NCBI GenBank assembly: GCA_016868315.1
Contig: VGHE01000019.1
Location: 1 to 35,506 of the forward strand
Reading direction: 5' to 3'
DNA: 35,506 bases
Source of the DNA: Betaproteobacteria bacterium
GTDB taxonomy: Bacteria > Bdellovibrionota_B > Oligoflexia > Silvanigrellales > Silvanigrellaceae
Position numbers and translations under genes: made by a program. Shown here piece after piece: positions 1 to 35,506 of this stretch; within the stretch, counting starts at the first letter, position 1, and the number at the start of each line of letters is the position of its first letter. A model generated the notes under the pieces. The model was not told the DNA's origin, ran no database searches, and was given only the letters and a program-made list of their open reading frames with translations.

Positions 1-1824
1 AAATGTGACCGGAGTGCAAATATTATGTGAGTCGTTGTTGATTGGTTTTCCCGTATCAGCACGCATCAATGCAATTTGCCACGGATCGTTTTTTTCGATT
101 TTGATTTCGAGGCTGCCAAGATAGGTTGCCTGTGTTGTGTTGAGTTTCGCGGTGGCCGTGATTTTGGGAGGATTCGGATTGTTTTGTGGGTGGGTTGCAT
201 CATAAAAGCAGGCCTTTTGAATTGAGCGCGCAAGGCCTTCTACAAATTCAACGCCCTGTTTGTTGAGTGCTGAACCAATATTGACCTGTTCTCCCCAATG
301 TGCCTTTTTGAAAAGAACGGGTGCAGTATCTGCGTTCTCGATTTTAACGACAATGTCATGTTTACCCTTTACGGTGGGTACAATGTTTCCGAAGTCGTCT
401 GAGGCGTACATGTCGATTTCGACGCATGTTGCCGCTTTCACGGTAGGAGGTGTAGCCTTTCCGGTGGCGTCGCGGTCGGGCGGTGTACCGTTGAGATTGA
501 ATGCCCACTGCTTGAATTCATTCGCTGGCACTATGACCGGCAACGGACGATACAGTTGAAGGTTGTCGGCCGTAACCTCGAGATATGCCGTACCCGTTTT
601 CTTTGGGGCAAAAGTTACTTTTTGTGCAGTTGTGGTTCTTGTTCCCTGGGTTCCCGATATTCCCTCCGCGAGGCGGTCTGAGCCTATTTCCCATTTGGCA
701 CTGGCCACATCATCGAGGTAGTTACCGTTGCCATCAATCCAAGCAGCATAGAGTTCTGTTACTCCACCAGGCAACATTTTGATTTCGTCGAATCGCGTGG
801 TCAGTTCATTCGGGCGTCCTGGGGTGTTCTTAAGGGCGATGAACTTCCGCACGTTGTCTGATGTGACCGTTATTTTTTCGGTGATAGGCTCAAGTGAGTT
901 ATCGAGCAGCGAAACCGTTATCGAGAGTTCTTCAGGTACACGCAGTACAAAGGGGCCTTTCGGGATAAGGCAGCGTCCGCCGGTAAATTCGCAGGTCACT
1001 TCGCCGTTCGGGAAATCCGGCTTGAATCCACCCCAGGATGTTTGTGGCGCGGCGTCGAACTTGACCGTCTTCACGCCTTCAAACGAGGTTGCAATGCGGT
1101 CGGAGTTGTCGCGGACGTTCAACCAGATATCAAATTCGTCGCCGGCTTTTTCTTTTCTCGATCCACTTGTGGAAAGCGTAAGTCGTGCTCCGCCTTTGGT
1201 GTCCGAAGTGCTCAATACAGCATGCGTATACAGGGGTTTGAATTTTGCATCGCGACCCGCCTTAGCAAGAACAGCAATCTTCTTGTTGAAACCTGTGGGT
1301 GCAAAAATCCAGACGCGTGCTTTTCCTTCTTTGCTCGTGCGGGCATCGAATTGCTCAATACGGCCAACACTCTCTTCAATTTCATCCTCTGGCTTTTTCG
1401 TGCTGGTACTTCCATCTGCATTGGACACTGTCGCTGTTTTTCCGGCCAGAGCCGCTGCTGCCGAGTTTTTAATGGCTGAGTCTGAGGACGTCATCGCAGC
1501 CTTCGGGGTATCCCAGGCCTTGGCCAGAACATCGGCCGAGACGTTATCTTCCGAACCCAGGTCTTTGGCTTCAACAAGTCGGTATTCCATGACCGCGTCG
1601 CCCACGGGTTGCCCGGAAACATCAACAATCTTGATTTCAACAGGGCTCCCGAAGGGTCGGCGGGGCAGAGTGATCTGCGCACCTCCTGCAACTTCAACCT
1701 TCCAACCGAGTTCGGCGTTCTCGGCCACTTTTCCAGAACAAGAAACAAGGACAACGCTTATCGCGATGCCCCCCAACAGCGACATCGCGAGGTTTTTCAG
1801 TGACTTGTGAAAAACTCCCGTCAT
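1..1824 (-). CDS. Ig-like-repeat surface lipoprotein (3' end outside window)
   Basis: An open frame of 608 codons runs from ATG at 1824 leftwards to the window edge without a stop, so the C-terminus is missing. The N-terminus is a lipoprotein signal: basic start, hydrophobic stretch, then lipobox LVSC with the acceptor Cys at residue 29. The rest is rich in beta-prone stretches, Thr, Val and Asp, with phrases such as 'GQPVGDAVMEYRLV' and 'DDFGNIVPTVKGKHDI' that resemble invasin/Big_1-type Ig-like modules ('...D..GNPV...'). I infer tandem Ig-like domains on a lipid-anchored envelope protein. It is the last visible gene of a leftward cluster with the barrel protein and the PEGA lipoprotein; 87 bp separate it from the barrel gene. 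No catalytic motif is visible. Function is unknown; adhesion or a structural envelope role is a guess. Confidence 0.8.
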   Translation of the reverse strand, partial: MTGVFHKSLKNLAMSLLGGIAISVVLVSCSGKVAENAELGWKVEVAGGAQITLPRRPFGSPVEIKIVDVSGQPVGDAVMEYRLVEAKDLGSEDNVSADVLAKAWDTPKAAMTSSDSAIKNSAAAALAGKTATVSNADGSTSTKKPEDEIEESVGRIEQFDARTSKEGKARVWIFAPTGFNKKIAVLAKAGRDAKFKPLYTHAVLSTSDTKGGARLTLSTSGSRKEKAGDEFDIWLNVRDNSDRIATSFEGVKTVKFDAAPQTSWGGFKPDFPNGEVTCEFTGGRCLIPKGPFVLRVPEELSITVSLLDNSLEPITEKITVTSDNVRKFIALKNTPGRPNELTTRFDEIKMLPGGVTELYAAWIDGNGNYLDDVASAKWEIGSDRLAEGISGTQGTRTTTAQKVTFAPKKTGTAYLEVTADNLQLYRPLPVIVPANEFKQWAFNLNGTPPDRDATGKATPPTVKAATCVEIDMYASDDFGNIVPTVKGKHDIVVKIENADTAPVLFKKAHWGEQVNIGSALNKQGVEFVEGLARSIQKACFYDATHPQNNPNPPKITATAKLNTTQATYLGSLEIKIEKNDPWQIALMRADTGKPINNDSHNICTPVTF

Positions 1825-1911
1825 TTTGCTACTTTTCTCCACCGGACCTGTTCCAGTCCATAGGATGGGATCGTCTTTTCGGGGCTTGAACTTTAGGGCT
1901 GGGTTGAGGTG

Positions 1912-2511
1912 TCAGAGAAGCAAAAAGAGACCAAATCGTGCCCGGATAAGCAACCCGGAAAAAGGTGCCGGGCTTGTGCCCAGGGCATAGGAGCCGTCGA
2001 TGTTGGCATCTAAGGCCACAGAGCGCGTGAATTGATACTGCGTGCCCGCGCCCCCTCCCACAGAAATGTAATTGGATGCAATTTCAGAGAGTGCTGTGAG
2101 GTCGGAAGTTGTAATAAAATAGCGGCCGTAGCCTACTTTGCCATGGATGTAAGGCTTCAGGTTGGCTGTATACTTTATTTGGCTCGTGGGGTGAAGGTCA
2201 TTGAAGTCGACCCCATAGGCGAATGGGTAGTACTGCACACCTGCACGTGTTTCCATAATTTGGGTCACCTGGAACTTATTCGAAAGCGCAACCTGGAATT
2301 CTCCCACCGCCGCGAGAACCCTCGATTGAAAGGAAACCCACTTGAAGTCGAAGTTCTTTACAAACATTTCGGAAGCGGGCTGATAGCCACTTGCGTTGCC
2401 GAGTATAACGCCGGTTGAAACAACGACAGCAGAATTCACCTCTGCAAACGCTGCGGGGTTTGCAAAGAGGCATCCAAATCCAACAAAGGTCGATGGCTTA
2501 AACAATCTCAT
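1912..2511 (-). CDS. outer-membrane beta-barrel protein
   Basis: A 199-residue protein with a signal peptide (cleavage likely after AFA, residue 23). It is followed by alternating polar/hydrophobic strands and many Gly and aromatic residues, ending in a short hydrophobic segment (FGLFLLL). That is the pattern of a small 8-stranded outer-membrane barrel of the OmpA/OmpW/OprF-like 'beta-barrel' type. The start ATG overlaps the TGA of the upstream PEGA lipoprotein gene by ATGA (2508-2511), so the two are probably translationally coupled. The C-terminus does not end in the classical aromatic residue, but barrels with a Leu end exist. The exact family and any ligand cannot be told from the sequence. 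Confidence 0.75.
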   Translation of the reverse strand: MRLFKPSTFVGFGCLFANPAAFAEVNSAVVVSTGVILGNASGYQPASEMFVKNFDFKWVSFQSRVLAAVGEFQVALSNKFQVTQIMETRAGVQYYPFAYGVDFNDLHPTSQIKYTANLKPYIHGKVGYGRYFITTSDLTALSEIASNYISVGGGAGTQYQFTRSVALDANIDGSYALGTSPAPFSGLLIRARFGLFLLL

Positions 2512-3158
2512 TTCTTTCGACCTTTGGGAGCAGCCGCGGGTGGTTCCGCACTGCCGCCCACATCGGAGAGCATTGAGCGCACTTCTGTGTCTTGAGGATC
2601 GAGCGCGAGAGCTTTGTAGAGTGCCTCTCGGGCTTTCTCTTTATCGTTCTGAAGTGAGTAGGTGTAGCCTTCGAAGTAGTAGATTGCTGCGATGTTTGGG
2701 TTTGCAGCTTTGGCCTTTTCAAGCGTCTTGAGTGCTTCTTTGAGATTACGGTCGATGATCTGGCGCTCGGCTTCGAGAACCAAACGGACAGCCAGATTCA
2801 CCGTACCGAAATCCTCCGAACCCAGCGGCTGCAGGAGTGCTTCTATTTCGAGTTGTCCACCCCCAAGATTCGGTACAACAAAGTTCTGGCTCACATAGCC
2901 TGAGCGTTTTACGGTGAGCACAATCGTGCTTGTGTTCGCAAGCTTTTTAATTTCTGCAAGGTCTTTGTTGTACGGGGTTGGTCCCAGAAGTTGTGGGTTT
3001 TCGCGGCCAGGCACAGAAAGATAAACCTCTGCACCGCTGGGCTTGCTCTTTATGCTCACCGATGCGCAACCACTGGTGAAAAGGGTTGCGAGGAGTGCGA
3101 GTTGGCAAAAAGGCCGAATTTTTTGCGTTACGTTATGGTTTCTGAAAACTTTGTTCAT
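2508..3158 (-). CDS. PEGA-domain and TPR lipoprotein
   Basis: A 216-residue exported protein. The signal sequence ends in the lipobox-like TSGC with Cys at residue 31. Residues about 32-112 form a PEGA domain: 'SIKSKPSGAEVYL' followed by the 'VKRSGYVSQNFVV' strand. Residues about 125-197 hold two TPR-like helix pairs ('AIYYFEGYTYSLQNDKEKAR', 'ALYKALALDPQD'). The tail is Ala/Pro/Lys rich. PEGA domains are common on envelope and spore-surface proteins. TPRs suggest a protein partner. A GGAG ribosome site lies before ATG 3158. It is the first gene of the leftward operon and is divergent from the motor operon across a 250-bp intergenic region. An accessory role for that motor is possible but not shown. 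Confidence 0.82.
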   Translation of the reverse strand: MNKVFRNHNVTQKIRPFCQLALLATLFTSGCASVSIKSKPSGAEVYLSVPGRENPQLLGPTPYNKDLAEIKKLANTSTIVLTVKRSGYVSQNFVVPNLGGGQLEIEALLQPLGSEDFGTVNLAVRLVLEAERQIIDRNLKEALKTLEKAKAANPNIAAIYYFEGYTYSLQNDKEKAREALYKALALDPQDTEVRSMLSDVGGSAEPPAAAPKGRKK

Positions 3159-3408
3159 TTTGCATTCTCCAACAAGGTCATTCTAAAACAACCAATCTGA
3201 AACAAAAGTGCACCCTCAGCCACCCTCGTCAGCAAAATTGTAGGGGTGAGTTCGGAATTTTCGTATCCCGATGAAATTTTCGTCGCCGTCAGTTCGATTC
3301 ACGGCACTGCAATTTCTACCTCCAGCGTCCTGAATGTTTTTTAAGCTTTTCCGATTCCTACCATACGCAGAGGTGTGTCAGCACGCGTCTGTACTTTGGG
3401 AGGATGGA
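3159..3408. other. divergent intergenic region
   Basis: About 250 bp separate the leftward PEGA operon from the rightward motor operon, so both promoters should lie here. I could not pick a convincing -35/-10 pair, a sigma-28-type site or a sigma-54 site by eye. A short direct repeat AATTTTCGT occurs twice around 3256-3282. An in-frame ATG at 3334 would extend the motor gene upstream by 25 codons, but it lacks a ribosome site and spoils the signal peptide. Confidence 0.5.
3398..3403 (+). promoter_or_regulatory. ribosome binding site deciding the fliF/fliG-like start
   Basis: GGGAGG lies 5 bases before ATG 3409. Starting there gives a normal signal peptide (basic/hydrophobic/AYA cleavage). 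The longer frame from 3334 has no such site and would place 25 polar residues ahead of the signal sequence. Confidence 0.8.
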
Positions 3409-5673
3409 ATGTTCAGCATTCCGCAGTTGTGTCGTTCAATCGCTTTGGCGCGAGTGCTTTGTGTACTTGCGGCATTGCTGTTGTCGCATTCTGCCGGACT
3501 CTCCAAAAACTTTGGCTCGGCATACGCGCAAACAAGTGGCCGTGCGAACCTGAACCAAACCCTCGATGCGAAGGTGGCCGAGGCCGAGGCCTTCCTCGAA
3601 GAAAGGCTCAACAAGCGCCTTGAGGCCATTGCCGAACCTCCGTTCCTGACCATTGTCAAAGTCGACTTCCCGGTGGCTAAATTGAATGCCCTCCGTCAGA
3701 GCGCAGGAGGAAACCTCTCGAAGCTCTCTCGCGGTGCAGTTTCCAAAGGAATCACCGGAGACGATGCACTTATTAGCCTTCTCAATGCCCTCACGCCCTT
3801 GGAGATTCTCTCCAACGCAGCGAAGGTGAATATTTCCGTGACGCTTGATGTTTCGTTTCCGAAAGATTCCATCGCTGAATTGAAAAATTCTCTCTCGGCA
3901 TTTCTCCGCCTCAACACAAAGCGCGGTGACACTCTGGATGTGAATCAAAAAGACCTGACCGCAGGTAAGTCAAAAACCAAAGTTGAACGCGCTGAGAAAG
4001 AAAATCAGCAAATAAAATCCCAGGTGGATTCTCTGCAACGTGAACTTGAATCGATCCGGCGTCGGGAGAGCGATGCCCAGCGTGAGGTTCAGGAAGCACG
4101 TCGGAAAGAGCAAGACGCCCAGGCGCAGCTGCGCGAATCACAGCGCGTTGCCGATGATGCAAAGAGCAAAGTGCGTGACGAACAAGACAAAACCAACAAG
4201 GCCGAAGAGGCCAGGCGCAAGCTTTCGGCGGAAGTCGATGAGCTCAAGAAGCAGATTACAGAGCTGAACCAAAAGAACAAAGACCTCACCGACGATGCCA
4301 ATACGCCCGCGGGTAAAGTCAGAAAACTGATTGCAGGTCTTGAATTGCCTCTCACAGTCATTCCGGCGGTGCTGCTGGGTTTATTGGGTGTTCTGGTCAT
4401 TGTTCTCCTGCAAACGTCTCGGGTGAAGACTGCCAGCACCGACATGACGGCAACCATGATGCAGGTTTCAGCCGCTGTTGCAAAAATCGGTGAATCTATC
4501 GTTCAAGCTGCCAAAGTGCAGGGTAAGCAACAGGGTGAAGCTATCAACATGGCAGGTCCTGGGGGAGCTGGGATGCAGCAGAATCAGCTGCAGTCTTCTG
4601 GCGATTCAACTTCTGAAGAGTTGATTGCACTTGAAAAGGAAGCTCAGAGTTTACTTGTTGACATGAATCAAACACGCTATGCCATGCTCAGCGTGCTGAA
4701 GGATTGGGTGGCTGACAAGCGCGAACGGACAAAGTTTGCCGGGTTCTCCGAGGCTGTTGGGCCGAATGCTGCGCGGGAGATCTGGAAGAGTTTTCCGAAA
4801 GAGGAACTCGAGCTTCTAGGCAACGCTCTTTACGAGCCCATGGCAAAAGCACAAGCCTACAAAGTTGTTCTGCAGCTCTATCGCTTGGCTGGCCGCGAAA
4901 TCAGCCGGAAGCCGAGCTACTTCTCGAACCTGGATATGATTTATTTGATCTCGGCAACCGACTCAGAGCTGAGCAACGCTCTCTCGGAAGCAGAGACAAT
5001 TTCCGCGGCTAGGCTGATGGTTTTGCTGACTCCTGAGCGCTGTGCTCGTGTCATTGGTGGATTGCGCAATCACGATAACGTTGAGCTGCTCGAGGCTATG
5101 CGCGAAGCGACCAACATGAGCGAAGACGACGCCAAAGGTGCAATTGCGGCAATCAAAGGTCTTATCAAGAGCGATCGTGGCGACTCACGATTCGATGTCA
5201 CGAGCCATTTGATGCTGATGCTCGATGCTCCTAATCCCGAATTCAGAACTGCGGTCAGCAAAGTTCTCCGTGCCGACAAATCGCTCTCGGCATCGGTAGG
5301 CTCAAGGGTTGTGACGATTGAAGAGGTTTTACGCCTTGACGACGAAACTCTAGCCGAGCTTCTTGCAGAGCTTGAGCCAGCAGATGTCGCCACGTTGCTT
5401 GTGTCGCTTCCGGAAGAGCTCAACGAGCGTATTAATCAATTCTTTACCTCTGCAAAGATCCAGGCGGCTATCCGGCAGGAGCTCGACAAATTCAATCGCT
5501 CTCGTACAGCGCGTAAGCGTGCTGAATTTGAGGGTCAAAAAATTCAGGCGGCACTTATCAAGCAAGTGAAGGATATGCGTGAGCAAGGACTCATTGAGCT
5601 TGCAGGCGAAGCCTCTGGTGAAGGTGCAGGTGACGACGAGGGTGGTTCCGAAGCTGAAGCGGAGGCCTCCTAA
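3409..5673 (+). CDS. FliF-RBM3 / coiled-coil / FliG-like fusion, putative motor rotor
   Basis: A 754-residue membrane protein. Residues 1-40 are a signal peptide or TM1 (AYA/Q). Residues about 45-180 resemble the FliF ring-building motif RBM3: a helix with 'LEERLNKRLEAI', a strand 'LTIVKVDF', then 'KVNISVTLDV' and a helix ending in 'FLRLNTKRGDTLDV', which matches the FliF signature '..V(G)F...RGD.(L/V).V'. Residues about 190-300 are an unbroken charged coiled coil. Residues 312-335 are a membrane helix. The cytoplasmic part (340-754) has a FliG-M-like segment (about 510-590) and a FliG-C-like segment (639-732: 'EEVLRLDDETLAELLAELE' to 'MREQGLIEL'). By hand alignment K683 falls at E. coli FliG R281 and E691 at D289. 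The FliM-binding EHPQ motif is absent. MotA/MotB-like genes follow directly. Inference: MS-ring and rotor functions in one chain, working without a FliM/FliN C-ring. The FliG similarity is firmer than the FliF similarity. Confidence 0.75.
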   Translation: MFSIPQLCRSIALARVLCVLAALLLSHSAGLSKNFGSAYAQTSGRANLNQTLDAKVAEAEAFLEERLNKRLEAIAEPPFLTIVKVDFPVAKLNALRQSAGGNLSKLSRGAVSKGITGDDALISLLNALTPLEILSNAAKVNISVTLDVSFPKDSIAELKNSLSAFLRLNTKRGDTLDVNQKDLTAGKSKTKVERAEKENQQIKSQVDSLQRELESIRRRESDAQREVQEARRKEQDAQAQLRESQRVADDAKSKVRDEQDKTNKAEEARRKLSAEVDELKKQITELNQKNKDLTDDANTPAGKVRKLIAGLELPLTVIPAVLLGLLGVLVIVLLQTSRVKTASTDMTATMMQVSAAVAKIGESIVQAAKVQGKQQGEAINMAGPGGAGMQQNQLQSSGDSTSEELIALEKEAQSLLVDMNQTRYAMLSVLKDWVADKRERTKFAGFSEAVGPNAAREIWKSFPKEELELLGNALYEPMAKAQAYKVVLQLYRLAGREISRKPSYFSNLDMIYLISATDSELSNALSEAETISAARLMVLLTPERCARVIGGLRNHDNVELLEAMREATNMSEDDAKGAIAAIKGLIKSDRGDSRFDVTSHLMLMLDAPNPEFRTAVSKVLRADKSLSASVGSRVVTIEEVLRLDDETLAELLAELEPADVATLLVSLPEELNERINQFFTSAKIQAAIRQELDKFNRSRTARKRAEFEGQKIQAALIKQVKDMREQGLIELAGEASGEGAGDDEGGSEAEAEAS

Positions 5674-5712
5674 CATGAGAAATGAATTTATCATGAACAC
5701 TGGAGTCACAAC

Positions 5713-6507
5713 ATGAGCTCGACCATTATTGGGTTCATTGTTGCTTGGTTGTTTGCGGGGTACATGATCCAGCACGCAATCAAAGATTTAAAAGTATTGA
5801 ACGACGTTCCGGGGTTTCTGCTGATTGTGGGCTCGACGGTTGCCATGGCTTACATGGCCAACACGGCCGAGGAAGCAAAACGTATCTGGAAGGCCATGTT
5901 TGAGGGTTTTAAGAAGAGGGTCGATAGGCGTCAGGATATCGTGAGTGAGATTGTTACGGTTGCTAAGGTCACCAATGGCGATCCTCGCCTCATTGAGCAG
6001 CAGATGGGCTCCATTCAGCAGCCCTTTTTTAAAGAAGGTTTGGGTTTGATTCTTGACCGTTTCAAGCCCGATCAAATCGATTCCATTATGACCGACCGCA
6101 TCGAAAGCCATAAACTCTTTCTCGCAAAGAAAACAATGGGTCTCAAGGCGTTGGCAAAATACCCACCAGCCTTCGGAATCATTGCGTGCGTGGTGTCGCT
6201 GATTGCGGTGATGCAACAGCTGGGTGGCGAGCTGAAAGCTGGTGCTCTTGGACCTGCCATGGCGATTGGACTTGTTGGAACATTGATTGGATTGCTTGCA
6301 GCAAACTTCATCATCATGCCCTTGGGTGAAAATTCCGAGGCGCGCGACAAAGCTGAGCTGAAGGAACGTGAGATCATTTTGCAGGGTGTTTTGCTTCTTG
6401 CGAACAAAGAAACTCCGCTCTTTGTTCAGGAAAAGTTGAATTCCTACTTGAAGGAAGAGCAGCGTGTAGACGTCCTGGGTGTGGGCGGAGGTGGAAAAGC
6501 TGCATAA
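5713..6507 (+). CDS. MotA-like stator (proton channel) protein
   Basis: 264 residues with four membrane helices at about 4-20, 32-50, 153-170 and 181-202 and a large cytoplasmic loop between the second and third, as in MotA of flagellar stators. TM3 begins with the family's Pro ('YPPAFGIIACVVSLI', P151/P152). TM4 carries the typical 'LGPAMAIGLVGTLIGLLAAN' followed by P203 at the cytoplasmic end. In flagella MotA pushes on FliG through loop residues of the 'R..G...lE' motif. Here the loop reads 'AKVTNGDPRLIEQQ', so the acidic residue is kept but the usual Arg is not in place. GGAG 7 bases before ATG 5713 supports the start, which lies 39 bases after the fusion gene. The alternative ExbB/TolQ has three helices and does not fit. 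Confidence 0.88.
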   Translation: MSSTIIGFIVAWLFAGYMIQHAIKDLKVLNDVPGFLLIVGSTVAMAYMANTAEEAKRIWKAMFEGFKKRVDRRQDIVSEIVTVAKVTNGDPRLIEQQMGSIQQPFFKEGLGLILDRFKPDQIDSIMTDRIESHKLFLAKKTMGLKALAKYPPAFGIIACVVSLIAVMQQLGGELKAGALGPAMAIGLVGTLIGLLAANFIIMPLGENSEARDKAELKEREIILQGVLLLANKETPLFVQEKLNSYLKEEQRVDVLGVGGGGKAA

Positions 6508-6517
6508 GGAGCTATGA

Positions 6518-7486
6518 GTGTCACGTCGGGGTCTGTTCGAAAATTCAGGAGATCATGCTTCGCCTCTTGAGGGTGCGGCAGGGCGTTCTCTTGAAAAGAA
6601 AAAGCACACCCCTGCGCATCACCCCAAGAAACACAAAGGTGGTGATGATCACGGTGGCGGGGGTGGTGGTCACGAGAGCGATGACACACTTTGGCTCTAC
6701 TCGTTCAATGACATGCTTTTTAACCTGCTTCTGTTCTTCATTGTGATGTATTCCATCTCTCAGGTCGACGAGAAAAAGTTTGCCGAAGTTCAGCAGGCAC
6801 TTCAGGGTTCAAAGAAGCCACAACTTCTCAAAGAAGAAGAAGACAAAGATGGCGTTGTGATTGGACCCCGTAACGGTGCACTTGATGCCAAGCAGCTTGC
6901 CTCCTCGGGTGGTGAAGCAGGTGGTGATAAGAGTGCCGAGATTGCAGCTGCAATTCGTTTTATGCTTGAACGCTCTCAGAAAGCAGACGTCAAATTGGCG
7001 AAGGGAGCCGGCAAAGAGGAGCAGAAGAAGGAAGAGGCGACCAAAAAAAGCAAATATCTTTCCGGAACAAACATTCCACTGCCGATGCAGCTTGCATTTA
7101 CCTCGAAGGAATTTTTTGCCCCAAAAAGCGCGGAGCTCACCCTTGAGGGTATGGAAAACCTCAAACAGCTTGCTGAAGAAGTGGCAAAGCAAGAGACTCT
7201 TGGAAAAGTTGAAATCGAGGTGCACACCGAGTTCACCCAAGACACAATCAATAGCCCAAAGGCAGAGAGCTCGTTCGCAGACCTCAAGCTCTCCACCGTG
7301 CGGGCAGGTGTGTTTTTTGAATATTTTTTGAAAGCGGGCATTCCCCATAAAAAGGTGGTGAGCGCGGGCTACGCCGATGGACGCCCCTTGCTGTCTCTTG
7401 CCACCATGTCGCCAAAGCAGCGGGTTGAGTTTGCTGAATCCAACGAACGCATCGTTGTGAGTCTCAGCAAGGAGAAAACGCCATGA
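6518..7486 (+). CDS. MotB-like stator protein with OmpA-like domain
   Basis: 322 residues. The start is GTG 6518 with AAGGAG 6 bases upstream; the nearby ATG at 6514 is out of frame. Residues 25-57 form a His/Lys/Gly-rich cytoplasmic tail. One membrane helix (59-80) reads 'YSFNDMLFNLLLFFIVMYSI'. D65 falls at the position of the proton-carrying Asp of MotB ('AyaDFmtalmaFFlvmW'). After a charged Lys/Glu linker, residues about 200-320 form an OmpA/MotB peptidoglycan-binding domain. 'FFAPKSAELTLEGMENL', 'LSTVRAGVFFEYFLKAGI' and 'SAGYADGRPLL' are recognisable. The usual GHTD and NRRVEI motifs are degenerate (VHTE, NERIVV), so binding may differ. It should pair with the MotA-like protein and anchor it to the wall. 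Its stop overlaps the next start by ATGA. Confidence 0.88.
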   Translation: MSRRGLFENSGDHASPLEGAAGRSLEKKKHTPAHHPKKHKGGDDHGGGGGGHESDDTLWLYSFNDMLFNLLLFFIVMYSISQVDEKKFAEVQQALQGSKKPQLLKEEEDKDGVVIGPRNGALDAKQLASSGGEAGGDKSAEIAAAIRFMLERSQKADVKLAKGAGKEEQKKEEATKKSKYLSGTNIPLPMQLAFTSKEFFAPKSAELTLEGMENLKQLAEEVAKQETLGKVEIEVHTEFTQDTINSPKAESSFADLKLSTVRAGVFFEYFLKAGIPHKKVVSAGYADGRPLLSLATMSPKQRVEFAESNERIVVSLSKEKTP

Positions 7487-8418
7487 AGTTTTCTCTCGGT
7501 TTTCTCTCTGGCTTTCAAAAGTTCACCGCAGCAGGAATACTTGCTGCGCTCGTTGCGCTCTATTTCGTCAACCGTCGTCAGGAAGACAAATGGGAACGCT
7601 TGAAGAAGGGGTTGGCCGAGTCTTATGGTGAAAGCCCAGTCAGCCCGACCGACTCTCCCGTGTATGCCATCGATCTCGAAGGTGAGGCAAAATACAAGCG
7701 CCCGTCTTGGCTTAATTGGTGGCCTCTGAAGCCAGGCATTGAGCTTCAGCCCGGCGATTTGGTTTACGTGTCCGACGAGTCGAAGGTTGTGCTTTACTTC
7801 ATAAGCCAAGATTCAATTGTGACGTTGCCAGAGGGTTCCCTTTTCCATGTTGGCCTTACTGTTCCGCAGATGTCCAAACTGCGCACATCGGGTGGTGTCT
7901 CCTCTGAAATTGGCGGGGAGCCCGAGAAGAAGGTGAAATCACCTCTGACAGAGGCACGATTTTCAACCCGGGTCATTCAAAACCCAGGGATAAAAAAGGC
8001 GGGAGCTCCTGAGAGCGATCCGGCCAATCGCCCGCCGGAAGTTATCACAGACGAAGACCTCAAAATTGTGCGCAACACGCGCACACTGAATATCCGTTAC
8101 CCCGGAGCAAACGTTGAGGTCTACGCAAGTCAGTTTCCAACCTCCATACCCGTGACTTTTGAGAATTCCGACAAAAGGATTCAGCTTTGGGGCTATCTGT
8201 GGAAAGGAAAAGAACTTGAACCACAGTGGTCATCGGTGGCCTCATCTGGTTTTCCTCGGGTGCCTATCGAAAAACCAGGCAACTATGTTTTTCAGGCCAT
8301 GTCGGAAGATGAGCTTTATGCTTCACCGCCAATCCTGATTCGTGCGGTCAAACGCGGAGAAGAGGATTACCTGCCCGAGCCTGAGAATTGGCTCGAGGGA
8401 GTGAGGGTGTACCAATGA
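7483..8418 (+). CDS. membrane-anchored FecR-like periplasmic protein
   Basis: 311 residues. One N-terminal membrane helix (about 11-28) is followed by a short charged region and a periplasmic part. Residues about 62-125 have the FecR-like pattern: an L..GD.V stretch ('LKPGIELQPGDLVYV'), then 'SKVVLYFISQDSIVTLPEGS'. The C-terminal half (about 185-300) looks like an Ig-like or FecR C-terminal beta domain, with 'NVEVYASQFPTSIPVTFEN' and a final 'PGNYVFQAMS'. ATGA overlaps couple it to the MotB-like gene before it and the phosphatase gene after it, so it belongs to the same operon. FecR-type proteins often act as periplasmic sensors or scaffolds. Here it may sit around the periplasmic part of the motor. 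No known motility protein is clearly matched. Confidence 0.7.
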   Translation: MKFSLGFLSGFQKFTAAGILAALVALYFVNRRQEDKWERLKKGLAESYGESPVSPTDSPVYAIDLEGEAKYKRPSWLNWWPLKPGIELQPGDLVYVSDESKVVLYFISQDSIVTLPEGSLFHVGLTVPQMSKLRTSGGVSSEIGGEPEKKVKSPLTEARFSTRVIQNPGIKKAGAPESDPANRPPEVITDEDLKIVRNTRTLNIRYPGANVEVYASQFPTSIPVTFENSDKRIQLWGYLWKGKELEPQWSSVASSGFPRVPIEKPGNYVFQAMSEDELYASPPILIRAVKRGEEDYLPEPENWLEGVRVYQ

Positions 8419-10688
8419 ATGCCCAACTCCAGAATGCAAAATCGCGCTTTTCGAATACCTTCCTCTATAAGTTATTCGATTTCTTTTCGTTGTGGGATAG
8501 AAGTAGCCTTAAAAGCCGTTTGACGTTCACCCAGACGTTCATTTTGATTGTGAGTATTGCCGCCATTTTGGTTGCGGGGATTAGCCTTTATCGAAACGAC
8601 AAGCTCTCTTATGTTTACGAAAATCATTATCTCAAAACGAGCGCAGTAGCGACACGCCTCAAACTCTATTTTTCGAATCTCCCTCGCCAAGATATTCTAC
8701 TTGTTAAGGGCACAGAAGAGGCAAAATTTGCGAGCACCTACGGACTCCCACAGCTGCCCGCCGAAGATCAGGTCTTTGTTGGAAGACGAGGCGAGAAGGT
8801 GTTTGTTTTTGGACGCGAGGGTGGCGAGAAAGTCTGGCGCACTGAACTCGACCCCAATGTACAGCTTTTTGAGGGAATCGACGGCAAAAGCTACATCGCG
8901 AACTCATTTGGTCAGTTCATTTCCTCTTATGACAAACGCGATGTGAATGCCTCGAACTTCACATCGCGTCCCGGAACTAAAAAGTTCATTAAGAGCGGTT
9001 TACGCGAAGGCTTCACTCGCTACACCGACGGTGAAAACGAATGGATTATTTCCTTTCGGGAAATCCCAGGGACAAATGTGATTACCTTTGTGGAAACCTC
9101 ACTTGCTTCCTTGAACGCACCCATCCGCAAGTTTGCCTCTGTGGCTGCCGTCATGGCGCTCGTTTTGGTGGGGTTGGTTGTCCTTTTAACTGACTTCCTT
9201 TTGCTTGGCCTGTTGCGTCCATTGCGCGAAATCGTGAATGCCATGTTCAAAATTTCCGCGGGTCACTATGACATTCAGTTCAATGTGAAGTTCGATGAAG
9301 AACTCAATTTCGTTGCTCGTGGATTGCAACAGATGGCAAAGCGCCTGGAAATTCGTGAGGCGGAGTTGCGCCAAATCAGCGCCAACCTGGAATTCGTGAT
9401 GAAGGTCACCAAAGAGATGTCTCTTATGCCTAATCGCGACGAATGTTTGCAGATGATGATCAAACAAGTGCGCAACTACGTTCGCTTCAAGCCCATTATG
9501 GACGCCTCAGCTGTCATCTTTGAACTTGGAACAAATGCACCCAAGGGAGTGATTGACTATGTGCAAATGGGTTCAGTGGTGCCAGAGCTCAATATTCTGA
9601 GCCTTGAGGCTGCTGGTGTGGACTTGGAGGAGCTCACCTCGCCAGAGTCTGTGAGCATGCTCGGCACGACCGTTATTTTGCGCGCTTATGCGGGTGAAGA
9701 GCTCAAGATGATTCTGATGCTCGATGGCTTTCCTGAAGACAACATGAGCACCATTGAGCGGCATCTCATGACACTCCTTGCTGCATCGTTAGGGCATGCA
9801 TTGGTGATGTTTGATTTCCAGGAAGAACGTCTGGCAACCGCACACTTCGAAAACGAACTGGTCACCGCCCAAGCAGTTCAATCTGCACTTTTGCCATCCT
9901 CGCGTCCGGTGATGAACGCAGATCTCGACTTCCACTACGAAGCCGCATCGAAGTGCGGTGGCGACTGGCTCTTCTTCGATAAGTCCGAAGAGAGCCCGTG
10001 GCTGCATGCATTGGTGGGCGATGTGACCGGTCACGGGGTTCCCGCCGCAATCATGACAGGTGTGGCGTATGGAAGCTTTATGGGCGCTCAGGCCGTGATG
10101 GAAACGCTGCGCGCCACGGAAACGATGGGCGAAACCGATCGCCTCGAGTTCATGGCTGCGATTTTGAATCGTGCCATTTTGAGCGTGGGTAAGTCAGCTC
10201 GCCTCATGACCATGTGTCTTGTTTCTCTTAATACCGACACCGGTGAGTTGTACTATGCCAGTGCAGGGCACACCCCTCTGCTTTGGTACCGCACCAAAAC
10301 GAAGAAGATCTCACCCCAGACATCTACCGGAAACCCACTTGGAGTTTCGCTCGATCGAACGATAACGGTGAAGAAATTGCAGCTCGAGCAGGGCGACCTT
10401 TTCGCGCTGTTCACCGACGGTCTCCTCGAGAACCATGGACCCAAGAAGGATATGTTGCCCAAGCGCCGATTCTACGACCTGCTCTCGAGTGGGCGACCTG
10501 TGCGTGACATTTGTAAGAGCATTATGGATGAAGCTAAGGCTATTTGGCAGGATGAAGAATACGCAGACGACGTCACAATGCTTATCGTGCGTTGGCCCGC
10601 AAGCGAGCAAGTGGTGGTCAATACCGATCCTCTTCCCGATGCCCCTGCAGACCTTGCCGGGGAAGGTTCCGCAGCACCCGCGGCCTGA
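8415..10688 (+). CDS. membrane HAMP-GAF-PP2C (RsbU/SpoIIE-type) serine phosphatase
   Basis: 757 residues. ATG 8415 is chosen because it forms an ATGA overlap with the previous stop; an upstream start at 8388 would overlap by 31 bases. Order: TM1 (38-58), extracytoplasmic sensor region (about 60-235), TM2 (about 241-268), HAMP (269-325), a GAF-like region (about 345-475) and a PPM phosphatase domain (about 490-735). All metal-site signatures are present: 'GGDW' (D517), 'GDVTGHG' (D536), 'FTDG' (D668) and 'ADDVTM' (D718/D719), plus 'AQAVQSALLP'. It should dephosphorylate a Ser/Thr-phosphorylated anti-sigma-antagonist (STAS) or similar partner in response to a periplasmic signal. Its position as the last gene of the motor operon suggests it reads or controls the motor. 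The HATPase protein at 32717-33691 is a possible pathway partner. Confidence 0.9.
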   Translation: MNAQLQNAKSRFSNTFLYKLFDFFSLWDRSSLKSRLTFTQTFILIVSIAAILVAGISLYRNDKLSYVYENHYLKTSAVATRLKLYFSNLPRQDILLVKGTEEAKFASTYGLPQLPAEDQVFVGRRGEKVFVFGREGGEKVWRTELDPNVQLFEGIDGKSYIANSFGQFISSYDKRDVNASNFTSRPGTKKFIKSGLREGFTRYTDGENEWIISFREIPGTNVITFVETSLASLNAPIRKFASVAAVMALVLVGLVVLLTDFLLLGLLRPLREIVNAMFKISAGHYDIQFNVKFDEELNFVARGLQQMAKRLEIREAELRQISANLEFVMKVTKEMSLMPNRDECLQMMIKQVRNYVRFKPIMDASAVIFELGTNAPKGVIDYVQMGSVVPELNILSLEAAGVDLEELTSPESVSMLGTTVILRAYAGEELKMILMLDGFPEDNMSTIERHLMTLLAASLGHALVMFDFQEERLATAHFENELVTAQAVQSALLPSSRPVMNADLDFHYEAASKCGGDWLFFDKSEESPWLHALVGDVTGHGVPAAIMTGVAYGSFMGAQAVMETLRATETMGETDRLEFMAAILNRAILSVGKSARLMTMCLVSLNTDTGELYYASAGHTPLLWYRTKTKKISPQTSTGNPLGVSLDRTITVKKLQLEQGDLFALFTDGLLENHGPKKDMLPKRRFYDLLSSGRPVRDICKSIMDEAKAIWQDEEYADDVTMLIVRWPASEQVVVNTDPLPDAPADLAGEGSAAPAA

Positions 10689-10761
10689 CGAGTAAAATCT
10701 GCATCAGTCCCGTCTTCAGCTCTCAAGGTAAACTTTTTACATCAGGGAAGTTTTGCTTTTG

Positions 10762-11913
10762 ATGGGGCGCATTCACATGGCTGTGTTTGATCGTTTTTCA
10801 AGAAGAAATGTTGGCATTTTTCTGTGGCTTGTTCCTGCACTTTGGGTCGCAGCAACATCCTGCAAGCCACGCATTTTTAATCAGATGAGCGACAAAGAAT
10901 CAGAACTGTTAGGCGTCAGGTCGGTTTCATTTGAACGAGAGGAACTTTTGGGCAAATACCGATTTGAGAGAATCACCCCAACGGGTGAACGCATTATGGC
11001 TGCAGCTATGAATTGGGCTAAAATGCAGGAGAGCGAAGCAGAAAGGTATGCCAAACCCGCTCAAAGTGCGAATAATCTTTCACGTGTTCTCGAGATGGCA
11101 GGACTGAAAGACTACAGCTCACCACTCCTTCTGGATGTTATCTCTGCTGTGCGCAAGCGTGGTGGATTGGTCGTTGAACTTCCCAAAGAGACCCGTGCTA
11201 TTGCGCGCTTTGTGGAAGAGCATTTCGATGGAGTTCTTCCCGCAGGTGCCATAGTCAGCGGCTGCCTGAAGCGTGATTGTTCTGGCGAGCCGGGTGATGG
11301 GAATATTGGTATCGTTGGCGAAGTCGATGAAAAAGACAGGCTTCATCTGTGGCACAACAATTGGTTCAGACCTGAAAATCGCCCTTGGCGCGAACATATG
11401 ATTCCACTGAGCTGGTACCAGTCGGGCTTTCCAAGAAAGTGGATGTCTACCCCTTGGCTCACACGCGTGCGTAATCCGCTGGGCGCGCTCTCGGACATCA
11501 CAGTTGTGATTCCAGAGCTCGATGAAATCGATCCAGCCGACTACTTCATGACCCTCACTCTTCTTCCCGAGATCATGGCCGAACTGAAGCAGGGCAAGTC
11601 TGTCATGAGCGATGGTCTGGGTTCGGTTATGCCCTTCAGATCACGGGCTGTGACGCGTCCAATAAACCCTTTGCCTCTGCCACCTCCGCCGCCACTCGCA
11701 GAGTGCAGGAGATTGCGCACAGCCTCTCAGGTTCCAACCAATTTGCGCGCAGAACCGAACGGTAAAATTATCTGTAAGTTTCCCCTGGGGACTCTCTTGG
11801 AGCGGGTCACCAATCAGGGAACCTGGATTGAGGTCAAAGGGGTGTGCCCGAATGGATTTCAGGCCTCGGGGGTTCTGCTCGCGGCCTTCGTGGCACCTGC
11901 ATGTGAACAATAA
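10762..11913 (+). CDS. exported NlpC/CHAP-like protein with C-terminal SH3-type domain
   Basis: 383 residues from ATG 10762. TTG 10753 and ATG 10777 are alternatives, and the start is not certain. A hydrophobic N-terminus ends at 'AATSCKP', which may be a weak lipobox. The central part (about 170-260) has 'AGAIVSGCLKRDCSG', 'GNIGIVGEVDEKDRLHLWHN' and 'PWREHMIPLSWYQ', which is the style of NlpC/CHAP cysteine-peptidase folds, but a catalytic Cys-His pair is not certain. A Pro-rich linker ('LPLPPPPPLAEC') leads to about 70 residues resembling a bacterial SH3 domain ('VPTNLRAEPNGKIICKFPLG', 'QGTWIEVKG'). This points to cell-wall association. A 73-base gap separates it from the motor operon and 121 bases separate it from the next gene, so it may be its own unit. 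Confidence 0.65.
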   Translation: MGRIHMAVFDRFSRRNVGIFLWLVPALWVAATSCKPRIFNQMSDKESELLGVRSVSFEREELLGKYRFERITPTGERIMAAAMNWAKMQESEAERYAKPAQSANNLSRVLEMAGLKDYSSPLLLDVISAVRKRGGLVVELPKETRAIARFVEEHFDGVLPAGAIVSGCLKRDCSGEPGDGNIGIVGEVDEKDRLHLWHNNWFRPENRPWREHMIPLSWYQSGFPRKWMSTPWLTRVRNPLGALSDITVVIPELDEIDPADYFMTLTLLPEIMAELKQGKSVMSDGLGSVMPFRSRAVTRPINPLPLPPPPPLAECRRLRTASQVPTNLRAEPNGKIICKFPLGTLLERVTNQGTWIEVKGVCPNGFQASGVLLAAFVAPACEQ

Positions 11914-12034
11914 TGCAGCGTGTCACTTCGACGACTGGAGGTGTTCAACGAAGATGAAGAACAACCGAAGGATTAACAGAGCTGATTTGGGATTAACGGC
12001 ATGAGCCTTTTTTTGTGAGTGAGAGGTAAGCGAC

Positions 12035-14485
12035 ATGTTTCAAGGACAAGGTCCACGTCTGGTTCCCCATCTGAGAGTCATGCAGGACACCAAAGAGTTT
12101 CCCTTTAAATGCGTTTTGAGCATGGGACCACTGGTACGCTACTGGGCTGGACTGGTGGCATCACAGGAGCCGACGGTGTCGAAGATTGCATCCGACGTGA
12201 TGCGTCGTCTCGAGCGCGCACCTGAGCTTGCTCAGCCAATCACTGATTCAAAAGTGATTCAAACACACGAGTCGCTCATCAAAGTCATGATGAGCATCCT
12301 GTGGTCATCGGGCTTCAAAAATCCCGAGAGCAGTGGTGCCGTGCTGCCTTTCCATGTGCAGCCCATCATGGTTTCCGACACCTTCTTCGATTCCTTTTTC
12401 GACAAAAACGGTCGCTTTGCCGCCAACTGCCAGGTGGGTGAAGATGCATGGTTAAACCAGCGCATCAAGCTTGCGTACTCAACCATTCTGCGGCGCTTGT
12501 ATGGTATCGAGCTCGAGATGGGCACACGTCCGGTGGTCTTCTCGACCCAAGACAAAATGACCAACCTCGTGCGTTCGCACAGCGTGACCATGGAGCCTAG
12601 CTTCTGTGACGTAGTCAACGTGGGTGGTCCTAAGGTTCTCGACGAGAAAATTAAGCGTGAGTTGCTTGCCGATGTAAACGATATGGAAAAGTGGAGAGAG
12701 CTTCTCCCAGCAAACTGGTTCGAATTCCATGGCTTTGCCTTCTTCCGCACCAACGACATTACGGATCAGAACGCCTTCTATGACATTCAGAAAACTCTAA
12801 CCGAGCGTGACTCAGCTGATCCTGCAGTCATGCTGACCAAAGTTGAGGCAGCCCTGCGTCAGGTTCTGCGTAGACCGCATCTTGGCGTGGGAATGAGCAC
12901 CAGCGTGGGTGGATTCCTCTCACGTGCACGCATCAATGGTGGCCCCGAGCGCAAGGGCAACGAGAGTGTTACTGTTGAGCGTTATGGCCGCGATGATCTC
13001 CAGGGATCATTGTTCTCACTTCAAAACGATGCTCTCGAACGCGCCCGCACACAGCAGCGTGGCTTCGTGACACTCGACTTGGCAGCAAGTGCCGACCGTT
13101 CCAAGGTGGAGTCGGATCTTCTGAACCAGGGCGTTCGTTCGATGGCCGTGTTTCCATTGTTCTTCGATGACCAGCACATTGGCTTCTTCGATATTACCTC
13201 ACCGAAGAAAGACGACCTCAACGAGGCCACAGTTGAAAAGATTGCAGACCTGTTGCCTCTGATGTGCCTTGCCGGCAAGCGTCGCATCGACGACGTGAAG
13301 CAAGCGGTACAATCCATTATCTCTGAGCAGTGCACGGCAATCCACCCGACCGTGGAGTGGCGTTTCCATGAAGAGGCACAGATGGCCTCGGAACGTGCTG
13401 AAGGAAATAAGAGTCTCGAGATGAAGAACATCTTCTTCCAGGATGTTTACCCACTCTATGCTCTGAGCACCATCCGCAACTCTGCAACTCTGCGTTCCAA
13501 AGCTGTGCAGGACGATCTCCGCACGCAGATTGGGTTGGCGCTTGAAGTGCTGCAGATGGCTTACGAGAATCGCCCGATGCCCTTCCTGCGTGAGTTGTGC
13601 TTCCGTCTCGAGAAGCTCGATGCGCGCATTTCTGAACAGCTCACAGCAGGTGATGAGCTCGCTGCGAGCAAGTTCCTTGCATCGGAAGTCGAGCCAGTGT
13701 TCAACCACGTTCGTGGTTGGAACCTGAACCTCATTCAGAAGATTAATGCCTACTGGAAACAGCTCGACGACAAGTCGCGTACCGTATATCTGCGCCGTCG
13801 TGAGTTCGATGCCAGTGTGGTTGAGGTAACTTCAACTCTTTCGAACTACCTTAAGACTCAGCAAAACAACGCTCAGAAAATTTTCCCGCACTATTTCGAG
13901 AAACACTGCAACGAGACCGTTGAGCACACGATTTTCATTGGCCAATCGCTCGTCAAAGGGCGCGAGTTCAACGAAATCTATCTCAAAAACCTCCGCTTGT
14001 GGCAGCTTATGGTGATGTGCGGCTCGGCAGCTGAGGCTGCTCGCATGAAGCCAAATCTGAAAGTTCCGTTCGATTTGACCCACGTGATTGTGGTTCAGGA
14101 CACGCCTGTGAACGTGACTTTTGACTTCGACGACAAGCTTTTCCACGTGGAAGGCGGTGCGGATGGTCGCGGTGAAATGCTCAAACGCCGTGTGGATCGT
14201 GCAGTGATTAAAGGCACACAAGAACGCTTGGCTCAGCCAGGTAAGCTTTCGGTGGTGTTCACGCAGGAGCGCGAGCGCCTCGAGTATATGGAGTATTTCA
14301 CATTCCTTGCGGCTCAAGAGTGCCTGCTTGAGGATGTGGAAGAGTATCTCATTGATGAGGTTCAGGGAGCGCAAGGTCTGCGGGCTCTGCGGGTGAGCAT
14401 CAACTTGAAGGCTCTCCTCGAGCGTGGTACCGACCTCTATGAGATCATCCATCATACAGGTAAGCAATCTCTCAGGGCGGCATGA
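12035..14485 (+). CDS. large GAF-domain protein of unknown function
   Basis: 816 residues, no signal peptide or clear membrane helix, so cytoplasmic. AGAGG lies 8 bases before ATG 12035. Residues about 265-415 look like a GAF fold ('HLGVGMSTSVGGFLSRARIN' through 'MAVFPLFFDDQHIGFFDIT'). The following region contains 'FFQDVYPLYALSTIRNSATLRSKAVQDDLRTQ'-like sequence (about 470-505), a helical stretch seen in long GAF proteins of Bacteroidetes and deltaproteobacteria-like bacteria whose role is not known to me. No kinase, cyclase, GGDEF or DNA-binding motif is visible after it, so any ligand sensed must be passed on by protein contact. The stop overlaps the start of the glycosidase lipoprotein gene by ATGA, which suggests linked production. 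The product's chemistry cannot be stated. Confidence 0.75.
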   Translation: MFQGQGPRLVPHLRVMQDTKEFPFKCVLSMGPLVRYWAGLVASQEPTVSKIASDVMRRLERAPELAQPITDSKVIQTHESLIKVMMSILWSSGFKNPESSGAVLPFHVQPIMVSDTFFDSFFDKNGRFAANCQVGEDAWLNQRIKLAYSTILRRLYGIELEMGTRPVVFSTQDKMTNLVRSHSVTMEPSFCDVVNVGGPKVLDEKIKRELLADVNDMEKWRELLPANWFEFHGFAFFRTNDITDQNAFYDIQKTLTERDSADPAVMLTKVEAALRQVLRRPHLGVGMSTSVGGFLSRARINGGPERKGNESVTVERYGRDDLQGSLFSLQNDALERARTQQRGFVTLDLAASADRSKVESDLLNQGVRSMAVFPLFFDDQHIGFFDITSPKKDDLNEATVEKIADLLPLMCLAGKRRIDDVKQAVQSIISEQCTAIHPTVEWRFHEEAQMASERAEGNKSLEMKNIFFQDVYPLYALSTIRNSATLRSKAVQDDLRTQIGLALEVLQMAYENRPMPFLRELCFRLEKLDARISEQLTAGDELAASKFLASEVEPVFNHVRGWNLNLIQKINAYWKQLDDKSRTVYLRRREFDASVVEVTSTLSNYLKTQQNNAQKIFPHYFEKHCNETVEHTIFIGQSLVKGREFNEIYLKNLRLWQLMVMCGSAAEAARMKPNLKVPFDLTHVIVVQDTPVNVTFDFDDKLFHVEGGADGRGEMLKRRVDRAVIKGTQERLAQPGKLSVVFTQERERLEYMEYFTFLAAQECLLEDVEEYLIDEVQGAQGLRALRVSINLKALLERGTDLYEIIHHTGKQSLRAA

Positions 14486-15732
14486 GGCACAAAAATAAAA
14501 CACTGACATCGTTGGTCTTTATCGCGACACTGCTGGCATTCGGGTTTTCGAACACCGGATGCCAGCAGTGGCTGCGTGTAGGCTTCAAGGCCGGGGCTCC
14601 TGTGGACGCCGACGCTGGAGCACGGCGTAAAGAGCGCAAACGCCGTTTGTACTCGTCAACTGAAATGCGTGGCGTGTGGGTCAGCAACGTCGACTCCACT
14701 GTCATGGACTCCTATGGAAATATGGAGTCGCTCGCATCGCGGATTTCAAACCTAAATATGAACGCGCTTTATCCGGTTGCTTGGAACAAGGGTGAAACCT
14801 TTTACCCGAGCGACGTCATGGTGAAGTATGGTGCACCCAAAATCTCCACTCGATATGGTTTGCCATCGCTCAAGCGTGACCCGATGAAAGACTGGATTGC
14901 CCTCGGCAACCAGTACGACCTCGACGTCGTTCCGTGGTTCGAGTGGGGCGTGAAGGTTCCATCGAACTCTCCGATAGCACAGCGCAACCCTGAGTGGCTT
15001 TCGAAGGACGTCAGCGGCAAGTCGAGCTTCGACCAAGATGGAACGAGCACTTCGTACTTGAACTTTGTGCATCCTGAGGTTCAAACTTTTTACGAAGAAC
15101 TCATGGTTGAATTTGTGAAGCGCTACGAAGTTCTAGCGGTTCAATTCGACGACCACATGTCTCTCAAAAATACTTTTGGCTACGACGACTTCACACTCAA
15201 CATGTACCGCACAGAAACGGGCCGCACGGGCAAGCCAACGCCGGAAGCACCCGAGTGGCTCGCATGGCGCGCAGCAAAGCTGACACAGTTCATTGCGCGC
15301 ATCTCCAAGGCCATCAAGGCGACGCGGCCGGGTGTAAAGTTCTCCATTTCACCCAATCCCTATCCATGGTCTTACCAAAACTACGTTCAAGATTGGCCTG
15401 AATGGGTGAACCAAGGGCTTGTCGACGAAGTTGTGGTTCAGGTTTACCGCGACAACATGAGCCGCTTTCAGGGTGAGCTCAGTAGCCCAGCGCTCGACAA
15501 AGCCAAGGGCAAAGTCAATTTGATGATCGGCGTGCTGAGTGGTCTGAAGCCGGAGCCTATGCCTATCGAAATGGTGCGCGCTCAAACAGCCATGGTACGT
15601 GAGTTTGGGTATCAGGGCGTGGTGTATTTCTTTCAGGAGTCTCTGCTTCAATTCACAGCAAGTGGTGAGACAATCGACTCCCGGCTCAATGTCATAAAGC
15701 AGCTCTTTCCTGCTCCTGCCAAAACCCCTTAA
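14482..15732 (+). CDS. GHL10-type (DUF187) glycoside hydrolase-like lipoprotein
   Basis: 416 residues. The start ATG overlaps the previous stop by ATGA. The hydrophobic N-terminus ends in 'SNTGCQQ', a plausible although non-ideal lipobox. The body matches the GHL10/DUF187 TIM-barrel family: 'EMRGVWVSNVDSTVM', 'MNALYPVAWNKGETFYPS', 'LDVVPWFEWGVKVP', 'NPEWLSKD', 'VLAVQFDDHMSL', 'GVKFSISPNPYPW' and a late 'VVQVYRDN'. The FDDH segment and the 'WFEWG' strand hold acidic residues in the expected active-site area. Known members are putative glycosidases acting on cell-wall or exopolysaccharide glycans. Length is normal. I infer an envelope enzyme acting on a glycan in the periplasm; the substrate is unknown. 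Confidence 0.87.
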   Translation: MRHKNKTLTSLVFIATLLAFGFSNTGCQQWLRVGFKAGAPVDADAGARRKERKRRLYSSTEMRGVWVSNVDSTVMDSYGNMESLASRISNLNMNALYPVAWNKGETFYPSDVMVKYGAPKISTRYGLPSLKRDPMKDWIALGNQYDLDVVPWFEWGVKVPSNSPIAQRNPEWLSKDVSGKSSFDQDGTSTSYLNFVHPEVQTFYEELMVEFVKRYEVLAVQFDDHMSLKNTFGYDDFTLNMYRTETGRTGKPTPEAPEWLAWRAAKLTQFIARISKAIKATRPGVKFSISPNPYPWSYQNYVQDWPEWVNQGLVDEVVVQVYRDNMSRFQGELSSPALDKAKGKVNLMIGVLSGLKPEPMPIEMVRAQTAMVREFGYQGVVYFFQESLLQFTASGETIDSRLNVIKQLFPAPAKTP

Positions 15733-15770
15733 TGTATAGGAGTGTGCTCGCGCTCGAGAGGACATCCCAC

Positions 15771-16856
15771 ATGAATGCGTCTTCCTTTGCACCCAAAGCC
15801 ATGACTGGAGCAGCATCACTGATGCTTGCTGGATGCTATACCGTGGCACAAGGCTACGAGCAGGCTCGGCTTATGATAAAACGGGTTCCGCTCGAAAAAG
15901 TGCTGAAGGAGGGTACGGAGAAACCTGAGAGGTTGGCCAAGTTGCAACTCGTTCCGGAGGTTCTCCAGTTCGCTGAAAACAAGCTCGGCATGACACCCGG
16001 TTCAAGCTACCGGCACTTCATTTCACTCGACCGTCCAGCACTCAGTTACGTTGTGCAGGCCGCAGAAAAGCGCAGTCTTAAGCTCAAAACCTGGTGGTTC
16101 CCAATCGTCGGTGCGCAGCCTTATCTAGGTTATTTCGACCGCGCGAAGGCAGTCGATTTTCAAAAGAAACTTGTGGCCGAAGGTTATGATACCAGCATGG
16201 GTGGTGTGCAGGCGTTTTCACTGCTGGGTTATTTTCCAGATCCGATTTACTCGAGCATGGTTGATGGAAACGATAGTTTTCAGTTTGTTGAACTCTTGTT
16301 TCATGAAACATTGCACCGCACCATCTATGTTCCGAATGCGTATACGTTCAATGAGAACCTGGCTGATTTTGTGGCGCGTCAGGCAACAACGCTTTATCTG
16401 CGCGAGCGCCCTGAAGGTGAGAAAGAAGCACAGAATTATCTGGCAGCCGAATCGAAGCTGCACGGAGCGCGCAAAGAGTTCAGAGAGTTTCTGAAAGTTG
16501 CACAGGCGGAGCTCGAGCTTTTTTATGCTCAGAAAGAAATCCAGGACGCACCACAAGATTCTTTTTTGGAGAAGCGCAAGGCAAAATTTGCCGACCTGCA
16601 CGCTCGTTTTATTGCCAGTTCTGGGGAAAAGACTCAGGGCACTCATTACGCCAACTTCTTCCACCCGGATCGTTTCAACAATGCAATTCTGTTGGGAGCG
16701 TCAGTTTACGAGTCGCGCCAAGAACCCTTCGAACAGTTGCTTGATAAGAATGGATCAAATTTGGCAAAATTCATCAAAGTTATTCGTTCTTGTGTTGCTG
16801 ATGCGAAAAAATCAGAGGCTGAAATCTGGGATGCCGTGAAAAACTGCGAAGGGTAG
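15771..16856 (+). CDS. lipoprotein putative aminopeptidase (PF10023-type)
   Basis: 361 residues from ATG 15771, preceded at 8 bases by AGAGGA. An earlier in-frame ATG at 15732 overlaps the glycosidase stop but puts 13 polar residues before the signal. The lipobox LAGC is ideal (Cys 22). The sequence fits the 'predicted aminopeptidase' family: 'YTVAQGYEQARLMIKRVPLE', 'SYRHFISLDRP', 'KTWWFPIVGAQPYLGYFD', 'GYDTSMGGVQAFSLLGYFPD', and the zinc site 'LLFHETLHRTIY' followed by 'FNENLADFVARQ', which supplies HExxH plus a distal Glu. This implies a lipid-anchored zinc metallopeptidase in the envelope. Enzyme activity in this family is a prediction. It lies in a run of envelope genes and is followed after 4 bases by the HAMP stub. 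Confidence 0.87.
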   Translation: MNASSFAPKAMTGAASLMLAGCYTVAQGYEQARLMIKRVPLEKVLKEGTEKPERLAKLQLVPEVLQFAENKLGMTPGSSYRHFISLDRPALSYVVQAAEKRSLKLKTWWFPIVGAQPYLGYFDRAKAVDFQKKLVAEGYDTSMGGVQAFSLLGYFPDPIYSSMVDGNDSFQFVELLFHETLHRTIYVPNAYTFNENLADFVARQATTLYLRERPEGEKEAQNYLAAESKLHGARKEFREFLKVAQAELELFYAQKEIQDAPQDSFLEKRKAKFADLHARFIASSGEKTQGTHYANFFHPDRFNNAILLGASVYESRQEPFEQLLDKNGSNLAKFIKVIRSCVADAKKSEAEIWDAVKNCEG

Positions 16857-16860
16857 TGTG

Positions 16861-17457
16861 ATGACTTCAGAGCCACAGCAAAAAACTGCTCCCGAAAAAC
16901 TTCGGGAGGGTGGTGTGCGGCGTCCTTACCTCCCTTGGTGGCGCAGGAATTACATGGTCAACCGCGAGCTGCAGCTCAAGTATGCTGGCAGCGCACTGCT
17001 GATGGGACTTGTGTGTAGCATTTCCTCGCTGGCGATTCTTTTGATTTCGTTTTGGAGTTTTGGCATTTGGCAAGGACAACGCCTTCCTGGCATGGTGATT
17101 GCAGCTATTATTTTTGCAATTCTCGTGAATCTTGTTGGAATCATGCTCACGAGTATTCTTTCCACGCAGCGGATCGTGGGTCCGCTCTTTAACCTGCTCA
17201 AGCAGTTCCAACGCGTTTCGCGCGGCGACTTCAAAGCCCAAGCTAAATTTCGCGCCAACGATGAAATCCATTATGTTGCGCGGCGCTTCAATGAAATGCT
17301 GCAGCGCCTTGATGATCGCGAAACCGAAATATTTACTCATCTTGACAGAGCCTACGATGCTCTGGAAAACAATCAGACCACAGAGGCACTCGAAGCTTTA
17401 AATCAGGCGCGGCATCTGCGCAGTCGCGCGTTGGGAGCCTCCGAAAACGCCCCATAA
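16861..17457 (+). CDS. two-helix membrane protein with HAMP domain, no output domain
   Basis: 198 residues from ATG 16861. GTG 16858 is an adjacent alternative; GAAGGG lies 7 bases before the ATG. The polar, Arg-rich N-terminus is followed by TM1 (43-66), a very short external loop, TM2 (78-99) and a HAMP domain (about 101-155: 'QRIVGPLFNLLKQFQRVSRG' and 'DEIHYVARRFNEMLQRLDDR'). The end is about 40 residues of helix with a TPR-like repeat. There is no kinase, cyclase, phosphatase or methyl-accepting output and almost no periplasmic sensor loop. Such HAMP stubs may relay membrane signals to another protein. Neighbours are the lipoprotein peptidase (4-base gap) and pta (10-base gap). What it senses or controls is not visible. 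Confidence 0.82.
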   Translation: MTSEPQQKTAPEKLREGGVRRPYLPWWRRNYMVNRELQLKYAGSALLMGLVCSISSLAILLISFWSFGIWQGQRLPGMVIAAIIFAILVNLVGIMLTSILSTQRIVGPLFNLLKQFQRVSRGDFKAQAKFRANDEIHYVARRFNEMLQRLDDRETEIFTHLDRAYDALENNQTTEALEALNQARHLRSRALGASENAP

Positions 17458-17467
17458 GGAAAGCACA

Positions 17468-18424
17468 ATGTTGTTTCAGACTCTCCCTCAGGTTGTCCGC
17501 GAGCGTCTTTTGTCACTCGCGGCGGGCTGCACAGTTGCTTTGCCGGAAGGAGAGGATGAACGCATTCAAGAGGCAGCGCGCATTTTGCAGCAACATGCGG
17601 GCGTTCGTAGCGTTATTCTCGACGCGAACTCTGCGCTAAAGAACGAACAGTTGGCTGCCGGTGTCATCGCTAAAAATTTTGAGAAACGTGGCAAAAAGCC
17701 GAACCTTGAACAACTTTCGCGCGCTCGTGATCCGTTGTTTGTTGCCGGCGCTATGCTTGAACTCGGCCGGGTGGATGCGGTGGTTGCGGGCGCCGTAGCC
17801 ACAACTCCCCAAGTTATCCGCGCTGTTCTCGGAACTGTGGGCACACTTCCGTCCGTGCCGCTCATCACCTCCTGTTTTTTGTTTCGCCTCGCTGCTCCAA
17901 CCTCGGGCGGTGAAGATGTTGTTCTCTACGCGGATGCGGGCGTCATACCGCAGCCCACTTCTGCCCAGCTTCCCCAAATCGCACTTTTATCGGCTCAGGC
18001 CTTTGAGGCCTGGACAGGGCGCGAGGCGCGCGTTGGCTTTTTGAGTTTTTCCACTTTTGGCAGTGCCGAACATCCCGACGTTCAAAAGATGCGCGAGGCT
18101 GCCGCTGTGTTCGGGCAGAACAATCCACAATGGTTGAGCGAAGGCGAACTGCAGTTCGATGCAGCCGTGGTGCCCGATGTGGCACGGCGCAAGAATCCCG
18201 CCACACGGCTTGCGGGTCGCACCAATGTTTTTGTTTTTCCTGACCTCGATGCGGGCAACATCGCCTACAAAATCACCCAGCGTTTGGCGGGAGCCGAGGC
18301 TTGGGGGCCGCTCTTGTTGGGCAGTGCTAAGCCGTTTTCCGACCTCTCTCGCGGGGCAAGCGCCTCTGATATTGCTCATGTTGCCTTGTTGACCCTGGCT
18401 TTGGGGCGTTCGGGCGCACACTGA
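17468..18424 (+). CDS. pta: phosphate acetyltransferase (short, single-domain)
   Basis: 318 residues, the size of the short catalytic-only Pta. It makes acetyl phosphate and CoA from acetyl-CoA and phosphate, in the cytoplasm. Family signatures seen: 'ALPEGEDERIQEAARIL' at the N-terminus, 'VDAVVAGAVATTPQVIRA', 'FLSFSTFGSAEHPDV', 'EGELQFDAAVVPDVARRKNP', 'ANVFVFPDL'-type 'TNVFVFPDLDAGNIAYKITQ', and 'KPFSDLSRGASASDI'. These favour Pta over phosphate butyryltransferase, although a ptb gene next to leucine dehydrogenase is the Bacillus bkd arrangement, so the substrate could be a longer acyl-CoA. AAGGA before ATG 17468 supports the start. No acetate kinase (ackA) gene is in the window. The gap to the next gene is 83 bases. 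Confidence 0.92.
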   Translation: MLFQTLPQVVRERLLSLAAGCTVALPEGEDERIQEAARILQQHAGVRSVILDANSALKNEQLAAGVIAKNFEKRGKKPNLEQLSRARDPLFVAGAMLELGRVDAVVAGAVATTPQVIRAVLGTVGTLPSVPLITSCFLFRLAAPTSGGEDVVLYADAGVIPQPTSAQLPQIALLSAQAFEAWTGREARVGFLSFSTFGSAEHPDVQKMREAAAVFGQNNPQWLSEGELQFDAAVVPDVARRKNPATRLAGRTNVFVFPDLDAGNIAYKITQRLAGAEAWGPLLLGSAKPFSDLSRGASASDIAHVALLTLALGRSGAH

Positions 18425-18507
18425 GACAATCCTTGCGAGATTTCGCTTTTCGTGTAGTTTGGCGAAGCGTTCCAGGAACACTTATCCGCGCAAGGAGAGC
18501 CGTCAAA

Positions 18508-19611
18508 ATGAGCAACGTGTTCACTCATGTTGAAACTTTGGGTCACGAACAAATCGTTTATTGCAACGATCCTCAATCGGGACTCCGCGCAATCATTGGA
18601 ATTCATGACACGAACTTGGGTCCGGCACTCGGCGGAACCCGCTTGTGGCACTACTCCTCTGAGGAAGACGCTCTGCGTGATGTGCTGCGTCTGAGCCGCG
18701 GCATGACCTACAAGGCGGCCTGCGCCGGGCTTGCGTTGGGCGGTGGCAAGGCTGTCATCATCGCGCGTCCTGAACAAAAATCCGAAGCCATGTTCCGCGC
18801 CTTTGGACGATTCGTGAACTCGCTTCAAGGTCGCTACATCACGGCTGAAGATGTGAACACCAACGTGACCGACATGAACTTCGTTCGCCTCGAAACCAAA
18901 TTCGTGACCGGTGTTGCTCCAGCTCTCGGCGGTTCGGGCGATCCTAGCCCTGTGACAGCCTTGGGCGTGTTCTCGGGATTAAAGGCTGCAGTTGAAGTCC
19001 GCATGGGCCGCAAAGATCTTAAGGGTCTTCGGGTTGCAGTTCAGGGCGTAGGCAACGTGGGTAAGTACCTGTGCCAGTACTTGCACGAAGAGGGTGCCAA
19101 GCTGTTTGTCAACGACATCAACGCCGATCGCGTTCAGGAGATGGTCTCCAAGTATCAGGCGACTGCAGTCACCGATACAGAGCTTTACAATCTCGATATG
19201 GACGTGTTTGCACCCTGTGCACTCGGTGCAATTCTGAACTCCAAAACAATTCCTGCGCTCAAGGCTCAAATCATTGCCGGTGGAGCGAACAATCAGCTTG
19301 AAGACGAGAAAGTGCACGGCAAGATGCTTCAAGATCGCAAAATCGTGTATTGCCCCGATTACGTGATCAACGCTGGCGGCCTCATTAACGTATACAACGA
19401 GCTCATTGGCTACAACCGCGAGAAGGCTCTCAGCGAAGCACGGAACATTGGCGCGACCGTTCTGCAGATTCTCAAAATCGCAGATCGCGATGGCATCACA
19501 ACCCACGAAGCATCGCAGCGTTATGCAGAAAATCGTATTCAGTCGGTGCGCAACCTCAAAGCCATGCACAATGTTGCAAGCTCGGCTGTGGGTCGTATGA
19601 TGCATCCGTAA
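18508..19611 (+). CDS. leucine dehydrogenase (Glu/Leu/Phe/Val dehydrogenase family)
   Basis: 367 residues from ATG 18508, with AAGGAG upstream. The frame extends to 18433 but those 25 residues are arginine-rich and not family-like. The enzyme oxidatively deaminates leucine and other branched-chain amino acids with NAD to 2-oxo acids. Visible signatures: 'GIHDTNLGPALGGTRLW', 'MTYKAACAGLALGGGKAV' with K69 and the catalytic K81 at the positions of K68/K80 in the Bacillus enzymes, 'ITAEDVNT' and the Rossmann loop 'VQGVGNVG'. 'IIAGGANNQL' and 'YCPDYVINAGGLINV' complete the pattern. Length equals the usual about 365 residues. With pta upstream and acetyl-CoA acetyltransferase downstream it suggests carbon flow from amino acids, as expected of a protein-eating lifestyle; that ecological reading is inference. 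Confidence 0.93.
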   Translation: MSNVFTHVETLGHEQIVYCNDPQSGLRAIIGIHDTNLGPALGGTRLWHYSSEEDALRDVLRLSRGMTYKAACAGLALGGGKAVIIARPEQKSEAMFRAFGRFVNSLQGRYITAEDVNTNVTDMNFVRLETKFVTGVAPALGGSGDPSPVTALGVFSGLKAAVEVRMGRKDLKGLRVAVQGVGNVGKYLCQYLHEEGAKLFVNDINADRVQEMVSKYQATAVTDTELYNLDMDVFAPCALGAILNSKTIPALKAQIIAGGANNQLEDEKVHGKMLQDRKIVYCPDYVINAGGLINVYNELIGYNREKALSEARNIGATVLQILKIADRDGITTHEASQRYAENRIQSVRNLKAMHNVASSAVGRMMHP

Positions 19612-19632
19612 TTACACGGAGTGCATTTATCT

Positions 19633-20124
19633 ATGAGCAAAACATCATCAGCAGCCCAAAACTTCTGGTTGATGAAATCTGAGCCCGATGTTTTCAGTCT
19701 CCATGATCTCGTCGGGCGTCCTGGTCAGCGTGAGCTGTGGGATGGTGTTCGAAACTACCAGGCGCGCAACTTCATGATGAATGAAATGAAGGTAGGCGAC
19801 CTGGTTCTTTTTTATCATTCCAACGCCGAACCCTCAGGTGTCGCTGGAGTTGCCGAAATTATAGAGCCCGCACGCCCTGATCCTTCGGCTTGGGACAAGA
19901 AGTCCGAGTATTTCGACCCCAAATCCACACCTGAAAATCCACGCTGGTACTGTGTCACAGTGGGCAAGCCGCGTCCCTTCAAAAGCTTCATTAGCCTAGA
20001 GGAACTGCGTCAGCACGCTGAGTTAAAGGATATGCTGGTGCTGCGTAAAGGGCAGCGTCTGTCTATTCAACCCGTAACGCCAGCTGAGTTTGAGTGCGTC
20101 GTTTCGTTGGGTATGAAAAAGTGA
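19633..20124 (+). CDS. EVE-domain protein (THYN1-like)
   Basis: 163 residues from ATG 19633 (GTG 19621 is an alternative). Nearly the whole protein is one EVE domain: 'NFWLMKSEPDVFSLHDL', 'LWDGVRNYQARNFMMNEMKV', 'GDLVLFYHSNAEPSGVAGVA', 'ENPRWYCVTVGKP'. EVE domains belong to the PUA-like superfamily that reads modified bases in DNA or RNA. Conserved Trp/Asn/Tyr residues of the binding pocket are present ('WDGVRNYQARN'). In bacteria stand-alone EVE genes are often found near restriction systems or metabolic genes. Here the neighbours are leucine dehydrogenase and acetyl-CoA acetyltransferase, with no restriction gene nearby. The modified base it reads is unknown. Confidence 0.92.
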   Translation: MSKTSSAAQNFWLMKSEPDVFSLHDLVGRPGQRELWDGVRNYQARNFMMNEMKVGDLVLFYHSNAEPSGVAGVAEIIEPARPDPSAWDKKSEYFDPKSTPENPRWYCVTVGKPRPFKSFISLEELRQHAELKDMLVLRKGQRLSIQPVTPAEFECVVSLGMKK

Positions 20125-20213
20125 ATCTCTGAATTTTAAGTGGGCTATTGAGAAACATTGGTCGCAAACCGGAGAAGCTAGAAAAGGCTTCATAGAATCG
20201 AGGAGCATCGCAC

Positions 20214-21395
20214 ATGTCGAATGTTTATATCGTTGCCGCAAAAAGAACTCCCGTCGGTCGTTTTCAAGGTGCTCTCAAGGGTGTGAGTGCTCCTCGTCTC
20301 GGCGCCGCCGCTGTGAAGGCTGCCGTTGCGGAATCGAAAGTGCCTCCCGAAGCAATCAATGAAATTCTCATGGGTGAGGTTCTCACTGCTGGTGTTGGCC
20401 AGGCACCTGCGCGTCAGGCTGCGATTTATGCTGGGCTGCCTCAGAGTGTTCAGGCTCTCACTGTGGGCAAGGTGTGTGGCAGTGGACTCAAGAGCGTTAT
20501 GCTCGCAACTCAAGCACTGCGTTTGGGTGACATCGAAGTTGCTGTGGCCGGTGGGCAAGAGAGCATGAGCAATGCTCCCTATGTTCTGCAAGCAGCTCGC
20601 GATGGCCTCCGTATGGGTCACAAGGAAGTCCAAGATTCCATGATTCTTGATGGTCTGTGGGATCCTTACAACAACATTCACATGGGCACGTGTGCTGAAA
20701 CATGTGCACGTGAGTTTTCAATCACCCGTGAAGAGCAAGATGCCTTTGCCGCTGAAAGCTATGCGCGCGCCCGCAAGGCTATGGAGGCGGGTGCCTTCAA
20801 AAACGAAATTGCTCCCGTGGAAGTCTCTGCTGGCAAGGCTACACAGTGGATTGAAACCGATGAAGAGCCCAATGCGTCAGACCTGAGCAAAATGACCTCA
20901 TTGCGCACGGCCTTCGAAAAAGAAGGGACAATAACAGCTGCCAATGCGTCTAAAATTAACGATGGCGCCGCCGCTTTGGTGCTTGTCTCTGAGGCTGCAT
21001 TGAAGAAATACAATCTCAAGCCGCTCGCTCGGATTGCGAGTTATGCAACGCACGCGCAGGATCCCAAGTGGTTTACCACCGCACCCGTCAATGCAATCGA
21101 AAAAGCTGTTACCAAGGCCAACCTGACGCTCAACGACATTGATCTTTTCGAAATCAACGAAGCTTTCTCGTTGGTCACGTTGGCAGCCATGAAGAAACTC
21201 AACATTCCACACGCCAAAGTTAATGTTAACGGCGGTGCAGTTGCTATCGGTCACCCTATCGGCGCAAGTGGTGCCCGTATCCTCACAACTCTCGTGCATG
21301 CTTTGCAGGCACGCAACCTCCAAAGGGGGCTTGCAACACTGTGCATTGGTGGCGGAGAGGCCGTCGCACTTGTCATTGACCGCCAAGGGTGCTGA
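20214..21395 (+). CDS. acetyl-CoA C-acetyltransferase (thiolase)
   Basis: 393 residues, the standard size. It condenses two acetyl-CoA to acetoacetyl-CoA or runs the reverse. Catalytic residues are in place: nucleophile C88 in 'KVCGSGLKSVM', H347 in 'GGAVAIGHPIGASGARIL' and C377 in 'CIGGGEAVAL', with 'NEAFS' also present. The pattern 'GMxxMSNAPY'-like 'GGQESMSNAPYVL' fits biosynthetic/acetoacetyl-CoA thiolases of the AtoB/PhaA/ThlA type rather than long-chain FadA. GAGGAG precedes ATG 20214. No phaB, hbd or scoAB gene lies nearby, so whether it serves ketone, polyhydroxybutyrate or leucine breakdown is open. It is 89 bases after the EVE gene and 37 before the helicase. Confidence 0.94.
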   Translation: MSNVYIVAAKRTPVGRFQGALKGVSAPRLGAAAVKAAVAESKVPPEAINEILMGEVLTAGVGQAPARQAAIYAGLPQSVQALTVGKVCGSGLKSVMLATQALRLGDIEVAVAGGQESMSNAPYVLQAARDGLRMGHKEVQDSMILDGLWDPYNNIHMGTCAETCAREFSITREEQDAFAAESYARARKAMEAGAFKNEIAPVEVSAGKATQWIETDEEPNASDLSKMTSLRTAFEKEGTITAANASKINDGAAALVLVSEAALKKYNLKPLARIASYATHAQDPKWFTTAPVNAIEKAVTKANLTLNDIDLFEINEAFSLVTLAAMKKLNIPHAKVNVNGGAVAIGHPIGASGARILTTLVHALQARNLQRGLATLCIGGGEAVALVIDRQGC

Positions 21396-21401
21396 AATGA
21401 G

Positions 21402-21425
21402 CCCCTGAGAACTTCATCAGGGGAG
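21402..21425 (+). promoter_or_regulatory. hairpin covering the helicase ribosome binding site
   Basis: CCCCTGA (21402-21408), an 8-base loop and TCAGGGG (21417-21423) form a perfect 7-bp, GC-rich stem. The 3' arm contains most of the Shine-Dalgarno AGGGGAG (21419-21425), which lies 7 bases before GTG 21433. When folded, the hairpin should hide the ribosome site. No T-run follows, so a terminator is less likely. Confidence 0.65.
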
Positions 21426-21432
21426 ACATTTC

Positions 21433-24400
21433 GTGGCACGCAGACACCCCAAGAACCGGCGCAACGCATCTCGTTCTAAAGCCAAGGGCAAAAGTCTGAG
21501 CTTGGAAGATCCGCGTGGTTTTCGTGCAGGCCGCCCTGAGGCTCGCGCCGCATCCGGCAATTCTGCAGGTCGCTCTTCACAACCTGAGCGCGGAACAGGC
21601 CAAGGACGCCGTGGCCGAACGCGTGATGAGCAGCAGGAACGCCGTATGCAGAATCAGCGTTCGGGTCGCGGGCGCTACGGAGGGCAGGGCTTTCAGCCTG
21701 TTCTGAGTCCCGAGGCTGTGCGTGATTCCCTTGAGAAGATTCTGACCTCACGTCTCGATGCCAAGGCTTGGGCTGCTCTCGCTGAACGTTTCCGTCAGCG
21801 TCTTAAAGATTCCGATTGGGGCGAACCCGCCGCCGGTATGAACGGTGCTGGTGGAGTTCAAAGTGCGCTGCCGCCACCGGTGCTGAAAGCAGCAGCGGCT
21901 GGGGTAGCATCTGGTTTGCGTTCAGATATTCGTCCGGCAAAACCTGTGCCTGCAGCTCCCGCTGCAGCTCTGAGTTCGCTTGTGCCGAGCCGTTCCTATC
22001 GAGTCGAGAAAAAGGCAAGCCCAGCGCGCGAACTCCCCAAGGCTGAGTCCACCGCACGCGAGCGAACCTCTGCTCGCTCAACCGCGCAGAGCACAGATAC
22101 CTCAGGTTCAAGCTCTTCTCCGCGTCCGGATCGTGGGTTTGCATTGGCGCGTAACCGCTTGTCTGATCTCTTCGGCACACCTTCTTCTTCCTCTGCCGCA
22201 AGTACTCCAGCGCAAGCTTCACAGCCAAAAGGTGCGCAAGCTGGCACCGGCACACAACCTAACCAACGCTTGTCAGTTTCGGGGATGTTGCTTGACCCAT
22301 GGCAGGCAGAGGCACTCGATGCCCTTCTCGCAGGCCATAATGTTGTGGTTGATGCACCAACGTCCGCCGGAAAGACACGCGTTATTGAGGCTCTCCTCGA
22401 TGCCAAACTGCAGGAAGGCTTGCGTCTTATTTACACAAGTCCGGTAAAAAGTTTGAGCAACGATAAATACCGCGAGTTTTGTGAAAAGTACGGCAAGGAT
22501 CGGGTGGGTATCAACACGGGTGACTTCAAAGAGAACCTTCGTGCGCCTATCATTCTTGCCACACTCGAAACATATCGAAACTCCCTGCTCGGAGTTGAAC
22601 CAGACATGCGGCGCCGCGTTGTAGTATACGATGAGTATCACTACCTTCAGGATGAAAGCCGCGGCAGTGCGTGGGAAGAGTCGCTGATTCTCACGCCAAA
22701 AGAAAGCCAGGTTATTCTGTTGTCGGCCTCTGTGCCGAACGCAGATGAATTCGCGCAGTGGCTCGAAACACTGCTTGGTCGGCCCTCGAAGCTTGTGCGT
22801 GTCAGCAAACGTCCCGTTCCGCTCGCCGATGTGGTTTACACAAGCTATGGTTGGATTTACGGACCTGATCTTGCACTCCGCCAAGAGGAAATCGCTCTTA
22901 TCCGCCGCATGGTTCGTGGCGATCGTTCGAAAGGTAGACGCCGCGATAAATCAAGATTCGATGAACTTCTTGATCCCGTGCGAGTTGGCCTTGAGCAAGA
23001 ACTTGGCCCCATCGTTGTTTATGCCGGACGTCGCGCCGATGTTGAAGCAATTGCTCATGTCTTTGCGCGCGGTCTGCCGGCCTGGACCGATGAGGCGGCC
23101 ATGAAAGTTCTTCATGAACGACTCGCGAATTTGCCGGGGTGGGACTACGTTCCACACGAATTGCAGCGGATGATTCGCAAGCACGGAATCGCGTTCCATC
23201 ACAGTGGGCTCATACCTCCAGGGCGTGTGGCAATTGAATCTCTTTTGAAGGAGGGATTGCTGCGGATCTGCTCGGGAACGATGGGAATTTCGCTGGGTGT
23301 GAACTTTGCCGTGCGCAGTGCATTGATCTCCGATACGTCTCGCCCGAGCGAGGGTGGTGAAACCAAATACGGTGCCAGCGAAGTGATGCAGATGCTCGGG
23401 CGAGCTGGGCGTCGTGGCAAAGATTCGCACGGCTTCTCGATGTGGATGAACCTTGGCCGTTTTGTGGAGCAGAAGCCTGCTGGGCGTGAGCCATGCCGGT
23501 CTTCACTCAAATTCGATCCAACAACAGTGCTCGGTATTCTCGGACAGAAAGAAAGTCTGGCTTATCTTTCGTATTTCTATCGCAAGTCCTTTTTCATGCG
23601 TGGACGCGACCCGCAACAGGTGATGATTGTCGACCATGAGCTCATCTCTGCAATGCTCTACAAAGATTTCAAAATGGAAATCCTTGCCTGCGAAGACATC
23701 CCTGAGACCTTCAAAAAGTATCACAAGGGGCACCAGCGCAGTCAGGTTCCCTGCAACCGATGCCCGGCACGCATCCCGTGTCACAATGTGATGAGCCAAT
23801 CCGGACAAGGTACATTGCAGAAAATCATTTCACACTTGCGAACCGTTGGAGCAATCGAAGGTCAGGTTCCCACACTGATGGGGCAGCTTGCGCGTCATTT
23901 CCCGCAGGCTGGCGGAATGATAGTTGCGCGTAAATTAGCTGAGGGTGAAATCAATTCAGGGAATATGCGACAGTATTTGCAGCTGCTGGCGAGTTTCTGC
24001 TCGGCACACTTCAAGGAAATTCCAGACACCTATGCAGATCTTTCTTTTCTAAGTGACCTCAATATTCCGCGGGACATCGAGTTCCATTACCCTGAGGAGC
24101 TTTTCCCAGAACTTTACGATGAAGTTGGTTTTCGTCGTGAAGAAGGTAACGGACCAAAGGTGTTCCGCGAATTCAACATGGGCGCAGCTTCAATCGTTTC
24201 TGCCTGGATAGACAATCTGATGTCCTGGGAGGAATTGGTTGAGGAGCACTCCACCAAGCACTTCTCTGCGGGCGACTGCATGATGGTGCTGTTCCGTTTT
24301 GCAACCTTTTTGCAAAGTCTTGCGCGTTTGGAAGATTACGATCCCGACCTGGCAAAGCAAGCGCGCGTACTTATTCCTGTCGTTCTGCGCGATCCGCTCG

Positions 24401-24522
24401 ATGCACGCAACCGCATGTTGAGTGAAGAAACAGACGAATTTGAAAGTGAAGACAACTTGCCTGATGCTGCTGCAGTTGAAGACTCCGGTGAGTCAGGTGC
24501 GCTTGCGGGAGATTTGACCTAA
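21433..24522 (+). CDS. Ski2/Mtr4-like DExH-box helicase with long disordered N-terminus
   Basis: 1029 residues from GTG 21433. Residues 1-280 are low-complexity and basic (Arg/Ser/Ala/Pro rich, early 'RRGRTRDEQQERR'), typical of a flexible RNA-binding tail. The SF2 core follows: Walker A 'APTSAGKT' (308-315), motif Ia 'TSPVKSLSNDKYREF', DEYH (400-403), SAS (431-433), 'VVYAGRRADVEAIAHVF', 'GIAFHHSGLIPPGR', 'CSGTMGISLGVNF' and motif VI QMLGRAGRRG (653-662). 'FHHSGL' and 'LGRAGRRG' are hallmarks of the Ski2/Mtr4/HelY class, so RNA unwinding or RNA decay is likely. After the core a small cysteine cluster C774-x2-C777-x5-C783-H784 may bind zinc or iron-sulfur. The C-terminus is acidic. Translation may be limited by the upstream hairpin. 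It is the last gene of the rightward train. Confidence 0.9.
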   Translation: MARRHPKNRRNASRSKAKGKSLSLEDPRGFRAGRPEARAASGNSAGRSSQPERGTGQGRRGRTRDEQQERRMQNQRSGRGRYGGQGFQPVLSPEAVRDSLEKILTSRLDAKAWAALAERFRQRLKDSDWGEPAAGMNGAGGVQSALPPPVLKAAAAGVASGLRSDIRPAKPVPAAPAAALSSLVPSRSYRVEKKASPARELPKAESTARERTSARSTAQSTDTSGSSSSPRPDRGFALARNRLSDLFGTPSSSSAASTPAQASQPKGAQAGTGTQPNQRLSVSGMLLDPWQAEALDALLAGHNVVVDAPTSAGKTRVIEALLDAKLQEGLRLIYTSPVKSLSNDKYREFCEKYGKDRVGINTGDFKENLRAPIILATLETYRNSLLGVEPDMRRRVVVYDEYHYLQDESRGSAWEESLILTPKESQVILLSASVPNADEFAQWLETLLGRPSKLVRVSKRPVPLADVVYTSYGWIYGPDLALRQEEIALIRRMVRGDRSKGRRRDKSRFDELLDPVRVGLEQELGPIVVYAGRRADVEAIAHVFARGLPAWTDEAAMKVLHERLANLPGWDYVPHELQRMIRKHGIAFHHSGLIPPGRVAIESLLKEGLLRICSGTMGISLGVNFAVRSALISDTSRPSEGGETKYGASEVMQMLGRAGRRGKDSHGFSMWMNLGRFVEQKPAGREPCRSSLKFDPTTVLGILGQKESLAYLSYFYRKSFFMRGRDPQQVMIVDHELISAMLYKDFKMEILACEDIPETFKKYHKGHQRSQVPCNRCPARIPCHNVMSQSGQGTLQKIISHLRTVGAIEGQVPTLMGQLARHFPQAGGMIVARKLAEGEINSGNMRQYLQLLASFCSAHFKEIPDTYADLSFLSDLNIPRDIEFHYPEELFPELYDEVGFRREEGNGPKVFREFNMGAASIVSAWIDNLMSWEELVEEHSTKHFSAGDCMMVLFRFATFLQSLARLEDYDPDLAKQARVLIPVVLRDPLDARNRMLSEETDEFESEDNLPDAAAVEDSGESGALAGDLT

Positions 24523-24529
24523 CGAGCGC

Positions 24530-24556
24530 CACACCACTCAGTTGGTGGGTGGTGTG
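24530..24556. terminator. hairpin at the convergent end of the helicase and HExxH genes
   Basis: CACACCAC (24530-24537) pairs with GTGGTGTG (24549-24556), a perfect 8-bp stem with an 11-base loop. It starts 8 bases after the helicase stop and runs into the 3' end of the converging minus-strand gene, whose stop lies in the loop. No T-run follows on either strand, so it may be a processing or factor-dependent termination site. Confidence 0.4.
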
Positions 24557-25503
24557 CTGCTCATGTCGGGCTGATTCAAACTTCCACTTCTCATTTCGCG
24601 CGCCAGCTCTTGAGGTATGCGCGCTAGCGAATCCAATGCGACCGCCTCGGCGGTTGCGCGCATTGCTGCTGTGCAGTTTTCGCAGTTTTTGACAATCTCG
24701 TTCGCAAAGAGCCATCCCAGTGCGTACGCACCCCATTGTTTGCCGTCGCATGCGGGCAGACCTTCGTAGTCGCCCGAAGTACAAATCGTATGGAGATGAC
24801 CGCACGAGCGATTCTCTGGAAGCTGACCCGAAGCTAAGTTGAGGAAGTCACGGTCTGCGAGGCCACCTGTGCAGTCGCTATGGCGCGCCTCGTGCACCAG
24901 AATACTGGTGCGCGCTACGGTGTTTAACGGACGTCCGTTGTTTTCATCAAAGACCGAGTATGCTCGTCCCAGCTTAATGATGCCAATGCGCGGATCATTC
25001 ACCGGCAGAGAGGTGTTGTTCGTAAAGAAGTTAATACTTCTTCTTTGGGCGATGGTTTCGAGCCAAACTGCGGTACCAATGTTGGTTGCAATCGTGACTG
25101 CTTTGTTGCTGGCGTTGCCTGTGTTCGCAGTGTAGCTGAATCGTGATTCCACGGTTGTATCTGGACCAATAATATGGCCAATGCGTTCATCCAGAAATCT
25201 AAGAATTCCCTCACCTGCGCGGCTATTGAATGCGGTCACGAAGTACGGCGAGGTTTCTGGCTTGAATTTTAAGCTCTGTGCGAATCGAAAATCTTCCTTG
25301 AGATATTCACGTTCTTTGTCGTTGAGCGAAGCATCGAGGCTGATTTCCAACTGTGGATTGATTTGCTCTGCCATGCCTGTTTGGGGAGGAGGCAGCTGTG
25401 GTGGTACGGCCTTGTCGACCAGCCGTTTGCAGCCTCCAGCAAACACAAGAGAGGAAATCAAAGCCAAGGATACAGGGAGAGACCTGACCAAAATTGACTT
25501 CAT
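24538..25503 (-). CDS. HExxH-motif lipoprotein, putative metallopeptidase
   Basis: 321 residues from ATG 25503, just after a GGGGAAG-type site. The frame continues upstream to 25542 but that would precede the signal sequence. The signal ends in 'FAGGC' (Cys 25). The mature part carries 'ILVHEARHSDC' (HEARH 204-208), the zinc-binding form of a metallopeptidase or a contact site of that type, and several Cys in 'RSCGHLHTICTSGDY', 'PACDGKQW' and 'KNCENC'. The latter could form disulfides in the periplasm. A distal third zinc ligand is not obvious, although Glu residues follow in 'FANEIV'. The family is not recognised. It forms a two-gene minus-strand unit with the small membrane protein just upstream. 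Confidence 0.7.
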   Translation of the reverse strand: MKSILVRSLPVSLALISSLVFAGGCKRLVDKAVPPQLPPPQTGMAEQINPQLEISLDASLNDKEREYLKEDFRFAQSLKFKPETSPYFVTAFNSRAGEGILRFLDERIGHIIGPDTTVESRFSYTANTGNASNKAVTIATNIGTAVWLETIAQRRSINFFTNNTSLPVNDPRIGIIKLGRAYSVFDENNGRPLNTVARTSILVHEARHSDCTGGLADRDFLNLASGQLPENRSCGHLHTICTSGDYEGLPACDGKQWGAYALGWLFANEIVKNCENCTAAMRATAEAVALDSLARIPQELAREMRSGSLNQPDMSSTPPTN

Positions 25504-25504
25504 T

Positions 25505-26125
25505 TCACTTCCCCTCTTTGGCCTTGTTGATGCCTGCAACAAACAGCAAGTCGTCGGGCAGTTCTGCCACTAAAGACTGGAACCCAGGAGTCAGTTCCTC
25601 TGGGAATTTATCCTTCAATCGCTCAAGATTGGTGAGGCAAAGTGCACGTGCTGCTTGTGCCGCACCTCTCGACTGAGCGTCTTTTGCACACGCCATCAAC
25701 TGCCGTGAAACGTTGTAGCGGACTTCCGTGTTTGTATAGGCGGCCTGCATGCTTTCGGTCAGCTGTTCTGCGAACGCGATGAGTGATTGTGGCGTTGCGT
25801 GGCTATCTAAAGCCACTTCCTCGCGCACCTGTGTTGCTGCTGGCGGGTTTTCCAAAGTGGGTTTTGGATATTTGGGAATACGTCGGTTCTGCGCAGTGAG
25901 GCTGTCTGTTGGCTGAGTGACGACCTCAGCGCCGTTTGCCCCAGCGCCGTTCGCGGCTGAGTTCTGCCATTGCGGTTTGGGCGGTCTTCCTGGTTCGCTT
26001 TTGCCGCTGAGCTGCGTTCGGCTATCGGAGGATGGCGATGAATCGAGGAAAATGAGAGTTCCCAGCGATCCCAAGACGGCCGATCCTACGGCAACCCAGA
26101 TCAGCGTTGAGCGGTTTTTGCTCAT
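25505..26125 (-). CDS. single-pass membrane protein with disordered linker
   Basis: 206 residues. One N-terminal membrane helix (about 8-27, 'LIWVAVGSAVLGSLGTLIFL') is preceded by 'MSKNRS', which predicts an N-in orientation with the rest in the periplasm. Residues about 30-100 are Ser/Pro/Gly/Asn rich and likely flexible. Residues about 105-200 are helical and may form a small domain ('ALIAFAEQLTESMQ'-like region with two Cys, 'MACAKDAQS' and 'ALCLTNLERL'). I recognise no family. Its stop lies one base before the start of the HExxH lipoprotein gene, so the two are probably made together. A partner or regulator role for the lipoprotein is only a guess. Confidence 0.68.
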   Translation of the reverse strand: MSKNRSTLIWVAVGSAVLGSLGTLIFLDSSPSSDSRTQLSGKSEPGRPPKPQWQNSAANGAGANGAEVVTQPTDSLTAQNRRIPKYPKPTLENPPAATQVREEVALDSHATPQSLIAFAEQLTESMQAAYTNTEVRYNVSRQLMACAKDAQSRGAAQAARALCLTNLERLKDKFPEELTPGFQSLVAELPDDLLFVAGINKAKEGK

Positions 26126-26232
26126 GGTTCAGTGTCTCCCCAGAATTCGCTGCTCAACCTAAAAGCACCACTGGAGTATCGGAATTCAGAACGCTGATTT
26201 GAGAAAAAAGAACCGATTTTTCCCCGATGAAT

Positions 26233-26943
26233 TTATGTGCTGAGGTTCTCGGGTGTTGAAGGAGTCCAGGAAACTTCTGTGAATCCCTCTGCCCCCAGAT
26301 GCCTCTGAAAAGCTTTTCTGCTTTTTTCGGTTGGATTGACCACAATCCGCTTCCTGCTGGCTAGCAGGAGAGGAAGGTCAGCTCGGTGATCGGAATAGGC
26401 CACCGACCAGACGATGGTGTTGGGAAGAATTTTTCTCAATCTTCTGATTTTCTCTGCTCCAAGGCAATTTGCTCCGCGCAGCGTTATTCCACCGAGAAAG
26501 GGCATGAGTTTTGAGCCAACAATAAGCTTTTCATGGGGGTCGCATCGCTTCAAGAGAAAACGCAGCCAGGGCTCACCCGATGCGCTCACATAACAGATTT
26601 TGTGTCCTGAGGTTCTGAGTTTTTGCAGTTCCTCTGCCATTTCAATGAACCAGAGCGGTGCTATCTGCTGATTCACAACGTGCTTGAGCAGTGTGAGCGA
26701 TTCTCTGAGCGAACGGCCAACTGTTGCGCTCCAAAGCAATGCGCTTTTGAACTGGGTTTTATCGGCCAACCTGAGAATTTTCAGGGTTGCCAGCGCAATA
26801 AAAATCAGAGCGGCTAGCGCAACGCGCCAGCTAGGTCCTTTAAGAAGGAGTTCAGACATCAAAATGCGGAACGAATCGCGGGCAATAACCGTGCCGTCGA
26901 CGTCGAAGAAAGCATAGTGTTGGGCTTCGGGTAAGGTCGGCAC
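26233..26943 (-). CDS. HAD-IB family phosphatase
   Basis: 236 residues if started at GTG 26943, which has TGGAG 8 bases upstream and begins just before the conserved core. The frame stays open to 27096, but those residues are low-quality and would overlap the priA start region. HAD motifs: 'FFDVDGTV' (D14, D16) as motif I, 'ICYVSASGEPWL' as motif II (VSAS), 'GAEKIRRL' with the motif III Lys, and 'AYSDHRADLPLLL' as motif IV. The hydrophobic stretch in the cap ('VALAALIFIALATLKI') is typical of the HAD-IB group that acts on phosphoserine or lipid-like substrates. The substrate cannot be told. It is divergent from priA with 110 bases between. Confidence 0.85.
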   Translation of the reverse strand: MPTLPEAQHYAFFDVDGTVIARDSFRILMSELLLKGPSWRVALAALIFIALATLKILRLADKTQFKSALLWSATVGRSLRESLTLLKHVVNQQIAPLWFIEMAEELQKLRTSGHKICYVSASGEPWLRFLLKRCDPHEKLIVGSKLMPFLGGITLRGANCLGAEKIRRLRKILPNTIVWSVAYSDHRADLPLLLASRKRIVVNPTEKSRKAFQRHLGAEGFTEVSWTPSTPENLST

Positions 26944-27053
26944 GGGCTGACTCCAGGATGGGCGTGAAGGGGCTTGACTCTTGTACCTTATCGGTGAGCT
27001 TGTTAGCGTATCCGAGAAATATGGTCGAGCGGCACCGCTGCCAAAGGATAGCA

Positions 27054-29150
27054 ATGAACATCGGTTTGGGACAATATGGCCTCTTTGCCGTAGCAAATGC
27101 CACGGCTCATGAGCTGACCTATGAGATTCCTGAATCTCTCCGTCCGCAAATGGCGGCAGGGGTGTTGTGTGAATTGCCTGTTCAGGGGCGTCGCGCTGTC
27201 GGGGTATTTCTCAGTTTTTGTCCCAAACCTGAATTCAATTGTCGACCCGTGACAGCTCTCCTCCCAGACTGTCCGAGCTTGAAGCCGCGTGTGCTCGACC
27301 TTCTTCAGTGGCTATCGCACTACTACCTCGCGCCGCTGGGGCGCAGCATTCATTTGGCTGCACCTGGGTTTGTGTGGAATGCCTTGGCTCATGCCAAAAG
27401 ATTGAAGCGCCAGGAGCGAGTGCTCGCAAAACAGGCGCGAGCCGCATCAGTGCCAAAAGCCCAAGGTGCGCTTCAAGCGCAGCCTCTGAAAACTCTCAAT
27501 GCAGAGCAAATCAATGTTTATGAAGCGCTTCGTGGCGTCGAGCCAGGACACACGGCTCTGTTGCAGGGAGTAACGGGAAGCGGCAAGACCGAGGTTTATT
27601 TGCACCTTGTGCGTGACGCTCTTCATGCCGGAGGACGCGCGCTTGTTCTTCTTCCCGAAATCGCACTCACGCCCCAAATGTGTGAACGCTTTCGGGTTCA
27701 CTTCCCCGAAGAACTCGCCGTGCTTCACTCTGGGCTGAGCAATGTTGAGCACGAGCGTGAATGGTACAGAGTTGCTCGTGGAGAGGCTCGTGTGGTTCTG
27801 GGGGTGCGTTCTGCTGTGTTCGCTCCAATGGACGAGCTGCGCTTGATTGTTGTCGATGAAGAGCACGAGCAGAGTTATAAGTGCGATGAGTTCCCTTGCT
27901 ATCATGCTCGTGATGTTGCGGTAAAACGTGCGCAGCTCGAGAACGCGAGATGTGTTTTGGGAAGCGCAACTCCTTCGCTCGAGTCGTATCTCAACTCAGA
28001 AAGAGGCAAGTACAAAAAAGTGCTGCTCCGGGTGAAGCACTCACGCCAAACCAACCGTGTTGAACTTTTTCAGTATCGTCCGAAAATTCACTCAAGCGGT
28101 GGTCTTGCGCGCGGTGTTGTGCGCTCGTCTCAGTTTTCCTTTCAGGGTCATGTCATGGCTCCTGGAGTGGTTGAACTGCTTCGCGAAACACAAGCGCGCG
28201 GCGAACAGAGTATGGTTATTCTCAATCGTCGTGGTTTTGCTCAGTTTGCTTTGTGCGGTGACTGCGGAGTGGCACTGCAGTGTCCTCATTGCTCTGTGAG
28301 CACAACTTTGCATTCACGCGGCAGCAAAGAGCTTTGCCATTACTGCGGTTTCTCGCGACCTATCTTGAAACATTGTCCTTCATGCGGTTCCGAAAAACTT
28401 GTGCAGATGGGGCTGGGAACCCAAAACATGGAACAGGAAATCACCGAGCGTGTTCCTGGAGTTGTTGTTGATAGGCTCGATCGCGACGTTCTCACAAGTG
28501 CAACGCGCTTGTCGGAAATCATCAAGCGTTTTCGTACGGGAGAGACGCAGTGCCTTGTTGGAACCCAGATGCTCTCCAAAGGTCATGATTTTCCGCGCGT
28601 AACCTTGGTGGTTATACTGAATGTTGAGGATGGCCTTTTTGTGCCAGATTTTCGAGCCTCAGAGCGTACTTTTCAGCTTTTGTGCCAGGCCTCTGGTCGC
28701 ACGGGGCGCGGTGAACTCCCCGGGCTCATTGCTGTCCAATCCTTGGGCGCAAGTCATCCCGTGGTTTCGCTTGCTTTGGAAGGAAACATCGATCGCTTCC
28801 TCACAGATGAGCTCAAGATGCGCCAGCTCGGATGGCATCCGCCTGTGTGCCGGCAAGTTCTCGTAGAAATGCAGCATGCGAGTGAAGCGCACCTCATGCA
28901 ACTTGGCTCTGTGCTGCAGAGAGAACTCACAGCCGCTTGGACCGCTCAAGGGCTAACGCCACAAAACGTGCGTTTGACTGGTCCCTTGCCAGCTGTTTTG
29001 TCCAAATTGCGGGGGCAATACCGCGTGCATCTGGTGATTGCGGCTCAGCGCGAGATTCACCCTTCACGATTGTTTCCTCAGGAGTTGATGTTTCGTAAGG
29101 AATTTCAGCATCTTTTGAAGGTAGATGTCGATCCCTTCTCCTTCCTTTGA
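27054..29150 (+). CDS. priA: primosomal replication restart helicase PriA
   Basis: 698 residues from ATG 27054, with AAAGGA 5 bases upstream. The longer frame to 26958 gives residues unlike PriA. PriA reloads the replisome at stalled forks by binding D-loops, unwinding lagging-strand duplex and recruiting PriB/DnaT/DnaB. Seen: N-terminal 'LTYEIPESLRP' of the 3' binding domain, Walker A 'VTGSGKTEVYL' (173-183), Walker B DEEH (268-271, followed by EQSYK), 'RRGFAQFALCGDCG', a zinc region beginning C401/C404 with further CxxC pairs ('CPHC', 'CHYC', 'CPSC'), 'GTQNMEQEI', 'LVGTQMLSKGHDFP' and 'SGRTGRGE', a variant of the usual GRAGR. All key features are present, so it should be active. The gap to the FliG-like gene is 80 bases. 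Confidence 0.96.
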   Translation: MNIGLGQYGLFAVANATAHELTYEIPESLRPQMAAGVLCELPVQGRRAVGVFLSFCPKPEFNCRPVTALLPDCPSLKPRVLDLLQWLSHYYLAPLGRSIHLAAPGFVWNALAHAKRLKRQERVLAKQARAASVPKAQGALQAQPLKTLNAEQINVYEALRGVEPGHTALLQGVTGSGKTEVYLHLVRDALHAGGRALVLLPEIALTPQMCERFRVHFPEELAVLHSGLSNVEHEREWYRVARGEARVVLGVRSAVFAPMDELRLIVVDEEHEQSYKCDEFPCYHARDVAVKRAQLENARCVLGSATPSLESYLNSERGKYKKVLLRVKHSRQTNRVELFQYRPKIHSSGGLARGVVRSSQFSFQGHVMAPGVVELLRETQARGEQSMVILNRRGFAQFALCGDCGVALQCPHCSVSTTLHSRGSKELCHYCGFSRPILKHCPSCGSEKLVQMGLGTQNMEQEITERVPGVVVDRLDRDVLTSATRLSEIIKRFRTGETQCLVGTQMLSKGHDFPRVTLVVILNVEDGLFVPDFRASERTFQLLCQASGRTGRGELPGLIAVQSLGASHPVVSLALEGNIDRFLTDELKMRQLGWHPPVCRQVLVEMQHASEAHLMQLGSVLQRELTAAWTAQGLTPQNVRLTGPLPAVLSKLRGQYRVHLVIAAQREIHPSRLFPQELMFRKEFQHLLKVDVDPFSFL

Positions 29151-29230
29151 GTTCATCTTTTTGTTCAATCGTCCGATCACTCCTGAGACAGGCAGCGGTT
29201 CTCGTAGGTTCCTGCTGCCCAGGGGGATGT

Positions 29231-30190
29231 ATGCCTGCCTCAGCGTCCGAGAAAGCTGCACTCATACTAAATTTGCTTGGGCACGAGCTCGCTTCAAGGC
29301 TTTTTGCCGGTCTGCCGCGGCGTGAACAGACTGCTGTGTTGCGCTCAATGGCTGGCTCTCAGATCGCATTGTCGGATGCCGAAGTGCAGGAGATTTGCAA
29401 AGAGTTTCTCAACGCTCTAGCAGACAAAACACGCTCTGGCGTGGGTGGGATTCAGTCTCCGCGGGATAGTTTTGCGGGAGTGGAGTTGCCCAGAGCATCG
29501 CGGGTCAATGAGATCTGCGAAGATATTCCTGATTGGATTCTTATTGAACACCTCAAAAATCAGCTCGACTCAGTCATTAGCGCAGTTCTGGGCTCAATCG
29601 AGAGCTCTCGTGCGGGCACACTGTTCAAAGCAATGCCCTCTGAGCGACAAACGGCGTTGCTGCTGAGTCTCAGCAAAGAGCGTGTTTTGGAAGCGACAGT
29701 CTTAGATGAACTCGAGGCAGACCTTGAGGAGCTGCGCACCCGGACAGCCTCTGGTCGATTCGGACAAAGAGTCGGGGGGGCACAGCGCGCTCTGGCTCTT
29801 GTGCAGGCGCTCGACCCAGAAATGCGTCAACGCATTCTCGAAGAGGTGGATGCACGCGAACCGGCTTTGGCAAGGCACCTCGAGGGTGGGTTGCTCTCGG
29901 TTGCCAGGCTTTCTGGGCTTTTGCCTGCACATCTGGCTCTGCTTTTGGCTCAACTCAAAGACAACGACATTGGTTCATTTCTGAGGGGGGAATCCGAGCA
30001 AATCCAGGTGGCCTACCTATCTGCTTTGTCCAAGCGTCGGCGGGAAGATATCGAGTGCCTGTTGACGCCTGAGAAAAAGATAACCCAAAAACAAAAATCG
30101 GAGGCGTGTGAACGCCTCCGCTCATGTGCTCAGCAAATGAAGGGAGAGGGGAGAATCATCTTCCCATGGGAAGAGAGCCTGGTGAGCTGA
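29231..30190 (+). CDS. FliG-like protein (full length, divergent, no EHPQ)
   Basis: 319 residues from ATG 29231 with AGGGGG upstream. The frame extends to TTG 29147, but FliG proteins begin near this point. All three FliG parts are recognisable. Residues 5-62 are the N domain ('SEKAALILNLLGHELASRLF', 'DAEVQEICKEFLNAL'). Residues about 93-170 are the middle domain, where FliG's FliM-binding EHPQ motif is replaced ('LKNQLDSVISAVL'). Residues 182-319 are the ARM/C domain starting with the hinge GG (182-183) and ending 'GEGRIIF' like FliG's 'GE(I/M)VI'. By hand alignment to E. coli, R252 sits at K264 and R269 at R281, while C276/L277 replace D288/D289. No other flagellar gene is nearby. It may be a second rotor-side component working with the fusion/MotAB operon. 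The 3' end also encodes a terminator on the other strand. Confidence 0.75.
   Translation: MPASASEKAALILNLLGHELASRLFAGLPRREQTAVLRSMAGSQIALSDAEVQEICKEFLNALADKTRSGVGGIQSPRDSFAGVELPRASRVNEICEDIPDWILIEHLKNQLDSVISAVLGSIESSRAGTLFKAMPSERQTALLLSLSKERVLEATVLDELEADLEELRTRTASGRFGQRVGGAQRALALVQALDPEMRQRILEEVDAREPALARHLEGGLLSVARLSGLLPAHLALLLAQLKDNDIGSFLRGESEQIQVAYLSALSKRRREDIECLLTPEKKITQKQKSEACERLRSCAQQMKGEGRIIFPWEESLVS
30087..30120 (-). terminator. intrinsic terminator, minus strand, inside the FliG-like gene
   Basis: Read on the minus strand, CGGAGGCG and CGCCTCCG form a perfect 8-bp GC-rich stem with a 6-base loop (30099-30120). It is followed by ATTTTTGTTTTT (30098-30087). This is a strong rho-independent terminator about 150 bases beyond the stop of the small secreted protein gene, lying in the last 35 codons of the converging FliG-like gene. 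Confidence 0.85.
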
Positions 30191-30269
30191 ATACCCTTTT
30201 GTGGTAAAACCCTACGTCTCGCCATCTGGTCGGAGTCGAGCAGGATTCCCACAAGGGTTGCAGGGATGC

Positions 30270-30578
30270 TCAATTGTCCGGGCTACGCTCGACCTTACGG
30301 CTCTCAGCGCGAGCCTCTTCGCTCGTCCGGCTGACCGGAGTGTTCGAGCAGGAAGCCCCCTGCGCTGCATCTTGAAGAGTTTCTTTTTCCTCGCCCGCTG
30401 TCTTCACACGGACAGAGCCCTGTGTGCAGAACTGGCGTGTTTCAGAAGCTTGTGGAGGCTGCTCCTCAGACTTTCTGTTCCCGAGGCCAACCCGGTCTCT
30501 GTTGCTGGCAGCGTGCGATTCGAACGTCGGTGCTGTTAAGCCAACTGCGAAAGCCACCAGAAGTACTGCTCTTTTCAT
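30270..30578 (-). CDS. small secreted protein with two cysteines
   Basis: 102 residues. A clear signal peptide ('MKRAVLLVAFAVGLTAPTFE', cleavage near SHAA/S at about residue 24) precedes a short polar mature part of about 78 residues. The mature part is rich in Arg, Glu, Ser and Gln and has two Cys ('RQFCTQGS' and 'GASCSNTP') that could form one disulfide. The ribosome site GGGAGG lies 5 bases before ATG 30578. The terminator at 30087-30120 on the same strand supports a transcribed unit. Family not recognised. It is divergent from the CobW-like GTPase gene and converges on the FliG-like gene. Confidence 0.7.
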   Translation of the reverse strand: MKRAVLLVAFAVGLTAPTFESHAASNRDRVGLGNRKSEEQPPQASETRQFCTQGSVRVKTAGEEKETLQDAAQGASCSNTPVSRTSEEARAESRKVERSPDN

Positions 30579-30709
30579 ACGACCCTCCCTGTCTGGTCAC
30601 CACTTCCCATGTTTTCTGGTTCGGAGCTGGATTTCAAGACTTTAGCAGGTCGAGATTGTCTTACGCCCAACACTCGGATATGTGGTGGAACGTTCTGCCC
30701 GGAGGAGTC

Positions 30710-31723
30710 ATGTTTTTTACACAATCAGTCCCTTTTTCAAATAATGAATCTGTTGGTGGAAAAGAAATTCCAGTGACAATTGTTACTGGTTTTCTTGGGT
30801 CAGGCAAAACCACCCTGTTGAACCGCATACTCACGGAGAGCCACGGGAAAAAAATTGCCGTGGTTCTAAATGAAATTGGCGATGTGAATCTCGATTCCGA
30901 ATTGGTTGTGCAGTCGCTCAGCGAAGAGCTCAAAGTTATGAACAACGGATGTCTGTGTTGCACTGTTCGTGGCGACCTGAGCCGAGCTGCACGTGACTTG
31001 CTCAAGAGCAAAGTTGATTTCGACCATCTCGTCATCGAAACCACGGGAATGGCCGATCCAAGCCCGGTTGCGCAAACTTTTTTCATGGATGAAGACCTGC
31101 AACAGCATTACTTTCTGGATGCAATTGTAACTGTTGTGGACTCTTTCCACATCGAGAAAAATTTGAAGACGGTCAAGGAAACACAAGATCAAATCGGTTT
31201 TGCCGACGTCATTGTGCTCAACAAAGTTGACCTTGTTGCACCCGAGAAGCTCGCTGCTGTCGAGAAGATGATTCGCGGCATCAATGGTGTGTCGAAGTTG
31301 TTTCGCACAACCGAGTGCTCATTACCCATTTCAGACGTTTTGGGAATCGGTGCCTTCGACCTCCAAGATCGAGTAAAAATCGACCCAGCGATTCTGCAGG
31401 AATACCACGAACATTCTCACGATGATGAAATTCAGAGTATTTACATCGAAGAGAAGCGTCCGTTGAATCTTGAGAAGCTGACTGCCTTTATGGCGCTTCT
31501 GGTGAACGAGTTGGGCGAGCAGGTGTTGCGCAGCAAGGGTGTTCTGAACGTGCAAGACAACCCTTATCGTCTCGTCTTTCAGGGTGTTCACATGATCATC
31601 GGTAGCTCACCTGACCGCGAGTGGAACCCGGGCGAGGAACGCAAAACACAAATGGTTTTTATTGGCCGGCATTTGCCGCGTGATGTACTGGCTGAGGGTT
31701 TGGCCATGTGTGTGGCTGATTAA
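30710..31723 (+). CDS. COG0523/CobW-family GTPase metallochaperone
   Basis: 337 residues from ATG 30710 (GGAGG 4 bases upstream). The frame reaches back to 30422 but that part overlaps the divergent small gene. P-loop 'GFLGSGKTT' (27-35), the metal-binding CLCC (81-84, the family CxCC motif), 'ETTGMADPSPV' and 'NKVDL' are all present. A C-terminal domain follows with 'HEHSHDDE', a His/Asp metal-binding stretch. These proteins hydrolyse GTP to hand zinc, cobalt or nickel to target enzymes. Here the metal is not fixed by the sequence, but zinc is the most common. A Zur box was not found. The stop codon is inside a 16-bp palindrome shared with the converging AstE-like gene. Confidence 0.93.
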   Translation: MFFTQSVPFSNNESVGGKEIPVTIVTGFLGSGKTTLLNRILTESHGKKIAVVLNEIGDVNLDSELVVQSLSEELKVMNNGCLCCTVRGDLSRAARDLLKSKVDFDHLVIETTGMADPSPVAQTFFMDEDLQQHYFLDAIVTVVDSFHIEKNLKTVKETQDQIGFADVIVLNKVDLVAPEKLAAVEKMIRGINGVSKLFRTTECSLPISDVLGIGAFDLQDRVKIDPAILQEYHEHSHDDEIQSIYIEEKRPLNLEKLTAFMALLVNELGEQVLRSKGVLNVQDNPYRLVFQGVHMIIGSSPDREWNPGEERKTQMVFIGRHLPRDVLAEGLAMCVAD

Positions 31724-31729
31724 TCAGCC
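31714..31729. repeat. 16-bp perfect palindrome at convergent stop codons
   Basis: GGCTGATTAATCAGCC is its own reverse complement. It contains the TAA stop of the GTPase gene (31721-31723) and the TGA stop of the AstE-like gene (31726-31724). As RNA it can fold to a 6-bp stem with a TTAA loop from either strand. No T-run follows, so a strong terminator is not expected. Confidence 0.75.
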
Positions 31730-32713
31730 CCAAAGAGTGCGTGGATGCTGTGACAGCGGGCGAACGATCTGCAGAATGTCACCCCCTTGTGCTTCCACGG
31801 GGCGACCTTGCGCATCGCGCTTCGGATATTTCGGGAACATCAGAAAACCAGAAACGGGTGCAAGAAGCTTCTCTCCTGGCCGCACAACACCGAGCTCTTC
31901 ACCCTGAACCACCTCTTGGAAGTTTTCCAAGCCAGGCCGCAGCGCGGCATCATCGCCAGGCCAGGGTAATTTCGCAGCGACCTCGAAGCATTTTAAATCA
32001 AGGTCAGCAGGGGGTGTTATGGGGCGCGGCGAACGCTTGTGGTCGAGCTCAGTTTCGACGAACCCAATAATCCTCTGCAGGCTTGAAAGAGTGGTTCGGT
32101 AAGCATGATGCGAGAGTCCTGCTTTGCCAAGCTCAAGAGTGACTGCGGGTTTGCCGTTGCGGCGAACCCATTCGTCACCGCACATCCCCTCTGAGGAAAA
32201 AGCGATTTTCATATCGCGGGTCACGAAATGCTCCGCGGCATTCATGTGTGCAGCCCAGCAATACGATTCTTCGTGATAGGCAAATGTAAAAAACGGGAAA
32301 GTGCAAGGTTGGTTGGTTTGATGGTAGTCAACGAAAAGATCGGCTTTCTCAAGAATTTTTGCCAGCTCGAGTGAGCGTTTTCCTTCAAGACTGGTGTTAT
32401 CCTTTAAATCAAAGCAGCGATTCAAATCACGTTCAACGAATCGTGTGCCGGCGCGAATAGCATCGGGATTTCCAAGAAAAAAGAAGTACTGGGCGTTCAG
32501 TGAACCATTGTCTTCAGAGAGGTCATCGATCATGGAGATGACGGCAGGTATACTTCCTGTCTCATTGCCGTGTATGGCCGAACCAACCACAACCTTGAAC
32601 GTCGCATCTTTTGAGCCAAGCTGTACACAGTGAGGCACTGCCGAAGGATAAAGTCTTGCTCTCTGCTCGAAGGCTTCAAGCAGGGTACTGATGTTCGTTT
32701 CTTGTGAAAACAT
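31724..32713 (-). CDS. succinylglutamate desuccinylase/aspartoacylase-like M14 enzyme
   Basis: 329 residues. The AstE/AspA zinc site is visible: 'GSAIHGNETGSIPAV' (H48-x2-E51 ligands), 'VERDLNRCF' (substrate Arg) and 'DYHQTNQP' (third His ligand). A C-terminal beta domain ends in 'LGVVRPGEKLLAPVSGFLMF'. The family cleaves N-acyl groups such as succinyl from glutamate or acetyl from aspartate, in the cytoplasm. No ast operon genes surround it, so the substrate is not settled. The gene is 3 bases downstream of the HATPase gene and reads with it. Its stop touches that of the GTPase gene. Confidence 0.85.
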   Translation of the reverse strand: MFSQETNISTLLEAFEQRARLYPSAVPHCVQLGSKDATFKVVVGSAIHGNETGSIPAVISMIDDLSEDNGSLNAQYFFFLGNPDAIRAGTRFVERDLNRCFDLKDNTSLEGKRSLELAKILEKADLFVDYHQTNQPCTFPFFTFAYHEESYCWAAHMNAAEHFVTRDMKIAFSSEGMCGDEWVRRNGKPAVTLELGKAGLSHHAYRTTLSSLQRIIGFVETELDHKRSPRPITPPADLDLKCFEVAAKLPWPGDDAALRPGLENFQEVVQGEELGVVRPGEKLLAPVSGFLMFPKYPKRDAQGRPVEAQGGDILQIVRPLSQHPRTLWG

Positions 32714-32716
32714 GAT

Positions 32717-33691
32717 TTATCTCTTTTCGAAAATCATCACCGAACGAGGGCGCCTCTGCATTTCGCGCAAAGGCTGATCGCCACGCAAGAGTGCCACAGA
32801 GCGTGTGATCTGGCCAGCCTCAACTTCAATCGAGAGTGCTGCAACTTTTTGAAGCGTCATGAGCAAGCCGAGTCCTGCTCCGCCTGGACCTTCATTTAAT
32901 TGTGGCTCGTCTTTGAAACCAAGCGCGTAGCGAATCGGCTTGGCAAATGCACCCGATGGAAAAGTACCGTGGTGGTCGGTGACTGAAAGACTTAGGTTTG
33001 CGCCGTCACACATGCATTCAATTTCGACCTGTTCGTTCGGATCGAGTGCAGGTGGCGTTGAACGATCCATTGTGCGGCGCGCTGGATGCGCGTCCCAAAT
33101 TGCATTCATGAGAAATTCGTCGACCACATCACCAAGGTATTTCGGGTAGCTCGAAATTCCCGTGACGAGTGTGGTGCGGTGATGCTGGATTTGCTCAGCG
33201 AAAAATTCAACAACGCCTTCTTGAACCTTCGAGCGTGCAGAGGCATCTGTCAATACGATACTCTTCGCGTTGATTCCGTCGGGTCTGAGCAAGCGTGGAA
33301 TGATTCCGCGGATCTGACCGCTGAGGTGAAATTCGAGAACCGATGCCACGAATCCACGCAGCAAAGAGGGATTTGGAGCTCCCAAAACGAAACGCAATTG
33401 TCCGAGTTGCGCGGCAATGGGCGAAAGAATTTGGTTGTCTTTGTCGGAGACCAGGAGAATGGTGCGGTCATTTGGTTGATAGTTAAGCTTGGTGCAGGCA
33501 TTCAAGAGGCCGATAGGGTCGGTTAAATAAAAACAATCGGGGTCTTCCTGCACTTCTTGAACTATTGCTTCCGGAGGCTGGTCTTCAACAAAGTCGAAGG
33601 CACAATCGCGGCAGCCGAGCTCTATGGCATCGATATGCGCATAGTGCAACTTCGCCCGCAGATTGTCGTCGCAAAAGAGAATCCGACTCAA
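32717..33691 (-). CDS. HATPase/anti-sigma-like protein with degenerate receiver-like N-terminus
   Basis: 324 residues, starting at TTG 33691 ('MSRILFCDDN'). The N-terminal third resembles a receiver-like domain but keeps only part of the acidic pocket ('FCDDN'). The C-terminal half is a GHKL/HATPase_c ATP-binding fold: N-box 'DVVDEFLMNAIWDA', a 'CMCDGANLSLSVTD' strand in place of the DxGxG motif and G-rich 'EGPGGAGLGLLMTLQK'. There is no phospho-acceptor His, so it is more like RsbW/SpoIIAB serine kinases or an ATP-binding switch than a sensor kinase. In known pathways such proteins are countered by PP2C phosphatases via STAS proteins. The RsbU-type phosphatase at 8415-10688 is a candidate partner. 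No STAS protein was found in the window. Confidence 0.75.
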   Translation of the reverse strand: MSRILFCDDNLRAKLHYAHIDAIELGCRDCAFDFVEDQPPEAIVQEVQEDPDCFYLTDPIGLLNACTKLNYQPNDRTILLVSDKDNQILSPIAAQLGQLRFVLGAPNPSLLRGFVASVLEFHLSGQIRGIIPRLLRPDGINAKSIVLTDASARSKVQEGVVEFFAEQIQHHRTTLVTGISSYPKYLGDVVDEFLMNAIWDAHPARRTMDRSTPPALDPNEQVEIECMCDGANLSLSVTDHHGTFPSGAFAKPIRYALGFKDEPQLNEGPGGAGLGLLMTLQKVAALSIEVEAGQITRSVALLRGDQPLREMQRRPRSVMIFEKR

Positions 33692-33840
33692 ATCCCATCC
33701 CCTGGAGCAGTTTGAACATCCTCTATCTTCAGGCTTTTTACCTGCTGGGTCAAAAGGTTCTGTGGGCTTTTTGGCAGATAGGCATTCATTTTTCCTCAGA
33801 GCCCATCCGATACAAAGCCAAAGATCGGAGGGATGACACT

Positions 33841-34533
33841 ATGTCACGTCTTAACAATTTTCGCTTGTTCGCAGTCGTTGCTTTTGGAGCCGGCGCGCTC
33901 GCAATGCCAGTCAACGCCTGGGCTAAAGCCGTGCAAATTGTGCCCTACGCCGCGGTGAGCTCGACCAAAGGCATTAAGCCCAACAAGGTTGGCAAGAGCA
34001 CCGACTCGAACACTGCCACTGAGGAGACGGTGACACAGCGCACCACATATGGTCTGCGCATTAATGTGCGCATGTCGCGCCTGTTTAGTCTCCAGCTTCA
34101 GGGCGGTACCAACAAGGTTGACCAAACCCGCAAGGCCTCTGCCATGCGCGACGAGTATGGTGATATTGATTTCACCAAAGACGCGAATGTCGATACGAGT
34201 GCACAAGACGCAACCTACAAGTACAATGAAGAGCAGCGGGTCGGACAAGTGCTCGTGGCAATTCAACCGAAGCTTGGGAAAATTCTTCAGGCAAAGATTG
34301 CTGCTGGTGTGAGGGCACGTGAGCGTTTCCTCAAGGTCACCGACAAAGCTACAGACAAAGAGACATCAATTCACGACCCGATCCGTTACAACGCGGTGGC
34401 GAGTGCCGGATTTCAGGCTCGACTGTTGAAAGCATTCAGTGCCACAGCTGAGTACAACTTCTATTTTCTGAAGTTCCCCAAAACTGAACCACACGAGCAG
34501 GAAGTGCTTATTGGTTTTGGTTTCCAGCTTTAA
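33841..34533 (+). CDS. outer-membrane beta-barrel protein
   Basis: 230 residues from ATG 33841, with GGAGGG upstream. The frame extends to 33565 but those residues are not signal-like. Signal peptide with cleavage near 'NAWA' (residue 28), then alternating strands with turns rich in Asp, Lys and Thr ('QIVPYAAVSSTKGIKPNKVG', 'VLVAIQPKLGK', 'VASAGFQARLLKAFSATAEY'). It ends in 'EVLIGFGFQL'. This fits a small outer-membrane barrel of 8 to 10 strands. No family name can be given. It is divergent from the HATPase gene and converges with, and overlaps by 26 bases, the barrel remnant on the minus strand. Confidence 0.72.
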   Translation: MSRLNNFRLFAVVAFGAGALAMPVNAWAKAVQIVPYAAVSSTKGIKPNKVGKSTDSNTATEETVTQRTTYGLRINVRMSRLFSLQLQGGTNKVDQTRKASAMRDEYGDIDFTKDANVDTSAQDATYKYNEEQRVGQVLVAIQPKLGKILQAKIAAGVRARERFLKVTDKATDKETSIHDPIRYNAVASAGFQARLLKAFSATAEYNFYFLKFPKTEPHEQEVLIGFGFQL

Positions 34534-35080
34534 GATCATTGCTTGAATCATCAATTGCAAAGCTGAGAGTCAAAAGTAGGCTCCAGCTTTTTTCTTGAGC
34601 CGATCTTGACTGGGAGACTCCCAGTTCAGAGCTCCAAGAGTCACGCCAAGTGTACTGAAATGATAGCGTTAAGAGTTGAGATTGGGGCTCGGTCAGAACT
34701 AAGTCGGCTTGCAAATAGGCGTCTAGGCTATCAGTCAGGTTGGCCGTGATCCGAGGGATCAGCATGTCAGTGTAGGATTCATCGCGTTGGTATGTTGTCC
34801 GGAACCAGTCCGCTTTGATGGCAAACCGTTCTGTCAGTTTTGTGTCGAAAGATACTCCCAAGATCGACTTGGAAAAAACACTCACGGTCTCAAAAACAGT
34901 CTGAAGACTTTTATTCTTGGGGATGAAATTTGGTGCTAAAGAAAGCTTATTTGTAAGGGCTGCAATGTCAGCATTGTAAAAATAGCGCTGATAAAAAAGA
35001 CTCGCTGTGTACTGTGGATCTTGAGGTTCATGGGCTGTGAGGCCTCCAAAGGACTCAGGCAGGCAGGGTCGTGGGGACAT
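34508..35080 (-). pseudogene. beta-barrel-like ORF lacking a signal peptide, probable 5'-truncated gene
   Basis: 190 codons that read as alternating barrel strands ('SILGVSFDTKLTERFAIKAD', 'TANLTDSLDAYLQADLVLTE', 'LLTLSFQYTW', 'SELGVSQSRSAQEKSWSLL', ending 'TLSFAID'). An export signal is missing: the N-terminus is 'MSPRPCLPESFGGL', there is no good ribosome site before ATG 35080, and the upstream frame hits TAA within 11 codons. So either the 5' end was lost or shifted by a mutation, or the protein is not exported. It overlaps the 3' end of the convergent barrel gene by 26 bases. I favour a decayed gene. Confidence 0.5.
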
Positions 35081-35138
35081 CCGCCATGGGCTTGAACGCT
35101 CTTTTTTTGTTTATTCTTGTTTCCAGTATGCCACCGAA

Positions 35139-35303
35139 ATGAATAAAAAAATAGCTTCCTCGGGCGCTCGTCGGGAGCCCGGCAAACGATTTTCCGGAAA
35201 GCCCATTGACGACCCTAATCCGCGGTGGTACCACCCCGAGCGCTCCGGAAACGGAGTGCAGTTCTTTGAAAAGTTCATAGGTGAGAAAGTTCTTACTGAA
35301 TAA
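35139..35303 (+). CDS. possible small protein of 54 residues
   Basis: ATG 35139 begins a 54-residue, Arg/Lys-rich, soluble protein ('MNKKIASSGARREPGK', 'DDPNPRWYHPERSGNG', 'FFEKFIGEKVL'). The composition looks protein-like rather than random and the strand opposite gives a less natural frame. No good ribosome site is visible (GCCACCGAA before the ATG) and no family is recognised. It may equally be a non-coding stretch. Confidence 0.35.
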   Translation: MNKKIASSGARREPGKRFSGKPIDDPNPRWYHPERSGNGVQFFEKFIGEKVLTE

Positions 35304-35506
35304 AAGACTTCTCGGTTTACTGACCAACAGGAGACTGTTGCGAACCCCGTGCTTGTGGGTTCAACCGACGAAGTGCCGGCTTCAGATGAAGCGCACACAT
35401 CCTCAACGCTGTGTGCCCAGGTGTTACTAAGGTAACACTCGAGCTTCATCGCTCATCGCTGAGTGGGTCGGAGAAAAAACGCAAGGGTGTTTCCCAGTGG
35501 GAATCA
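35304..35506. other. right-end intergenic region with an inverted repeat
   Basis: No convincing gene is seen from 35304 to the window edge. It holds a perfect 7-bp inverted repeat GTGTTAC-TAAG-GTAACAC (35422-35439) without a T-run, which could be an operator or a weak hairpin. The gene it may serve would lie outside the window. Confidence 0.45.

Follow-up and report, generated by a model that had tools for sequence, protein, structure and literature searches.

To our knowledge, FliG is normally known only from flagella, where it is a soluble protein of ∼330 residues. In the Agl-Glt gliding system of Myxococcus, a MotAB-family motor works with envelope partners in the absence of a flagellum, while ZorAB of the Zorya systems is a MotAB-type pair that also resides outside the flagellum. 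In the available part of a 2026 review (PMC13104615), no FliG- or FliF-like rotor is named for Agl-Glt, and the term 'FliG' has 0 occurrences. A single MotAB-driven chain leading from the ring protein to FliG is represented by an engineered Salmonella FliF-FliG deletion fusion. According to the accessible portion of that report (PMC6445934), the fusion is a laboratory mutant of the flagellar motor, in which the N-terminal 94 residues of FliG are missing and FliM/FliN are still used. We found no description of a natural non-flagellar FliG-like rotor beside MotAB in the open-access literature. In the part of a paper on MotAB evolution that was available (PMC12505986), FliG is mentioned once, as the flagellar rotor.

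The rotor-like protein encoded in the window analysed here (i.e. the whole stretch of 35,506 nucleotides) resembles the Salmonella fusion in that one chain appears to lead from a ring protein to FliG, and a MotAB drive is inferred. In contrast to this fusion (PMC6445934, as far as available), it is natural and, judged by its context, non-flagellar. With flagellar FliG it shares the FliG_C domain, profile similarity over the whole length and charged torque-helix positions, but at 754 aa, and with a membrane helix, it is a membrane-anchored chain that includes a periplasmic part, lacks the FliM-binding motif and is encoded outside a flagellar gene cluster. The likeness to flagellar FliF consists in an RBM3-like domain that ends in an RGD-type strand and precedes a membrane helix and FliG. 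However, neither the focal protein nor the scanned homologs matched YscJ_FliF (PF01514; RBM1/RBM2) in Pfam, a coiled coil lies between RBM3 and the membrane, and a signal peptide apparently takes the place of the first membrane anchor. A MotAB-family motor with envelope partners and no need of a flagellum is common to Agl-Glt and the present module; the MotAB-type pair outside the flagellum is common to Zorya as well, but the module has no helicase or nuclease partner.

The open reading frame of the rotor-like protein is real, with a GGGAGG sequence a few bases 5′ of its start at 3409. An alternative in-frame ATG upstream, at 3334, would lead to a 779-aa reading. The closest named relatives are encoded on two metagenome contigs, namely RFOM01000010.1 (79% identical) and one labelled as an uncultured Silvanigrella sp. 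(88%, partial). The initial annotation had proposed a signal sequence, an 'RGDT' segment at residues 165–178, a coiled coil of ∼110 residues (190–300) and one membrane helix (312–335). Each of these elements was recovered with slightly adjusted borders (Table 1): the N-terminus is hydrophobic with a cleavage site inferred near residue 41, RGDTLDV occupies residues 172–178 of the 754-aa protein, residues 189–308 are charged, include only 1 Pro and 1 Gly and show a hydrophobic period peaking at 3.5, and hydropathy revealed a single strong membrane helix. Among 24 homologs, the linker between the RBM and the membrane ranged from 40 to 179 residues, indicating that the length of the coiled coil varies. 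Matches of the rotor-like protein in PADLOC (Jet, Dru) involved the coiled-coil portion only and were discarded.

Table 1. Features of the rotor locus (positions in the window; residues of the 754-aa protein).
Feature	Position	Strand	Basis or description
Rotor-like protein, 754 aa	3409..5673	+	Signal peptide, RBM3-like domain, coiled coil, one TM helix, FliG-like cytoplasmic part
Putative signal peptide, residues 1–41 (AYA-Q site)	3409..3531	+	Hydropathy, homolog N-termini; cleavage inferred, without SignalP
RBM3-like periplasmic domain, residues ∼50–180, ends in RGDTLDV	3556..3948	+	hhalign to FliF RBM3 with controls; sub-threshold PF08345 matches of homologs
Coiled coil, residues 189–308	3973..4332	+	Period 3.5 peak; weak coiled-coil family matches
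Single membrane helix, residues ∼315–333	4351..4407	+	Hydropathy; found in 24/24 aligned homologs
FliG-like cytoplasmic part, residues ∼437–733	4717..5607	+	Pfam, phmmer, family profile, hhalign
Torque-helix charge equivalents K683 (R281) to E691 (D289)	5455..5481	+	Alignment; assumed E. coli numbering
motA, 264 aa	5713..6507	+	PF01618 52.6 bits, cut-off 22.9
motB, 322 aa, plug helix, D65 and OmpA domain	6518..7486	+	PF13677 44.6 and PF00691 31.1 bits, over cut-offs
Conserved unknown, 311 aa, one TM helix	7483..8418	+	Neighbour conservation; no Pfam support for a FecR label
Membrane SpoIIE-type phosphatase with HAMP domain	8415..10688	+	PF07228 136.7 and PF00672 27.3 bits
Envelope TPR protein, weak PEGA segment, divergent from rotor gene	2508..3158	-	TPR_8 27.9 bits, over cut-off
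Small outer-membrane barrel-like protein, 199 aa	1912..2511	-	Weak Opacity match 15.1 bits, under cut-off

As far as can be judged from sequence, the FliG homology of the rotor-like protein is secure. Pfam FliG_C matched residues 647–756 of the 779-aa reading at 28.7 bits (cut-off 23.3) and exceeded the cut-off in many homologs as well, while phmmer aligned residues 545–754 of the same reading (∼520–729 of 754) with the FliG MC structure 3ajc (E 5.9e-7). A family profile of 14 homologs, searched against the PDB, matched FliG 1lkv at E 7.3e-28 and full-length FliG 3hjl at E 5.7e-15 (profile positions 383–675). In the single-protein Pfam scan, FliG_N reached only 12.1 bits (cut-off 25) and FliG_M was not listed, whereas the family profile covers full-length FliG (positions 383–678). 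Alignment of 23 homologs to 11 FliGs of the class by hhalign extended over 295 columns (probability 98.8, E 1.1e-16) and, in the focal protein, paired residues ∼437–733 with full-length FliG. The FliG-like C-terminus had initially been placed at residues ∼510–732; its relationship to FliG was thus upheld by Pfam, phmmer, the family profile and hhalign, but its start was not, since the profile–profile alignment puts it earlier, at ∼437. Another PDB match of the family profile, 6scn (E 4e-4), extended into the coiled coil and was partly compositional. When a model of the FliG-like part was submitted to Foldseek, each of the top 9 rows was an entry for FliG, the C-ring or the flagellar motor, albeit with low TM-scores. 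The EHPQR-type motif, the FliM-binding motif of the FliG middle domain, was not kept, as SEHPQT of Thermotoga maritima FliG aligned with klsaee in the family profile; its absence had been correctly inferred at the outset.

Positions of FliG residues were mapped onto the rotors via an assumed E. coli numbering. In a comparison of 22 rotors, from which L083 was omitted because it is cut by a contig end, the equivalent of R281 was K or R in 13 and that of D289 was E or D in 19, the focal protein having K and E, respectively. The equivalents of K264 and R297 were not kept across rotors, and the focal protein has R in the R297 column. On the MotA side, inspection by eye showed E or D in the E98 column of 15 of the 21 module MotAs and K or R in the R90 column of 13, with E and Asn at these places in the focal MotA. 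According to the accessible part of a previous study (PMC7564593), R281 and D289 of FliG contact E98 and R90 of MotA. In a FliG-domain tree that left out L083 and L097, both cut by contig ends, the 22 rotor parts and a single short FliG-like protein formed one group (support 94), separate from 11 flagellar FliGs (support 99).

Homology of the N-terminal domain to FliF RBM3 appears specific and is backed by several lines, yet it remains weaker than that to FliG. The focal protein alone left PF08345 unmatched up to E 1 in the single-protein Pfam scan, and a FliF match of one homolog (L024, 19.2 bits) was below the cut-off. A six-frame PF08345 search of 54 class genomes found true FliFs over the cut-off in 44. 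In these 54 genomes no rotor exceeded the cut-off of 23.8 (best 21.2 bits). Rotor proteins nevertheless made up 7 of the 10 sub-cut-off matches (G003, G005 twice, G014, G023, G025 and G031), and all seven fell towards one end of the model, within positions 77–147. With hhalign, 24 homologs aligned to 30 class FliFs over 126 columns in the RBM3 span, with a probability of 72 and an E value, for this single pair, of 3.4e-5. The score of 39.8 compares with a maximum of 17.1 after shuffling the N-domain alignment by column (60 replicates), 10.9 for the reversed control and 11.8 for FliF columns 1–230. Dropping the seven PF08345-matching rows reduced the score to 26.4 and the probability to 6.9 with the span unchanged, and when the FliG part was aligned to FliF as an unrelated control, it reached 26.1 at a different part of FliF. 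In view of these controls, the case for FliF is carried by the family as a whole and by position, and not by the focal sequence alone.

The AlphaFold models, with mean pLDDT values of 52 and 49.5, were derived from two or three near-identical sequences and are poor, and the fold matches are therefore merely suggestive. In the low-confidence model of the N-domain (pLDDT 52), the predicted order was helix-strand-(helices)-strand-helix-strand. Foldseek ranked FliF RBM3 third with this model (top listed probability 0.91, E 0.17), and FliF chains accounted for 9 of the 50 listed rows, none of them at E ≤ 0.001. VIA ranked FliF RBM3 first (Z 6.4, rmsd 3.6, 68 aligned), but unrelated rows were nearly tied. 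Hence, the initially proposed FliF-like N-domain has weaker but specific support from hhalign, its controls and the sub-threshold PF08345 matches of homologs, to which the fold comparison adds no more than a suggestion. A plain coiled-coil receptor was rejected on the FliG and FliF profile evidence. The two-part FliF/FliG-like reading of the predicted protein is supported, while a literal fliF-fliG fusion and parallel recruitment could not be distinguished.

The strongest functional evidence, missed in the initial annotation, is the adjacency of motA and motB and the conservation of the module. On the 3′ side, the rotor gene is followed by motA, motB, the gene for the 311-aa unknown and that for the HAMP-SpoIIE phosphatase, the longest ORF of which begins at 8388. 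On the 5′ side, the gene for the barrel-like protein overlaps the TPR gene. The TPR protein, with a PEGA match of 12.1 bits that is under the cut-off, is a neighbour in homologous loci too, and other loci have neighbours similar in size to the barrel-like protein. A motA gene was present within 5 kb of the rotor gene in 20 of 27 loci examined. We defined a well-flanked set of 15 loci with a rotor ORF >550 aa and ≥2 kb on both sides, drawn from 13 genomes and covering 8 of the class's 13 family labels. Within 5 kb, these loci had MotA (14/15), MotB (13/15), the TPR protein (12/15), the 311-aa unknown (11/15) and SpoIIE (8/15); the sole locus without motA in this range was that of G054. The neighbour profiles were derived from the same loci, which raises sensitivity, but MotA was plain by single-sequence search as well. 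The MotA_ExbB, MotB plug and OmpA domains of the module MotA and MotB all exceeded their cut-offs, and the MotB aspartate D65 was invariant (15/15). A Zorya system was rejected, as the module MotA had no ZorA match and the MotB matched ZorB at only 22.3 bits, versus 50.8 for the other MotB of G015.

Two further observations concern the surroundings of rotor genes. A large ORF on the minus strand (window 1–1842) runs off the window and has no Pfam match; relatives of 1885 and 421 aa lie beside the rotor in L022 and L033, respectively. The motA gene next to the second rotor copy of G005 (L027, 3427–4209) is split into two ORFs, reflecting either an assembly error or a decayed gene.

We consider it probable that the rotor-like protein serves as rotor subunit in a dedicated machine that is driven by MotAB and is not the flagellum, with ring formation, rotation and purpose being inferred. 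The parts, their order, their linkage and their dissociation from the flagellum have been shown at the level of predicted genes and proteins. It remains conceivable, if unlikely, that the module is an Agl-Glt-like MotAB machine for gliding or trafficking, in which the FliG-like protein would be a pushed cargo adaptor and not a rotating ring. The RBM3-like domain favours ring building over a single adaptor, although no Agl/Glt search data bear on this, and the recurrence nearby of TPR and small barrel-like envelope partners is reminiscent of Glt proteins. An Agl-Glt-like role would also be compatible with the statement, in the available part of the 2026 review, that the gliding machinery of Bdellovibrio is still unidentified (PMC13104615).

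Alternatively, MotAB and the rotor could sense the load on the envelope, with the HAMP-SpoIIE phosphatase relaying the signal. We regard such a mechanosensing or signalling complex as improbable, because the phosphatase, though encoded within 5 kb in about half of the well-flanked loci, is less constant than MotA and MotB.

The focal genome is flagellated (FliF, FliG, FlhA and FliM/N were found), which would be in keeping with a role of the module as a flagellar motor accessory, such as an additional stator set plus a supporting ring in contact with the flagellar rotor, but this reading is decidedly improbable in view of the distribution of the module. In G015 and G019, a rotor and MotAB are present, whereas FliF, FlhA, FliM/N and plain FliG were not found in these drafts (96 and 93% complete). 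As they are draft genomes, the absence of a flagellum is likely, not certain. Conversely, the seven same-family genomes G006–G012 have FliF and FlhA, with plain FliG only and no module. The MotA tree likewise separated flagellar-type from module MotAs. It comprised 70 MotAs, two short L027 fragments and two duplicate rows having been dropped. One 29-row group (support 90) contained 20 of the 21 module MotAs and 9 others, some of which come from loci that encode divergent rotor-like proteins; the remaining module MotA, that of G019, fell outside this group on a long branch. A separate 24-row group (support 99) held the MotA of the flagellated, module-free G006, its single MotA at E ≤ 1e-15, together with the focal-genome MotA on contig C1. 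A further group, with 11 rows (support 99), held the MotAs of another FliG-like pairing. At E ≤ 1e-15, G019 has one MotA, and the only other MotA of G015 is encoded next to a ZorB-like MotB and an AAA helicase and probably belongs to a Zorya-type system. Overall, the module occurs in about one third of the class (20 matched genomes of 58 at E ≤ 1e-25), G027 being counted by a short FliG-like ORF only; a phylum-wide search gave the same 58 genomes. In a sample of 383 genomes that extended beyond the phylum, 9 genomes from outside the class matched, and at E ≤ 1e-25 these yielded nothing but ORFs of plain FliG size (341–356 aa).

Finally, the notion that the FliG-like part has nothing to do with motors and is merely a helical repeat of the generic MgtE_N type carried by a coiled-coil receptor can be dismissed as scarcely credible: MgtE_N does pass its cut-off (30.7 versus 25.9 bits), but the family profile far prefers FliG (1lkv, 7.3e-28), across its whole length, over MgtE (2yvy, 0.016), and the rotor gene adjoins motA.

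Several related loci were observed in addition. The window itself encodes a FliG paralogue (29147–30190, plus strand) with FliG_N (47.7 bits), FliG_M (36.6 bits) and FliG_C (42.4 bits) all over the cut-off; it overlaps the end of priA, and a flagellar FliG is encoded elsewhere in the same genome. In the genus mate G002, a 343-aa match lies farther along the contig that bears its rotor gene. A second MotA-MotB-FliG-like module was found in L038 (5655–9649; G000 contig C7) and in L086, L087 and L202. Its protein of 837 to 968 aa, encoded directly after MotA and MotB, contains a single strong membrane helix, with M and C parts resembling those of FliG close to its C-terminus. Proteins of 751–764 aa are encoded beside MotA, with a TPR protein nearby, in L185 (2197–4488), L187 (6973–9228) and L186 (3672–5966). 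Each has a hydrophobic N-terminal segment and a single membrane helix around residue 304–331, L185 matched the rotor C-part profile at 7e-12, and they are probably more divergent rotors. In three genomes (L199, 3761–9506; L200, 2772–8363; L201, 7301–13118), MotA/MotB-like pairs precede an AAA_11 helicase-like protein of 1390 to 1444 aa. Since the L199 MotB matches ZorB (50.8 bits), these loci probably represent an unusual Zorya-type defence system.

If the rotor-like protein indeed serves as a rotor subunit, its copies would oligomerise via the RBM3-like domain and the FliG-like part, and ion flow through the neighbouring MotAB would turn MotA against the FliG-like torque helix. Because the FliG-like part is covalently tied to the membrane helix and the periplasmic stalk, motion would cross the membrane directly, and torque would pass via this helix straight into the stalk. 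Such a machine would operate without a FliM/FliN switch, rod, hook or filament. Should the signal peptide be cleaved, the RBM3-like domain would come to lie at the far end of the stalk, and a coiled coil of about 110–120 residues would span ∼16–18 nm (1.5 Å per residue). The stalk could then act on the envelope partners encoded alongside, i.e. the TPR protein and the small barrel-like protein, and the HAMP-SpoIIE phosphatase may regulate the rotor. The likeliest use would be flagellum-independent surface movement or envelope remodelling.

In a broader sense, the chances seem about even that the module represents a second kind of natural MotAB/FliG rotary machine, in which a compact one-polypeptide trans-envelope rotor without export apparatus, switch or filament serves a flagellum-independent task, such as gliding, in Oligoflexia-type bacteria. 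This rotor would be one branch of a wider non-flagellar set, as the class has at least one more pairing of MotAB with a membrane FliG-like protein. If so, the flagellar torque couple would be used outside flagella, also in genomes without a detected flagellum. The focal organism is not a Bdellovibrio, for which we have no module data, but the module would be a concrete motor candidate in relatives of the gliding Bdellovibrio, and it would allow stator-rotor coupling, as well as the way in which the flagellar rotor arose, to be studied in a simpler system.

Follow-up and report, generated by a model that had tools for sequence, protein, structure and literature searches.

A candidate flagellum-independent stator-rotor motor with a FliF-FliG-type fusion rotor in Bdellovibrionota

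Five genes in the stretch of DNA that we analysed (35,506 nucleotides, hereafter the window) probably encode a stand-alone, flagellum-independent and ion-driven stator-rotor motor, one that would serve envelope force or surface movement and be coupled to SiaA-like signalling. The unit resembles the core of the flagellar motor, yet we consider it likely that it is no part of a flagellum. Its central component, gene 1, is a natural mini FliF-FliG fusion that adjoins its own MotA and MotB, and two relatives of the host keep this core with no sign of a flagellum, which is why we believe that the cassette probably drives something other than swimming.

The operon and its rotor protein

The initial annotation described a five-gene operon spanning 3409-10688, its members separated by 39 and 10 bases or joined by two ATGA overlaps, and the tightly packed open reading frames, all on the forward strand, match these figures exactly (Table 1). 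Gene 1 most likely starts at the ATG at 3409, which is preceded by GGGAGG and from which translation yields a signal peptide with a SAYA end. Purifying selection acts on each of the five genes, as comparison with the sister species G002 shows (pN/pS 0.10-0.28, with synonymous sites saturated); given these values, and a neighbourhood conserved over a phylum, the operon is not a product of chance. The unit contains no rod, hook, export or FliM/FliN genes and is co-conserved, and to that extent the original description of a non-flagellar unit combining a stator with its rotor partner holds. Downstream (window 10753-14485, forward strand) lie two uncharacterised genes of 378 aa and 816 aa, the latter with a weak GAF match, which occupy the same position in G002.

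Table 1. Coordinates of the cassette, its neighbours and the domains of gene 1 in the window
Feature	Position	Strand	Basis
Predicted small outer-membrane protein, 199 aa, upstream of cassette	1912..2511	-	partly co-conserved
PEGA-TPR lipoprotein, upstream of cassette	2508..3158	-	Pfam; neighbourhood co-conservation
Gene 1, FliF-FliG-like rotor fusion, 754 aa	3409..5673	+	Pfam, topology, hhalign, PDB profile search, AlphaFold model
Gene 1 residues 45-183, FliF RBM3-like domain without beta-collar	3541..3957	+	structural alignment, hhalign
Gene 1 residues 191-293, periplasmic coiled coil	3979..4287	+	sequence/model
Gene 1, single membrane helix	4351..4407	+	hydropathy
Gene 1 residues 438-732, FliG-like N/M/C armadillo region	4720..5604	+	hhalign, PDB profile, structural alignment
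Gene 2, MotA-type stator A subunit, 264 aa, 4 hydrophobic segments	5713..6507	+	Pfam MotA_ExbB, structure profiles
Gene 3, MotB-type stator B subunit, 322 aa	6518..7486	+	Pfam MotB_plug, OmpA; Asp65
Gene 4, membrane-anchored periplasmic protein, two beta domains, 311 aa	7483..8418	+	model, homologues
Gene 5, periplasmic sensor region - HAMP - SpoIIE/PP2C phosphatase, SiaA-like	8415..10688	+	Pfam, NCBIfam

Gene 1 runs from a signal peptide through an RBM3-like periplasmic domain, a coiled coil and one membrane helix to a FliG-like cytoplasmic domain; the signal peptide, the single mid-protein helix and the cytoplasmic C-terminal half are common to nearly all of its relatives examined. Pfam matches are to FliG_C (PF01706, above cut-off) and MgtE_N. 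The cytoplasmic half aligns with FliG across the N, M and C regions (hhalign E 2e-30), and a PDB profile search again returns FliG across this entire region (E 6e-31), so that gene 1 contains the N/M/C fold of FliG together with its torque domain at the C-terminus. For the periplasmic half, hhalign against FliF gives E 1e-6 and a probability of 91-92%, over an alignment from the pre-RBM3 helix through the 'RGDxvxV' motif that closes RBM3, while five unrelated control alignments all fall below 1% probability. The PDB profile search finds FliF (6scn) at E 0.001, and a whole-genome scan matches FliF_C at three orthologous loci, under the curated cut-off. The RGD motif fades among the Bdellovibrionales members of the family.

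We built an AlphaFold model of gene 1 on 24 homologues (mean pLDDT 76, pTM 0.35), in which the individual domains are confident and their mutual arrangement is not. Modelled residues 45-183 superpose on FliF RBM3 (8z5v) at 1.8 A over 97 residues (Z 11.9), and the modelled C-terminal half fits FliG with Z up to 11.7. The longer FliG alignments have a high rmsd, which we attribute to hinge movement between the domains of FliG, because the lone FliG_C domain fits at 2.3 A. Thus the ring-building RBM3 domain of the MS-ring protein FliF is present, with strong support from fold and modest support from sequence; RBM1, RBM2, the beta-collar and the two-membrane-helix layout of FliF are absent, and with a periplasmic globular domain of only ~139 residues it is RBM3 alone that fits. 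As modelled, the protein has the domain order and topology expected of a FliF with FliG placed behind it. The fusion rotor of the initial annotation is therefore borne out, and can be sharpened to FliF RBM3 plus FliG.

FliG binds FliM through an EHPQ motif. None of the 24 rotor proteins carries this motif and six canonical FliG proteins do; its absence is consistent with a lost C-ring. Of the torque contacts, which in E. coli are R281 and D288-D289 (PMC12505986), the R281 position is basic in 16 of the 24 rotor proteins and the D289 position acidic in 20. There is one natural precedent for such a fusion, in the non-flagellated Chlamydiaceae, where a shortened FliF is joined to FliG (Bergeron 2016, PMC4768692). 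The chlamydial protein is described with an RBM2-like domain and the FliG middle domain only, may be linked to the injectisome and has no stator reported beside it (PMC4768692), whereas the rotor described here has RBM3, is FliG-like over the full N, M and C regions and is accompanied by its own MotAB.

The stator and the accessory proteins

Genes 2 and 3 have the characteristics of a MotAB stator, at scores below the NCBIfam equivalog cut-offs. The MotA is of flagellar-type length, with four hydrophobic segments and a cytoplasmic loop, and aligns from end to end with MotA/PomA structures (E 3e-64), whereas TolQ matches it only in part (E 4e-7), the profile behind both values also containing the host's canonical MotA. 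In MotB, Asp65 lies within the membrane helix and is invariant in 10 aligned sequences, and the protein carries an OmpA-type peptidoglycan-binding domain. A tree of 77 MotA-type proteins separates the Bdellovibrionota cassette MotAs from the sampled flagellar MotAs (modest support, 89/92) and places them far from the host's own TolQ/ExbB proteins; the branches of three members (L018, L041 and L039) are too long for placement. These subunits are of MotA/MotB type, not TolQ/TolR type, which agrees with the earlier statement that the unit differs from AglRQS. The Agl-Glt gliding machinery of Myxococcus combines an ion-driven, TolQR-like stator with TPR, outer-membrane and periplasmic partners (PMC3169522); the cassette shares the ion-driven stator and the three kinds of partner, whereas surface movement is a property of Agl-Glt, which has neither FliF nor FliG.

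Gene 4 had been called FecR-like, a label we drop: Pfam searches of the protein and five homologues, and an NCBIfam search of gene 4, gave no FecR match. Its model, of low confidence (pLDDT 64), contains a membrane helix and two beta domains, one of them Ig/FN3-like, and a fold search returned generic Ig/FN3-like matches only. Of the HAMP-GAF-PP2C arrangement ascribed to gene 5, Pfam recovers HAMP and a SpoIIE-type PP2C, and gives no match for GAF. Gene 5 thus has the HAMP domain and, with its metal-binding Asp residues retained, the PP2C of a SiaA-type phosphatase, and SiaA is the closest named family (NCBIfam, below the SiaA equivalog cut-off). Since the active-site Asp residues are kept and SiaA is the nearest family, a phosphatase that reports the state of the motor is plausible. 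Gene 5 shares the HAMP domain, the SpoIIE-type phosphatase and the conserved metal Asp with SiaA/RsbU-type PP2C proteins, and differs from them in sitting in a motor operon. In the PEGA-TPR lipoprotein the lipobox Cys is invariant in 9 sequences.

Distribution and the host flagellum

A gene-neighbourhood search found the cassette to be co-conserved across Bdellovibrionota, with representatives in relatives of Bdellovibrio, Bacteriovorax and Oligoflexus. At 37 loci, which were picked with a MotA alignment (so that MotA is present by construction) and many of which are cut by contig ends, we find the rotor at 31, MotB at 33, the PEGA-TPR lipoprotein at 30, a gene 4 type protein at 25, the PP2C at 22 and the small outer-membrane protein at 14, against a background of 6 matches among 133 more distant genes. 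The same genes recur in differing order, as one would expect of a functional unit and not of an arrangement that was merely inherited. In the taxonomic family f9, an extra gene of 229 aa (L034:9767-10456) lies between the rotor and gene 4, with no match to a cassette family.

The host itself, a relative of predatory bacteria whose genome is 3.24 Mb and whose nearest named relatives are the Silvanigrellales, encodes a full flagellum. A complete flagellar gene set is present elsewhere in the genome: contig C5 carries FlgG/A/H/I/J, FliMNOPR, FlhBAFG and a sigma factor (named from translations), and the host also encodes canonical FliF, canonical FliG, FliMN, flagellins and, by profile, FlhA, with a canonical MotAB pair on C1. 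The initial annotation had taken standard FliF and FliG in the same genome to count against a separate motor. Both are indeed there, and the motor reading is not thereby refuted, because the cassette is kept in genomes from which both are absent; in the host, there may be cross-use between cassette and flagellum. As for 'stand-alone, non-flagellar', the host does not bear the phrase out, and its force comes from two other genomes. Indeed, since a flagellum is also found in 32 of the 34 genomes behind the named cassette loci, the case for independence rests on those two, G015 and G019, and not on the host.

G015 (96% complete, 1% contamination) has the lipoprotein, rotor, MotA, MotB and a gene 4 type protein, while its gene 5 looks shortened, reduced to the sensor part. 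In G019 (93% complete, 1% contamination) a very divergent cassette comprises rotor, MotA, MotB and a lipoprotein-type gene, with no recognised gene 4 or PP2C gene. Genome searches of both gave no match for FliF, FlhA, FliMN or flagellin and no canonical FliG, the sole FliG-like gene found being the rotor itself. Both are draft genomes, and it is unlikely that gaps hide all of the flagellar genes, given that the host has these families on several contigs. Because proteins from G015 and G019 went into the rotor profiles, strong profile scores there are not independent; single-sequence rotor matches are weak (8.5e-4 and 4.3e-5), and the FliG_C/MgtE_N matches in these rotors are independent of the rotor profiles. 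Conversely, all eight genomes of the flagellated genus g5 lack a rotor match. With flagellum-less carriers on one side and flagellated genomes without the cassette on the other, cassette and flagellum are decoupled in both directions.

Other FliG-like genes were observed in the host. One, a lone FliG paralogue with FliG_N, M and C domains (window 29147-30190, forward strand), lies directly after priA and far from the flagellar genes; the sister species G002 has a FliG-like gene ~25.8 kb from its cassette, at about the same distance as here. Another belongs to a second MotA-MotB-rotor cassette (G000 C7:72-76 kb; L041:6155-10149), whose 837-aa rotor has a membrane helix and FliG_M/FliG_C, similar proteins of 740-900 aa being widespread in the class. 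This is not the same FliF-FliG fusion, its periplasmic part matching FliF at a probability of only 1.4%.

Alternative readings and a proposed mechanism

An ordinary flagellar paralogue is ruled out as the sole explanation by the flagellum-less carriers. The cassette might instead be a flagellar accessory module, adding a further stator and either an adaptor or a second rotor layer to the ordinary motor in certain circumstances. The flagella of the host and of most named carriers speak for this, as does the treatment of the MotAB pairs of B. bacteriovorus as stators of a single flagellum (Morehouse 2011, as cited by PMC11323537 and PMC12827227). We nevertheless judge it unlikely, given that the cassette persists in two genomes without detectable FliF, FlhA, FliMN, flagellin or canonical FliG, that it is missing from many flagellated relatives, and that gene 1 has its own membrane ring domain and has lost the FliM-binding motif. 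Slightly less probable still, in our estimation, is a sensor of force or surface rather than a device for propulsion, in which the stator would load a rotor-like ring and the periplasmic proteins and PP2C would read the strain and convert it into a second-messenger or sigma-factor output. The PP2C of the operon has a HAMP domain and a periplasmic region and is co-conserved, its nearest named family is a biofilm phosphatase, and in Bdellovibrio loss of a stator gene alters c-di-GMP and lifestyle (PMC11323537). However, with the PP2C recognised at 22 of the 37 loci and seemingly cut down to its sensor part in G015, rotor and stator persist, and force generation therefore looks like the core of the system.

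It is very improbable that the cassette is an energy-transducing complex of the Tol/Exb kind, with gene 1 a mere adaptor bearing an MgtE/FliG-type repeat and neither ring nor rotation. Gene 1 does match the related repeats MgtE_N and FliG_C, and OmpA-type domains also occur in envelope-tethering proteins; against this, the MotA match is full-length where that to TolQ is partial, and the FliG match covers all three regions and adjoins a FliF RBM3 fold. Our conclusion from these comparisons is that the conserved unit is real and probably flagellum-independent. What it shares with the flagellar motor core is subunits of MotA/MotB type, a FliG-like torque domain, a FliF-type RBM3 and the order of membrane ring then FliG. 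It differs in placing FliF and FliG in one protein with a long coiled coil, in a rotor without RBM1/RBM2, beta-collar or FliM-binding motif, and, as a unit, in having no rod, hook, filament or export genes and being kept in flagellum-less genomes.

As a stator-rotor motor, the cassette might work as follows. By homology, MotA and MotB would form an ion channel anchored to peptidoglycan, with a MotA ring that turns; the ion drive, and with it the type of ion, we infer. Gene 1 would assemble an inner-membrane ring through its FliF-type RBM3, as its fold suggests, and offer its FliG-type domains to MotA, from which torque would pass to gene 1, a step to which fold and conserved charges both point. 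Judging by position, topology and co-conservation, the motion may then be relayed to the outer envelope by the coiled coil in the periplasm together with gene 4, the PEGA-TPR lipoprotein and the small outer-membrane protein. The output would most likely be surface movement such as gliding, or force on the envelope, and gene 5 would couple the state of the envelope or motor to cytoplasmic signalling.

B. bacteriovorus HD100 has three MotAB pairs. In its accessible text, a 2024 study of stators in BALOs (PMC11323537) assigns the motAB pairs to the flagellum, takes each to stand alone and does not mention a rotor gene next to them, and we found no description of the cassette in the open-access literature, preprints and most subscription papers lying outside the scope of that search. 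A 2025 survey of MotAB (PMC12505986) found that flagellar-type stators form a single group associated with flagella and that other stators have no torque interface, and its accessible text describes no FliG-partnered stator outside flagella. If our reading is correct, that rule would be broken by flagellum-less bacteria whose MotA-type stator has a FliF-FliG-type rotor of its own, and the cassette is relevant to the evolutionary assembly of ring, rotor and stator.

Of the possible roles of the cassette, gliding is the most interesting. Flagellum-independent gliding is described as essential for prey invasion by Bdellovibrio, with its machinery still unidentified (PMC13104615, 2026); the cassette is possibly the gliding motor of Bdellovibrionota. 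With the cassette found in relatives of Bdellovibrio, Bacteriovorax and Oligoflexus, the question can be tested directly in a laboratory predator. We would go further only tentatively, at rather less than even chances: a conserved family of rotary motors that work without a flagellum, every member pairing a one-protein FliF-FliG rotor with its own MotAB, may drive surface movement as the missing gliding motor of the Bdellovibrionota and be a stripped-down or ancestral-type relative of the flagellar motor.
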